Positions 1 to 64,000 of a stretch of DNA of 64,000 nucleotides are shown piece after piece (position 1 is the stretch's first letter; the number at the start of each line of letters is the position of its first letter). Location: NCBI GenBank assembly GCA_015039365.1, contig WION01000059.1, positions 150,366 through 214,365 on the forward strand, in the 5' to 3' direction. The notes beneath the pieces are model-generated. The model did no database searches, was not told the DNA's origin, and was given only the letters and a program-made list of their open reading frames with translations. Origin of the DNA: Amanita rubescens (taxonomy: Eukaryota; Basidiomycota; Agaricomycetes; Agaricales; Amanitaceae). The position numbers were made by a program, and so were the translations under genes.

Positions 1-22
1 TCAGCAGTACAATGCTCTAGCA

Positions 23-544
23 ATGTTCAATTTCAATGGTACAGAGGAGTGGATGGACAAAGGATTCACAGCAGAGGATCATCAATGGCTCATGGGAGAA
101 GGGCGAAAGGCTGATAATGATCACAGTGAAAAGAAGTTTAGGGAAATATTGAGGGCAGATAAGCTTGCAAAGGCTGCAGTGGCAGCTCAGAAGGCACTTG
201 ATAGAGCAGCAACAGTACAGAAAAAGGCAGATGAATTGGCAGTGGTGGTAAGAACAGAGACAATTGGAGTGCTCAAGGATTGGAATATGAAGGCTTTGGA
301 GGATCAGCTACAGCTCTACAGAAATTTAGGAGTCCCCACCAATATTATTCCAAAATTCAAGAGTCATCTGAAGAATAATACAGCCAGATGGGAGGCCCTA
401 AAAGCTGGCATTGATTGGTATAAATCTCAGTCCAATAGCACTACAGAGCCTTCTGCAGAGGGTACCCCAGCCAATGCTGTGAGCCAAGACATAGGGGAAG
501 ACACAGGGGATGGGTATGGATCAGGGTCTGATTTGGACAATTAG
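23..544 (+). CDS. Hypothetical protein, probably the 3' exon of a transposon-associated gene
   Basis: A 173-residue open frame begins near the left window edge and ends at a TAG. The first third is rich in Lys, Glu and Asp. Residues about 45-80 are an Ala/Lys-rich stretch likely to be helical or coiled coil. Residues about 85-140 form a mixed helical segment (LKDWNMKALEDQLQLYRNLG), and the tail is Ser/Thr/Gly/Asp-rich and probably disordered. No catalytic motif is visible. I do not recognise the family. The setting, next to a decayed CACTA transposase and with low complexity typical of transposon-encoded accessory proteins, makes a transposon origin likely. The methionine may be internal, because the gene could continue to the left of the window. 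Confidence 0.4.
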   Translation: MFNFNGTEEWMDKGFTAEDHQWLMGEGRKADNDHSEKKFREILRADKLAKAAVAAQKALDRAATVQKKADELAVVVRTETIGVLKDWNMKALEDQLQLYRNLGVPTNIIPKFKSHLKNNTARWEALKAGIDWYKSQSNSTTEPSAEGTPANAVSQDIGEDTGDGYGSGSDLDN

Positions 545-676
545 GATATTTCATTTGGCCTCCTGAATCAATATATCACAGTTTGATTGACTATAGACAT
601 CTTTTACATGTACATACAGTATATTTACAGGGTTGAACACAAAAAGAATGAGCCAAAACCATCGAGAATTGCTCAA

Positions 677-2180
677 TTAACAAGGTGGGACAATAAATGA
701 GCTAAATTTGGACACTTTCCATAAAAGGAAGTCACGTGACGTGAACCGGGATTGCGCGGCCCCATTGTCTCGGTAGAGCTGAGCTCCATCAAGTGAAAAC
801 ATACAGACGATATCATTTTCGCCGATATCACCTCGTCCAACGGCTTCTAGGTAGTCTTCGCCATGGTAAACATCCTCATACACTGGGATTTCGTCGTTGT
901 CCTTTGCCAGTTGCTCCAATATTTCCCGAGTTTTGCGTGCACGGTAATGCATACGATCAGCACCGTCGGGTGACCTGTACATAGCCTGAAGTTGCGGTCC
1001 CAGCGGAATGGTGCAGAAACGTTGACGTGCAACACGTTTCTGTGAGGTGGAATCTTCATAACGTGGCTCACCGCATTGAGTACAGGCTTGAAGCGAAGAA
1101 AAAGGCCCTGTATAAGCTAAACAGCTATTAATACACATATCTGTGTCAATGGTTTTGACTCCAGTCATATCGCAAATTTTTTTTTTGACGATGTGGAGTG
1201 AATGGATCTCAACGGGTGGGTTGCGCCGTGCCAATGCTTTTTTCGTGTTTCTGTATGACTCCTCAGACGCGTTTGAAAGTCCAAGATAGATATCAATAGA
1301 CATTCTGGTCTTCTCGTCGATATCAGGAGGGGTGCGTGATGGGTTTTTAAGTGCTGATATCATCTCAGGATCCATGTCGTCACTGAATTGAGCATTTCGT
1401 ATTGATGCAATGAACTCCTGAGACAAAGCTAACTTGATATGCGACGAGCGGGGACAGTCCGTAAATGTTGAATGGAAATTTTCATTATCAGAGTCTTCTT
1501 GTACCAAAGTGTTGCGATCTCCCTCGTCCAAATCCATCTCATTGTCTATATCCTGTTCACCCTCCCCAGCTTCATCTTCTTGGCTTTGATCGCCGTGAGG
1601 ACCATATTGCCAAACACCCCGATCACCTATATCTGGCAATGATCCAGCTGCGCTGCTCTCAAAGATGCCGTTGAGCGTTCCCGGAGGCACGTCGAGATCA
1701 GATTCCACGGGCGCGCCAAAGTCCCGAGATGGATCTTCCGATGTCTCGGAGCCAGACGCATTGCAACCACTTTGCAGCGGTCCAGAAGGATTAGGCAGCG
1801 TGTCCAGATCAGGTAGCGGCGGTTGCAAGGGTGCACTGAGGCCCCCCGATGGTTCTGGTGAGCCGGACACATTGATATTATTGCGCAGCAGTTGGGGGGA
1901 CACGCCAGAACGTGGTATGGACTGTGTACGAGGGCCCAAATGTATTATAAGCTAAACGGACACAATTGAAGTCAAAACGCACCTTTTGACGTGTCCGTGG
2001 ATGTGTTGGATTATCCACTGTGCCAAACTGTGAGACGAATTCGGAGAAGCGCACATCCTTGTCCACGTCACGGTATGGTGCATGCGCTAGGTACGTCTTG
2101 TACGAGACCCACTTGTCGCCACGGCATCTCTTAGAACATGTGCAGCGGCGTTGGCCCTGTGCATTGACTTCTCCTTCCAT
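677..2180 (-). pseudogene. Truncated CACTA (EnSpm-type) Tnp2-like transposase
   Basis: Two exons join in frame: 2180-1983 (starts with ATG, Cys/Arg-rich, CTCSKRCRGDKW) and 1921-677, with an intron 1982-1922 (GTGCGT...CACAG). After a Pro/Ser/Asp-rich acidic linker the protein shows a zinc-ribbon-like CTQCGEPRY motif and then a segment ending CMFSLDGAQLYRDN. This is the start of the transposase core in basidiomycete proteins annotated as transposase family Tnp2. Soon after that motif the frame turns into unrelated sequence and stops, so the catalytic core is missing: the copy is 3'-truncated and cannot be active. Calling it CACTA rests on family knowledge of this motif pair. Terminal inverted repeats were not found inside the window. 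Confidence 0.6.
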
Positions 2181-2540
2181 GTAGCCTGTAGGCCTCCGCA
2201 GAATTAAGAAAAAAATTTTACTGGGTTACCTAGCGAATAAAATGACATACCTTCTGGTCGCAGTTCGACCAGTTGCTACCGTGGGAATAGGCTGATGCGC
2301 TGCCGCTGGGTTTGGCCTGCTTTGTCCAAACTCTAGCCCAATCAATATGCCAACGGGGTCGAGACACAAGCGTTCGGGTCAAAAAGTGGTATTGCAGTGC
2401 ATCTTACTCGTGGTACATGTAAGGTACAATACCTCAGTACAAGGGGAACAAAGCGGACAGTGAGGGATTCAAAAAAGGAAACTGAGGGAGCGTGTGAGAT
2501 TTGTGGGACATTGCCGGCGGATGTCAGAACCGGTTTTCAC
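2181..2540. other. Junction between the CACTA remnant and the truncated Ty3 element
   Basis: No convincing gene. On the minus strand the CACTA gene begins at 2180. On the plus strand the first recognisable reverse-transcriptase sequence begins near 2541. No LTR, primer-binding site, gag or protease sequence of the Ty3 element is present between them, so its 5' half was lost by deletion or by insertion of something else. Confidence 0.5.
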
Positions 2541-5119
2541 TGGGCCTTATTTCCGATCTTATGATCAAACTCAAAGATTCGGAATACTTTACGAAATTGG
2601 ATATCAGATGGGGATACAATAACGTTCAAATCAAGGAATCTGACAGATGGAAAGCCACCTTTATCACCAATCGAGGTTTATTTGAACCTAACGTCATGTT
2701 CTTTGGATTACGAAATTCACCAGCAACGTTTCAAGCTATGATGGACGATTATTTCAGGGATTTTACAGAAAAAGGATGGCTCGTCATCTACATGGATGAC
2801 ATGCTAATACATGCGCGCACTAAAGAAGAACTCGAGATTCGAACAAAACAAGTACTTGAACGATTACAGAAACACGATCTTTACCTCAAGCTTGAAAAGT
2901 GTAAATTCGCTGCCAAAGAAGTTGACTTTCTAGGCACCGTCATATCCAAAAATACAATAAAAATGGACCCGATCAAACTTGCCGGAATCAGGGACTGGCC
3001 AACCCCTTCTACCGTTAAACAAGTTAGATCCTTTTTAGGATTCGGAAATTACTATCGAAGGTTTATTTTCAGATTCGCCCACCTTGCACGACCCCTGCAT
3101 GACCTAATGAAGAAAAACAAATTATGGACATGGACCGCAGAATGCCAAGTCGCATTTGATCTATTAAAAGAACGCTTCACATCCGCACCTGTCTTAATGA
3201 TGCCCGATGTCAATAAACCCTTTATTCTACAAATGGATGCATCAGACCGCGCTATCGGAGCAGTTCTCATGCAGAAAGATGACAATGGCGACTTACACCC
3301 ATGCGGATACCTATCCCACGCCTTAACACCGACTGAAACACGATGGCAAATCTACGACCGAGAATTATTCGCCATTTACTACGCTCTTTACAATGAATGG
3401 AGATACCTACTCGAAGGAGCAGAACACCCTGTCATTATTCATTGCGACCATAAGAATTTACTCTACTGTCAAGAACCACAATGTCTTACGAACCGCCAAG
3501 CACGATGGTGGAACGACTTGTCTCGATTTAATATTAAATTAACCCATGTCCCTGGAGCAAAACTAATAATAGCGGATACCCTATCCCGCCGACCCGATCA
3601 TATGACAAAAGACGAACCAGAAGAGTTAATAACGATGCTCCCAAAAGAACTCTTTGTTCAAACAATCGCCGAAGATCTCCGTGATAGAGCAATAGAAATA
3701 ACTGTCAAAGACGAATTTGCTCAATCAATCAAGAAATGTCTAAAAGAAAAAGGAACACCACCTTTACGCACCGCCCTTTCTGATTGGACCCTTGACGATG
3801 AATTAATCCTGTACAAAGGGAAATCCTTTATTCCCCCTGATGCCGATCTTCGCCGAGATATTATTAGAGATTTTCATGAATCACCAACAAGCGGACACCC
3901 CGGTTTCTTCAAAACACTCGCCTTATTAAAGGAATACTACTGGTGGCCATTGATGTCAAAAATGGTTAAACAATTCGTTGACGGATGCACGGCATGTCAA
4001 CAAATGAAATCAAATACACACCCTACTGCCGCACCTCTGATGCCAATCAAGTCTCACGCACACCGACCCTTTCAACAAATAACTATGGATTTCATAACCG
4101 ATTTACCCACAAGTAACGGTTTTGATTCTATCTTTATCGTGGTCGATCAAGGACTTACAAAGGGAGTAATTCTCATGCCTTGTAATAAAACTATCACCGC
4201 CGATGAAACCGCCGACCTCTACATTCGGAATGTATTCAAAAACTTCGGTTTACCCGACATCATGATCTCCGATCGAGGACCACAGTTCGCATCACACATC
4301 TTTAACGGCATAATGGACTCATTAAAGATCAAACACAAAATGAGTACCGCCTTCCATCCACAGACTGATGGACAAACGGAGCGATATAACGCCGAATTAG
4401 AAGCTTATCTCCGAATATTCTGTGCCTATGAACCAGATACTTGGAACAAGATGATACCAATAGCACAATTCGCGCATAATTCACGCACTCACAGTGAAGC
4501 ATTGAAACAATCGCCCTTTCAATTGATGTATGGAACATCCCCGGTTGCACTTCCCCTTGTCTCAAATAAGACAAATACACCAACCGCCGATAACCGCATC
4601 AACTCCTTGTTTCGCGCACGAGAAGAAGCACTCGCCGCACATGATCTAGCACGAGCTAAGATGATGGAGAGAACAACGAGAAAGACTAAACCGTTCAAAG
4701 TCAATGACAAAGTATGGTTAGAGTCTAGGAACCTGAAGATTCCTTATCAGAGCAGAAAGCTCGCACCTAAACGAGAAGGTCCCTTTTCCATTAAAGAAGT
4801 CTTAGGACCAGTGACATATCGTCTCACGCTACCAAGACAATGGAAAATTCATAACGTATTCCACGCCGCCTTACTAACGCCATTCAAAGAAACTTCCTTT
4901 CATGGAATAACGGAATCGAGGCCCCCCCCCGATCTGATCGAAGGAGAACAAGAATACGAAGTAGAAGCACTGCTTGCACATCGCAAGTTTAGAGGAAAAT
5001 TACAATTTCTTGTAAAGTGGAAAGGCTATGACACCAGCGAAAACACATGGGAACCAGAAAATAACTTGACGCATATGGAAGACCTCCTTCTAGAATATAA
5101 AAGACGAAGGAAACTCTGA
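2501..5119 (+). CDS. Ty3 pol polyprotein, 5'-truncated (RT, RNase H, integrase, chromodomain)
   Basis: The open frame is 872 codons. The first roughly 13 residues are flanking sequence; homology starts near SDL(M)IKLKDSEYF. In order: reverse transcriptase with KLDIRWGYN, FGLRNSPATFQ and the catalytic YMDDM box (residues about 20-180); RNase H starting ILQMDASDRAIGAVL (about 245-365); an H2C2 zinc-binding integrase N-domain (HESPTSGHPGFF...CTACQQMK, about 465-510); a DDE integrase core with D in TMDFITDLP, D in ISDRGPQF and E in HPQTDGQTERY (about 525-690); and a C-terminal chromodomain ending VKWKGYDTSENTWEPENN (about 815-872). Chromodomains steer integration to heterochromatin in chromoviruses. 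Protease, gag and the first RT motifs are absent, so the element is not autonomous. Upstream in-frame sequence is not part of the protein. Confidence 0.9.
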   Translation: MWDIAGGCQNRFSLGLISDLMIKLKDSEYFTKLDIRWGYNNVQIKESDRWKATFITNRGLFEPNVMFFGLRNSPATFQAMMDDYFRDFTEKGWLVIYMDDMLIHARTKEELEIRTKQVLERLQKHDLYLKLEKCKFAAKEVDFLGTVISKNTIKMDPIKLAGIRDWPTPSTVKQVRSFLGFGNYYRRFIFRFAHLARPLHDLMKKNKLWTWTAECQVAFDLLKERFTSAPVLMMPDVNKPFILQMDASDRAIGAVLMQKDDNGDLHPCGYLSHALTPTETRWQIYDRELFAIYYALYNEWRYLLEGAEHPVIIHCDHKNLLYCQEPQCLTNRQARWWNDLSRFNIKLTHVPGAKLIIADTLSRRPDHMTKDEPEELITMLPKELFVQTIAEDLRDRAIEITVKDEFAQSIKKCLKEKGTPPLRTALSDWTLDDELILYKGKSFIPPDADLRRDIIRDFHESPTSGHPGFFKTLALLKEYYWWPLMSKMVKQFVDGCTACQQMKSNTHPTAAPLMPIKSHAHRPFQQITMDFITDLPTSNGFDSIFIVVDQGLTKGVILMPCNKTITADETADLYIRNVFKNFGLPDIMISDRGPQFASHIFNGIMDSLKIKHKMSTAFHPQTDGQTERYNAELEAYLRIFCAYEPDTWNKMIPIAQFAHNSRTHSEALKQSPFQLMYGTSPVALPLVSNKTNTPTADNRINSLFRAREEALAAHDLARAKMMERTTRKTKPFKVNDKVWLESRNLKIPYQSRKLAPKREGPFSIKEVLGPVTYRLTLPRQWKIHNVFHAALLTPFKETSFHGITESRPPPDLIEGEQEYEVEALLAHRKFRGKLQFLVKWKGYDTSENTWEPENNLTHMEDLLLEYKRRRKL

Positions 5120-5120
5120 G

Positions 5121-6869
5121 ATGTCATTCACATACCAAGTTACTATGCAGAATGGAAATGACACCACCGACGCCGTTCAGCACTTCCCCTGGTCCGAATT
5201 TTATGCTGGAGAGACTATCGACACCCAATTCACCACTTCCGCTAGACCCCACCGACCTCGACTCGTTCTCCATACCACCGACACCGACGAAGAAGACGCT
5301 GACCCGAACGACTTCGTTGATGTTCCCCACGGATCTCCCGATCAAACCTCGTCTCAGACGATCCCGATCACTCCCACCGAAACCCAGGAAACCCACCACG
5401 GAACATCAGAAACTCTGGCTGTACCTGGACGAATTACGGAAGATCGCAATAGCCGACCGATCCCACCTAGAAACGCTGAAGACATTAGCGTTACCTTACA
5501 TAGAGAAACGGCACTTGCCGGTCACGCTTCGACTCAATCTCATAACAAATCTATTCGAGGCAACGACCAGAGTCACGGTACAGATGGGACTAACCGCGAT
5601 ATGGCTGGCCCCATCATACAAACCACCCCCGATCTCTATCTCAGTTATCATGGAATTACTACTTACACCAAGGTTAGAGACCGCGTCACTCTGATCTGTA
5701 ACGCCGCTAGACTACAGGTCAACATCTTTGACCAAGAAAGGATAGCTCGAGTCTGGCGACTCCTCATGGATTTCCGAACCGCCACTACCCTTGCCGGTCA
5801 AGCCCGAGATCAGTACAACTATCACTGTGCCGATTTAATCGAAACGTTTGTAAACGTTACGTCACTATATTGGGAAGACGTTCATCCGAAAGGAGGAAAC
5901 CTAGATCAACTGGCGATAGATCTACTACGACGACTTCTCACAGCTGACGTCGAGCGCTATATCATCCTTGCTATAGAAAGCATTGACGACCAAAGGTTTG
6001 GACTAAAAATACAGCCTCACGATCAGAATAACCGAATCGCTGTCAACCACTGGTTTCGCGCTACCAAAGCTACACCCGACCGACACCGAGCAACTAGATG
6101 CATTATGGAGACAGATCGTAAATCAAGAGAAATCTGGTGCCTCACCGGAAAGATCCGAGACCTCTTGTCCAGTATCCAAGGAGACACGGAATGGACCACA
6201 GCCGAATTCGCAGATGGAGTTCCCTTGCATCAACTCACTAGCGACCACATTGCGCAGATCAATAATGCGATCAGCGATCTCGATCTTCATCGCCGAATCC
6301 GTACAACAGGCGATCTCATTGAGGAAGAACCGAAACGAGATAAGAAGGCTCCTCCTCCTCCTCGATCCGCATCACCCCCAACCACCACCGTTATTCGCCA
6401 CGGAGTCTGGAATATTCCTGTCCCCACTACTCGACGAAACGACACTCCGCCTTCTCGACGACCTACGACCCGCAGTATGACTAATGCCGCCAATCAACGC
6501 CCCCATCGTTACAACCGCTGCATTCACTGCCGAGGCAAACATGCCTCTGAGGATCACCATCTTGCTACTGCAATTCCTCCTGTGTCTACTCTATCTACAC
6601 GCGCTCCCACGCGCCGACGTGATCCGACGCCCGATCCTCCCACTAAGAAGAAAGGACGTTCTCAAACTACCACAAATACCCCCGCTTCCACTAGCCGCCG
6701 CCCTCATCAGCCGAAGAAGAAGGGAAAGAAGAAGGCACACCACGCGTCACAGTGTCAGGCATGCGTCAATGGACGACAGTGCGACGGAGCTGACGACGAC
6801 GCCTGCGACCTTTATGGCGACTACGGCTATCAGCACAACGACGTTGCCATGCACAACATGAACACCTGA
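5121..6869 (+). CDS. Second ORF of the Ty3 element, with Cys/His motifs; possibly a displaced Gag-like protein
   Basis: This ORF (582 codons) starts one base after the pol stop codon (TGA G ATG). Residues about 1-175 are polar and low in complexity. From about residue 175 the protein looks globular and helical, and resembles capsid-like retroelement proteins in texture only. Near residue 470 there is a Cys/His cluster (CIHCRGKHASEDH), then a Lys/Arg-rich tract (PKKKGKKK), and a C-terminal Cys-rich tail (CQACVNGRQC...DDDAC). A Gag or nucleocapsid role is inference from the basic tail and knuckle-like motif. Gag normally precedes pol, so a 3' location would be unusual. Positions 5152-5694 are also open in the next frame, where codons look more protein-like, which suggests either a frameshift in this copy or dual coding. 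Confidence 0.6.
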   Translation: MSFTYQVTMQNGNDTTDAVQHFPWSEFYAGETIDTQFTTSARPHRPRLVLHTTDTDEEDADPNDFVDVPHGSPDQTSSQTIPITPTETQETHHGTSETLAVPGRITEDRNSRPIPPRNAEDISVTLHRETALAGHASTQSHNKSIRGNDQSHGTDGTNRDMAGPIIQTTPDLYLSYHGITTYTKVRDRVTLICNAARLQVNIFDQERIARVWRLLMDFRTATTLAGQARDQYNYHCADLIETFVNVTSLYWEDVHPKGGNLDQLAIDLLRRLLTADVERYIILAIESIDDQRFGLKIQPHDQNNRIAVNHWFRATKATPDRHRATRCIMETDRKSREIWCLTGKIRDLLSSIQGDTEWTTAEFADGVPLHQLTSDHIAQINNAISDLDLHRRIRTTGDLIEEEPKRDKKAPPPPRSASPPTTTVIRHGVWNIPVPTTRRNDTPPSRRPTTRSMTNAANQRPHRYNRCIHCRGKHASEDHHLATAIPPVSTLSTRAPTRRRDPTPDPPTKKKGRSQTTTNTPASTSRRPHQPKKKGKKKAHHASQCQACVNGRQCDGADDDACDLYGDYGYQHNDVAMHNMNT

Positions 6870-6909
6870 ACGTTTTGTTGTTGCGGTCAACAACGTAGGG
6901 GAGAGCTAG

Positions 6910-7360
6910 TGTTACAACACGGTACGGACTCCCGCATTATGCTTACATGATACGTCGGACATGTTTATTTTCTTTATGCATACCTTACTCGTTGTTCCCT
7001 TTATGCTCGATTCATACGGACTAACTCGTTACTTGATTATACCATCCCTTGTTCCACATATGACGCTGTCCTTATACTTACTTTCGTACTTACCATTATT
7101 CATTAATTAGTACGTCTCATTGTACTTGCTAGTATAAATACCGCATGTATTCTAGAGTCGAACCCTAAGTTCGACTTAGCTGTTTATTGTCGTCTGGCAA
7201 TATAACCTTACTCTTAACTCATCTACCACAATCGTCCTCAGATCCTAAGTCAATGTCTTGACTTAGTATCAAACTTATAATCTTAACGTTTGACTTAAGA
7301 CTTGTAATCGTGACTAGAGTTGCCACTGCAACTTAGGTTGAGATTAACGAGTTCGTAACA
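6910..7360 (+). repeat. 3' LTR of the Ty3 element
   Basis: 451 bp bounded by TGTTAC and GTAACA, the short inverted ends expected of an LTR. It is preceded by the purine tract AGGGGAGAG (about 6897-6905), which would prime plus-strand synthesis. A TATA-like AGTATAAATA lies at about 7130-7140. No second copy exists in the window because the 5' end of the element is gone. Confidence 0.75.
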
Positions 7361-7600
7361 GATTGAACCAAAGATGTACTCTTCATTTTGCTTTAACTCT
7401 ACTTGTTGAATGTTATCTCTGCCACTAGTGTACAATCTTTACCAATTTATCACTATGTTTGACAGTTATATCATCCTGCCTTTCCACCCTGGATCTGACA
7501 GCCTCCTCAATCTTGAATCAACCAAGGGGAATGTTGCCATTTACATAGATTTCACTCCACATGACATTCCCAATGATTGATGTGTGATGAATAGCATTCA

Positions 7601-7752
7601 GCAATAACCCTCAGGCTGATCAAGATAGACTGGTACCTTTGTAGAGGGGTAAATGATGAGTGATAAATCTTGGAGCATTGCAATAATCCTGAGGCTGATC
7701 AAGATAAACTTGTACCCTTGTAGAGGGGTAAATGATGAGTGATAAATCTTGG
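7601..7752 (+). repeat. Tandem direct repeat, two units of about 79 bp
   Basis: The stretch from 7601 (GCAATAACCCTCAGGCTGATC) recurs from 7680 with a few substitutions; both copies share GTAGAGGGGTAAATGATGAG and the following TGATAAATCTTGG. The surrounding 7361-7600 is AT-rich and shows no gene. Confidence 0.85.
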
Positions 7753-7818
7753 ATTATTTAGATTATTTTGCTGAGCTATATAGGTATGGGTGCCATGTCA
7801 CATGTTACTGTGACACTT

Positions 7819-7940
7819 AAGCCAAGACCCCTTGGGGGTGAGGGTCAGATCCAGGGGTAGGGGTTGAGAGGGGGTCAGACCCATGCAACCCCTACCCCTA
7901 CCCCTGGCTGACCCCTCCCAAAACCCCCAGGGTTGGGCCA
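7819..7940. repeat. G/C-skewed imperfect inverted repeat
   Basis: The left arm (about 7821-7866) contains CCTTGGGGGTGAGGGTC and CCAGGGGTAGGGGTT. The right arm (about 7887-7940) contains the complement, AACCCCTACCCCTACCCCTGG and ACCCCCAGGG. The two can pair with few gaps around a short loop. It may be a small MITE or only low-complexity G-runs; no target duplication was found. The following 7941-8200 holds no gene I can support. Confidence 0.55.
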
Positions 7941-8200
7941 ACCCCTGGCAATCACTAGGTACGCCCAAACTCAAACGAATCATAGTTTTACAAGGTCTGC
8001 AACTCTGAGTTTAGAGCAGTCCCTGTTCTATCTCGTTAACCCTCGAGTCCAGGTTTATCAAGCAGTAGTGGATACGCGCGATGTGCAGCGTGAGGAGGTA
8101 AGTGTATCTGAAGTGGGCTACTAGTGCTATCAAGCACAGCGACCGTCGAATAATTTGTATGTCCGTTGTGGGCGTGGTAGTGTTAAGAGTCTTACGATTA

Positions 8201-8457
8201 TGTTAGGAGGTGATCCTGACACAACCACTAAGACACTCAAGATCGAACGCAAGAATGGGAAGTGAGACTAGATTGCGTCTATGGACGACAGAAACAATCG
8301 TAAGACTAAGGAATACATAGGTAGACTTTGGTATATATACTCTGACTCATTACTCCCACGCCGTCGTTCCGCGGAATCCTTATGTAAGCATGGGAACTTC
8401 TTGTAAATAAAAGAAAAGAAAAGGAAAAGAAAAGATAATGAAATATCAACCGTTACA
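8201..8457 (-). repeat. Solo-type LTR, inverted copy
   Basis: On the minus strand this is a 257-bp LTR starting TGTAACGG and ending CTCCTAACA, with a T-rich CTTTTCTTTTCC tract near its 5' end and a TATATATA box. It matches the LTR at 8662-8918 with about nine mismatches by eye, in the opposite orientation. Which element supplied it is unknown, and no target duplication was seen around it. Confidence 0.8.
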
Positions 8458-8661
8458 CGATGCCTGCCAAGTTCTTCCAGAGATACCACAACTATACGGA
8501 TCCGCCAGTACATAAAAAACTGTTTGGATGGGAAGATGGAAAGTTCGACGAAGGATACCTGAAGAATATGAATAAGAAGTGGGCGGAGTGGAAATACATG
8601 AGGAAAATCGTGGAGGAGAATGATGATGATTCTCGGGACGAGAATCTTAAGGAGGGGGTGA
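8458..8661 (+). pseudogene. 3' end of a second Ty3-family polyprotein
   Basis: An open stretch (8460-8666) encodes a charged C-terminal tail with KKLFGWEDGKFDEGYL. It ends in an AAGGAGGGGGTGA polypurine tract directly followed by the LTR at 8662, as in the last part of an LTR element. The FGWEDGKFD motif is, from memory, typical of the end of basidiomycete Ty3 polyproteins. Everything upstream is replaced by an LTR in the opposite orientation. Confidence 0.6.
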
Positions 8662-8918
8662 TGTAACGGTTGATATTTCATTATCTTTTCTTTTCCTTTT
8701 CTTTTCTTTTATTTACAAGAAGTTCCCACGCTTACATAAGGATTCCGCAGAACGACAGCGTGGGAGTAATGAGTCAGATTATATATACCGAAGTCTGCCT
8801 ATGTATTCCTTAGTCTTACGATTGTTTCTGTCGTCCAGAGACGCAATCTAGTCTCACTTCCCATTCTTGCGTTCAATCTCGAGTGTCTTAGTGGTTGTGT
8901 CAGGATCACCTCCTAACA
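8662..8918 (+). repeat. 3' LTR of the second Ty3-family element
   Basis: 257 bp from TGTAACGG to CTCCTAACA, preceded by a polypurine tract, with an ATTATATATA box near the middle. It is an inverted partner of 8201-8457. The next stretch (8919-9099) is made of short variants of AAGCCCTGGCTTATA and AAGCCCAAGCTGGG and holds no gene. Confidence 0.8.
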
Positions 8919-9413
8919 CCCTGGCTTATAATGGCAAGCCCTGGCTTATAGTGGCAAGCCCCAGCTTATACCAAGCCCTGGCCTGAGCCCAAGCTGGGCC
9001 TGAGCCAGCCGTAAGCCCTCTACTAGGGCCCAGCTTGCGTTTCTTACAAGCCCAAGCTGGGGCTTTTGAGCCGAGCTCAAGGCCCTGCACATCACTACCA
9101 CTGGGTAACTCTCCATAACATTTACAGCAATAGATTACTTTCTAAATCCTTAAGCGAGCGGAGTTGAAAAATTTGAAGTTTATGTTTCCAAACCATAACC
9201 ATCGTTTGAGATATACCTAGATACCGGATATAGATCATCGACTATCATTCCCATCATTCAGCAGATATTGAGAGATCTCGTCATCGCTGGACAACAGAAT
9301 TAGCTACACGGACTGAGTCGGAGGGTCATTGGACTGGAAATGAATATCACGAAGGTGAGAGGGGGCAAGGAGGGGATGATGTAGAGGAATCCGAAGCTGA
9401 AGAAGATCTAAAT

Positions 9414-9820
9414 TGTTAAATATAGAATTATATTTATAGAATGATTAACTACTGATTGACTACAATCAATGTTACTCATATCGCTCGCGTCATCCTTTAT
9501 GTATGACATAGAGATGACATCATAATGACATCATTATGATATCATAGTGACATCATGATAGACTCATGATCACATCTTATGGTGTGCTTAGCACGCCATA
9601 TCTTCTCATCTATACTATATGCTTACACATATGTAGATACATATTTGTTCTCTCTTAGTATATAAACCTGTCCTGTATCGTACAATAGGACAATCCATTC
9701 TCTTCCTCTTACTATCACTACTACGCCGAAGGGTAGTGCTAAGATCATATCGCAATAGGTAAGCTATTGCACCTGCTCATGCTGTGGACACGCTCTCGCG
9801 TAGACCTGTCTTCTTCGTCA
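9414..9820 (+). repeat. 5' LTR of the copia element
   Basis: Starts TGTTAAATATAG and ends TTCTTCGTCA. It contains a series of near-palindromic ATGACATCAT motifs (about 9509-9555) that resemble CRE/ATF-type bZIP sites, and a TATA box (AGTATATAAACC, about 9657-9668) that probably marks the start of U3-driven transcription. Regulation through the bZIP-like sites is inference. Confidence 0.95.
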
Positions 9821-9833
9821 GGTTATGGGCCCC
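9821..9833 (+). promoter_or_regulatory. Primer-binding site complementary to the anticodon arm of initiator tRNA-Met
   Basis: GGTTATGGGCCCC follows the 5' LTR directly. It is complementary to GGGCCCATAACC, the anticodon stem-loop of eukaryotic initiator tRNA-Met, not to a tRNA 3' CCA end. This is the half-tRNA priming site known from Drosophila copia and yeast Ty5 (genus Hemivirus). The match is read directly; the priming mechanism is by analogy. Confidence 0.8.
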
Positions 9834-10717
9834 GCCGTCGATATTGCCAGGACCCACATCGCCGCTCGCTTGCTCGTCATCCGACATGATGTCCCACTGG
9901 TATAGTATCGCAGCGAGCCTGATATGGTCTTATCATCTTGATATCACTAATCCTTGATATGGCATATGTGCTAATGACATGCGCCCGGACCCTAGGGCTT
10001 TAGGGGGATCTCCTAGACACCCAGGGATAAGGGTACCTCCTATGTTTCTCGACGCTGGCATGGCAACGTCGGCCCCCACAGAGTTATACTTGCCCTCTGT
10101 GATGTGACTGGGGTATTCATGCACGATATAACATCATAAGCCCCTAGAGGCTTTATAATACAATATGGCTCATATATAGAAACTTCTAGTATAAAGGACG
10201 TGCTGACACCTCATTGTGGGTGGTACACACAGTCTATTAAGGATGCGCCCTTAGGGACTCCTTTAGTCGGAATGATCGTTAGGATCATTCTAAGTTTGGG
10301 CTCTATGGTGATCCCATAATCCCATTTAGAAGTTTCATATTGATTACCGGTCGTGCTTACATAATGGTCTGGGGGGTTTATGGACCAGACATTATTTCTA
10401 TTTACAATCGCAACGGGTAAAACCGTGGTTCGCCCAAGAGCACTTGAGCCAGCGATTGATTTTGCATGTCATTTACAGCATTCAGGGATAATCCGAGCTT
10501 TCAAGACCGAGTGGACCTGTGGACCTGAGCTTTATCTAAGCTTGGCTTGTAACTAAGTTACTCAGGGTCGGTTGGTTTAACCGAATATGGACTGTACTCG
10601 TAACCGAGGAACTCTATATAGTCTGACGTTCTAGTCTATGGCACCCTGATAACTTAATAAAGACGAATTAAACTTTTAGCTTTAATTAAGCTTTAAGCTC
10701 ATTAAATTCTCTTTTAG

Positions 10718-11269
10718 GAAAGAAAACTGGATTCCGAAACTAGTACTCCGTTACCAGTTTACGAAGCCGAAGGAGAATCATTTCCTCCTACCCGGAGATT
10801 ACCTCCTTCTTACGACGCTCCAATCCCACCGTTTCCCTTAATCCTAGGGGACCGAACTTTTATTGATACACCGGCACCAATTCCATCTTCGTCCTATTCC
10901 AGGACGATAGTTCGTGTTGTCAACCCTGACACCAGATTCGGTGTCACAACTCGTGGACCTGTCACAGTTCACGATCGAAGAGATCACTTCCTAGCTGCGC
11001 GACTTACAAACGGCCGCACCTTACAAGACGAAATAATACATCGTCGTAGACAGGAAGCTATCGAAGAAGGTGTTCCGCCCACCTTAGATCTTTGGATTCC
11101 ACCCAGGGGCACTTCAGTAGCCCAACACATAGCAAATAGGCGTACACGCCGTAATCTCGAAAGAGATAATCAAGAGGTTGAAAACCTCGAAAATCAAAGA
11201 AACTTCCGTTTCTTTTGGCGTCTTCTAACCGCCTATATCATAATCTTCACCTCTGCCTTCCTCGTCTAA
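10718..11269 (+). CDS. ATG-less ORF upstream of gag with a C-terminal membrane segment
   Basis: From the base after TTTTAG (10712-10717) to the TAA at 11267-11269 the frame is open for 183 codons and contains no ATG. The upstream TTCTCTTTTAG looks like a spliceosomal 3' splice site, so a start codon could be supplied by a spliced leader exon. The protein is Pro-rich at the N-terminus, strongly Arg-rich in the middle and ends with a hydrophobic stretch (LLTAYIIIFTSAFLV) that would span a membrane. The stop codon is two bases before the gag ATG. I know no homologue. It could be an accessory protein, a remnant of a host exon or a chance ORF; the length without a stop argues against chance. Confidence 0.5.
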   Translation, partial: ERKLDSETSTPLPVYEAEGESFPPTRRLPPSYDAPIPPFPLILGDRTFIDTPAPIPSSSYSRTIVRVVNPDTRFGVTTRGPVTVHDRRDHFLAARLTNGRTLQDEIIHRRRQEAIEEGVPPTLDLWIPPRGTSVAQHIANRRTRRNLERDNQEVENLENQRNFRFFWRLLTAYIIIFTSAFLV

Positions 11270-11271
11270 AA

Positions 11272-14200
11272 ATGTCTAACGACTTGACGATTCCTAGTTC
11301 CATTCCCGTCTTAAATGGAACTAACTATAAAGAATGGGAACGCATGATGCGTTTCCTATTACAAACTAAGGGACTATTTCAGTACCTTAAAGATGATTAC
11401 GTTCATCCACGACGGATTACTCCGTTAGAACAATTCTTCATTGATACAGGTGTTCGTGCAGCCATAACTGCACAACCTGCGGTAGCAGCAGTTGCCGCGC
11501 ATGGTACACATGCAGCAATACCTGCAATCCCAGCCGTTCAGGGTGAACCGGCTATCACCCAACAAATGGTTGATGATGCAAAGGCCGTAAAAAAGGCTTT
11601 TGAAGATTGGGTTGTCGAGGATGATCGCATCCTCGGATCCATAAATATGAAATGTTCTGCTACTATCCAGCAGATCAATTCAGAAGTAAATGCCGCAAGA
11701 GTCTTATGGCGGAATTTAGCAAATCAATACGGTGTAACAACGTCTGCCGGTATTTATAATGACTTCCAATTAGCCGTTACTTGGAAGTTTCAAGATAGAA
11801 AGGATCCCACACAATCCTTAAACGACCTCCTTGCCATTATAAACCGCTTATCATCTAGCGGAATCGTATTGCCTGAAAATGTGCAGGCAATGATTGTACT
11901 TTCAGCTGTCCCCCGTCATTGGGACAATTTTGCCGCTGTGGTTCTTGCCACAACAGAACCATCGGATCTTACGATCCAAGGGATACTTCCCTTAATCCAG
12001 AATGAGTGGCGCCGAAGGCACCCTGAATCTGCTGCGACGGCTAATACGTCGCAACAACAGCAGCAACCATGGCAACAAGTACGTGGTCGAGGACGAGGAC
12101 GTGCTCGTGGACGTGGCCGCGGAGCAGGTCGTGGACGTGGGGGGAGGCCTTATTCTAGGCCTCCACAAGGCGCTCAAACACCGGCTCCTACTGCTCCTCC
12201 GGCAAATCAAAATTGGCCGGGTAAAGTTGAGGGCCAAACCCGTGGTCCTAACTGGGAGAGGAACCGAGAACGCCGAAAGGCAGATGCAGCTGAGAAGAAG
12301 GCTGCCAAAGCCGCAGAACATACTATGAGTTCTGCACATACCGTTGCCCGTATTGGGCCTTATGACATCACTGAGCCAGTTGCCGGCTCTAGCAAAGGCA
12401 AACAAAGAGAAAAGGATGAACTGGACTTTGAGTCCTATAAATCGAACCGAGGAATGGGGATATCGTCAGACGATATCGATTATAAAAATATGGATATAGA
12501 TCAGGAAGCTGAACTATATTACGACGATTATTACTATGAAGATAACGGCGAACAATGGTATGAAACCATTAAGAAATTGGAAATGGCTAACTTTCTCTTT
12601 ATAGAGGCAGCGATGAAAATGGTGTTCCCTAAATTGGGACATCATCGTCGTACTATAAATTCCTTCTTTGAACAATCTGTACTATATGATAGTATAAATT
12701 ATAAAGAAAATTTAGACGAAAACTGCCTCGTAAGAGATAAGTTGTGTGATACAGCCATTTATAATGCAAATATGATTGAGCGATCATATAATATTGGTAA
12801 CATGTTTAAGAAACCTTTTACATGTTTAGCGGTCAATAAAAGAAAATTCAAGGATAAAGTACATCCGACATGTCCCTGTCCGGAATGTGTTGAGAAACGT
12901 ACTGGAGATACACTATGGATGTGTGACTCCGGTGCATCCGATCACTTTACCTTTAGTAGGAAAGACTTCTCTGAATACAGAGAATTTCCTGCAAATGAAA
13001 ACCACAGTGTTAAAACTGCTAATGGTTTAGACCGTCTTGAGGGACTTGGCACAGTTATTCTTGAACACAAGTTATCCACAGGAGAAGTAACTCTCGTAAA
13101 GCTCTTCCCGGTATTATATATGCCACAGGCAACTGCACGCTTGATTTCAAACGGCAGATTGATCCGACAAGGATTATCTTGTAAACAAGATGAAAAGATG
13201 GTAGTCTTTTCCTTTAAAGACACGGGTAGAACGTGTATTGAAGGACATTACCTTATGCCCGAAGATACATTAGTTTACGCTCGTGGAAGGATCATTATAA
13301 TGAATCCTACACTGGTTTCCGGTCCTGGCTTAGCCAACAGGAATTCAAAATTAATTCTTGATAGACCGACAAAGAAACCAAACGCAGAGTCTATAGAAAA
13401 ACTATTGGACTACGAGACCTGGCATAAACGTTTTGGCCATCCATCTAACGAAGTCTTCTCGAAGATACCGTTAAATGTTAATGGATGGAAAGAAGTTACA
13501 CTTCCAGAAGGAAAACTACGTTGTGAAGGTTGTCTAAAAGGCAAAATGAAGGCAAAACCTTATAAACTGTCTTCAAAGAGAGCTACTCGTCCCTTTGAGT
13601 TACTCCATATGGATCTTATGACCGTACTGGCCATATCTTACCACAAATACAAATATATTGGTGTTATCGTTGACGATTTCACCTCGTATACGTGGATTGG
13701 TTTACTTAAAACCAAAGATCAAACTCTAGAATATTTTACCGGATGGTATAATGAGTTTGTAGATCCTAAACAACCTATTTCTCACCTCCGTTCTGATCGA
13801 GGGGGGGAATTTGTAAATAAAGCCTTTGAAGAATTCCTTAAATCCAAAGGAATTAAACATCAACAGACAGCTCCTTACACCCCACAACAAAATGGTCGCG
13901 TTGAACGCATGAATCAGACTTTGTCAGACAAAGCTGAGGCTATGCGGTTAGACGCAGGATGTCCGAAATCTTGGTGGGAGTTCTCATTCAGAACGGCTGT
14001 GCATGTCTACAACCGCACTCCCCTAAAACGGACTAAATGGAAGACCCCTCTGGAAAATCTTCTTAATAAAAAACCAGACGTATCATACTTTCGAGTATTT
14101 GGATGTGAAGCCTGGGTATTTATCCCTGATCAACGGAGACCAGATAAGCTGTCCGAGAAATCCGTTTTATGTACTTTTGTAGGATATGAATCAGGAACCA

Positions 14201-17118
14201 AAGGCTATAGGTTCATGACGTCGACAAACACACTGGTCATATCCTCCCAGGCTACATTCTTTGAAAACAGGTTTCCGCGCAAAGGAAAGACTGCAGATAT
14301 AATTACTGAAGATCTTGGTCCGATCTGGGAGGCGATTCCTCAAGAGGAACCTAACCGCCCTCCACAAAATTTGGATTTAGATGACTTACTCCCAGAGAAC
14401 CGTAGACGTTCTCCGAGCTGTAGACGCTCACCAAGTTTGGATCGAAGGGGTGCATCTCCTGATCGACAGCAGTCAGACCCTTCTGATGATTCAAACGATG
14501 ATGATGACGGTGATGAATTTGCCGATCGTCGAAGAGATTTTTTAGATGATAATATCCGAAGGCAAAGGGAAGATAGAGAACAAGAAAGACGTGACAATTA
14601 TCATAGACAACGCGATGATTGGAAAAAGGGTCAAGGAATTGATAAACAGTCTCGTTTACGAGATCAATTCAAACGTCAAATGAGTGATATGTTTAAGAAA
14701 CTTAAAACTCCTGAACCCTTTAGACGTACTCCCTCTCCACAAATTAAAGAGGAGACTCCTGTTCCTTCTAGGCCTATAACACCGATACCATATGTATCTA
14801 GGCCACCTTCTCCTCGTAGTCCTATGGATGAAGATAATCCCTTCTCTTTGAATCAAAGAGATCGAGATGAAATAGAAAACCCATTTATGACGGATCGAGA
14901 ATTTGATCAATTTGAACAACGTCAAAGAGATCGTTTTAGAGAATTTGCTCAGAGACCTAGACCTCCTCCACCGATCATATCTGATCCTGGTCCACCCTCT
15001 GTACAAATAGGTCCTCGCCGTTCTGGTCGTTTTCCAGTTCCAAGGGTACAAAGAGACAACGCGTATGGAGATAAAACTCCTGCACAGATAGAAGCGGAAA
15101 TTCAGCAAAAGCGAGATGCTTTACGAGAGCAGTTAAAAGATAAAACTCCGAGTTCTTCAACTCAGGATCCACCGTCAGCAGACAGGAACCCTGATAGAAT
15201 GAATGAATCTGCTTCTCTACTTAAAGAGATCTTCGCGTTAAAGTCTGAATTAAAATCCGCAGAACATGATCATTTAACCCGAATGATTAATGAATCTGGA
15301 AATGAATTCCTTCATTTTCTTCTAAAAGCGGCTGTTCCCCTTGTTGATAATATTCCATATGACTATAGAGATATATCTAAAATGCGCTCCAGTAATCCTC
15401 AATTGTATAAACAATGGAAGATTGCAATGGATGACGAATTTAAATCTCTTCAATCTAGAGATATTTGGGAGTTAGTTGATCTTCCAAAAGGACGAAACCT
15501 AATCAGATGTCGTTGGGTTTTCGACTTAAAAACCGATGGACGCAAAAAAGCTCGCGTCGTAGCTAAAGGTTTTAGTCAACGTCCCGGATTAGATTACGAC
15601 GAAACATTCTCGCCTGTAGCGAGATATGAAACAATCCGAATACTTCTGGCCACATCAGTGCTTGAAAATTGGGATATACAAGCCCTAGATGTAAAAACTG
15701 CCTTCTTATATGGCGATCTTGATGAAGATATTTACATGGCCCAGCCAGAAGGTTTCGTTGTAAAAGGACAAGAATCTAAAGTATATAGGCTGAGGAAAGC
15801 CATATATGGATTGAAACAGGCATCATATGCCTGGAATAAACAAGCTGATAAATCGTTGAAATCATTGCATTTCGAGCGATGCTTGTCTGATTCTGGCGTT
15901 TACGTTCGTAAAGGCAAGAATACCATCACGATATGCATATTGTATGTCGATGATATACTCTTTATGGGAAATGACGATTCCACCATCGTATCCATTAAAA
16001 AGAAATTTATGGAGATGTGGGAATGTCGTGATCTTGGAAAGATCAAAGAGTATTTACGAATCCAAGTCAATTACAACCGTGATTTAGGATTCTTAGTCAT
16101 AGATCAAGGACCTTATGCCTTGAAGGTTGTTAAGCGATTTGGACTTGAAAATTGCAAGTCTGTACGCACACCGTTACCTGCTGGGTATGCTCCTATAAAG
16201 AATGAAGGAGAATGCACACCACAGGAACGTTCTTATTATCAACAGATAATAGGATCCCTTCTATATCTCGCCTTAGGAACTAGGCCTGATATAATATATG
16301 CAGTAATTTTGATGTCCCAATTTTCATCAAACCCGTCCCAAGAACACATTCAAAAAGCCTTGTATATAGTCAAATACATTGCTCATACCTTAAACGTCAA
16401 AATCGTTTATAGCGCCAAAGGCAATAATAAATTTAGAGCCTACGCTGACGCTGACTGGGCCGCTGATCGTAATACACGACGATCTATAAATGGTTATGTC
16501 TTAATGTTAGCTGGTGGTGCGGTAGCTTGGACGAGTAGAAAACAAAAGACTGTAGCTCTGTCTTCGACTGAAGCAGAATACATATCTTTATCAGATGCTG
16601 CAAGACAAATTGCATGGGTTGAAAATCTATTTTACGAAATAGGTGCACCCATTAAAAGCATCTTACTTAGCGTAGATAATCAAGGCGCTATATTTTGGGC
16701 ACAAAATCCTGCACAAGAACATCGTTCCAAACACATTGATATTCGCTATCATTTCGTTCGCGAGTTGATCGAGACTAAAAAGGTAGTCCTCGAATATATA
16801 CCAACAAACGAGCAGAATGCGGATCTCATGACTAAGAATTTATCCTTTGAAAAGGTCAAATTCTTTAGAGAACGATTGGGACTTTCCTTAGAAGAATATC
16901 CGACTTCTACAAATGCATTAATCAAAAGACCAGATCGATTAGAGACTGAGGAAATCCGTGATCTGACGAAATTTATTCTTGATTGGCAAAATCTTGAATT
17001 AGATGGAATTGATCGTCTATCACACAGGAAGTTGATGGAACTTCTTGATGGTCTTATTGATCAACAGGAATCGGATATAGATCCCTTCTATGATGAAAAC
17101 ATCATAGACTTTAAATAA
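11272..17118 (+). CDS. Copia gag-pol polyprotein
   Basis: A single uninterrupted frame of 1948 residues from the ATG at 11272 (MSNDLTIPSSI); an in-frame ATG at 11215 is possible but lies inside the upstream ORF. In order: copia-type Gag (NYKEWERMMRFLL onward, residues 1-250); an RG-rich tract (about 260-290) where a CCHC zinc knuckle would be expected; aspartic protease around WMCDSGASDHF (about 550); a GAG-pre-integrase HHCC region (WHKRFGHPS...CEGCLKGK, about 720-765); integrase with D in HMDLM, D in SDRGGEF and E in QNGRVERMNQ (about 775-890); a long Ser/Arg/Asp-rich spacer (about 1030-1370); reverse transcriptase with LDVKTAFLYGDL and YVDDILFMG (about 1385-1650); and RNase H with ADADWA and SSTEAEY (about 1720-1830). 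No frameshift separates gag and pol, so expression control must act in another way. Confidence 0.95.
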   Translation: MSNDLTIPSSIPVLNGTNYKEWERMMRFLLQTKGLFQYLKDDYVHPRRITPLEQFFIDTGVRAAITAQPAVAAVAAHGTHAAIPAIPAVQGEPAITQQMVDDAKAVKKAFEDWVVEDDRILGSINMKCSATIQQINSEVNAARVLWRNLANQYGVTTSAGIYNDFQLAVTWKFQDRKDPTQSLNDLLAIINRLSSSGIVLPENVQAMIVLSAVPRHWDNFAAVVLATTEPSDLTIQGILPLIQNEWRRRHPESAATANTSQQQQQPWQQVRGRGRGRARGRGRGAGRGRGGRPYSRPPQGAQTPAPTAPPANQNWPGKVEGQTRGPNWERNRERRKADAAEKKAAKAAEHTMSSAHTVARIGPYDITEPVAGSSKGKQREKDELDFESYKSNRGMGISSDDIDYKNMDIDQEAELYYDDYYYEDNGEQWYETIKKLEMANFLFIEAAMKMVFPKLGHHRRTINSFFEQSVLYDSINYKENLDENCLVRDKLCDTAIYNANMIERSYNIGNMFKKPFTCLAVNKRKFKDKVHPTCPCPECVEKRTGDTLWMCDSGASDHFTFSRKDFSEYREFPANENHSVKTANGLDRLEGLGTVILEHKLSTGEVTLVKLFPVLYMPQATARLISNGRLIRQGLSCKQDEKMVVFSFKDTGRTCIEGHYLMPEDTLVYARGRIIIMNPTLVSGPGLANRNSKLILDRPTKKPNAESIEKLLDYETWHKRFGHPSNEVFSKIPLNVNGWKEVTLPEGKLRCEGCLKGKMKAKPYKLSSKRATRPFELLHMDLMTVLAISYHKYKYIGVIVDDFTSYTWIGLLKTKDQTLEYFTGWYNEFVDPKQPISHLRSDRGGEFVNKAFEEFLKSKGIKHQQTAPYTPQQNGRVERMNQTLSDKAEAMRLDAGCPKSWWEFSFRTAVHVYNRTPLKRTKWKTPLENLLNKKPDVSYFRVFGCEAWVFIPDQRRPDKLSEKSVLCTFVGYESGTKGYRFMTSTNTLVISSQATFFENRFPRKGKTADIITEDLGPIWEAIPQEEPNRPPQNLDLDDLLPENRRRSPSCRRSPSLDRRGASPDRQQSDPSDDSNDDDDGDEFADRRRDFLDDNIRRQREDREQERRDNYHRQRDDWKKGQGIDKQSRLRDQFKRQMSDMFKKLKTPEPFRRTPSPQIKEETPVPSRPITPIPYVSRPPSPRSPMDEDNPFSLNQRDRDEIENPFMTDREFDQFEQRQRDRFREFAQRPRPPPPIISDPGPPSVQIGPRRSGRFPVPRVQRDNAYGDKTPAQIEAEIQQKRDALREQLKDKTPSSSTQDPPSADRNPDRMNESASLLKEIFALKSELKSAEHDHLTRMINESGNEFLHFLLKAAVPLVDNIPYDYRDISKMRSSNPQLYKQWKIAMDDEFKSLQSRDIWELVDLPKGRNLIRCRWVFDLKTDGRKKARVVAKGFSQRPGLDYDETFSPVARYETIRILLATSVLENWDIQALDVKTAFLYGDLDEDIYMAQPEGFVVKGQESKVYRLRKAIYGLKQASYAWNKQADKSLKSLHFERCLSDSGVYVRKGKNTITICILYVDDILFMGNDDSTIVSIKKKFMEMWECRDLGKIKEYLRIQVNYNRDLGFLVIDQGPYALKVVKRFGLENCKSVRTPLPAGYAPIKNEGECTPQERSYYQQIIGSLLYLALGTRPDIIYAVILMSQFSSNPSQEHIQKALYIVKYIAHTLNVKIVYSAKGNNKFRAYADADWAADRNTRRSINGYVLMLAGGAVAWTSRKQKTVALSSTEAEYISLSDAARQIAWVENLFYEIGAPIKSILLSVDNQGAIFWAQNPAQEHRSKHIDIRYHFVRELIETKKVVLEYIPTNEQNADLMTKNLSFEKVKFFRERLGLSLEEYPTSTNALIKRPDRLETEEIRDLTKFILDWQNLELDGIDRLSHRKLMELLDGLIDQQESDIDPFYDENIIDFK

Positions 17119-17140
17119 AGGATATCTAAGCGAAGGGGTG

Positions 17141-17547
17141 TGTTAAATATAGAATTATATTTATAGAATGATTAACTACTGATTGACTACAATCAATGTT
17201 ACTCATATCGCTCGCGTCATCCTTTATGTATGACATAGAGATGACATCATAATGACATCATTATGATATCATAGTGACATCATGATAGACTCATGATCAC
17301 ATCTTATGGTGTGCTTAGCACGCCATATCTTCTCATCTATACTATATGCTTACACATATGTAGATACATATTTGTTCTCTCTTAGTATATAAACCTGTCC
17401 TGTATCGTACAATAGGACAATCCATTCTCTTCCTCTTACTATCACTACTACGCCGAAGGGTAGTGCTAAGATCATATCGCAATAGGTAAGCTATTGCACC
17501 TGCTCATGCTGTGGACACGCTCTCGCGTAGACCTGTCTTCTTCGTCA
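17141..17547 (+). repeat. 3' LTR of the copia element
   Basis: Same 407-bp sequence as 9414-9820; no difference was found by eye. It follows a purine-rich stretch (GCGAAGGGGTG) that would prime plus-strand synthesis and is followed by TAAAT, the right copy of the target duplication. Confidence 0.95.
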
Positions 17548-18218
17548 TAAATGACTTTGAGGAACAGGAGATTCGGATGGTGGATGAAAAGGCCGATGAA
17601 TATGAGGAATTTTTCACCTGGCAAGCCATAGTTGAGTTACAATGTCAGCGATCCAATGATGAGCGCAGGCAGGAGGCAATCGCCATAGCTGGACTCGTTG
17701 CGTATGGACTGGGAGAAGCCGAAAGGCTCCGTGCAGAGCGTCGCCGTGAGCGTCGACTATATCTTCAATGTACAGGATGATCTCCTCAAAACTCCACGGG
17801 AAGCTACGCCGTGGCAAGCTCTCAATAGCAGCAAAAATGACCGGGCATTCATTACTACAATGGGCTTCGATGTTGCTACATTTGATTTGATCCGTTATAT
17901 CATCTCTCTCTTTCCAGCGTCGCGGGGACAGGGACAAGGCTGGAGATAAGATAAATAAGGGTTACAGTCGTAAGCGAGATCGTCCTTCGTCGCGGGCGAT
18001 GAAATGTGCTGACAAAGCTCGCTTAACGTCTAGAAACGCTCGCTTAGCTCTGGTTGGGGGGGGTGGAGGGGTCCTCCAGACTTAAGGTTTGAAAGAGGTC
18101 GTTTTTTGAAGTCCGATGATGGCTCTGACCCATTTGGCAAACACGTAATTCGGCTAACCTCGCTTAAGGCATTTAGAAAGTAATTTATTGCTGTAGACGT
18201 TATGGAGAGTCACCCACT

Positions 18219-18684
18219 CACCCTCCAGACTCTGGTCCTGGACTCCATTTCTGGACTCCAGAGCCTTCTCCAGAAGTTTAGGCAAGATGCACATTAGCAC
18301 AGTGCAGCTTGCACACCAAAGACTAGCCTTTCCCCACTCAGTCCCAGACTCCATTATACTCCATCCTTCCCCATCCGCAGCTTAGTTCCCAGGCTCCATC
18401 CCAATTAGGATCACCATCCTTACACAACCTGGCAGTGCAACCAGCAGTCTGGTTGTATTCCAGCCTTAGATTCTAGAATATTCCTTCTACAAATAGTAAT
18501 ATTTAAATATATATTTATCACTACATATCATGTTCCTGTTGAATGCACTTTGGATGACATACTAGTAGGCAATGTTCAATAGTAATTCACTTGTAGAGGT
18601 CATTTATTCCCAAAATTTCCAGACCTTTTTTCTGCAATTATTATTTTTGAAAGTATTGTTATTTTATATTACACTATATGATAT
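18219..18684. other. Intergenic, no gene seen
   Basis: 18219-18470 contains repeated short words around CTCCAGACTC and GACTCCA in both orientations. 18480-18684 is very AT-rich and probably includes the 3' end of the minus-strand gene that stops at 18685. No coding signal is visible. Confidence 0.5.
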
Positions 18685-19313
18685 TTAATTAAATTTATTT
18701 CTTAATTTATTTTCTTGTATTAATTCATTATCTAATTGTTTTACCAAATTTTCTAATTCCGGATCAGATATGTGTTCGTCCGGGGTTTCAGGTATCCGGT
18801 AAAGGTTTTCGGAGAGGCTGGGTAGGTGAGTTTGGACCAGCTGTTTTGCAAGACAACCAAAGTCGTGCATCTGAAGCATAGAGTTGGTGAAATTGACAAA
18901 GAAAAACGAGTGTTACGCACGTTATCAACGCCCGTCGTTGTTTTTACAGTCCACGTTATCCCAACCCCGCCCAAAGCAACGAGGAGCGTTGCGATTCCAA
19001 AGGCTTTTGCGGCGAAAAGAGCCGTTGACGTGTCGGCGTGAGAGAGGGCGGTGAACAGGGATGGATGTTCAGATGAAGATTCTGTAGGTTCCGGGGCTGG
19101 AGAGGATGCAGATGTAGTAGGCGCGCGCAAGCCGCGAGCAAAGTGGACAGCAGAGAGGGCAGTGGGAGCGAGAGTCGTCTGAGTTTGATGAGCTAGTGCA
19201 CGGCCACGTTGCCTTCGCAACCAGAACAGAGGGACGATAAGCGCAGCGGATGCACCTGCGATAAAGGCAAATGGTGCCCATTGAGGGAGTTTTTTGTTCG
19301 TGGTGGTGGACAT
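18685..19313 (-). CDS. TMEM242/DUF1358-like mitochondrial membrane protein
   Basis: Two exons, 19313-18921 and 18870-18685, with an intron 18920-18871 (GTGCGT...TTCAG) in phase 0, give a 192-residue protein. Residues about 10-27 form a first hydrophobic segment (WAPFAFIAGASAALIVPLFW) followed by basic residues. Residues about 100-125 form a second one (FGIATLLVALGGVGITWTV). The following TTGVDNMHDFG at the exon junction resembles the conserved end of the TMEM242 domain (function known in animals: assembly of ATP synthase and complex I). The fungal AIM11 family is an alternative. The C-terminal tail is helical and charged. Family assignment is from memory of this motif; the two-membrane-segment architecture is read directly. 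Confidence 0.6.
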
Positions 19314-19350
19314 GAGACAAGTTTGATTGGCTACATAACAAAATATATAA

Positions 19351-19833
19351 CTAATCGTCCATATCCCGCTGAGGTAACTCCCTCGTGGAGAGCGTTGCCG
19401 CTTGAGCGGCGGTGGTGGTGCTCTGGTGTTGTCTAAGTTTTGCGAGATGAATTTTAAGGGTTTCTGAGTAATTATCAAAACCGAGGGTTGCCATGGCGTA
19501 GAGAATGTCCTCTCCGCCGATGGTCTTTCGTTTTTCGAGTTGACATTTCTCTGCTGCTTCTGAAGTGATAAAGGATATGAATTCGGATACACATTCTTGG
19601 ACGCATTCTTTTGCGTCCTTTGCGATTTTTGCGGTAGGGGGTACGGAAGATTTCATGATACGAGAGACATTGGCGATCTAGTGGGAGGTGAGCTACTAAA
19701 AGTCGAATATAGCTTGAGAACTAACAGGTAAAAAACGATCTTGTTCTCTATATTCACCGACCTCTTGGTCAGTGATGGGAGCAGGTTCTGGACTTTCATT
19801 TGCTTGTACTGGAGTGGAAGCGTCTGAAGCCAT
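19351..19833 (-). CDS. HAP3: CCAAT-binding factor subunit, HAP3/NF-YB
   Basis: Exons 19833-19726 and 19677-19351 (intron 19725-19678, GTTAGT...CACTAG) encode 144 residues. The histone-fold core starts at [16 protein letters not shown] and continues through [17 protein letters not shown] and [20 protein letters not shown] to [13 protein letters not shown], matching the NF-YB consensus almost position by position. The exon junction lies inside the invariant FLPIANV, which confirms the splice. NF-YB dimerises with NF-YC/HAP5, and with NF-YA/HAP2 binds CCAAT boxes in the nucleus. The tail is short and Gln/Thr/Ala-rich, without the long C-terminus seen in some fungal orthologues. Start codons of this gene and the F-box gene are only 36 bp apart. 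Confidence 0.93.
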
Positions 19834-19869
19834 TTTTACTTAGTAACTTCTCCCACGACGACGACGACG
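19834..19869. promoter_or_regulatory. 36-bp divergent start-to-start interval (HAP3 / F-box)
   Basis: Only 36 bases separate the two ATGs. Transcripts of both genes must start inside the other gene's 5' region, so promoter elements overlap coding sequence or are shared. No TATA box is visible in the gap; it contains a GAC repeat on the plus strand. Confidence 0.6.
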
Positions 19870-21763
19870 ATGTCAGAACTTCCAGCTGAAATTTGGGGCC
19901 ACGTCTTTTCAAGGATTTTAAAACCATCAGACCTTCTTCGAGCAGCGCTTGTTTGCAAAGAATTTCATTCTATTGCATTACGGTCGTTGTATCGAGATAT
20001 AATTTACAGGGAACCAAAACAATTCTTGGCTAATATCGGTTATTGGAACGACGCGCTCGCACTCGTACCAGAATCACTCGTACTCTCAATTTCTTACCTC
20101 AGTGAAACTGCTTTCTCTCGGTATGACCCATCTATAGCACTAGTCGACCCAGACGGTAACGTCGACTCGGCTCATCCAGCAGCCAACGACCCAGATGACC
20201 CACGTCCTCCTCAATTCTTCGCTTCAATTGCACTCTACACCAGAATCGCAAATCATGTCTCTCGGTTTTCTCTCCTAACAGAACTCGTCTTTCACAATGC
20301 TAACCTCCCACCTCAAGTTTACTCGATAATCAAAAACTTTCCCCTCCTCGAAAATCTCTTCTTTTACGACTGCTTCCTTCCTGTCAAATCAAAGGACCTC
20401 AATGCTTTGGACGTCCTCCCTACCGCTCCAATCAAGAGATTAGCCTTGTGGAATGTCAGGAACGAACTTGACCATTTCGCGCCCAGCGTCCGCTACGCTC
20501 TTCGCCTCGCAACCATCCCCACCATCCGCGTCCTCCACATTGACTGGAGTCACGAATCCGCATCTTATTTCAACAATCTAGCCAGGGGTGTCTTACCCCC
20601 CATCACAGATCTCTCCGTCCGTATGCCGGCCCAGTACGCTTGGCCTGCAGACCTCAACACAGCCCGTACCAGGCTTGTCGACCCTCTTATCGTCTTCCTC
20701 AACACCGTCCCCACCGTAGAACGTCTCTCCGTCGCCAACCGACTTCCGTTTTGTTCCCTCCACCCTCACGCACTACCTCACCTCTCTATTTACTCTGGTC
20801 CGCACACCTCCATCCTCGACATTGCAACCTATCGCAACCTGACTCACATCGAGTTTCGGGATGATGATAAAAAGTCGATTGATGTCATTACGGTTCTGCC
20901 GGATTTGAAAGAAGTCGCGCCGGGATTAGAGTCGTTGAGTCTACCGCTAAGAAAGTGGGACGAGGAAATTATGTATCCGACGACGGATTTCTTTCCAAAG
21001 TTGAGAAAGCTCAAGATTTTGTACGACGAAGGGCATCCGAGCGAGGTACGTCGTCCGTTATTCAAGTGATTTCAGTTGTACTAAAGTCTTTTTGCAGTAT
21101 AGCATACTAAGCCTTGGAGCGAGGTTCCTTCTCAAACTACCGGACCTACACACGTTCCAACTCTACAATCCTCTCTACAGCTATGCCTTCCCACCTCCTT
21201 CATCTCCCAAATCATCTCCTCCAGCGACGTCAACGTCACGGCCCCACTTTATCGCCGCATACGGCAACCAACCTACCTCTACCAATTTTGAAGATCTCGC
21301 TTTCCCCCCTTCACCTATCTTACATATATCTCACAAGTTGACGCGCCCCATGCCGACGTTACACACCAGAAGGTTCGTGTACGTCGGTGCTGCGGCGGGT
21401 CCTGTCGCCGCTCCAGCCAACGCCCTCCTCCAGGCACAACAACAACAGCACCACCACGCCCACGCGGGCCTCCACGCTTTCCTCTCTCAACCTTCCCAGC
21501 TCGCTCCGACGTCATATAAATCTCCCCCCGGAAATCCCGTCTTACCACCCCGGTTTGGAACCGAGTCGACGTTGGGCCCGCAAGCCGGTCCCACGCGAGA
21601 AGTCCTCGGATACCTCGCGGCGTGGAGGAAACATTGTAAAAAACTTCGTAAAGTGCAATTTGTTAAAGATTACATGTGGAAAAGGCTTGATGAAGAATTG
21701 CCTTGGGTTGGCGTTGTCGTGGATGAAGAAAACGCAATCAAGTTCGTGCAAGGTTATATTTAA
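19870..21763 (+). CDS. F-box protein with leucine-rich region
   Basis: Exon 1 runs 19870-21045 and exon 2 21098-21763 (intron 21046-21097, GTACGT...TTGCAG, phase 0), giving 613 residues. The F-box lies at the N-terminus (LPAEIWGHVFSRIL...ALVCKEFHSIALRSLYRDI, residues 4-45). This part should bind Skp1 in an SCF ubiquitin ligase. The rest contains spaced Leu-rich segments typical of the degenerate LRR-like substrate domains in basidiomycete F-box proteins. Residues about 430-540 are a Pro/Ser/Gln/His-rich insertion. The substrate is unknown. The stop codon overlaps that of EXO70 on the other strand. Confidence 0.85.
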
Positions 21764-24000
21764 TTAAATATACTCTTTAATTGTGATTCTACCTCGTCTG
21801 GCGACATTTTGATATCTAGTAGTAGTATGCATATATATAAGAGTTATTTTCTTGGTCCAATCAATGATATACGTACATTTCTGAGGATCTAAAAGAAGGA
21901 GATTGTTAGTAATGAATCCCGGGATAAAAAACCACGCAACTTACTCTTGCTAAACTCACGATCCTTCATCCGTTGTACGAATCTTCTAAAAGCGGGTACG
22001 ACCAATTTGCACGCTTCCTCCGCGATACCCTCTCTCCCAAGCTCAGACAACTCATCCATATCCAAAACCCGCACAACGCGATGTCGTTCCAAAACTTCCT
22101 CCAACAATTCATAAAACCTCGTAAAACGTTCTTTCCCAGCCGTTCGTCCCTCCTTTGGGTCATCCGACAAGGCTTGCATCAAAGGCCCGAAATTTGAATC
22201 AAAGTATCCCGCTTTCGCCGTACGTTGATTGCGCGCGAGCAAATCCTGAGTCGGTTTGGCCATCATCCCAGGTAAACTCGGGTCAGAAGGCGATTGCAAA
22301 AGATGGGCGTTGAGGTAATGAATGTTGTTGATCAAAAAAGTCCCCGCTACAGGCGGTCTCCTCGAAGCTTTCGAGAGCGCCGTGACGGAAGCGATAGTCG
22401 TGGTGATCACGTCGTGAATGTAATGTTCCAAAATGGTTTGTTCGGCGTCCCCTCCTTCCCCGCCTAGCGGTAATTTGGAACCTTTCCCAACTTGCACGCC
22501 TTCTCCCATTTTCCAATTTCCGTCTCCGAGAGAAAGGAGGGCGGATCCTACGGCACCTTTGACGATGGGGAGTTTGGAGAGGTAGGTCACCGTTGATTGC
22601 GTGAAATCCGTCACGGCTCCCGTATATTCTGCCAAACCGGCATTGTTCTTTGACGTTGCGCCCGATTTGATATCCGCGATAAGTTCCGGGAAGCTCCGAA
22701 GGCAGACCGCCCTCAACGAGTTTAGACCTTCCTTGACTTCGTTGCTCCCCCCTCCTCCTTCACGTAGATTGAGGAGACTCTCCCATCTCGGTAATAGCTT
22801 GAGGAGGGCCTCGTACGTCGATAAAGCCAAAAAAGTGTGTTTATGCAACGATCGTTTGATAAGTCCAATCAACGACCCCAGCGTCGTCCCAAAGAGTCCC
22901 AAAATCGGCGAGAGCAACGCCCCGTAAGCTTGTGCGACCAATTGTCCTGACGTCAATGGAGCCAAATCGCAAAGAAGGTTATATTCGTCCTCGGCAACGG
23001 TCAAGACCAACTCGACCCATTTTCCAAACGATTTGCCGGCTTCGACTCCGTCTCTTCTCGCTTTTGTCGTGGAGCTGCCGATTTCGTAGCTGCCCCCTCC
23101 TTCGTTGTAAGAGGTGGCCTCGTCTACGACGTTTTTGGCGAGGGGTGATAGACATTTTTTAGACCACGCTCCGCGCATGTCTGCGTACCCTTTTTGGGCG
23201 TCGACGAGGACGGAGCGGATCCCTTGAGCGGCGGGGTGGGTTGGGTGAGTTGCCGGTAAAGGCAAGGTCCTCAAAAACGAGACTAGAGGACGTAAAGAGG
23301 CGAGTAGATCAGCGGGGAAGGGCAAGATGGTGAATTCGATGGATGTTCCTCCTGGGGGAGAGCCAGAGGAGCCTTCCGCGACGAGTTTGGTATAAAGGAG
23401 GGTTAGCTTCTTGGCGCCGGTTTCGACGAGCCGCGCAGGGGCGTCGTGATGGTCTGATGATGGGGATTTGAAAGTGATGAGAGCGTTGAGACGTTCGATG
23501 GCGGATTTGTAGGTGTCGAGCTGGCCTGGTTGGGGTCTGGAGGGCTAGTGAGACAACGGGATGAAGAGGGGATGGTGGAAACTCACCCGCGTAAGATCAA
23601 GGCTTCTTCTGCGTCTAGATCTTCATTTTGGCTTCCTACTTCGTCAATTTTCAATAGGGTCTTGTCAATGTCTGAGGAAGCGTTAGCGGTTGTTCCAATA
23701 GAGGCAGAGTCACGCCACGTACTCTGAGTTCGACGAGTGAGTACCTGAGCCGAGGTATACAGTGGTAGGATAGATTTTTCAAGTTTCGCCAGTCGGGTAT
23801 CAAAGCTATCGAGAACGGCTGGCTGATCCGTTCAGCGTCGGGTGAAAACAAGAAATAGTCGTAGTCGTACATATCATTCGTCGTGAGATTTGGTGAGTTT
23901 TGTTAATGTTCTGTTCGAGCTGTGGGCGGTACTTTCAGAAGATGTCTAGTACGTGGACATGATTTCTCACCAACTCGATTTCGGCGCTTTCATCGTCCAT
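21760..24000 (-). CDS. EXO70: Exocyst subunit Exo70
   Basis: Seven exons: 24000-23971, 23919-23871, 23818-23723, 23671-23587, 23536-21945, 21888-21877 and 21815-21760, total 1920 nt, 639 residues. The N-terminus begins MDDESAEIEL and continues RRMISVLDSFDTRLAKLEKSI, an Exo70 coiled-coil start. The large exon carries the helical-rod Exo70 domain. The C-terminus, assembled across a 12-nt exon, reads EFSKNPQKYIKMSPDEVESQL, which fits the conserved Exo70 end that contacts PI(4,5)P2 and Rho GTPases at the plasma membrane. All joins keep frame, and every intron is 50-61 nt with GT-AG ends. The protein tethers secretory vesicles during polarised growth. The next gene upstream on the same strand (ATG18) stops 68 bp before this start codon. 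Confidence 0.92.
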
Positions 24001-24068
24001 GATGACGGTAAAAGGGAGAGTTACTTATTTAGGAAACTAATATATTATTGCTACTAATACAACTCGAA

Positions 24069-25639
24069 CTAATCTCCAACTCGTCTGCTCGACGTACCAT
24101 TACTATCGTCAGTGGAATCAAGAAGACTAGAGGGAGAGGTTAGATTGCGTGATGATAATCGGAGTAAGGTACCCACTTGTACTGCTTGACGAGGGCGCAT
24201 TCACCGCCGTTGTCGAGGTCGATGTTATATAGATAAAAGTATCCTTCAGATGAAATAACCATCACCTGAGGCATGGTTCTAAAAGAGCCGTAAATTGGAG
24301 AAAAATTGTGAAAGATTGAAACATACGGGCTTAGCGCGACGATGCTTCGCGTCCCGCTGGTTGGTAACCTCAAGTATGCGAAATCTCGTACGGGCTCCCA
24401 CATCTCCGTCAACGTGGGCGGTAAATACTCTCCTACCGAATGCCCGAGTGTCTTGGTCATTTGCAACGACTTTCTCCTCAAAATCGATCTATAACAACTC
24501 GTCAATTACCAGGATTCGTTACGCGCGCCCACTGCCACTTACGATACGCTCGTCTTCTTCTTTTCCTTTTCCAACATTGCCTCGTACCCACCCTCATACT
24601 CTTCCCGACTATCCACCGAATCCGGCGGACTCGTCGCTCCAGAACCCGACGACGACGAGGATGGCCCGCTTCCTTTATTCACTCCCAGCTTGAATATGTG
24701 GACCGTATCATGTGCCGAGCTAACCGCTAATAGCGTCGACATGGGGTTGAAATTCATAGAATATATCACTGCTTCCCTCGTCCCCCGTCTGAATTGGTAT
24801 AGTTTCTCTGCACTGGGTATGTTCCATACGCGGATGACGGTGCCTTTTTCCGAGGCTGTGGCGAGAAGGGTGCCTGTTGAGTTGATGGAAAGGAAGGATA
24901 AAGGCGTTTTGTGCGCTTGGATGGCGTTGACGACGGTTAAGGAGCGGGTTGAGAAGATGTGGACGTCGCCGTTCTGGGGTGGTGAGGTAGATGGGGGTGT
25001 TGGTGCCGAGGATGTTGCGGAGAGGGAAGTAGATGGTGAGGGAACGGGGGAGGGGTAAACAAGATAAGAGTTGTCGGCAGACGGTGATAGAGCGCAAACA
25101 GCTAAAAGTACGATGAGAACGAGTCAGAAAGTCAGGTAGAGGACGCTCACCGTCAGGATTTGGGGGAGTTTCGATAACGTGAAGAAGACGCATGTTGGAA
25201 ATGTCATATGTATAAATTTCGGTTTCCAACACGATAACTAGAGTCTTCCTGTTCATCTTGACAGAGAGAATAGATGAAGGAAAGAGTAGCTCGCAGATGA
25301 CGGATTTGCGCTTGCTGCCAATGAGTGTAATGTAAACTAGTAGGATTTGGATGGCTCACCTTGGTATTGACGATCTGAAGTTTCCTTGGACTTGATTGAG
25401 GTTGATCTGGAGCGCCTACGAGAGCCAAAAGTGAAGTTGTAAAGAGCATTTCTACGATTCCGCGTGCTCCATCGGTAGTTGAAGTGACTCTACCAAATGG
25501 GTCACAATTGATGATGGTATATCCCTTGCGAGTACCAATTGAAATACATCTTAAAAGTTATTAGAATTATATTTGTTTGAGAGTTATAAACGTACGAAAA
25601 ATCTTGATTGAAGTTTGCAAAGAGCATGTCGTTGACCAT
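24069..25639 (-). CDS. ATG18: Autophagy PROPPIN Atg18 (WIPI family)
   Basis: Seven exons: 25639-25596, 25549-25360, 25310-25151, 25101-24543, 24488-24327, 24278-24177 and 24126-24069 (1275 nt, 424 residues). The beta-propeller starts [20 protein letters not shown], continues [14 protein letters not shown], and includes the PI3P/PI(3,5)P2-binding [13 protein letters not shown] (about residue 225). That FRRG motif defines PROPPINs. A Ser/Gly/Pro-rich loop and a Glu/Lys-rich stretch follow, matching the long loop in blade 6 of Atg18 proteins that inserts into membranes. The protein acts with Atg2 at the growing phagophore and in vacuole homeostasis. Introns are 46-54 nt. The start codon is 34 bp from that of the divergent tRNA ligase gene. 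Confidence 0.93.
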
Positions 25640-25673
25640 GATGAGGGTCGGAGTTAGCTTGACTCACCGGTTC
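25640..25673. promoter_or_regulatory. 34-bp divergent start-to-start interval (ATG18 / TRL1)
   Basis: The two ATGs, at 25639 (minus) and 25674 (plus), leave 34 bases between them. No TATA box is visible. Promoters must lie within the opposite gene or be shared. Confidence 0.55.
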
Positions 25674-28340
25674 ATGTCTCGTTCTGACTCTCAACTCATC
25701 GCGACTCTCGTCGCACTCGAAAAATGTTCTCCAAAACTCGTAAAATCTTCAATTTATCCAGCACCAGCAGAACCAACAACTCTAGTTCGTAGTTGGAAGA
25801 TGAACGAATTCAAATACTACGATATTCCTTCTCCTTTTCCAACTTACGCTCGTGGTCTTTTTACCATCGATGACCGTATCGTCGTACGTGGATACGACAA
25901 GTTTTTCAATATCGGAGAAGTTCCTTGGACTGAGGTCAGTAAATTCGTTACTATCACCTTCAACTCTCACTCTACTTTCAGTGGTCTTTTCTCGAGTCTC
26001 ATACTCGCTCTCCTTACATTCTCTCTCTCAAATCAAATGGATGCATTATCTTTATCGCAGCACTCTCTTCATCAAAGCTTGTCGTTACTTCAAAACATTC
26101 CCTTGGTCCAGTCACAGGACAAAGCCAAGCTCACGCTCTGGTTGGTGATGTCTGGCTGAAACGCTATCTGGAACAAAAAGAAAAGACAGAGGCAGATCTC
26201 GCAAAGCATTTATGGGATAACAACTGGACCGCAGTTGCCGAGGTACGCGTCATCGTCGTGTTTTGTTCTTTCCAACTCATCCTTAACCCCTATAGCTCTG
26301 CGATGACTCGTTCGAAGAACACGTCCTTCCATACCCACCAGGCAAAACAGGGTTATACCTCCACGGCATCAACACCTGCACAAAAGAATTCTATACCCTC
26401 CCTCCAGAGGCCGTAGATGCTTTTGCCGACGAATGGGGATTCATCAAGACAAAATACATCACGCTGGACTCGATCTCAAAAGTCCGCTCATTCACAGACG
26501 ATATCCGCAAGACCGGAACTTGGGAAGGCGAACCACTAGAAGGATTCGTCGTCCGTACCCATATCACGGAACCTCCCGCATCCGCCTCCCGTGCCGATAA
26601 AGCCACGGCGGGCATGTTACCTTATACCCCCGGCTCAACCTTTTTCTTTAAAATCAAATTCGACGAACCCTACCTCATGTACCGCGATTGGAGGGAAGTA
26701 ACAAAATCCCTCCTAACCATGAATGCGAAAAACGGGACTATGAATCCGAGTAAATTGTCAAGGTCAAAGATGCTTCGGCCAGAGACGAAAGTTTATGTGG
26801 ATTGGGTTATCAAGGAAATTAAACAGAATCCGAAAGCGTTTGAGCAGTATCAGCATAACAAGGGGATTATCAAGACGAGGGAGATGTTTTTGGTGTGGCT
26901 GGCATCGAACGACGGGAAGAAAGTAACTGAGGAACCAAAAGTCGAACAACAACAACAGCCCCAGCCTCGGTTCACGAAAACGATCATTGTTCCAATTGCT
27001 ATTCCCGGGTGCGGAAAAACCGCCGTCTCAGTCGCCCTCACTCACATCTTCAAATTTGGACACACTCAAAGTGACGACGTCCGCGCCAAAAAAGCCGGTC
27101 CCGCCTTTGTCAGAAACGTGATGGAGTTGTTAAAGTCTCATGATGTCGTCATTGCAGACAAGTACGTACTATATGCGTACTCTTTTAGCTAAAACTCTAA
27201 CTCTCTCTGCAAAGAAACAACCACCTCCGCCAACACCGCACCGTTCTACGCGAAGAATCTTTCAACCTATTCAAAAAACAAAAGAAAAAAGCCTCCAAAG
27301 CAGGGAACGACCCAGATCCGGCTGACGAGGATACCTCCCGAGCTAGGCTCCTTGCTCTTCACTGGGATTCCTCCTCCCAACCCCCCGCTACGATCTTCAC
27401 CACATGCGCTGAACGCGTCCGTTCACGAGGGACTAACCACCAAACCCTCCGCGCACCCCCACAAGCGCGTCCCCCCTCTCCCTCTCCCTCTCTCTCTTCC
27501 AACCTATACGAAGACGTGATTTGGAGATTCATAAGAGAGTCGGAGGATCTCCTCCCTTCAGAAGTAGACGCGATCATCGACATGCCTATAAGCGAAGGGT
27601 TAGAAGAAAGCGTGCGTCGTGCCGTAAACGGTATCGTAAAAGAGCTTGGTCTGACTATGCCAAGCGAGGAAAAGGTGAAAGAGGGGATCGAGAAAGTCAA
27701 GGCTTACAAGGTTGCGGAGAAGGCTAAGAAGCCTGATCCTCCTCCTCCCGTTGAGCCCTCTGGTGGTGGTGCTGCACGGTCTGCTGGCACTACAGCGCGG
27801 TATTACGCCTTTTTACCGGATATCGATCTAGAGACGGTGTTGGAGCCCGTGTTTGCGTCGTCCAATGACGAGTTTTGGGCGCATTTGAAGAAGGGCCGGT
27901 TGGCGTTTAAACCTCACGTGACGATCGTACACCGTAAAGAGTTGCCGGTTTCTCAACTGTTGTGGGAGAGATGTGAGAAGCTCGTGAACGAGAATGCGGG
28001 TGCGATGTTTGGTTTGAGAGTGATGAATGTCGTGTGGGATGGGAGGGTTATGGCGCTTACTGTGGATGGCGTCATTCCGTTTGAACTCGACGGCAAACAG
28101 GATGGAGAAGACGGGCGAGCATATAAGCTTGCGAAGGAGTTTGTGAAGGAGTTGCCAGACGAGGAACGGGAGCGGTTACACATTACAGTTGGAACGAAGG
28201 ATGCGGGGATTGTGCCTCTTGAGGCAAAGGCGCTCGTCATGGGTTGGAGGAAGGGGGAGAAGAATGAGGCGCTGAAGGTGCTGGACCTGGGTCCTAATGG
28301 AATTACAGTCAAGGCGAGGATAAGTGGGATGTGGTCTTAG
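25674..28340 (+). CDS. TRL1: Fungal multifunctional tRNA ligase Trl1
   Basis: Exons 25674-25934, 25982-26242, 26296-27161 and 27215-28340 sum to 2514 nt (837 residues). The N-terminal ligase/adenylyltransferase domain has KYYDIPSPFPTYARGLFT and the nucleotidyl-acceptor Lys in LKSNGCIIF (about residue 104). The central polynucleotide kinase has a P-loop, IPGCGKT (about 410). The C-terminal cyclic phosphodiesterase has two HxTx motifs, HVTI (about 697) and HITV (about 785). This is the complete ligase-kinase-CPD order of fungal Trl1, which joins tRNA halves and HAC1 mRNA halves after unconventional splicing. An Ala/Pro/Ser-rich linker separates kinase and CPD. Pieces of this gene recur at 29703-29967 and 40335-40760. 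Confidence 0.95.
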
Positions 28341-28380
28341 TGGTTGTTCATCATTGACACTCGTGTATTCCTAGCATTAA
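28120..28380 (+). repeat. Direct repeat, left copy (genuine 3' end of TRL1)
   Basis: The segment from CATATAAGCTTGCGAAGG to CTAGCATTAA covers the last roughly 73 codons of TRL1 and about 40 bp of 3' UTR. A clearly related copy lies at 29703-29967 in the same orientation. The HNH gene sits between them. Confidence 0.9.
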
Positions 28381-28658
28381 TGCAACCACGGCAGTTTATG
28401 TCTCGTGAATTGCTTGGGTGTCTCGCGTATCGCCGTGGTCTCGGGAAACTTCGGAACAACTCACGTCGCCACTAGGCGCGTCTAAGCTCCGCTTGGGAAA
28501 GTCAGCGTTGCGTCGACCAGAAAGACGCATACAACTTTGCATAAAATACTCGAAATCAAACACGCCCTCTTCTCCATTAGAGCCTGCAGATATCGGAGAA
28601 GCACGTGAGATGGATGACGCACGGACGCAGACTTGTCACCCACATTTCAACATCCAAC

Positions 28659-29717
28659 ATGGCCGCCATCGTTGAGCTTCAGATGCCAATTGATGGTGAA
28701 TACCAGCCTGCGCTATCCATTCCTGTTGAGACGTGTCAGCGCTTCTCATTGCACCCTCTTAAGTGGCTGCGGTATGTCGGGTTTACGATCTATGGCACCA
28801 AAGGCCAAATCTCCCGGTCTGCCGCTGGCCTGGCAGCGGTCCAGTATTCTGAGGTTGATATACAGGCTGGTGTTTATTACTATATACCCGACTCACAAGG
28901 CAAGTTATATTTCGGCGTCCAAGGACCCCTCAATGCTCATTCAATATCAGATCCGTTTCTGCTTGACCCTGATTTGATGGACGACAGGACTTCATATTCA
29001 TCAACTATCTCCACTCGCCAGGCTGATTTCGCACAGAGCGTGACTGATCGCGACGGAACCTGTCTGATGACTGGTGCGACATCAAACTTTCAGGCGTGTC
29101 ATATCATTCCTCACGCAAAGGGAAGCCAGGTGTGTTCTTAATATTTGAATCACTCCCAGTTCTCATTCCAGGCCCAGTACATTACTGGTCTTGCCGATCA
29201 TAGGAATGAAGTTTTGGATCCACCCTTGGATGACATCAACGATCCACGTAACGGAATCCTGCTTTCCGTACAGCTACACAGGCCATTTGGGGCCTCTATC
29301 GTCGCTTTTTTGCAAGTTAGTTATTGTCTTCCATGTGGTTGAACTAATTCGTAGTAGACCCCCAATTTCGCAATGTCTATCACCGACGTGGCCCGAGTCA
29401 TGCAACCCATAGGCTTCAATCCATCGCTCGCAGTCAGTCGCCTCACGTTTCAGCACTTCAATGCCCCTGATGTTGTCACCACGTACGTGGCACCTCACAA
29501 CTCGGATGCGAGGCAACGTGTGGACCATGATGATTGGCCACCACCTCTTCTCTTCGACATCGCCTATGGTTGTGCTGCCCTCAACACCTGGGGGGTGCCT
29601 CAATTTGTGAACTTGGCCCGACAACGCACCAGGCATATTTACTATGACGGGGAGCCAGATGATGTATCGGGCGTTGATCAGAAACGTCGCCAGGAGAGCA
29701 ATCATATAAGCTTGTGA
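28659..29717 (+). CDS. HNH-nuclease-domain protein (HNH_2-like)
   Basis: Exons 28659-29129, 29172-29315 and 29358-29717 give 324 residues. The N-terminal half (about 150 residues, including QRFSLHPLKWLRYVGF) is a conserved-looking, unassigned domain. It is followed by an HNH signature: CLMTGATSNFQACHIIPHAKG (first His pair), then NDPRNGILLSVQLHRPFGA with the central Asn and last His. This layout is found in many basidiomycete proteins of unknown role with Pfam HNH_2. Whether it cuts DNA is unknown. The last few codons come from the TRL1 duplicate, so the C-terminus is truncated or fused. Position between two copies of the TRL1 3' end suggests an insertion-linked origin. Confidence 0.75.
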
Positions 29718-29967
29718 AAAAGTTTGTGAAGGAGTTGGATGAGGAATGGGAGCGGTTACACATTACAGTTGGAATGAAGGATGTAGGGATTGTGCCTCTT
29801 GAGGCAAAGGTGCTCGTCATGGGTCGGAGGAAGGGGGAGAAGAACAAGGCACCGAGGGTGCTGGATCTGGGTCCTAATGGAATTACAGTCAAGGCAAGGA
29901 TAAGTGGGAAGTGGGCTTAGTGGTTGTTCATCTTGAGATGCATTGACACTCATGTATCTAGCATTAA
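29703..29967 (+). pseudogene. Decayed partial duplicate of the TRL1 3' end
   Basis: It matches 28120-28380, including the stop codon and the start of the 3' UTR, with a 3-bp deletion and about 15-20 substitutions by eye. Most substitutions change CpG to TpG or CpA relative to the intact copy. The fragment still encodes HITV and LDLGPNGITVKARISGKW but has no start, so it is not a gene. Confidence 0.85.
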
Positions 29968-30699
29968 CAAGTTGGCACCCTGTCATGGATCCTGTACTAA
30001 CATAAAATAGTAATAATTTTGTATGTTCAATAAGTATTAATGTTAAGATACATGTCCAGGCAGATGACTTGTCATCAAATGTAAGTGTCACCAAGAAGTG
30101 AAGTGTGTAGGGAGCATAACTGTCCTTCAAATCTAACTCAACTTGCATTCATAGTACAGCAGAGGCAATCCTGACCAGACACATGTACATAGGTCAAGAA
30201 TAATATTTCAAAATACTATACATACAGTACATCCTACTGATGTATCAAGATTTGGAGCTTGTTTCATTGGCACATGCAAACATCTGAGGAAATGTTAGGC
30301 AAGGATGGTGGGAAGTCCAGAGAGGGCAGGTGACTTGAAGGGCTGAGAGGTTTTCCAATGGACTTTGACTTAATGCAAGAGGCACAGCATCTGCACAAAT
30401 CAGGACTCAGATGCCAGCAGCTACTATTACTATGGACTCCTACAATTTCCATTAATGGCTCATAATTATGTAGCTGCCATTCTTTTACTTGCATCCAACC
30501 TGTGTCCCTGCCAAATGTATTCCCAACAATGACATATGTATATGTATGTTTACATTAAAAAGAAAAATTGAGACAGATGCATGAATAACAAAAGAGAGGC
30601 ATATGAGAAGTGATCTGTGTACAGATAAATATGATCTCAATGCAAATGCAATGCAGCCAATAAATCACCTGAATATCCAATGCCAGGTGTTTCACCCTG
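29968..30699. other. AT-rich region, possible 3' part or UTR of the GTPase gene
   Basis: No gene I can model. Short open stretches on the minus strand (30264-30494) and intron-like GT/AG pairs may belong to the 3' end of the minus-strand gene that starts at 34897, but the frame cannot be followed with confidence. Confidence 0.3.
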
Positions 30700-33600
30700 C
30701 CATAAATTGTTCATAAGTAATGCATGACTATACAAAGAACCTACCATCAATGTGAGTCACCTGCCTATAGAGTAATGTGACCATATCTTGATAACCAGAG
30801 TGCAGAAATTCAGCAGTGATTTCAGTCTTCAGCTTCTGAGCATAGCAGTTTTGCTGGTATTGATACAAGGCTTGTGTAACAGATGGCAGAAATGCTCTGT
30901 TGATCCAAAAGGATAGCTTGGCAATGACAATAATTGCTTCAAAGTTTGAGCATAAATACAGTAAATGAAAAGGAATAATTTACAAACTAAGATCTGGCAA
31001 CCAGTAGGCTTGTTGCAATGGTATCAGTTGCATATCATTCAGAAAGGAAAGATCAAATACCATGATGGCAAAGTGCCGTTTCCTGTCTCCAAACATGGAG
31101 AAAAGTTCATCCTAGTTAGTGTGAGATTAGTGTGACAGTAAAACACCCAATGTATCATCAAACCTACACACTAGCATGCAAACTAATGTGAAAATCAATG
31201 TCTCATTAACCACCATCACTTACCTAGAAGTAATATAAATGACAACAAAATTATCACATGAGGTGGAAGTGGGTGGGCTGAAGTGAAATCTTACAATCTA
31301 CGATGATAATAATGTAAAAGGAAGACATGGAAAAGATATGGCAATATGCTCACTTTCTGATATATGTATGTAAGATGTGATGGGACTCCCTTTCACAAAA
31401 TGTGCAACATCACTCACTTCCTGTTGGTCATAGGAAAAGCTGTGATGGGACTCCCTTTCACAAAATGTGCAACATCACTCACTTCCTGTCAGTGATAGGA
31501 AAAGATGTGATGAGTCCACTTTTCACAAAATGTGCAATGTCACTCACAAGCTGTTGGTCATAGGAAAAGATGTCATGGTCATGAGACTGCCTTTCATATA
31601 ATGTGCAATGTCACTCACTCCCTGTTGGTCATAGGAAAAATGTGATGAGACTGGCTTTCACAAATGTGCTGGTCACTCACAAGCTATTGGTCATAGGAAA
31701 ATGTTTGATGAGACTGGCTATCACACAATGTACATTGAATGTCACTGACTCGCTGTTAGTCATAGGAATTGAAAGGTGTCATGAAACTGGCTTTCACAAA
31801 ATGTGCAATGTCACTCACAAACTGTTGGTCACAGGAAAAGATGTGATGGGTCTACCTTTCACAAAATGTGCAATGTCACTCACTCCCTGTTGGTAATAGG
31901 AAAAGATGTGATGAGACTGGCTTTCACAAACTGTGCAATGTCACTGACTCGCTGTTGATCATAGGAAAAGAGTCTGCCTTTCACACAAATGTGTAATATT
32001 ACTCACAACCTCCAAGTTGGTAGGAAAAGATGTGATGAGCTCATCGCCTTTCATAAGATGTCCAATGTCACTCACAAACTGTTGGTCATAGGAAAAGATG
32101 TGATGAGACTGCCTTTCACATAGTATGCAATGTCACTCACTCCCTGTTGGTCTGATGTGATGACTGCTTTTCATAAAATGTGCAATACAACTCACCCCCT
32201 GTTGGCCATAGGAAAAGATGTGATGATATGTACTGCCTTTCACAAAATGTACAATAGCACTCACTCCCTGTTGGTCATAGTAGGAAAAGATGTGATGAGA
32301 TTGTCTTTGACAAAGTATACAATTTCACTCACTCCCTGTTGATCATAGAAAAGATGTGATTAGACTGCATCCACAAAAATCTTCAATGTTGTCACTCACA
32401 TCCTGTCAGGAATAGGGAAAAATACTTAGAGTAGTTTTCTAGAAATATTTGCAATGTTACTCACATACTGTAGGTCACAGGAAAATTTTGGAAAAGATCA
32501 TCTTTGAGACAAGCTGGCATGACACTGACCTTCTATAGGAAAAGATGTGATTTCACTGCTTAGTACTCACAATATCACTCACAATCTGTAGAACATGAGA
32601 ATGTCTCCAGAGTGTCTTGCAGCAGAGCAGCTAGCAACACTCACTTCCTTTAAGAATTAAATTAGCATAATGAGTTGGGAATACAGAAAACAATGGCACT
32701 GACTCTCTTTTGCCATAGTATTTCATATGATGAATTCAAATCTCACAAAAGTATCACATACATCCTGTTTGTGTTGCAATAGCTTGTCAAGAGGAATTGG
32801 GAGGGGGGAGATATTGATATTTACTGTCTGTTGTTTTGGGACAAGATGTAATGTTTATAATCAGACAGAGGGAAATGTCACTTACTTCCTGTTATTAATA
32901 CAATGAAGTTTGCTGAGCATTGATTTCAAATAACAGTAAGTCACCCAACTTTCTATTGTTCATTGAATTATGTAGAACTTGGGCAACATCAATGTTGCTT
33001 ACTTTCTTTAAGCAGGTTAGATGTGGTGTGAGGCAGTGTTGTGTTACTCACTCCCTGTCCATGAAGGATTGACAAGTCTGCTTACAAAGATGGAGTAACT
33101 TACTTGCTGTTGGTCACCATAGGATCATTTACCAAAAATCAAAATTGGGTCATGTCACTCACTTCCTGTAGAGTATTGGAGATAAGACTGCTGATGGTGA
33201 AAGGACACATTGCTCACAAACTGTTGTCATGAGAAAATATATCAGATCTATGCCAGTTCAATGCCACTCACCCACTGATATTAATGTCATCAGATCCTGC
33301 CAGCAAGAATATGGTGACAACTAACCTCTGTTTCACTTAGTTGTTGATTAGACATCTGAGGTATGACTGGTTTTTTTTTTTCATTTGAAGGCAGTGGAGT
33401 GTTACTTACCTCCTGATGAACTTTTTGCAAGTCTTTGTCATTCCATATGAAGGCCACCTACCTCCCTGTCAACCTATTGACATTATAACTTTTCCTATAC
33501 TAATGTGCAGTTTGACCAAAATGCATACCCAGAAATGTGGAAATTTTGAAAAAACTATGATGATGACATGATCCCATGTCAAATGTTGATGTTTCAGAAC

Positions 33601-34897
33601 ATGTCTGAACATTGTCAATGTTAGTAAGTGACATTGTGAATTTGACCCTCACTGAAGTGCAGATTTAACACAAAGGTCAAGATTATTCATCTGAGTTGAA
33701 ATAAACAGCTGGTGCATGCTATCACTATCTATGACATCAGCAGTTGTCTGAGTCAATTCAGCACAATCATTCTCTGGTAAATCCAGATCTATAAAAGAAC
33801 ATCACTCCCATTTTCAAGAAGAAATACTCATCATTCTCACCTTCAAACCGCACAAATGCCTTGGGAGGATAGTTCACTTCCAAAACTTTAGGAAGATAAA
33901 CTTGCTGAAAAGTGATTTCAGCAATGTTCCTGGCTCTCTCCCACTTATCTTCATCATTCAAGTTTGTATCAGTCAAGTTGACAAATGCACTTGCTATTTG
34001 ACCATCAAATTTGGTGAATATAACCACCAAAGGAACTATAAAGGAAATATTTACTAGTCAGTACTAGTAGATTTGTGGGAAGTTTGCCAATGGAAAGGAG
34101 GTACAATAGTTAATCCAGCAAGTGCAACAAGATGAGATATGAATTCATTAGGACTTGCCTCTGCCTGTCCCTTTATTGAAGAATTCAAGTTCAGCAGGTA
34201 GAATGGGACGAGGGTCATCCATGGGTATACAGTACCTAGAGGCAGGTCAGCCAGTATTGTAATGGGATAAAGCAAGATACCAAATTGCATGCAGCTGGTT
34301 TTTCAGCTCAGTTTCTGCAGACTTCTTTTCAATGAACTTCCAAGTAATCCCCAATTCCTCAGTTGAACCAGATTCAAAACCCAGAGAGTCATGGAAGATA
34401 AAGTTACTTCCAGGGTATGTAATTTGATACTCAATATCATGTTTGCCTCTCTGTTATCCACTGCATGTGAATAGGTACATCTACACATTGGTCTGAGTCA
34501 CCTCAAGTGATGGCATGATTTGAATCCGTTGTCCAAGCTGATTACCTGCAAGGAACTCAACAGCTAAAGGAAGCACAAAACTCAGACCAACTTACTACCA
34601 TAATATATGATGGGCCTTGTCCCCCTTGCTACACCACAAACCTTCTCAAGGATAGTTGTCTTGCCTGCATTAGCCCTCCCCATGACAAGAATGCGCAAGT
34701 GTGGGCATAGATAGTATTCCCTGAGCATTTGAACATCTGTCTCATCCACATCTGATGGTATATGTCAAGGATCAGCCACCATGCTGAGAAACATAAATTG
34801 GCCTACCCGCACTAGGAGTTGCAGTTGCCATCATAATTGATGTTGTGTTAGGATCAGATAGCTGGGTGTGTGAATCAAGAACTTGAAGCTGTGACAT
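30700..34897 (-). CDS. P-loop GTPase-like protein with an array of tiny exons
   Basis: Start ATG 34897-34895. Ordinary exons: 34897-34807, 34751-34599, 34545-34502, 34450-34281, 34235-34159, 34035-33841, 33788-33653 and 33604-33529. The protein has a Walker A motif in LRILVMGRANAGKTTIL, then HDIEYQITYPGSNFIFHDS (switch/Walker B-like, with the conserved D), VPLVVIFTKFD (G4-like TKFD) and a helical segment ending SKFPHFW. This order is that of the expanded G-domain/P-loop family of agaricomycetes with no assigned role. The intron 34158-34036 appears to use a GC donor (GCAAGT). After 33529 come exons of 4, 3 and 2 nt, then about 34 of 3 nt, then a normal exon from 31111 (DELFSMFGDRKRHFAIM). The 3' end near 30700 is not resolved. 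Joins before 33529 are well supported; the tiny exons are inferred from splice signals only. Confidence 0.65.
31168..33465 (-). repeat. Array of intron-length units with AG-NNN-GT junctions (candidate one-codon exons)
   Basis: On the minus strand, candidate acceptor AG and donor GT are separated by exactly 3 nt at (first base): 33274, 33220, 33165, 33106, 33054, 33005, 32952 (weak donor GTTGGG), 32888, 32827, 32764, 32706, 32647, 32585, 32532, 32467, 32402, 32335, 32267, 32198, 32143, 32078, 32009, 31951, 31886, 31821, 31752, 31683, 31621, 31550, 31485, 31420, 31356, 31297 and 31170. Upstream lie a 4-nt (33465), a 3-nt (33412) and a 2-nt (33327) unit. Intervals between units are 46-68 nt except the 82-nt one at 33409-33328 and the last-but-one (124 nt). 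From about 31420 to 32335 the interval sequences are similar tandem copies (GTGAGTGACATTGC...ATGACCAACAG). From 32400 to 33465 they share little sequence, yet keep the same junctions. None of the 34 triplets is a stop codon. Confidence 0.8.
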
Positions 34898-35960
34898 GTG
34901 TGTAGGACTTGACAGAGGTAAGGGATCCCGGATAGTACGTGTCCGAACTGTGGATTAAGAGGTCAGCACAGCCGGGCCCTGACTCGAAGTTCAATGGCTC
35001 GGACGTGGTCTGACCTGGTATGTGAAATTGCGCGAGTCGAGATCAAAGAGATAGTGGTGCGACAGATAACCGTGCGACAAGCGACGGCTAGTTAGAAATG
35101 ATGTGTTTGGTCAACTTGACTTGAGAGCGCACACGACACAGCTAAGATGCGAGTGTACTGTGTGGCACAGCGCGCACGGCGGGTACGAGCAAAATCCGTG
35201 CAAAGGGTCGAGAGCACTGGAGCGAAATCGAATGGTGCGTCTAGTCAAAGAGTCGAGAGCGTGCAGGACCATAAGGCTGTATTGACCCCAGGAACCAGGG
35301 GTGGAGTTATACATATTTGGATAACTTCTCCCGGATGTGGCGTCTCACTGGCGCCTCACCCCGTCTTCCTTCCATTCTAGCTCTTGCTCGAAACTGCGGA
35401 TTCTCAGGCCTGTGATACAACAATAAGGACGGGCGCTCGCTTACGAAGGTTCGCTGATCTGCTTCCACACTGGGCTACAAATTGACCACGCTGTCCAACC
35501 ACCATCATGCTTCTGTCCGCGTCCGATCCGTCAATTCATCGCGACTGGTGCCAGATCGTCAACATCCACCATGGCCTGGAAATATGCGGCGAACACTAAG
35601 CGAGAGATCATGCGTCCTACAAAGCAAACGATGGGATATTCTGGCTGTCCAAGCTATACGGTGTAAGGGTGGAAAACGACAGAGACAGACAGAAGGATCC
35701 AACACTTACGAAGGTGCGTTCATCCCTTTCTGTATATACCTTTCACTGACCCCCTTCCGCAAGCCTCAGATCTTCATGCAGGCAGCCAACATCCTTGATC
35801 CACGCCTAGCGCCCATCTACCACCCAAATGCGACCTCAACGTTTATAAACTCCACATCGGCGCCATCTCCCAATTCGATAAGTCCCAATTACAGCCCATC
35901 GACAAACGTCAGGATATCCAAGTTATTTGGAGATTTTCTAATTTTACCGAGTTCCGAAAC
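34898..35960. other. Region upstream of the GTPase gene, no gene supported
   Basis: 34898-35460 contains short phrases repeated around 37380-37500 (for example AGGACCA and CATATTTGGATAA-TTCTCC). A 208-codon open stretch on the plus strand (35482-36108) runs into a duplicated segment and has no recognisable domain, so it is not called as a gene. Confidence 0.4.
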
Positions 35961-35964
35961 CACT

Positions 35965-36745
35965 CGTAGGTTCATGGCTGATATGCACCTTTTCTTGGAG
36001 ACAAGAAGCCATATTACAGGTTTCACTGCGCGGCAGCAGTCTTGTATGGGCCGCGTCCTAGCACACAAATCGTCCACGATAGCTTTTCCACGTCATTCAC
36101 GTCTCTAATTCGGCTAGTTTTTGCAAATGTGTATGATATCTCGATGTTGCTGTCGAACGACGCTGGCAACACCGATAAGGCAAAGTGTTGAACTCTATTG
36201 CACTGCTATCACAGTATCCTTCGTCACCTGTCAATGTAAAGACTGGTACCGATCAAGAGCGCTTATATGTGATAGTGATCAGGATGGTCCTCGTGATTAT
36301 GCATAGGCCATTCGATCCCAAGGCTGGGCCATGCATCCCTCGCATCGCACCATCGTTGCGCGCGCGTCCGGCAATGATAACGTTGACTGCGTCTTGGCAT
36401 CACTAAGGATATTCAACTCAAAACGCACACTTAGCCCAGGAATGGTGGGCATAGGACCAGCGCGCGACGAAATAGGTCGCATGGCTGTATATTTTCAACT
36501 ACGGATGTGGTGCTGTGCATGTGCTAAAAACACGCAGTACGGTACAGATTGCAATAGATTATGGAGGAATGGAGCCAGCTGTACGAAAATATGCAGTGAT
36601 TGGGTCATAACGAAGAAAACGAAAAATTAGCAACTGAAGATTCCTCAACGCTGTGGTGCGTTTTTCGGCACCGTTGAAATTCCATTCGGCATCCTAGCTT
36701 CTCTGCCTCGTCTGGATCAGGAATAGGAGCCCCGATAGACGAAAA
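35965..36745 (+). repeat. Inverted duplicate of 58290-59180, including a pseudogene piece
   Basis: Read on the minus strand, 36745-36660 matches the last codons of the gene at 57353-58414 (GGAGCCCCGATAGACGA versus GAGCCCGGATAGACGA). 36575-35965 matches, in the same inverted order, the region downstream of that gene, with many substitutions and small indels. Shared blocks include GCTGTATATTTTCAA, GAACTCTATTGCACTGCTAT and CTAGCACACAAATCGT. The gene piece here is frameshifted and truncated. The duplication is old. Confidence 0.8.
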
Positions 36746-37115
36746 GGGGCTACCTTTGGTAGGCGAGGTGAGGTCGTTTCTTCGCTACACGCCTACTACC
36801 AGGGGGGGCAGTAGTCCGACCACGAGCTTCAGGGGACCCGCCTACGGCGCGTCACTCGCTTCGCTCGGACTGCGGCCTTCGTCTCGCCCCTGCAGCTCGC
36901 CGGGGGCTGCGCCCCCAGACCCCCCATAAATCCCATTAATTAGTTTAGTGTTAAATCAATATAATTGTTTTCATTGTTAGTTTAGTAGTAATCGATCCTG
37001 GTGCTCTATTCCAGTCAGTGCAGCGCCGACATGGTGAAGTTGCGAACCTGTGCATCACTCGCTTCGCTCGGACGCACGGACGGTTCGCCCCTTCACCATG
37101 TCGGGCGCTGCACCT
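36746..37115. repeat. GC-rich hairpin elements
   Basis: Two GC-rich blocks lie in AT-richer sequence. Both carry the same 19-mer beginning TCACTCGCTTCGCTCGG (36852-36870 and 37055-37073). The second block is framed by a near-perfect 22-bp inverted repeat (37018-37039 and 37091-37113, GTGCAGCG-CCGACATGGTG and its complement). The first ends with a smaller hairpin (GGGGGCTGCGCCCCC, about 36902-36916). Such clusters resemble mobile GC-cluster or double-hairpin elements of fungal mitochondria; that link is inference. Confidence 0.6.
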
Positions 37116-38774
37116 CGTTGCCGTGGTCGGCGAGTGAATGCCGCAAAAGCCGTGTGATTGCCACGGGAGCCGAGCGATAGCCGGGCACTCACCACGTGGT
37201 TTCTTTGGATATAGAAGGAAACTCACGTGGATTAGCCGAAATAAGCGACGCGTATCGGGGCTTGATCTCAGTTTCCCACCTTCGTCCGCTAATATTATAG
37301 ATAAGGTACCTACTCAGACTCTACACAGTCGCAATCTCGTCGGCGTAAGAGTCTCCTCGCCTGAGGATGTGTACTGTATGGCACGGGGACCGGGGTGCGT
37401 CAAGAGCGCGCAGGACCAATGATCAGTTGACTGACGCCTAGGAACCAGATTGATCATCTTGGCAGGCCCATTGACAACATATTTGGATAATTTCTCCATT
37501 GAGTCAGCAACGTTGGTACTCCCGGCCCGGAATCTTAGGCAAGGCGGTGTAGGTGCTATGCGTATGAGAGTCCTCGAGATGCCAAGCTGGGCACGTCCAT
37601 TCCGCTCCTACACACGCAAGACGCGCTCAGGTCGCGATCGCTAGCTTTATCACGCCTAGTCTAGGCCAGATGATCAACTCGCTTCAGCGAGGCTGGCAAA
37701 ACGTCCCTATCACTGTCACCTACTGACGTCACTTCCTGTTCATTCCATTCTGTTTATCCACCGCCTGTCCCTTCTTTTCCTGTCGTGTACAGTCACAAGG
37801 AAAGAGGAAAAGAAAACTCGGACGAAGTTGACGTCAGGACTCAGCCTTAGTCCACGACAAATTGCTGGTCCTCTCACTCTCAGGTTCTCGTGCTCTATCT
37901 AGTGAGTCGTTCATTCCTTCTTTTATAACGGATGTCATCTAATCCACTACCTCAGTGATGCGTACCAGATCACATACCTCTACCACCAACCTCTTCAGCC
38001 CGGCCTACCGATCTTATTCCATGGTTCAAATCGAGGAATAACAGCCCGACGAATACCTCCTTCCTATCGGTCCCATCACTATACCAGAACCCACCCACTA
38101 TTCCCCAATGATATGTTCTGTGTATGCGCAGAACGTCAGGCTGCTACTCCTGCTCCTACCCTCAGCAGGCCCTCTCCCTTCAACGCTTCAAGCGCTGTCA
38201 CCAGCAGCATAAGCAGCAATCCAGATGACTTCCTCCACTGTGCTGAGTCTATTGGCGTCAAGGGTTCTTCATCCTCCTTCACCGCGCCCCGGCTAACGAC
38301 GGTGCCCACCCAGACGACATACTCCGTGTGTGCCCAGAAGGTAGAGCTGCCGGTTTCAATCCGAAGCTGGAAAAACTACCTTCGTTCAGCGGTAACGCGT
38401 TTGTAGTCGGGTTCGCTCTAGCTCTCGCTGGGAAAGAAGGGAAAGAGGAGTACAGATAGCGGACAGGTCACGCCGCCTTTGGGTTGCTTGTACCTATCGG
38501 CTTCTTCCTCTTCATCATTGACTGCTAGGACAGCGGGAGGCGCTGTGGCGGAGCTTACATGGTTACAGAGACGCAACCTGGTGGATGAAGATCCGTTGGG
38601 TGAACACGAGGGAGAGAGCAGGCGTTGGAGGTAAGCGGTCGGTTGCACGGCTAATGTAGATGAGGCTCGCATCGATCCAAGGCATGATATTTTACGTCAG
38701 ATTTTACAAGCCTGAAATTCCAATATACCACTACGAATGAAAAAATTGTAATCCTTAGAGTTATCCAACACGGA
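37116..38774. other. Repeat-derived region without a supported gene
   Basis: Several short open stretches occur, but none shows a known domain, a consistent splice pattern or a good start context. 37370-37510 is related to 35260-35340. A short plus-strand start at about 37958 (MRTRSHTSTTN) stops after about 25 codons. Confidence 0.35.
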
Positions 38775-40200
38775 CTACATCATCCACTCAACATCGGCGA
38801 TCCCCTGTAATTTATTATTTAGTGTTGTACGGAAAAGGTTTTCACGAGGAAACCTACTTGACCACTTGATATTGTCATCTTCCAAGTCCCAGCTGATATC
38901 ATTGCCTTTGATGTGCCAACAATCATAATACACGAAGTTGAAGTTGACACCATATTTTTCAGATATTTGCTGGAATACATCCGGGATCGGTGTACGGCTG
39001 TCTGAGACTACGGTTACTTGCTGTAGCTGCTCAACGAAAGGGAGCCGTTCGATAGTGCGGGATGCTAGCATGGCCGTGAACCCCTCGTTGTCGTTAGTCG
39101 AGTTATAAGGGGAAACCATCGTCAATGCCTTAAGTCGGGGTACGAGTGATTGGATATTGGGGCGACATGTCAGATGCTCGTAGTGGAGGTGATAGCGGTG
39201 AGGACTACGACCGGAAACACGCATAGTTAAGGATTTGATATCTGGTGAGCGCTTCAAGATTGCGGGGAAAGCACCGGTTGGATCAGAGTGCCCGATGTAC
39301 AGATTTTTGAGGGTGCACTCTGATCTGTCCAAGAACGACGTGCCCATTGGTTCCAATCCAAAGAGCGACGTGCTATCATCTATATATAGCTGTTCAAGTG
39401 AAGGACATTGGAGAACCGATAAGATCATAGGCTCCAGAGTTCGCAAAACTCTTAGACGCGGAAACGTTAAGATCGTCAATTTGTTATAATCCTCTAAAGT
39501 TCCTTTAAGTACGGGTATAACCAACTTCTCCAAATTGCGCAATGTGGGGATAATTTCGAGAAACCAGGGCTCGAGAGCGCCCGTGAGCACGAGGGTGGTT
39601 ACATTTGACCAGTCAAATTGCCATTCCCGGACAGCATTCGACTTGACATACGTCAAATTGGGCACAATTTTGAAACAGTCCTGGTCCAAAAAGTTTTGCG
39701 AATTTGGAGGACTTGTGCGCCAAAGCTTCAGCTCAAGGGAACGCAGGTGAGGAAGACGGTCCTTTACAGGGGAGAGAATTGAACCGCCCCATTCTTGGTG
39801 AGCTGAGATTGAGGCGTCCAACCATCGCGCCGATTCTGGGATAAACACCTGGAGAATATCCGTTTCGATCGCAACCTGTATGTTGAAAGAAAACAGTTGC
39901 CCTCGATTACACTCCAGGAAAACCTTGGCCAAAGCAACGATATCATTAACTGATGTGTCATATGATTTCCAGTCCTTGAATAGGCGGAACGTGCTCCAGA
40001 ATTCGGTACTCATCGACCGAAATACTGTCCGCCATGCAGAGCAGATGTGACCCAGATACCATGGAAAGGTAGTAGTACTAGAACGACCGTTGGTGAGTAT
40101 GTGCAACGGGCATGAGAAATACTTGAAAATTTCTTGGATAATATCCGTAGGCGCGGACTGCCATGCTGCGATAGCACTAGTGTCTGGAGAAACTCCAGGT
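38775..40200 (-). CDS. F-box protein with LRR-like C-terminal region
   Basis: The main exon runs 40200-38775 and opens after an AATAG splice acceptor with PGVSPDTSAIAAWQSAPTD, followed by IIQEIFKYFSCPLH, the F-box motif, then WYLGHICSAWRTVFRSMSTEFW, the usual continuation in agaricomycete F-box proteins. About 470 residues are visible, with Leu-rich spaced segments (LPHLRSLEL, FPRLRVLRTLE, CPSLEQLYID). A short upstream exon is likely: an open stretch LRAINELID lies at about 40310-40270 with a GTGAGT donor, but the junction frame could not be settled. The product probably recruits an unknown substrate to an SCF ligase. Confidence 0.7.
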
Positions 40201-40334
40201 CTATTGCGAGTTATTAGACCATGAAAATGAATGAGGAATTCGAGGAAGTGCTACACTCACACTACCATGGGTCAATCAACTCGTTTATGGCCCTGAGAAC
40301 GTGAACACGTAAGGACCTCCGCTGACTATTGGAG

Positions 40335-40760
40335 TTATTGCAGACAAGTACGTATTTACTTGCTGTATGCGCGTTCGTTAGCTGACACTCTTCGAGATGT
40401 AACCGCACCGCACTATGTGAAGATTCCCCCAATCTTTTTGAAAAAAACAGACAAACGAAGAAAGAGAAAACAGGGAACGAGCCAAACCAAGCGAAAGTCG
40501 ACGGCTCTCAGTCTTCTCGAGCTCAGCTACTCGCTCTCTACTGGGATACCTCTTTTCAGCCTCCAGCTTTAACGTCTGAGTCCGCGCCTCCTCTGAGCTA
40601 AAAAGCCTTCGTCCTCTCGGAGCCATACGACGACGTTTATCCCCCAGGTGGAGATGGTTCATCGTGCCATCAAGGGAGTCTTGAACTTGGGCTTTCTATG
40701 CTGAGTAAAGTGAAAAAAAAGGGAAGGGTACAAGGCAGCGGAGAAGCTTCAGAAACCTCA
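40335..40760 (+). pseudogene. Decayed fragment of the tRNA ligase gene (kinase-CPD linker region)
   Basis: TTGCAGACAAGTACGTA at about 40335 matches the end of TRL1 exon 3 and its intron donor (27154-27170). The following TAGCTGACACTC, ACCGCACCG, CAGGGAACGA, CTCTCTACTGGGATACCTC, CCATACGACGACGT and GTGCCATCAAGGGAG blocks run parallel to TRL1 27190-27660. Frames are broken throughout. The copy is much more diverged than 29703-29967. Confidence 0.7.
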
Positions 40761-41365
40761 CCCAACGCGGAGAACTTGAAGAACGGGCGGGTGGTCGCCA
40801 AACCGGTCGGTGGTGGCATCTCCTGCCGTGAAGGGATCTTCGAAGCCACAGATGGCTTCAAGTTTGGCGAGGCATTGGGGAGATAAATTGAATTCGCTGA
40901 GGTACATTCATTATTTGAGTCTCTTTTAGACGGGAACTGACGTGGAGCACTATGGGACGCATACAATCCTTCACGCAGCACTACTACCCTCGCATCAACT
41001 CGTTGCGTATGCCTACGGCGTTTTTCTTTCAAGTTTCTGTCCACGCTCATCGAGTAGTCCACGCAAAAATTCACATTTCTGGCGTAACCCTACTTAGTAC
41101 TCATCTTCCGGACCTTGATCCATTCCGATGCTTCTCTTAGCTCCTGTTGGCCACTATATTACGGTAGCAGCAAACAATGATAAAAAGTCCCCAACCCTGA
41201 TCGATCCTCATTCTCAAGCGGATATATTGACATTCGATGCCAGATTGAATGCTAATTAATTCCTCAGTCCTTATGTATCAATTACAAGACATGCCTCCTG
41301 CTGCTACGAGAGCAATATATATAGTTAACTTTCAGAATGAAGGGTATATGTGCTCTAAGTGATTA
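40761..41365. other. Intergenic, no gene seen
   Basis: Open stretches on both strands are short and carry no recognisable domain. The region lies between a TRL1 remnant and the 3' end of the G-alpha gene. Confidence 0.4.
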
Positions 41366-43357
41366 TCATAAAACCATCTCTGCATCTCTAAGATGTTCCC
41401 GAAGAATTCCGTCTTTAACTGTATGTATATATGGTCAGTCGATAGCAATTACAAACGAAAAAGTGCGACGTACCAGCAACTAACGTCGAGGCGGTTGCCT
41501 TCATGTCCTGTGTATAACGAACGATTCAGCTTCTTCCCGCATTCACGAGTTTAACAGAACGCGCACAATGACAGATGTGGGATAAAAGTAGCCAGTTCTC
41601 TGCGGATTAGGCGAGCTCTTCATGGCATCATTGAATTTACGTTTCAGGTCTAATACGCAATGTAAGTATCTTGACGACTTCGTCAGAAGTGAATTATGTC
41701 GCACATTTGATAAACGTTGCTGCGTCGTTTGGCTTATCTCCGTAACCGGAGAGGTACATGGAAAGCTGTGCCCCGTTCTGTATCTTTTGTTTGAGTATAT
41801 CACATTTGTTCAGGAAGAGGATCAATGTTGCTTTTGTGAGCAATTTTGACTCGCAAATCGCCTTCCACAGAAGCAAAGAGTCTTCTAGGCGGTTGACCTT
41901 GACGTCCTCTGACAGCTGCTCGTCAAACGCTGAAACAGCTGGAGAAAGATGTCAAGAACTATAATAAAGCGGATTCCGAAATAAGGAGCTCACGAGCAAC
42001 TGTGAAAAGACGACATTCAGCACGATCCAAGAAAAGGGAGACGAACGCTTACGAAATATGATGGCGTTCACGGTGTCGAAAAAGGGTAGCCAAGCATTTC
42101 TCTAAGTATAGTCGTCACTCGGTGATCGGTAAGGAAAGACGTGATAACGTACAACCGTTCTGGCGCCTCCAACATCATAGAAACACCAATCCCGTGACGT
42201 AGTCACTGTAAGGGATATGTCAGTACAAATTTATCGCAAAGGCATAGGTTGAATTACGACTTGAACCACTCCCCATGTGTATCTTGTACTCTTGAACCCC
42301 GACCGTCCGAAGACGGGCCCGAAGAATATCATCATCTGTGGGTTCATATTCCCGCGTAGCTATCCGATCGAGATCAGGAAGGAAACTGTCAAAACGGTGA
42401 GAGAATGATATTTCGGTACGAGCCCATCCACGTACAATCCGGCCGTGTGCTCCAAATACACCCTTTTCTTCCGCAGTAACGCTCTGACTGACTCGTCCCC
42501 CCACAACGATTTCATATCTCCCCGGAAACTTGCTATAATTTCCGTTGGCTGGTCTGGCCGGGCTGCAGCTATATCCGGGAGACGTCGTCCTTCATTAGGT
42601 GCAGGTTTTGTAACAGTTTTCAAGATGTCGTTCCATTTCCGTACGACAAACTCCTTGCGATGGGTAGTCGGAAGATCGAAAGGCGTTGCATAGAGGTTGA
42701 TGATATTCTCTTCTCGAACCTCTTCCGAAGCCGCGCCAAGACGTAATTTCAACTCCGTTTCAACCGTGCGCAGCGGCCCCAGTCTCAGGAGGAGCATGCG
42801 AATGGTTTCGGAAAGTTGAACAGAACTCTGCGCAGCTGAGGGCGCGTCGGGATCCTTTTTTGACTCTCTTAGAGATACACGATCGTTGTCCAGCTCCGCT
42901 TGGACCGTATCGACGATAATTAGCACAGATCGGATAAGGTTGAGGTGAATGACCGAACGCCACGCCGCGCGTTCTTGAGTCCATTCTTGATGGGCATACT
43001 TTACTCGTATGTCTTGCAGTAAAGCGTCATTCCTTGTGATACGATCAAAAGAGCCAAAACGCTTGCTTACTTTTCAGAGTTGTCGATTTTCCTGTGAGAA
43101 AAAAAATTGATATGGCGATAATCGTCAAGGGACTGCGGCAGTCACGCACCACTCTCGGCTTGACCGAGCAACAGTACTCTCACTATCTGCTTCTTTTTGA
43201 GAGCCGCTCGTTCCCGTTTGAGTTCCTCGTCAATCAAGTCACTGATCTTCTTCGCTTCAGTTTCTTTCTGCTCTCGAGCCAGCTTTTGTTCTATCGTCTC
43301 GTGGGGAGGCGGTAACATGAGCACACTCAAAGGGTCGACGTCTGAGAAGATGCCCAT
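41366..43357 (-). CDS. Divergent heterotrimeric G-protein alpha subunit
   Basis: Eleven exons: 43357-43150, 43091-43071 (21 nt), 43012-42436, 42385-42267, 42205-42153, 42101-42053, 41999-41994 (6 nt), 41938-41705, 41649-41567, 41507-41474 and 41418-41366. They sum to 1437 nt, 478 residues. Motifs: P-loop VLLLGQAESGKSTTLKN (split by an intron after GESG-type G); switch I LRARLRTVGVQEYKI; switch II DVGGARTVRNAW, where the catalytic Gln of the canonical DVGGQR is Ala; FLAPVSAFDEQ; G4 box LILFLNKCDIL; G5-like YFYPTSVIDMKATAS; and an end LREHLRDAEMVL. An MGIFSD start carries Gly2 for possible myristoylation but no Cys3. A roughly 70-residue insert lies between helix alpha-A and the helical domain. 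It is probably a signalling alpha subunit of the expanded agaricomycete type, with altered GTP hydrolysis. Confidence 0.88.
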
Positions 43358-44029
43358 TTTGTCCGGAAACGCTTGCTAGGCCCAGGCGCCGAGGGGGACG
43401 TGTGTAATGATGATACAAGAGATGTTATTTAAACCTGAATGAGTGGAATACGGCGTCAGCTCATAGCCCAAGGCAACGGTAACGAGCATCAATATCACTA
43501 TCAGAAGCCAAGCCTCGAACCCTCGTCGGCCAGGGAAAGAGGTTGTTTACATAAGAGCAAGACTTACGATTGTTGGATAGTTTGCGGTCGAGGAAGCGAG
43601 TATGAACGTTGAAAAGAGGAACGAGGCGGAAGAATGGAGATTATCAAAATATTAGAAATGTTATGTGAAAAGAGAAGACACGTCGTCAACGGAATCTGGT
43701 CGCCCTGATTCGATGCCCCCCAGCCGGGGGTGAAACTTGAATTGGCAATGTTAGCCCGAGTAAGCACTCCCCAGATATAATGTGAATGACATTGAATGTT
43801 GTTTTGAGTTTCAGACTAAGACTAAGACTGATTGCGTGCTAGTACAAAGAATATGGAGCACATTTGGGGATGGGAAGTAAATGCTTCTGTAGTGCTCGGA
43901 CCCTGATTATTTTTGTTCGTAAGCCGTAATATTACTATATTTGTGCGCACGATAGGTTCGGATGTTTATAAATGTCATTGACCTGAGAAACAGTGGAATA
44001 TCAAGGGTCGATATGTAATGCAGGGGTTA
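43358..44029. other. Intergenic between the G-alpha and VPS74 genes
   Basis: No gene is visible. It should contain the promoter of the minus-strand G-alpha gene and the 3' end of VPS74. No TATA box stands out. Confidence 0.45.
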
Positions 44030-45282
44030 TCAAAGCAAAGAATCGAGTTTTGAAAGCACCTCAAGCACACCGGCTATCAGCTCAAACCCAACATCGTCAT
44101 CACCGTCCGTAGTCTCCTTCCGCACCTCCGCGATAAGACCTAGCACCGATTCACGCCCAGTCGGTTCGCCTCCTGAAGCGATACGACCGGCGGCCAACGC
44201 CTGTCTCCGCCTTGCTGTTGACGAATTGGGGGCGTCCCCACCACCCAAAGGCCAGCACGAGAATTCGGCAAGAATCTCGTCCGCTCTCGCGAAGGCTGCT
44301 TCCCGTTCTTCGTACCCTAACCGGCCAAAGGCGTTATCCAACACGTTGGCCGTGTACCCGGCACAGACTAGACAGACTGCTCTTGCAACTCTGCATTGAA
44401 TGCCCTCCTTATTCAGCGCGGAGGGTGGTATAGCTGACGTTGTTGATGTAAGAAGGCTGACAATTCGGTTGATAATGGCCTCCTTCGTCCGTACATCTGC
44501 AACAGGATGTGTAGCCATATCGAACAGGAGGAAATTACGTTTCTCTGTCCGGAGCACGCCTTTATCAACTAGGCCTTTTGCGAGTCGTTCTCGAACTTGT
44601 TTTAGTTGGTATCCAATTTTCATGACATTCCATGTTTCTCCTGTATACAAAACGTGAGTTGTAGGATGGTCGAGTAGGGAAGACTCACCGCTTAGAAGAT
44701 CAATCCAACTGTTAATGCTGAGCTTGTCATGTTCTTGCCCTTTCATCATTCGCAACGCTTCATCCAGTATCGTTTCTCCTGTCTGTCGATCATCTACCAC
44801 CTCCACCGTCCGGTCGGCCAAGGGTGTCCGCCGCCGATTCGGATCGCGCACGAGCGCAATGCGTCGCCTCAGAGCAAGTTCTATCAGTATACAGCCTCGT
44901 AAAGCATAAGATATATTATCATTCCAGAATGAAAGATATCCCTATTTCTCTGGTTAAGACACGCAGAGCGTCGGGTTAAGCGATAGGCCCGCACCTGTTT
45001 GTCCTTGATGCCTATGAGTAAAACCTCCTCCATGATAGTGAGCTTAGGCATCTTTCCTCCCACTTTTGCCTCCTCTGATGCATCTTGGGTAAGGTCTCGG
45101 GGGTCGAACGCGATTCTGCTACCGCCTTCGAATGCGGAGCCGGCGTGGGTTGGTACGGAGTGGTTTGTGGGCGGTGAGTTTTTGCGGATGCTTCCATTGC
45201 TTGAAGGAGGAGTTTGTTCGTCGTCACGGAGAGAAGAAGAGGTATTTGTGACGCGCCGTCGAGAAAGACCAGCAGAGGACAT
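44030..45282 (-). CDS. VPS74: Golgi phosphoprotein 3 homologue Vps74 (GPP34)
   Basis: Exons 45282-44995, 44941-44689 and 44640-44030 (1152 nt, 383 residues). After a Ser/Thr/Arg-rich disordered N-terminus (about 75 residues) the GPP34 domain begins MPKLTIMEEVLLIGIKDKQ, runs through GYLSFWNDNISYALRGCIL and LALRRRIALVRDPNRRR to GETWNVMKIGYQLKQVRERL, KGVLRTEKRNFLLFDMATH and ends VLEVLSKLDSLL. These are signature stretches of GOLPH3/Vps74, which binds PI4P on the Golgi and retains glycosyltransferases by binding their cytoplasmic tails. The C-terminal half includes an insertion rich in Ala, Arg and Gly. Both introns (53 and 48 nt) fall within conserved motifs, confirming the joins. Confidence 0.93.
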
Positions 45283-46653
45283 TTCAGTTGGAAGCGGTCG
45301 ACCGCAGCCTCCGCTGTGCTAATTCTCCCACGTGGCATTCAAGCTCCTGTCATTTACATTCAAGTTCAAACGTTCAAGTTTAATATTATTACTCTACGAG
45401 GTCCTGGTCCCAAGTAACATATATCTGACTTCGTTCATATTCTCAATTATGTCTCGCTGCGGCCGTAACTAACCAAACATATCCAACACAGCTTCACAGA
45501 CTTTATTTGGCTCCGCAGTGAACGGATCCCGACAAGTCGCTCGTCGCCGAAATCCTTTCTCATACTAAACCATTTACAGGACGCGGTATGTCATTTTGCT
45601 TCGAATGTTCACCTTTGACTTGGCAGGGTCATTCAATGCGGCGTTTAAGAGACTATTTACGTTGTTGTTAGACGCAAACGGTTCCGAGTCTCGACGCGAG
45701 CGAGACTCGATCGGATAGGGATAGTATGAATGTCGAGATCATCAGCATACTTCTGATGCGCCGTTAAAATGGTTTTTTTTCGGGCAGAGCGGTAAGAAAT
45801 GGACCTGCTGCTATGAAAGTTGCTGACGCGTCAATTTGAAGTTGAGGGATTTCCATGCAAGGATATGTGCCGTTCCATGCCCTGATGACTGCTCATGGGT
45901 ACGAGTACATCGCATATGGCCATGCACCCAATATCTTGTACAAGCTGGATGTGGGCAATCGAGACTTATGGTGAGTACGCCAATTTCCTAACTTGTAACC
46001 GATCGTATTAATGTTACCAGAGCTCAAGTATTTAGACTACCCGTCAATTCATTATTCATTACATGGACGTGGCTCCAGCTAACTCGTGAACGGAATCAAC
46101 GCAAAGTGGCGGTGGAATTACGCGATTCGAATTGGGCGCGATGGCTCCTATCTTCGTAGTGTGTTGTACACGGCTATGACATAAACCCATTACATATCCT
46201 CGAAATGGGTATTTGTGCCTTGGTCAGTATAACCCAATGGTGAAAGATAAGTTTTCCAATTCAACTTGCTATTCACCCCGCTTTTAGTTATACGAGGGAT
46301 CAAGAGCTCTGGCGGACTTGCGGGTTACATGGAGTCGGAATTAGCGGGCGAGTCCCTGCGATAGCGGTGCCAAAATAGAGGAAAGTCGCATGGTATCTAT
46401 GGCGTTGGCGAGGCTAACTTTGATTGATGGAGGTGGTGGCCGGCACCGCTGTTGCTCCAGGTTGACTGACCTAATTTGTATCGAATATCATGATGAACCC
46501 TCGCTTCTTATTGCCACCCCTATCACCTGGTTATGCTGTACGTAGGTTCTAAATCGAGTTACTGGCTCATCAACATAGAGGTCATCTAACATTATTATCA
46601 TACTTGAGTAAAGGCTCGTCAGTAACTTGAAAGTTGGGCTCTGTATATCCTCT
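45283..46653. other. Long intergenic region, no gene seen
   Basis: Only short open stretches occur. No homology, no consistent splice pattern and no repeats shared with other parts of the window were noticed. Confidence 0.4.
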
Positions 46654-47351
46654 CTATTGAATAATGCATCCCAATCCCTTGCGTTTGCTGCGTAAGCTTT
46701 GAAAAATCTTTCCAAAATGGACCTTGCAATTCGTTTTGCACTGAGAATGGTAAGTAGGTAGAATCTCAGGCTGATCATACTCGTAGGGCTGGAATTTGAC
46801 GCTGCCATCATGCCATTCGACGCCCCCAAAATCGCAATGATTGCAACGATATTCGCATATAATGTTGAAGAATTCATCTGGTTTCCATTTCTTGTTCTGA
46901 ATGAGATCCAGCACGTTGAGAAAGATGACATTCACACTCACGTCATCAGGCATACCCTGCGTGGCCTCCTGCGCCGCCCTAGTTACGAGCTCCGTGATTG
47001 GGTTTTCGCAATCGCCCATACACTTTGCTTCACCTTTCCAGTCCTTGCCAGGGGGCCACTCTCTACTATGCCACATTATACCCCCACAATTAGGATTCGT
47101 GCAACGATCAAAGCAGAGCTCATAGGAGAAAGAAGCTATCTTTCATCCCCAGTCAGAGGTCGTCGTCTTGGGCTATATCAACACTGAGAGATACTTACTT
47201 CAGCTTGAGTTATTCGACGCCTCAGGATACTCATTTTGACCCGACCGGTTGCAAAGTCCAGCGCACCTTCTGTGGTATAGATAGAGAAAAAGAAACAAAC
47301 GAAGAGGAGGACGAGGTGAACGCCAGAAGGGCACGTAGAAGAAAGCCGCAT
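46654..47351 (-). CDS. Small secreted Cys-rich protein, divergent family member
   Basis: Exons 47351-47199, 47118-46942 and 46890-46654 give 188 residues. The N-terminus has a signal peptide (VHLVLLFVCFFFSIYTTEG). Two Cys-rich modules follow: LCFDRCTNPNCGGIMWH with CMGDC, and CEYRCNHCDFGGVEWH with CKTNCKVHFGKIFQSL, ending GLGCIIQ and a stop. The same pattern (DRCTNPNCGG, later CxxxCxxHxxKI) is found in the three genes at 48.7-52.1 kb, so this is a diverged paralogue. I do not recognise the family. Secretion and even Cys spacing suggest disulphide-bonded extracellular proteins such as effectors or surface proteins; that is inference. Intron 1 (80 nt) has an uncertain acceptor. Confidence 0.65.
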
Positions 47352-48703
47352 GGTATCTGGCAACGTTGGCAAGAATCGCAAGACCTGCTTGGATGGATAT
47401 CGGGAGTGGTGACTAACACGGTCACTGCCGTTTGCTGCTGGTCGTCTGCCTAAAATATGCATGAGTATGATCGCTTCACTAAGCCCGGTCCATCAAGAAT
47501 GTTTCGACATCCGGCAACGCTGAGGCATATAACGGATCAATGGACTGCGGAACCATTTGTGCTACGACAGTGACATCGCATGCCAACAACATACATGACA
47601 TCTGCAAGTTGCTTGTGTGAGGGGCGACTTAACATCGTCAAGCGGGTTATGAATTGGTGTACTCATCTCGCTGAAGTCGACACAACATGTACTTCCACGA
47701 TTTCCAGTTTCCAAGATCCCGCGGGTAAGTTCCGATATGCTACGTTTGCGTCTTGTCATAGACTGAAGAGAGGCGCCTCACCTGAAGCCGGATCATGAAC
47801 ATTGCGGAAGCTGTGCTAGTAGGTACCGGCATATTGCGAAATCGAGTTTACCACCCTCGTTCCTCCAGTTACGTCGGCAAGCTAATGCTACACAGCTACT
47901 TTATGCGACATAGAATGAGCCGCCAATCAATGACCCTTGTCAAAAATTGGCCTCGAAGCCAAGCTGCTTCCGCCATTCATATTACATGCGATTGATACCA
48001 TGATGGTTAGTGCGCGCACAGCAGTGCCAGTCGGACTCCTCGGAGATGTTGACCAGTGTTGGCCGTATACGTAACAGCAACCGAGGAGAAATCTTACTAT
48101 ACCAACATGACCGGGACTTGGAGGACCCATGTGAGAGGAATCGGTGAGTTCGTCAAATTTTGAATATCACGTTCGAGTACAATCAGCGAAGCAGAATCAA
48201 CCCTGGACTGGGTTCAAGTCTCTGTGCAAATTTACTTCCCGACTACCATTCATTTAGTTTCGCACTGATGTAATATAATCGACATGCTCGCAAGTGTAAG
48301 AGTTGGGTTCTACTCCTCCGAATATCAACGCCCTTGTCTTTCTTTTTACCAAACCGTCACAGGCGCTTGGGACTTTTGTGGAGGTTCTTTAACCATTCCG
48401 AACGCTCCAGCTTTTGGCCTCTTCCTCCATGCGTAAGTTTTCAAAAAATCTCGGCAAAATACGGTCCCTGCAATTAGCGTGGTAATCAAAAAAAATCGAT
48501 AGGGCTTCAGCGAGATCCCACGAGGGATTAGGGTATCCTTTGCAAACTAGAGAAGGGAAAAGTAAGGAGGAAAAAAATTGATGCGGGCTGGTTCAAGTGC
48601 ACGTAGAGAAGGACAATCTCGTGATATCAGGAGCGTTGTAAGGCCTGCTTGCACAGCGGTTGGAAGTGGCAGTAACAAGTGGCAGTCAGTCGTGAGTCGT
48701 CGG
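47352..48703. other. Intergenic region with the start of the tandem-repeat unit
   Basis: 47352-48340 shows no gene. From about 48350 the sequence (CAGGCGCTTGGGACTTTTGTGG and onward) recurs at about 49762 and 51080, so it belongs to the repeat unit that carries the secreted-protein genes. Confidence 0.5.
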
Positions 48704-49432
48704 TTAATTGTTTACATTACTACATTGAAGTCGTTCGAGATTACTTCCGGCATTTATGATGTGAGGTTCTATATGATCTCTCTGAACAATGCATGACCCC
48801 TTGCCCTGTAGCTCCTCCGTGCGTAGTACGTTCTCAAGAATCTTTGCATAATGAGGCACACAATTTTCCCTGCACCTTTCATGGTTATCAAAATTCATGA
48901 CTTTATTATACTGACGAAATTGGGAGAAAAAGCCCAATGGGAAATTGTTGCACCGATTGGTGCAGAGGGCACGTATCAATCCATAGGGGGCCCATTCCTT
49001 TCGATTTATATGAGTTCTCAATGATACTGGGCCGAATACGTTAAAGGAGACCTACGCGATGGGGTAGCCGAGAATCCTTCTCTGCATACTCCGCAAGCCG
49101 ACTAATGCCATCTTGGTGAAATTGGCATTCGTGCATACACGAATCCACATCCGGCATCACCTCCGTAAAAGGACGCTTTCCCTCATACTTTATACCTCCA
49201 CAATTCGGATTTGTGCAACGATCATGGCAAAGTGCTTTGATATAAGCCTTTAACTTGGGGATTATCGTCAGATGCTTGTTTTTCAAATCCTTGGAGGACA
49301 GCTACAGCTCACATCGGAGCGAGTTAAACGAGGCATCCGGTCTCTGATGCCAACGTCATCTGGGCCAGGGATCAGAGTGCCTTGTACAAATGTGAAAAGA
49401 AAGAGGGTGACGAGGATGAATGTAATGGTCAT
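48704..49432 (-). CDS. Small secreted Cys-rich protein, tandem copy 1
   Basis: Exons 49432-49313, 49253-49056 and 48997-48704 (612 nt, 203 residues). The signal peptide TFILVTLFLFTFVQG is followed by two related modules: KALCHDRCTNPNCGGIKYE...DVDSCMHECQFH, and RALCTNRCNNFPLGFF...HERCRENCVPHYAKILE, each with two Cys pairs. The C-terminus carries CIVQRDHIEPH. Both introns are 58-59 nt and conserved in place among the tandem copies. No known domain is recognised. The protein is probably exported and disulphide-bonded. Confidence 0.75.
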
Positions 49433-50110
49433 TCTGGTCCAGTGGTCAGAACCGCACGACCTTAAGTATCAAGAGCGTTGGCCTGCGTTGGCCCCTGGGA
49501 CGGGATGGTCGTTGTCGTCTCGTGTTTCCATCACCATCGTATCACATCAATGTCAACGGACGGTTGCATCTTGTTACGGGGAATGATTAACTTAGAACCA
49601 TACAGTATTCTAGATTTGCATCCGAGCATTATATCTGCTTCAGGGTCAAGACAACTTCCGAATGGGTTAATGAAAATTTGACTAATCGATGCAGCGGCAC
49701 GGTGACGGATCTCTACAAGTCCAGCAGCGCGTATATGTGGGACAAGGGATCCAGGTGACGTGCAGGCGCTTGGGACCTCTGTGGAAGTTTTTTAACCATT
49801 TGGCTTCGTCCTCCGTGCGTAAGTTTTCAAAAATCTCGGCAGAATATGGCTTGCAATCCTCCTTGCATGGTGATCCGAAAGGGCTTCGATGAGATTCTAC
49901 GAGGGATCAGAGTGCCCTTTGCAAATGTGGAGAAGGGAAAACTTAAAAGTGACGAGGAAGAAATTGATGCGGGCCGGTTATGCACGTAGAGAAGGAGAAT
50001 CGCGTAATATCAGGAACGTTGAAAGGTTTGCTTGCACGGTGGATGGAAGTGGTAGTAACAAGTGTGGTTGCTTGTAACCGCAGTACGATTGGATGCCTAC
50101 ATTACTACGA

Positions 50111-50813
50111 TTACGTCCGACATTTATGATTAACGTGAGGTCCTATATGGTCTCCCCTTCGAACAATGCATGTCAGTGAGTCCGACTTCTGCATGCGTAC
50201 GTTCTCAAGAATCTTTGCAAAATGAGGCACACAATTGTCCCTGCATCTAGCATGGTTAGGACGACTCGCGAATTCACTATACTGATGAAATTGGCCAGCC
50301 AAACTCGATGCCCAATCTCCCACCAACCCCCACCGGTAATCGTTGCACCGATGGACGCAGACCTCACGTAAGAATTCAATGGGATCCCATTTCTTTCAAT
50401 TTATATGTGAGTTTTCTAGGCTAAATACGTTAAAGGAGACTTACGTCATTGGGCCGCCTAGCAAGCCTCTGTTCAAGGTCCACCTGGAAACTAAGGCCTC
50501 GGTGGTCAAATTGACATAGGTTTACACACGAATCCACATCCCCCACCACCACCGCAAAGGGACGTTTTCCCTCATACTTTATACCTCCACAGTCTGGATT
50601 TGTGCAACGATCATGACAGAGCGCTTTGATAAATGCCTCTAACTTGGGGATTATCGTCAGATGCTCGCTCCTTGGAGGACCGCTTTAGCTCACCTCGGAG
50701 CTAGTTAAAGGAGGCGTCAGGGCGCTGTGTTTAACGTCGGTTGGGCCAGGGATCAGATTGCCCCGTACAAATGTGAAAAGAAAGAGGGTGACGAGGATGA
50801 AGGTAATGGTCAT
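50111..50813 (-). CDS. Small secreted Cys-rich protein, tandem copy 2
   Basis: Exons 50813-50694, 50642-50445 and 50392-50111 (600 nt, 199 residues). The signal peptide is nearly identical to copy 1 (MTITFILVTLFLFTFVRG). Module 1 has KALCHDRCTNPDCGGIKYE and DVDSCVNLC. Module 2 has REVCVHRCNDYRWGLVG and HARCRDNCVPHFAKILE. It ends with RRGDHIGPHVNHKCRT. Differences from copy 1 cluster between the cysteines, while cysteines and splice sites are kept, as expected of a diversifying secreted family. Confidence 0.75.
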
Positions 50814-51392
50814 TCTGGTCGAGTGGTATGGGAACCGCACGGCCTTAAGTATCAAGAGCGTTGACCCTGGGATGGGATGGTCCTTGTCGTCTGATGTGCC
50901 CATCACCATCATATCCGAATCATCAACGGCAACGGACGTTTGCGTCTGGGAATTAACTATATATTCTAGATTTGCATCCGAGAGTTATATCTGCTTCACG
51001 AGATAACTTCATGGCGATGCAGCGGCACGGTGACTACGAGTCCAGCAGCGCTTATATGTGAGACAAGGGGTCCAGACGTACAGGCGCTTGGGACCTTTGT
51101 GGAAGTTGTTTAATCATTCCAAACGCTTCGGCTTTTTGGCTTCCTTCTCCATGCGTAAGTTTTCAAAAAGCGTGGTAATCAAAAAAAAATCCGATAGGGC
51201 TTCAGTGGGATCCTACGAGGGATCAAGGTACCCTCTGGTACCCTTTGCAAATTAGAGAAGGGAAAAGTGACGCGGGCCGGTTGCGCACGTAGAGAAGGAG
51301 AATCGCGTGATATCAGGAGCGTTGAAAGGTTTGCTTGCACGGTGGATGGAAGTGTGTAACCGCAGTATGATTGGATGCCTACATTACTACGA

Positions 51393-52094
51393 TTACGTCC
51401 GACATTTATGATTAACGTGAGGTCCCATATGGTCTCCCCTTCGAACAATGCATGCAGGTGAGTCCGACTCCTTCTTTATGCGTACGCTCTCAAGAATCTT
51501 TGCAAAATGAGGCATACAATTTTCCCTGCATTTAGCATGGTTAGAACGACTCGTGACTTCTTCATACTGGCAAAATTGGGCCTCAAAAATCAACATCCGA
51601 TCTCCCACCAACCCCCACCGGTAATAGTTGCACCGAGCGGCGCAAATCTGACGTAAAAATACATAGGGGTCCCATTCCTTTCAATTTATATGAGTTACTG
51701 GGCTGGATACGTTAAAGGATACTTACGCCATGGGACCGCCTAGCAAGCCTCTCTTCAAGGCCCACTTTCTGACTAAGGCCTTGAAGTCGGTTGAATTGAC
51801 AATTGTCTACACACGAATCCACATCCCCCACCACCACCGCAAAGGGACGTTCTCCCTCATACTTTATACCTCCACAATCCGGATTTGTGCAACGATCATG
51901 ACAGAGCGCTTTGATAAAACTAACTTGGGGATTATCGTCAGATGCTCGCTCCTTGGAGGACCGCTTTAGCTCACCTCAGAGCTACTTAAAGGAGGCGTCA
52001 GGACGCTGCGTTTAACGTCGGTTGGGCCAGGGATTAGATTTCCCTGTACAAATGTGAAAAGAAAGAGGGTGACGAGGATGAATGTAATGGTCAT
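51393..52094 (-). pseudogene. Small secreted Cys-rich protein, tandem copy 3, frame broken at exon 2
   Basis: Exons corresponding to copies 1-2 are 52094-51975, 51923-51727 and 51677-51393. Signal peptide, both modules (CHDRCTNPDCGGIKYEG; RQICAARCNYYRWGLVG; HAKCRENCMPHFAKILE) and the terminal HVNHKCRT are present. At the start of exon 2 this copy lacks bases present in copy 2, so joining at the conserved acceptor gives a frameshift (exon 2 is 197 nt instead of 198). Either the gene is dead or another acceptor is used. The third exon is intact for 95 codons, arguing for recent loss or for alternative splicing. Confidence 0.6.
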
Positions 52095-52531
52095 TCTGGT
52101 CGAGTGGTCAGAACCGCACGACCTTAAGTATCAAGAGCGTTGGCCTGCGTTGGCCCCTGGGATGGGATGGTCGTTGTCGTCTCATGTTCCCATCACCATC
52201 TATATCGCCATCAACAGCAACGATCGATGGATGTCACGGAAGTGGGACTCTGAATTGGAGCTGGTTTAAGTTTTTGCTGAGGCTGCAAAGGTGAGACTCG
52301 GAGATTTATGTTTGTATTTATTTTGGATTTTATTTCGGCCCAAAGACCGTCGATGTTATCACAAGCACGAGTTGGATTTGTACTACTATTCTACCGTCAC
52401 TACTATCATAACTACACACACGAAATATCGCGCGAGGTACAAGAACACATGGTCGATGCATCAAAAGCAGTATACAGCCGAGATGATAGACGATTCGTCG
52501 TGGGAACCCAGGATGAGACAGAGAGGAGAGG

Positions 52532-53783
52532 TTAATTGAAATACGTTTCGTCCTCCCATGCACCTGCGTCGGATTTAATCAAAACCGGAAAAGGGAAAAA
52601 AAAAGAAACCAAGACGCACTTTCCGTTATACTTCTCCAAGCGAGATACAACATACCCACAGCAGCTGTCTCCAAAATAGTGGCTACAAACGACCCATCAG
52701 TCTTGCCATTAGCACCTTTACATATCACTCGATTGAGTAAAAAATAGTCCAATTGGGAAAGCACGAATAGAGCCGCAGCGAGGAGGTAAAAAAACATGGG
52801 TCGAGTTTCTTGCAGGACAGTAAGGACGATGTACGTCATGATAACCAGATATAGAAAGGTCGCACTGAAAATAGAGCGTGTGCGTGAGCGTTCAAAAAGT
52901 TCATTATTCCATATTGGGACCGCGGTGCACGGACCCTGAACAATGTTATGATATGTACTCACGCTGCGGGCCAGATACTCGTCAAGAAGAACAAGGGTAT
53001 ACTCCGTATTGATTGGACTGGGTTGGAAGGTCCACCAAGGGTTTGAGTTACTCCCAGAGCAACGTCGAGAGAAATGTAGGTAGTCCCGCATAGAATAGCG
53101 ATGGTCAACAAGTAAAACGGCTGCGGAAGAATGAGATACGTGTTTGAGAAGTGAAACGATGGGTGTAACGTACGATAAGGCTACTTGGCGTTCCGTCTTC
53201 TACAATTTGAGTGGAGACGATTGCGTTGGCCAGCAACGACCAGAAGAAGGCAGCTACGAAACCAGCGTGGATCGCTGTGAGGACGACGAGGGATGTTGAA
53301 CCTTGTTCGAGGAACGAGCCAGTCGTGAGCAGTTGAAAGGGTAGAGTGAGGAGGTAGAGAATGAGGAAAAAGCGATGCTCGATGCGGCCTAGGGTGAAGG
53401 ATTTATGTAAATGAAGTGTAGGGGGAGGAAAAGTTTGTTGGGCACGCACCGACGGCAGCTTTGCGGCGATTACATAGGTAAATGAGGTAGCTGACAAAGA
53501 GGATGCTTATCCCGCATACGACGATGTTGGCGACGTTGCCTATTGAACCATCGTATCCTACGCGAGGGATTCCACACTGTGGATTGACGCCTACTGGAGC
53601 AGATATTGCCGAGCTGGAGAGGCCGGTGAGGGTTTGAGGTGATAAACGGAGAAGCTTTGGGGGAAAGGAGTTGGTAATAGTAGTCGAGCAAGAGAAAAAG
53701 CGCACTTGACGATAGAAAAGATTACACCAAGGGTAACTGGGAGTAGATGAACAAAGAGGTTGAAAATCGCCAAAGCGAGTCAT
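52532..53783 (-). CDS. CHS7: Chitin synthase export chaperone Chs7
   Basis: Exons 53783-53450, 53388-53174, 53120-52963, 52864-52620 and 52563-52532 (984 nt, 327 residues). The start MTRFGDFQPLC, then YPWCNLFYRQ and VGVNPQCGIPRVG, followed by seven predicted membrane segments (for example VANIVVCGISILFVSYLIYL, LVVLTAIHAGFVAAFFWSLL, YLVIMTYIVLTVLQ), matches the Chs7 family. WRSITE followed by an acidic, Trp-containing tail (SAWEDETYFN) ends the protein. Chs7 is an ER membrane chaperone needed for export of class IV-type chitin synthases. Exon 1 is open throughout; a GTGCGC donor at 53705 within it has no acceptor that keeps frame, so no intron is placed there. Confidence 0.88.
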
Positions 53784-54043
53784 GGTATATGGCTGAAGGG
53801 GGGAAGGTTGAAACGAAAAGTTCTGATCAGGAATTAAAAGTAACTTACGTCCAACCAGTGGGCGAACGGTAGACGGAGACTCGCAGCGATGAGAAGCGGT
53901 GCACGTGTGATTGTTCCTTTATAGGGTACAAAAAACTTAACAATGTAATGTAAAACTAACTAACTCTAATCTATTGTAACGGTATCAGCTTCATTTATGA
54001 AAGGTGAGGCTACAAAAGTTGGGTTAACTGCGTTTATTGAATA

Positions 54044-54478
54044 TTAAAAGGAACCCGCACGAGAAGGAGATATGGCAGTGAGCGGGCTGTCCTTTCCGAC
54101 GTGAGGTAGACAACGATCTCGATGTTGTACCTCGACCTGCCAGTCATTCCAGTCTAGGGTAGCGAGTGCCTCGGCAATGGTAACGCTACGGTTGCGTCCC
54201 AAGTTACACCCCAGTCCGACATGGACAAAATTGAGACCATCATCTTCCGCTTTACGAAGACGTTGGTAAATCTGGATTCTGATGTCGTTAAAGAGTTGTC
54301 TGACTGAAGGAAGAGCGAAAAGCCATTCTTGCATATGAATGAGTTGACCTGTACGACGAGCTTCTGTTCGAAGATCTTTTGGTGGATTTGGAAGAGGACG
54401 AATATCGAAGAGGAGATCTGGTTCTGGTGTTACTAGAGGTCCATTTCGGTGTCCAAACGTCGTAATGCGTAAAAGCAT
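54044..54478 (-). CDS. RapZ C-terminal-domain-like protein
   Basis: A single exon of 144 residues. It contains FGHRNGPL, DLLFDIRPLPNPPK and GLGCNLGRNRSVTIAEALA, followed by VEVQHRD. This trio (FG...G, FDxRxLPNP, GxxxGRxRSVxxAE...HRD) matches the C-terminal domain of bacterial RapZ, which in Escherichia coli binds GlcN6P and small RNAs. Several fungi carry such a domain as a free-standing protein of unknown role. The assignment is by motif memory. It lacks the N-terminal kinase-like domain. Its start codon is 23 bp from that of MDM35. Confidence 0.7.
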   Translation of the reverse strand: MLLRITTFGHRNGPLVTPEPDLLFDIRPLPNPPKDLRTEARRTGQLIHMQEWLFALPSVRQLFNDIRIQIYQRLRKAEDDGLNFVHVGLGCNLGRNRSVTIAEALATLDWNDWQVEVQHRDRCLPHVGKDSPLTAISPSRAGSF

Positions 54479-54501
54479 TTGTTTTCTATTGTTTGTAACT
54501 C
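54479..54501. promoter_or_regulatory. 23-bp divergent start-to-start interval (RapZ-like / MDM35)
   Basis: ATGs lie at 54478 (minus) and 54502 (plus) with 23 bases between them, too short for two separate core promoters with UTRs. Each transcript must start within the other gene's coding region or use a shared initiation zone. Confidence 0.55.
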
Positions 54502-54847
54502 ATGGCTGACAGTCTCAAACCAAAATGTACACCACTAAAGCGAGAATATGACGCTTGCTTTAATTCTTGGTTCGAGGGTTATCTTGAACCAACAGTACCA
54601 CCAGACCAACGAGTTGCTTTTTCAAAGCAAAAAGCTGACGAATTCCAGGCAAAATGTGGAAAGGTCTGGGAACAATATCGTCAATGTGTCCAGGTTTGTG
54701 TATTGTTCCTATCCACCAATCGTAATCTCAAACTAGACACAGGATGCAGTTAAAGAAAAACGCTTGGATAACCTATTAGCCCAAGCTCGCGAAGAATATC
54801 CCTTGACCACTCCACCTCCACCTCCACCCCAAACTCCTCCATCGTAG
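54502..54847 (+). CDS. MDM35: Mitochondrial intermembrane-space protein Mdm35/TRIAP1
   Basis: Exons 54502-54693 and 54743-54847 (297 nt, 98 residues). The twin CX9C motif is complete: C-TPLKREYDA-C and, after about 31 residues, C-GKVWEQYRQ-C. The N-terminus (MADSLKPKCTPLKREYDACF) and FNSWFEGYLE are typical of TRIAP1/Mdm35. The protein partners Ups1/Ups2 in the intermembrane space to shuttle phosphatidic acid and phosphatidylserine, and is imported through Mia40. The tail is Pro-rich (TPPPPPPQTPPS), longer than in yeast. The stop codon is 27 bp from that of the convergent L33 gene. Confidence 0.93.
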
Positions 54848-54874
54848 TAGAGTTACACAACTGTACAATACATT

Positions 54875-55157
54875 CTACCCTTTTTTGGTCTTTTTGCTCT
54901 CAACAAACAAAACCCTCCGCTTCACTAGTACATTGACGTTAGAAACCCATATGGACGACGACAACGACGATCCACTCACCAACTGGATCATATTTCACCG
55001 CTGACAACTTGGGACCTATCCGTAATCTCTGCGTGGAATAAAAAAACCCAGTTTGAGCAGTCGATATTAGGCGAACGATGAGTGTTCTGCAATTTTCAGT
55101 AAATATCAAACTAGGAGTTTTTACAAGGACATACCGAGCCTTGGTTTTACCCGCCAT
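54875..55157 (-). CDS. Mitochondrial ribosomal protein bL33m
   Basis: Exons 55157-55135, 55086-54980 and 54924-54875 (180 nt, 59 residues). The sequence begins MAGKTKARTLIVRLISTAQT, continues GFFYSTQRLRIGPKLSAVKYD and ends VVKRRVLFVESKKTKKG, a full-length bL33 with the usual STAxTGFFY and basic tail. It belongs to the large subunit of the mitoribosome. Introns are 48 and 55 nt; the first exon is only 23 nt. The gene lies back-to-back with the methyltransferase (33 bp between start codons). Confidence 0.9.
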
Positions 55158-55190
55158 GTGGAAGAAATCGGACTCGTGTCACATTGTCAC
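55158..55190. promoter_or_regulatory. 33-bp divergent start-to-start interval (bL33m / methyltransferase)
   Basis: ATGs are at 55157 (minus) and 55191 (plus). It is the fourth divergent pair in the window with less than 40 bp between start codons. Confidence 0.55.
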
Positions 55191-56407
55191 ATGTCGACGT
55201 TTGCTCAAGCTTCATTCAATGCCTCCATCTACTCTTCTGCTCGTCCAACTTATCCCGGAAAACTTTTCAAACGTATTCTAGGCTATCACAAACGATCTCC
55301 AGGAGGTGCAGGATTTGACCTCGCTCTTGACTTGGGTTGCGGAACCGGTACGTAGGAATGCCGTTATCATTATGACCCGTAGCTTACTTAGTACGCGCAG
55401 GACAAGCAACCCGCCACCTCATGCCATTCCCCCGTATCATCGGTATAGACACTTCCGAAACAATGCTATCCACTGCTCGCACGCTCTTCTCCTCCCCTCC
55501 CTGGTCAGAAAAAATCTCGTTTGCAAACGGCAGCGCGGAAGACCTCTCCAGCCTCGGCATTCAAGACGGAACGGTCGATCTCATGATCTCAGCTCAAGCT
55601 TGCCATTGGTTCGATTGGTCAAAAATATGGCCTGAGACGCGTCGCGTGTTGAAAAAAGGTGGATGTGCTGCGTTTTGGGTACGCCCCCTCCTCCTTCATA
55701 ACCGCGCCGTCCCTCACCCTAATTCTTAGATCTATTCTGAAATAAGATTGTCTGCTTATCCGTCTTTATCTGAGTCCATCACGCAGTATGCTCAGGGTAC
55801 GGACCCTAGTTCTTCGCTTGGACCGCATTTTGAGCGGCCAGGTCGTACGATCTTGGAGAGGCATCTATTGGACGTTCCTCATCCTTCCACTATCCTTCCT
55901 TCGTCTTCTTCGTCGTCATCGATTGCGGATCCGACAGGTTGCGGGTTGGGCGACGTCGAACGCGTTTTTTTCGCGGGACTTGCGCCGCCAGAGGCGTTGA
56001 ATCTACCATCTACGACGCGGTTACCCCGTCGTGCCGACTTGGATGCCACACCTGTCACGAAAGTGGAGCATAACCCGATTATCTTGACCAAGTCTTTGAC
56101 GTGGCTAGAGTTGCTTGCTTACCTTCGATCGTGGAGTGCTCTCCACAACTATCTTGAGCAGTATCCCCAAGACAAGGAGACACCCGTTGATCAAAGGTTT
56201 TTAGAAGAGGACACGAAAGCGTTGGAAGGTGGGGAGAAGTGGTTTGACATGGCTGTGGAGTTGGGCGCGGTCAAGAGTGGTGATATTGCCATCAGATTCT
56301 GGAAGGATCTAAGGCAAGGTGTTTCGGATGCTGGTAGGAAATCGGGTCTGTTGGATGAAATAGATGTCGAGTGGCCCGTGGCCATGATACTTGTACGACG
56401 GACCTGA
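55191..56407 (+). CDS. SAM-dependent methyltransferase (type 11, Crg1/trans-aconitate methyltransferase-like)
   Basis: Exons 55191-55347, 55401-55678 and 55730-56407 (1113 nt, 370 residues). Motif I is LALDLGCGTGQATRHL (split by the first intron), followed by IIGIDTSETMLSTAR, then ISFANGSAEDL and VDLMISAQACHWFDW (motif III region) and LKKGGCAAFW. The N-terminus FAQASFNASIYSSARPTYP is typical of the fungal family that includes yeast Crg1 and Tmt1. Substrate is not predictable: trans-aconitate, lipids and small acids are known substrates in the family. A Ser-rich loop (residues about 215-235) interrupts the C-terminal half. Confidence 0.85.
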
Positions 56408-57352
56408 GCTATCCCGTACGTGTCTGGATTTTCTTTAATGCGAGCATTTTTATCATTAAAGACGGAAAATTATTGCCGACCTCGCTACGCTCCTGCTGCC
56501 ATAGCAAGCGTAGCGTAATAGTGCGTCTCCAAGACCCTAGTCGTCATCGTTCATTTCCCATGTTCCGAAGCTGATGTGGGCCTAGCTTTATGGAACCTTT
56601 TATCGTCACCTGGATTGCTGTGGACTCTTGGGCGGCTCCAGACCTCCGTTGGGCGATCTGTGCAAGGAACAAGAGCTCACTCTTGAGGAAAGCCCAGATT
56701 GAGACATGTACCACTCAAGGCGGTGCGATCTGGATTATCTCGCGCACGTCAGAAAGCTCAAAATAACTAACCGCTCTTTCACCGCGGCGCTGTTGGTTGC
56801 TGGTACAGTTATCGTTATGATACGTATGTCTTTTGAACGGGATTAGGTTGTAATTGACACCGAGGGACGGAACATAAAACTGATACACTTGATTTAACCG
56901 CTGGTTGGGAGATTACGATAGCGGCCGCGATAAGTCCTTTTCCTGCAAATGGATAAAAGTGGGACCGTCCAAATACGATTCCACGTTCATAACACGGTCC
57001 GATGGTGAGATTGTGAAACGGTGAATAACGTAAGATCCTAATCCGTCGCCACCGGGCGATTTCGTCTGGATGTACATATGTATGTCAGAATGTAGGTTGA
57101 CTGCTGGCTTTGTTCAAGTGAAGCGACTTAGTAGCCGGGTACGGTTGAATCAACCGAGACCGAGGTCGGGACAGGCCGGGACATTAACCTTACAATCAAC
57201 GGTGCCGAACAAAGATAGAAGGTAACTAAGCAGCCACTTTGACTACATATTGTTGCGAGGCGATGCCGGCAAACCCTTTTAACGTGACCGTAACGTTAAC
57301 AAATGGAGAACAAGATGAATAGCCACATGACTATATAATATAGCCTCCAGGT
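56408..57352. other. Intergenic, no gene seen
   Basis: No coding signal longer than about 60 codons and no recognised repeat. Near 57330-57345 the plus strand has ACTATATAATATAG, a possible TATA region for the gene starting at 57353. Confidence 0.45.
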
Positions 57353-58414
57353 ATGTGCCCCGTTGCCCTCCTCATGTCCGTAACCATAGCAGCTCTCCCT
57401 CCCACAGTAAACGACCTTCCCCCAGACCAGCGTACTCGTCTGCTCAGGTCAACTAGAAAACTAGGAAATGTCCTCGGCGCCACACCTCATGTTATCGACC
57501 ATCACGACTCCCTGCTGGCAGGTCCCTCAAAACGTAGGGATAACACCCTATTCTCGCATTCTGCTTCCTCCTCTGTAACTTCTTTGGCAGCGGTTACCAC
57601 CACCCACATCTCGGACAACCTCTTCGCCGCGCCTATTGAGCCCGCAGCGACTGGAGGCCATAAGAGGCGAAACTCAAAGGAGCTTCCCCGCTTACTGGTA
57701 CTCCGCTTGCAATCTGTCCCACCGCCTGCCTCTGAACCCGTAATAAAAACTCTAACACCATCTTCGTCTACCTCACTCAATCTCTCCGTCCCTGCTCCTC
57801 TTTCTCTTCCACCTCGGCCCTTATCGATGAGCATGATCCCTCCATCTCCCGCTCCAACGATGGACTCTTTCAACCTAGACGGCCCGGATAACATTCGTCG
57901 CAGACGCATGGCCAAGCTGACACGTACGCTGGGGGAAAACATCCCCACCGAACTCGTCTTCCCGCGCCACCACCACAAATCACCGTCAGAGCCCACTCCT
58001 CGCGGTATATTTACGTTCGGGACGGAGAGGAACACCGTGCCTCTCGCCGTAAGGCCCATACCGCCACATCCATCACAGTTTCTTTCCCAAAATACATCCT
58101 CAGGCGAGGAGACGAAATCGCGCCCATTGCCACCTATCCCACAGTCTCCACGGAACGCAACTGTGCAGAGGAGTAGGAGCCTTACGGTCGGCGCACAAAC
58201 GAGTCGGACTGGTACCCCTCCTGGTAGTAGGCGTGTAGGGAAGAAACGATCTTCACCTCGCATACCAGAGGAAGCCCCCTTCTCGTCTATCCGGGCTCCT
58301 ATTCCTGATCCAGATGAGAAACCGCAGAGAAGCTGGGATGGCGAATGGAATATCAAAGATGCCGAAAAACGTGCCATGGCATTGAGGAATCTTAAAAAGA
58401 ATCGGGGATATTAG
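57353..58414 (+). CDS. Conserved low-complexity protein of unknown function
   Basis: An intronless 353-codon ORF. Most of it is Ser/Pro/Thr/Arg-rich and predicted disordered. Two short related motifs stand out: RLLRSTRKLGNVLG (about residue 30) and RRRRMAKLTRTLGENIP (about residue 185), each a basic amphipathic stretch with (K/R)LxRTLGxx. The C-terminus ends RSWDGEWNIKDAEKRAMALR, a Trp-containing, charged block. I recall basidiomycete proteins with the same repeated KLxRTLG pattern and a terminal WxGEWN, all uncharacterised. A degenerate inverted copy of its last codons is at 36745-36660. MCPVALLMS at the start may not be the real N-terminus; an ATG at 57374 is an alternative. Confidence 0.65.
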   Translation: MCPVALLMSVTIAALPPTVNDLPPDQRTRLLRSTRKLGNVLGATPHVIDHHDSLLAGPSKRRDNTLFSHSASSSVTSLAAVTTTHISDNLFAAPIEPAATGGHKRRNSKELPRLLVLRLQSVPPPASEPVIKTLTPSSSTSLNLSVPAPLSLPPRPLSMSMIPPSPAPTMDSFNLDGPDNIRRRRMAKLTRTLGENIPTELVFPRHHHKSPSEPTPRGIFTFGTERNTVPLAVRPIPPHPSQFLSQNTSSGEETKSRPLPPIPQSPRNATVQRSRSLTVGAQTSRTGTPPGSRRVGKKRSSPRIPEEAPFSSIRAPIPDPDEKPQRSWDGEWNIKDAEKRAMALRNLKKNRGY

Positions 58415-59180
58415 TCGTTTTTTCGTTTTTTTTCTTCCTTCGCATTGACATCACGCACTATTTTTTTTCTTTCTTTCTTTCTGTCTAGATTTGTTATGAT
58501 CCAACAACTCACTGCATGTATCCTAATCTTACCGCTCATCTTCATACAATACAACTGGCATCACCATATGCATAATCTATTGCAATCTGTACCGTACTGC
58601 ATTTTCCCCCTGTTTTTAGCACATCATGCACAGCGCCGTATCCATAACTTGAAAATATACAGCCATGCGACGTGTTTCGTCGCGCGCGACCAGTGTACTA
58701 TACTCATCATCTCATCTCAGTTGCGAGGGTCAAAGTGTGCGTTTTGAGTCGAATATTCTTAGCGATGCCAAGACGCCGTCAACGTTATCACTGCAGGGCG
58801 GCGGCCCCTACGGCGCCACATGCGCGCAACGACGGTGTATCAGCGATGCGAGGGATGCCTGCGCCCAATGGCCAATGATAGCCATTCATAATCACGAGAC
58901 CATCATGATCACTACTATCACATATCAGCGCTGGCGCTCTTGATCGATACCGGCCTTTACATTGACAGGCGATGAAGAATAGCAGTGCAATAGAGTTCAG
59001 CACTTTGCCTTGTTGCAACATCGAGAGATCATACACATTTGCAAAGAAGTAGAGACATGAAGCTATCGCCGATGATTTGTGTGCTGCGTACTAAGACGCA
59101 GCCCATACCGAACTGCTGCTGCGTGGAACCCGTAATATGGTTTCTCCGAGAAGACGTGCAGACCAGCTATGATTATTAAC
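58290..59180 (-). repeat. Source-side partner of the inverted duplicate at 35965-36745
   Basis: It covers the last roughly 40 codons of the gene ending at 58414 and its 3' flank. On the minus strand the order of shared blocks is the same as on the plus strand at 35965-36745. The gene is intact here, so this side is likely the original. Confidence 0.8.
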
Positions 59181-60042
59181 ATAATCGATGGCGAGAATAT
59201 CGCCCAAATCACCCAGTAATCATCCCCAGTATCCAGCTAGAGGAAGCGTGCCATATACTACGAGTCCCAAGTTTTCGCGGACCAGGGAGAAGGGGGTACT
59301 GCGGCACGATCCTAGTCTTGGAATACACCAAGGTATTGCCGATCCATTTAGTATGTGTTCGCGGTCTAATTTAAAGTATGGCGCTTGCAACTTCATCCTT
59401 TCTGAAGACTAAACAATCATGAAGCTCGTCGTCCTTGGATGAAGCGGGTGCAGCGTGTACTGGTGGCATAGAAGGTTTTAGGCGAATTTCCGTGCCCGTC
59501 GTCTCTTCAACGATCGTCGTGGCGAGACTCGGATCGATAAGCTAAAAAAGTACATTACGCAGCAAAGCGTCGTATAGATGCTGTAGGGGGGCGCACGGAA
59601 GCTGGTGGTGCAGTAGAGGCCGTAAGGTTCGTGTGGAGTTGCGTACGGATGATGCGTACGGCTGGTGAGGACTGGGCTCAATCATATGGCTTGGCGTGTG
59701 GTGCTGAGGGGGCTGGTTAAGTGCGCCGGGCTGAGTGTCGTCCACGGGCGGCCACTGCAGAATAACCGAGCACAAAGAGGAGCGAGAGATAAGAGAATTT
59801 CAGTGAACAAGAATAATATGGGCAGTTCACATGAACCACAGGCACGTCAGCATTGAAGGTGCTGATGATGAGTTAGAGATGGTATAGTCCAAGGAAGACG
59901 TATGAACTGGAGCCGCGATCACAGAAGTGCCGAACTTGAACATGATTGATATCCAGGTCCTTGCATACAGTGTCAGAATTGTTGTTGCATTGGGCACATT
60001 TGGATATTAATGATACATGATCAACTAAATAAGTTTAAAGGA
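59181..60042. other. Intergenic, no gene seen
   Basis: Only short open stretches are visible. The right end contains the 3' flank of the NACHT-WD40 gene. Confidence 0.4.
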
Positions 60043-63000
60043 TCAGGCATGTGGAGCAAAAGAGGAAGGCCACTTTGTGCCGACATTAAGGTGAGGAGGG
60101 TAGGAAATTGAAATGCTTCCTTGGGGACTAATAACAAATGTATTACTTGGAAATGGTAGATAGGGACGAAAAAGAGGTGATATCCAAAAGAATGGGTAAT
60201 TGTCTACAGTTATCCATCCATCCTGCTTAAATACGAAATGTTTCAAGTGTGAAAGAGGGTGGGGTGTGTGGGGGAAGATGTGATCGTTGTATTTTGCATA
60301 GGTCAATCCACGGATTGTGTGATCGTTTGAGCCAGAGACGATGCGGGTGCCATCCGGAGAGAACGCGACCGACGTAACGTAAGATGTATGACCCTCAAAC
60401 GGACCAGCTACAACGTCCCCACTGCGTGCGTCCCATACTTGGATTGTGTGATCGTGTGAGCCAGACACGATGCGAGTGCCATCCGGAGAGAATGCGACCG
60501 ACGTGATGTAAGATGTGTGACCTTCAAACGGACCAGCAACAATGTTCCCACTGCGTGCGTCCCATACTCGAATTGTGCGATCGTATGAGCCAGAGACAAT
60601 GCGGGTGCCATCCGGAGAGAACGCGACCGACCTGACGGAATTTGTGTGACCTTCAAACGGACCAGCAACAACGTCCCCACTGCGTGCGTCCCATACTCGG
60701 GTTGTGCGATCGTCTGAGCCGGAGACAATGCGGGTGCCATCCGGAGAGAATGCGACGGACCTGATGTAATCTGTGTGACCTCCAAACGGACCAGCAACAA
60801 CGTCCCCACTGCGTGCGTCCCATACTCGGATTGTGAGATCGTATGAGCCAGAGACAATGCGGGTGCCATCCGGAGAGAATGCGACGGACCTGATGTAAGA
60901 TGTGTGACCCTCAAACGGACCAGCAACAATGTCCCCACTGCGTGCGTCCCATACTCGGATTGTGCGATCGTCTGAGCCAGAGACAATGCGGGTGCCATCT
61001 GGAGAGAATGCGACCGACGTGATGTAACCTGTGTGACCTTCAAACGGACCAGCAACAATGTCCCCACTGCATGCGTCCCATACTCGGATTGTATGATCAT
61101 CTGAGCCAGAGACAATGCGGGTGCCATCCGGAGAGAATGCGACGGACCTGATGTAAGATGTGTGACCCTCAAACGGACCAGCAACAACGTCCCCACTGCG
61201 TGCGTCCCATACTCGGATTGTACGATCGTCTGAGCCGGAGACAATGCGGGTGCCATCCGGAGAGAATGCGGCCGACCTGATATAATCTGTGTGACCTTCA
61301 AACGGACCAGCAACAATGTCCCCACTGCGTGCGTCCCATACTCGGATTGTGCGATCGTGTGATCCAGAGACGATGCGGGTGCCATCCAGAGAGAACGCAA
61401 CCGACCTGACGGAATTCTTGTGACCTTCAAACGGACCAGCAACAATGTCCCCACTGCGTGTGTCCCATACTCGGATTGTGTGATCCTCTGAGCCAGAGAC
61501 GATGCAGGTGCCATCTGGAGAGAATGCGACCGACGTGACGTAATCTGTGTGACCTTCAAACGGACCAACAACAACGTCCCCACTGCGTGCGTCCCATACT
61601 CGGATTGCGTGATCCTCTGAGCCAGAGACGATGAAGGTGCCATCCGGAGAGAATGCGACCGATGTGACGTAATCTGTGTGGCCTTCAAACGGGCCAGCAA
61701 CAATGTCCCCACTGCGTGCGTCCCATACTCGGATTGTGCGATCGTCTGAGCCAGAAATGATGTGGGTGCCATCCGGAGAGAACGCAACCGACCTGACGGA
61801 ATTCGTGTGACCCTTGAACGGACCAGCAACAACGTCCCCACTGCGTGCATCCCATACTCGGATTGTGTGATCATCTGAGCCAGAGACAATGCAGGTGCCG
61901 TCCGGAGAGAATGCGACCGATGTGATGTCATCTGTGTGACATTCAAACGGACCAGCAACAATGTCCCCACTGCGTGCGTCCCATACTCGGATTGTGCAAT
62001 CGTCTGAGCCAGAGACAATGCGGGTGCCATCCGGAGAGAATCCTACTGAGAAGACCATCGCATTTGTCTTCCGCAAAACGATTGCTGCACTTTGCCATTC
62101 CTTCATTGCCCTACCCTCCACCTCCATAAGCCCTCGCATATATCCCCAGTAGTTGACATATACTGAACTCGATTTTGCACAGAATGGTACTGCTGAAATG
62201 TAGATGTGGGGTGTACTGCGCATGCATGCTCCACCAGCAAATCGTGCCACGAATGACGCTGCATCAGCAATTTGTTTCATTGTATTACCCGGAAAATCCT
62301 TTCCGGTATATCTCAGTTTCCGAGTCGAGCATGATGTGGCAGATATCCTCACCTTCAACCCGTTCTGCACCTGTCGCAGTATATCGGCTCCCATCAAGAT
62401 CCGTTTCTCAAGGTTCAGTACCTCCATCCAAAATAACAGCTGTTTCCTCAAAAAATTGTCGAGATTCTTGTGGACCGCCTCGCTGGAATTGCCCTTTTGG
62501 AGATGCTCACCCCAGTACCGACACGCGTATGAGAGGGTGGGGGAGATGTGTTTCCTGACTCGGTCTTCTAGGTCTGGCACATCCTCGTCGAATAAATATG
62601 ATGACTCAAGGTCACAGATATTGAACCGCAGCTGTGCTTTCATCACATCGAAGCAACCATTCGCAAGTAGTTCGTGGTGCTGAGCCGCATTGCAATGGAA
62701 CTGTTTAGATCGATCGCGTTGAAGGATATAGTCGGGAAACGATGCATGGAAAGGGGCGACTAGTCCATGTACACCTTCTTGAACGAATAGAACCGACCGC
62801 AATGGTTCCAGCGAAGCTCGAAGTGTATCTTTCGTTAGAGACTGGAGCGACGCAATTGTCTTGAGCGACACGGGTTCCCTCGCGCATACGACCGTCCAGA
62901 GGGTGAGGCGAATATTATCTATTTCATCTGCTTCAAGATCATCGTCGAAGGCTGCGGAGAGAACGCTCTTGTATAATTTATCCAGTTCTTGATGCTGTTT

Positions 63001-63885
63001 TCCCGACCCGGTGGTCAAACTTAACACTCTTTTCAGACGGGCGGCCGAGTCGACGACAGCGCGGGAGTCCGGGTGAATATAACGCACAGCGGTCGCGGCG
63101 TAAATGAACAACCTCCCAGCGCGATTTGCAAGTTGTTCAATTTGGTAGGATGATGGGCGGGGGGACATAGTGTGAAACGCGTCGGTGAGAAATTTCTTGA
63201 TGTCCGCTTCCACGACCGACTCTTCGATATCGTGTAGATGAAGCACAGTTCTCGAACGTCCTGGTTCCAACATTTTTTGTCGGATTCCAGGTTCCGGTCG
63301 ACTGGTAAGGAAGATCTTGAGGGGTAGATCAGGAGCGAGCTTCAGGAGCGTCTCCAGAAACAGCCGGAATGCCTGGCCGTCGTCACACTCGTCCAAGGCA
63401 TCAATCACGATAACGGTATCTTCTAGCACAGCCGAGCCCTTGACCGCTCGGATGGGGCACTCGATGAGCTTTTGAAACTGCCATCGCACGTCGAGTTTGC
63501 TTGCCTGCGGCTCCTCTTTGAGGACTTTGCACAAAGCCGATTGATACGCGGGGTAGGATTGTGAGAGTTGGAATGCGAGAGTTGGGACAATGTTATTAAC
63601 ATCACGGCATGAGGGTTCAGCGCGTGAACAGAAGAAGTTGCCACCAAGTTTCCCGACGTTCGCCAACCATTCGCACAGGCTGTATCCGATCGTCGTCTTG
63701 CCAGTCCCCGCCATACCGTTCATCCAATACACCTTTGCCCCTCCCTTGTTCCCGGCCCATTCCTTCAAATTATGGATGATCTTCTCGCGCGTCTCTGCTG
63801 TACAGCCGCGTCTACCAATATTGGTGGAATAGTTCGAGTTATATCTGGCTGATTGCACGGGGGTCATTTCATTGAGCAATGCTTT
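60043..63885 (-). CDS. NACHT-WD40 STAND protein (NLR-like), 5' end beyond the window
   Basis: The exon 63885-60043 follows an intron 63936-63886 (GTAGG...GATAG) and an upstream exon that begins near 63970 or earlier, so the N-terminal effector domain is outside the window. A linker with SARYNSNYSTNIGRRGCTAETR precedes the NACHT domain: Walker A MNGMAGTGKTTIGYSL, RAEPSCRDVNNIVPTLAFQL, Walker B TVIVIDALDECDDG and sensor KIFLTSRPE. A helical arm region follows (about residues 210-570). Then come 13 complete WD40 repeats and a partial one, each 43 residues, nearly identical to each other. The protein ends with about 90 residues of unrelated sequence. In HET-E/HET-D of Podospora such proteins trigger self/non-self recognition; a similar role here is inference. 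Confidence 0.9.
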   Translation of the reverse strand, partial: KALLNEMTPVQSARYNSNYSTNIGRRGCTAETREKIIHNLKEWAGNKGGAKVYWMNGMAGTGKTTIGYSLCEWLANVGKLGGNFFCSRAEPSCRDVNNIVPTLAFQLSQSYPAYQSALCKVLKEEPQASKLDVRWQFQKLIECPIRAVKGSAVLEDTVIVIDALDECDDGQAFRLFLETLLKLAPDLPLKIFLTSRPEPGIRQKMLEPGRSRTVLHLHDIEESVVEADIKKFLTDAFHTMSPRPSSYQIEQLANRAGRLFIYAATAVRYIHPDSRAVVDSAARLKRVLSLTTGSGKQHQELDKLYKSVLSAAFDDDLEADEIDNIRLTLWTVVCAREPVSLKTIASLQSLTKDTLRASLEPLRSVLFVQEGVHGLVAPFHASFPDYILQRDRSKQFHCNAAQHHELLANGCFDVMKAQLRFNICDLESSYLFDEDVPDLEDRVRKHISPTLSYACRYWGEHLQKGNSSEAVHKNLDNFLRKQLLFWMEVLNLEKRILMGADILRQVQNGLKVRISATSCSTRKLRYTGKDFPGNTMKQIADAASFVARFAGGACMRSTPHIYISAVPFCAKSSSVYVNYWGYMRGLMEVEGRAMKEWQSAAIVLRKTNAMVFSVGFSPDGTRIVSGSDDCTIRVWDARSGDIVAGPFECHTDDITSVAFSPDGTCIVSGSDDHTIRVWDARSGDVVAGPFKGHTNSVRSVAFSPDGTHIISGSDDRTIRVWDARSGDIVAGPFEGHTDYVTSVAFSPDGTFIVSGSEDHAIRVWDARSGDVVVGPFEGHTDYVTSVAFSPDGTCIVSGSEDHTIRVWDTRSGDIVAGPFEGHKNSVRSVAFSLDGTRIVSGSHDRTIRVWDARSGDIVAGPFEGHTDYIRSAAFSPDGTRIVSGSDDRTIRVWDARSGDVVAGPFEGHTSYIRSVAFSPDGTRIVSGSDDHTIRVWDACSGDIVAGPFEGHTGYITSVAFSPDGTRIVSGSDDRTIRVWDARSGDIVAGPFEGHTSYIRSVAFSPDGTRIVSGSYDLTIRVWDARSGDVVAGPFGGHTDYIRSVAFSPDGTRIVSGSDDRTTRVWDARSGDVVAGPFEGHTNSVRSVAFSPDGTRIVSGSYDRTIRVWDARSGNIVAGPFEGHTSYITSVAFSPDGTRIVSGSHDHTIQVWDARSGDVVAGPFEGHTSYVTSVAFSPDGTRIVSGSNDHTIRGLTYAKYNDHIFPHTPHPLSHLKHFVFKQDGWITVDNYPFFWISPLFRPYLPFPSNTFVISPQGSISISYPPHLNVGTKWPSSFAPHA
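60305..62058 (-). repeat. WD40 tandem array, period 129 bp, 13 full units and one partial
   Basis: Each unit encodes SVAFSPDGTRIVSGS followed by DDxTIRVWDARSGD and IVAGPFEGHT. Differences are concentrated at a few codons (for instance the residues after GS, after GHT and before SVAF), while the rest is almost invariant at the DNA level. This is the high-internal-conservation pattern of fungal NLR repeats that are homogenised by unequal exchange and diversified at the binding surface. Confidence 0.95.
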
Positions 63886-64000
63886 CTATCAGGTGGACCT
63901 TTGAGCGTGTATCAAGACCTAGTCAAACCATCCTACCTCATGTGAATTTCGGGCATCTTCCGCAGTCTTGAGACTAATATACATCTAACTGTATGTCAGA

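Follow-up and report, generated by a model that had tools for sequence, protein, structure and literature searches.

Arrays of predicted one-codon exons in a GTPase gene family of Amanita rubescens

The window (the whole stretch of 64,000 nucleotides that was analysed) carries on its minus strand a GTPase gene whose ordinary exons flank an array of very short units. All gene coordinates below refer to this strand. Exons 1 and 2 (34897-34807 and 34751-34596; 34596..34897) start with the ATG at 34897 and include the P-loop GRANAGKT; their junctions and open frame were checked. The exons of the GTPase domain (33653..34545) are 34545-34502, 34450-34281, 34235-34159, 34035-33841 (which carries the TKFD motif) and 33788-33653, according to the junction check. 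The intron that follows exon 34235-34159 is GC-AG. P-loop GTPases are recognised by the motifs GxxxxGK[ST] and TKxD, found here as GRANAGKT and TKFD; the T, K and D of TKxD are invariant in an alignment of 24 proteins. The last ordinary exon before the array (33529..33604) reads ...HVLKHQHLTWDHVIIIVFSKFPHFW and ends with ...KFPHFW at 33529. The first ordinary exon after the array (31061..31111; DELFSMFGDRKRHFAIM) starts with DELFSMFGD at 31111. Both were delimited by junction check and by comparison with paralog loci. A piece of the C-terminal exon (INRAFLPSVTQALYQ...) was located at 30746..30904 by comparison with array loci. From the ATG at 34897 to the end of the array, the reading frame of the gene is uninterrupted.

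Thirty-four triplets are found from 33274 to 31168, all in phase 0, each preceded by AG and followed by GT (every junction was checked). Their codons are W F E Q G K K E T D R E I K Y D G G G G F V R G F R L G L E E K I C; all 34 are sense codons. Between exon 33604-33529 and exon 31111, all introns (38/38) are GT-AG; 37 are 46-68 nt long and one is 124 nt long. The original prediction of 34 exact three-base units bounded by GT and AG, without a stop and separated by intron-sized segments of 46-68 nt with few exceptions, is borne out by this check, the 124-nt segment being the exception. Units of 4, 3 and 2 nt had been proposed upstream of these triplets. They do exist as AG/GT spacings, but the exons, as seen in intron-free relatives and in the sister gene L044, are 12, 3 and 30 nt long. 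The 12-nt exon GTTGACAGGGAG (VDRE; 33462..33473) corresponds to VGRD in the protein P0048, to VDRA in P0003 and to a 12-nt FRRQ exon in L044. The one-codon exon GAG (E; 33410..33412) is matched in position by a CAT exon of L044. The 30-nt exon MSNQQLSETE (33326..33355) corresponds to MANKQLSEAQ in P0048 and to a 30-nt MSATEMKEIQ exon in L044. Over this region, P0048 reads VGRDEMANKQLSEAQ; P0003 reads VDRAVTNEQLSETK, one residue shorter. With every unit included, the array would contribute 147 nt (49 codons) to the stretch from exon 33604-33529 to exon 31111.

The array itself includes two parts. The constant part (32333..33274; junction check) consists of the 17 one-codon exons W F E Q G K K E T D R E I K Y D G, from TGG at 33274 to GGA at 32335. 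The variable part (31295..32332; repeat search and junction check) consists of one-codon exons from GGA at 32267 to ATT at 31297, the introns of which are tandemly repeated; the tandem repeat spans 31372-32368. The last one-codon exon, TGT (C; 31168..31170), has a 3-nt spacing that recurs in the paralogs (TGT, TTT, CTT, CCT). Just before it, the 124-nt gap (31294-31171) includes a zero-length AG/GT site (31222..31225; AG/GTRAGT-like, 31224/31223). According to a simple pattern, this site is present in 9 of the 14 loci that have this boundary. It is possibly a recursive splice site.

One-codon arrays are real and are found genome-wide. The assembly searched (Amanita rubescens; 75.7 Mb, 786 contigs) includes 849 exact matches to the cassette ACAG-NNN-GTGAGTGACATTGCACATTTTG. 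When a spacing of 0-30 nt was allowed, 880 matches were found, 849 of them with a spacing of exactly 3 nt. A longer cassette pattern with at most three mismatches gave 1059 + 1018 matches and its reversed control none. A triplet of the stop-containing TRR class occurs in 1/849 exact cassettes (TGA, G000:C537:2919-2947, in L011). Array loci were sampled as 20 stretches of 10 kb, plus five distant paralogs. Exons of the window gene adjoin the array in 20/20 of these stretches, on both sides in 19; a piece of exon 1 matches 17 of the 20. In L014, exon 7 and exon 6 match and the 5′ side lies beyond the stretch analysed. Of 241 candidate copies of exon 3 in the assembly, at least 150 were scored; many of these have identical scores in twos and threes, the pattern expected of haplotype copies. 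Among the distant paralogs (60-72% identity to exon 3), arrays are clear in four of five, with 29-42 one-codon exons each; the fifth, L033, has a weak array (3 triplets among 5 parsed exons). The 3-bp exons of a gene number in the tens: 34 predicted in the window, 40 in the alignment of the protein P0121 with L044 and up to 84 parsed per locus.

Two array loci have additional features. A second array, of some 30 sense triplets, is present in L014 (7306-9633), downstream of the gene that precedes it and of that gene's exon 7; no GTPase exon was detected between exon 7 and this array, which is read here as an orphan array or a broken copy. L031 carries within its array a long insertion that is absent from the near-identical L030 (array regions of 6502 and 3720 nt, respectively).

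Exon lengths were analysed in 17 non-redundant loci with a Viterbi parser having a flat exon-length prior (1-45 nt). Training of its splice-site matrices began with sites spaced by 3 nt and continued by iteration free of this constraint. L028, L020 and L031, being near-identical copies, do not enter the non-redundant counts. Nor does L014 enter the parses: its 5′ exons lie outside its stretch and its first array runs into exons 6 and 7. Exactly 3 nt was found for 859/950 internal exons, with 0/859 stops; a block-shuffled control gave 4 exons in 85 parses, none of 3 nt. The distant paralogs gave 134/160 exons of 3 nt and no stop, and their shuffled control 1 exon in 50 parses. In the window, 29/35 exons were called 3 nt; this locus is one of the harder ones because some of its units have weak sites (e.g. 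GTT at 32009 behind a GAG acceptor). A stricter parse gave 0 stops in 839 non-redundant triplets versus 52 expected from base composition, a difference whose Poisson significance is overstated, as tandem units are not independent. The joined triplets read out of frame include 1 stop per 801 (+1) and 94 per 801 (+2). Stop avoidance alone is a weak test of the frame, because the +1 reading has just this one stop.

The two parts of the array evolve differently. The first 17 codons are largely common to the nearer paralogs. Introns at the same place in different paralogs (seven compared) are 72-86% identical inside, whereas neighbouring introns of the constant part within one locus are similar at the level of shuffled sequences. 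The one-codon exons of this part are considered old because their introns are conserved at the same place between paralogs. The proposal that the three-base spacing persists where introns have lost similarity holds: it is found among these dissimilar neighbours and recurs in the paralogs. The codons after the first 17 vary from gene to gene, within introns that can be identical. One 62-nt intron is present in 41, 41 and 21 copies in L017, L026 and L027, with no exact copy in 14 other parsed loci. In the 43 equal-length units of L017, mean entropy is 0.013 bits in the intron and 1.66 at the second codon base; L017 is the extreme, intron entropy being 0.09-0.36 bits in four other loci. Codon matches at lags 4 and 10 exceed the highest of 100 shuffles, which indicates repeated blocks of units. 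Adjacent codons are identical in 111/842 cases (shuffled mean 84.6; 1/500 shuffles as high). This excess is mild; it is compatible with an origin by 3-bp target-site duplication and also with tandem duplication.

Codon choice is narrow, nearly one codon being used per amino acid in one-codon exons. Glycine is encoded by GGA in 91/95 cases and by GGT in 1/95 (GGA in 27/184 in ordinary exons of the same genes), and arginine by CGA in 70/89 (4/130 in ordinary exons). The third base is G or C in 5% of the 859 triplets. Triplets ending with AG (13) or GT (4) are rare among them, which would avoid competing splice sites.

Evidence of splicing was sought in a protein collection clustered at 90%. Several jgi proteins from contigs of about 0.9-2.6 kb cross array junctions without introns; given these missing introns, the jgi contigs are likely to be metatranscriptome RNA. 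P0121 (285 aa, from an intron-free contig of 1,099 nt) aligns with L044 over 52 exons and a genomic span of about 4.0 kb, with 274/285 identical residues. Forty of these exons are exactly 3 nt long and 39 of the 40 match; 27 consecutive ones read W F E T A K N R A K S Y S H E D H Y F A F G Y F R G A. Eleven residues differ: six are in the array, one of them in a one-codon exon. As P0121 aligns through the L044 array, the triplets are spliced in and translated in this sister gene. On L032+L042, P0121 has 271/285 identical residues and again passes through 40 one-codon exons; when the residues of the array were shuffled, mismatches rose from 14 to 37-40 (six trials). On L043, L045 and L046, it has 26, 30 and 32 mismatches, most of which fall in the variable part.

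Six intron-free proteins, P0121 among them, were compared with the window gene itself. Its 17 constant codons are matched without gap by P0003 (14/17) and P0048 (12/17), and 0/100000 permutations were as good; P0018, P0045, P0056 and P0121 match 7, 5, 4 and 5. Over these 17 codons, the comparison of the predicted bridge with homologous GTPases, suggested with the original prediction, agrees with it for P0003 and P0048; the low figures of the other four proteins count against it. The best exon-level identity of P0003 to the array loci examined is 91%; pieces of P0003 and P0056 have best identities of 82% and 77% to the genome among the matches listed. Both proteins are likely to come from species other than A. 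rubescens. The end of P0018 is read here as read-through of an array intron, and that of P0003 as read-through of the last intron. A search with the array region of the window gene gave three candidates and no match. The window copy is read as spliced by homology, since no transcript of its own gene was found in the protein collection. In favour of the literal reading of one amino acid per exon are the avoidance of stops, the exact 3-nt spacing in paralogs and the residues of P0121 and P0003, which occur in the predicted order. It is highly probable that the 34 triplets of the window are spliced in as one-codon exons and encode a linker between the GTPase and C-terminal helical domains.

The protein predicted from these exons was compared with annotated and modelled ones. 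The annotated A. rubescens protein P0001 has 97% identity over 85% of a 315-aa query. Among the annotated proteins of this species, five were examined: four stop upstream of FPHFW or immediately past it, and P0083 continues without the array. A Pfam scan of five family proteins gave only MMR_HSR1 or Arf below the cut-off, or nothing, and neither NACHT nor ankyrin. The segment of P0056 that is homologous to the array-encoded part, residues 294-357, has a pLDDT below 50 in the structure model; the GTPase and C-terminal helical parts, which flank it, are more confident. The array-encoded part is accordingly modelled as a segment predicted to be a flexible linker or loop. IRGs have a fold consisting of a GTPase plus a helical domain. 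The best Foldseek matches include IRG structures, for example IIGP1/Irga6 (best E in the list 2.8e-05; TM-scores <0.45, 9-17% identity). This likeness of the model to immunity-related GTPases is a lead only.

The following mechanism is proposed. Each intron of about 60 nt would be removed singly, by intron definition. The first 17 codons would be an old, largely fixed part and the remaining ones a quickly rewritable part. Similar introns would recombine by unequal crossing-over and gene conversion, so that single amino acids would be gained, lost or exchanged; with each unit being one phase-0 codon, none of these events would disturb the frame. One-codon exons would thus let the fungus vary a protein stretch codon by codon. 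By analogy with the repeat domains of fungal NLRs, codon shuffling would likely serve the diversification of a recognition segment. The heritable unit would then be a single intron-wrapped codon, thousands of which would be shuffled in the Amanita GTPase family as a frame-safe rewriting of a nonself-recognition segment. This broad proposal is tentative, somewhat more apt to be wrong than right. In Podospora HNWD and other fungal NLR repeats (WD, ANK, TPR), as described in excerpts of PMC4986451, tandem units are likewise highly alike, some of their codon positions are hypervariable, and shuffling takes place both inside a gene and from gene to gene. The unit in these NLRs is a protein repeat. 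In Amanita, it consists of one codon with an intron, and it is the intron that is homogenised.

The nearest known case is that of Tuber NLR genes, whose codon-sized microexons are credited to Iotti et al. 2012 in the portions seen of PMC4986451, PMC3689799 and PMC10197012. According to these portions, the Tuber nank genes, like the Amanita arrays, have tens of 3-bp microexons in an expanded fungal family and are tied to the diversification of recognition proteins. The host gene there is an NLR, with NACHT and ankyrin domains, in another phylum, whereas the Amanita host is a GTPase. The mechanism reported there is alternative splicing; in Amanita, codon differences between gene copies are visible in the DNA. 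The one-codon exons of Amanita could be real and yet included in varying subsets, the diversity being made mainly in RNA as in Tuber nank genes. The Tuber microexons are indeed described, in these portions, as alternatively spliced; any subset of 3-nt exons keeps the frame; and intron read-through at the ends of P0003 and P0018, as read here, points the same way. However, P0121 carries its 27 consecutive one-codon exons without a skip, P0003 and P0048 carry exactly 17 residues for the 17 constant codons of the window, and diversity is already given by codon differences between copies at the DNA level. Generation of the diversity mainly by alternative splicing is therefore considered rather unlikely, though it is the most probable of the rival readings.

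Recombination between copies is the proposed source of variation. Allele-like pairs were compared. The window and L028 differ at 20 aligned sites and L018 and L020 at six, none of them seen in a triplet. Codon sites changed are 0/189 (L019/L039), 0/165 (L022/L040) and 1/123 (L025/L041). L026/L037 was left out of these counts, L037 stopping at a contig end; its codon strings agree across the shared part. L017 and L038 are identical at 309/314 sites upstream, at 891/896 in the constant part and at 96.8% downstream. They have the same 62-nt intron (41 and 26 copies) and different variable codons, and the length difference between them consists mostly of complete or almost complete units. This pattern would favour block exchange, unequal crossing-over and conversion rather than steady point mutation. 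The predicted growth by cassette duplication finds support in these mostly whole-unit differences and in the near-identical introns within arrays. The variable parts of L017 and L038 include 2- and 4-nt units (CA, CATT, AATT, CTTC) among the triplets, not all of them compensating. Some copies may be broken by frameshift, because the parsed exon sums of L017 and L038 are not multiples of 3.

Codon-targeted hypermutation, by which triplets would be rewritten and introns left untouched, is improbable. It would explain that L017 and L038 differ in most variable codons within identical introns, and that an alignment of this pair that does not keep units in register has differences at 44/136 codon sites and 38/3493 other sites. 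It would also explain the four codon changes of L030/L031 (about 1% divergence), two of which are CAA to CTT double changes. The case for fast rewriting rests on L017/L038 and L030/L031, since the five other allele-like comparisons have no codon excess (0/189, 0/165 and 1/123 in those where codon sites were counted). Moreover, a codon set as narrow as GGA for 91/95 glycines and CGA for 70/89 arginines fits copying from a pool better than random mutation.

Insertion of introner-like mobile introns between the codons of an ordinary exon is no more probable than hypermutation. Fungal introner-like elements, according to excerpts of PMC4457414, likewise include hundreds of near-identical introns per genome; the 849 exact cassettes are in this range, copies are spread genome-wide, and one 62-nt intron is identical at 3/17 loci (41, 41 and 21 copies). 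These elements are found in unrelated genes, whereas the Amanita introns are arrayed in one family, as sampled: the 20/20 array loci sampled belong to one GTPase family. Phase-0 insertion at every codon is implausible, and the introns of the constant part are old and conserved in position. A decayed minisatellite within one long intron, with the triplets skipped, would agree with the tandem repeat at 31372-32368 and with the annotated proteins (four of five stop before or just after FPHFW and P0083 bypasses the array), but it is hardly credible, given the avoidance of stops, the 3-nt spacing between mutually dissimilar introns and the residues present in intron-free sequences, by which it is contradicted for the sister gene (P0121 on L044).

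Introner insertion, the skipped minisatellite and the single long intron were rejected on this evidence. A single 2.4-kb intron, a stwintron and skipped triplets are all contradicted in the sister gene by P0121 on L044. In stwintrons and in zero-gain recursive splicing, no exonic sequence is kept between introns; the triplets are kept in the intron-free sequence of the sister gene, and one zero-length AG/GT site was found, at 31224/31223.

The arrays of predicted one-codon exons resemble other systems in part. Aphid bicycle genes, in excerpts of PMC9168663, likewise evolve fast and have many unusually small exons of one phase; their internal exons are almost all of phase 2, whereas the Amanita array exons are of phase 0 and 3 nt long. 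Isolated ultra-short exons that are spliced in are described, in the portions seen, for Arabidopsis (1 nt; PMC4674806), Fusarium (1 nt; PMC12940212) and Drosophila hth (3 nt; PMC7392893); these are single exons, whereas those of Amanita form arrays. Among the open-licence PubMed Central papers listed, considered by title and start of abstract, no such arrays were found in Amanita or in GTPases. What is new relative to Tuber is the phylum, the protein family, the large number of genes and the variation of codons from copy to copy at the DNA level. Arrays of codon-sized microexons, so far reported, in the portions of the literature seen, only from a truffle NLR family, are thereby extended to another phylum and protein family. 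For splice-site recognition by the spliceosome, a gene with dozens of 3-nt exons in a row is an extreme situation. Gene annotation misses the arrays in the five annotated A. rubescens proteins examined. A one-codon cassette would be a frame-safe recombination unit, and diversification of recognition proteins without frameshifts becomes testable.

Other features are found elsewhere in the window. A tandem repeat (60311-62041; 13.4 copies of 129 bp, 89% matches) resembles WD repeats, which we take to indicate a possible NLR-type gene. The ATGACATCATA tandem repeat is found at 9503-9576 and again, 7.7 kb apart, at 17230-17303; these two copies suggest a larger duplication. Two open frames are present on the plus strand, at 26296-28340 and 29678-29920: the former presumably resembles a fungal tRNA ligase, and the latter is presumably a second, short copy of its C-terminal end.
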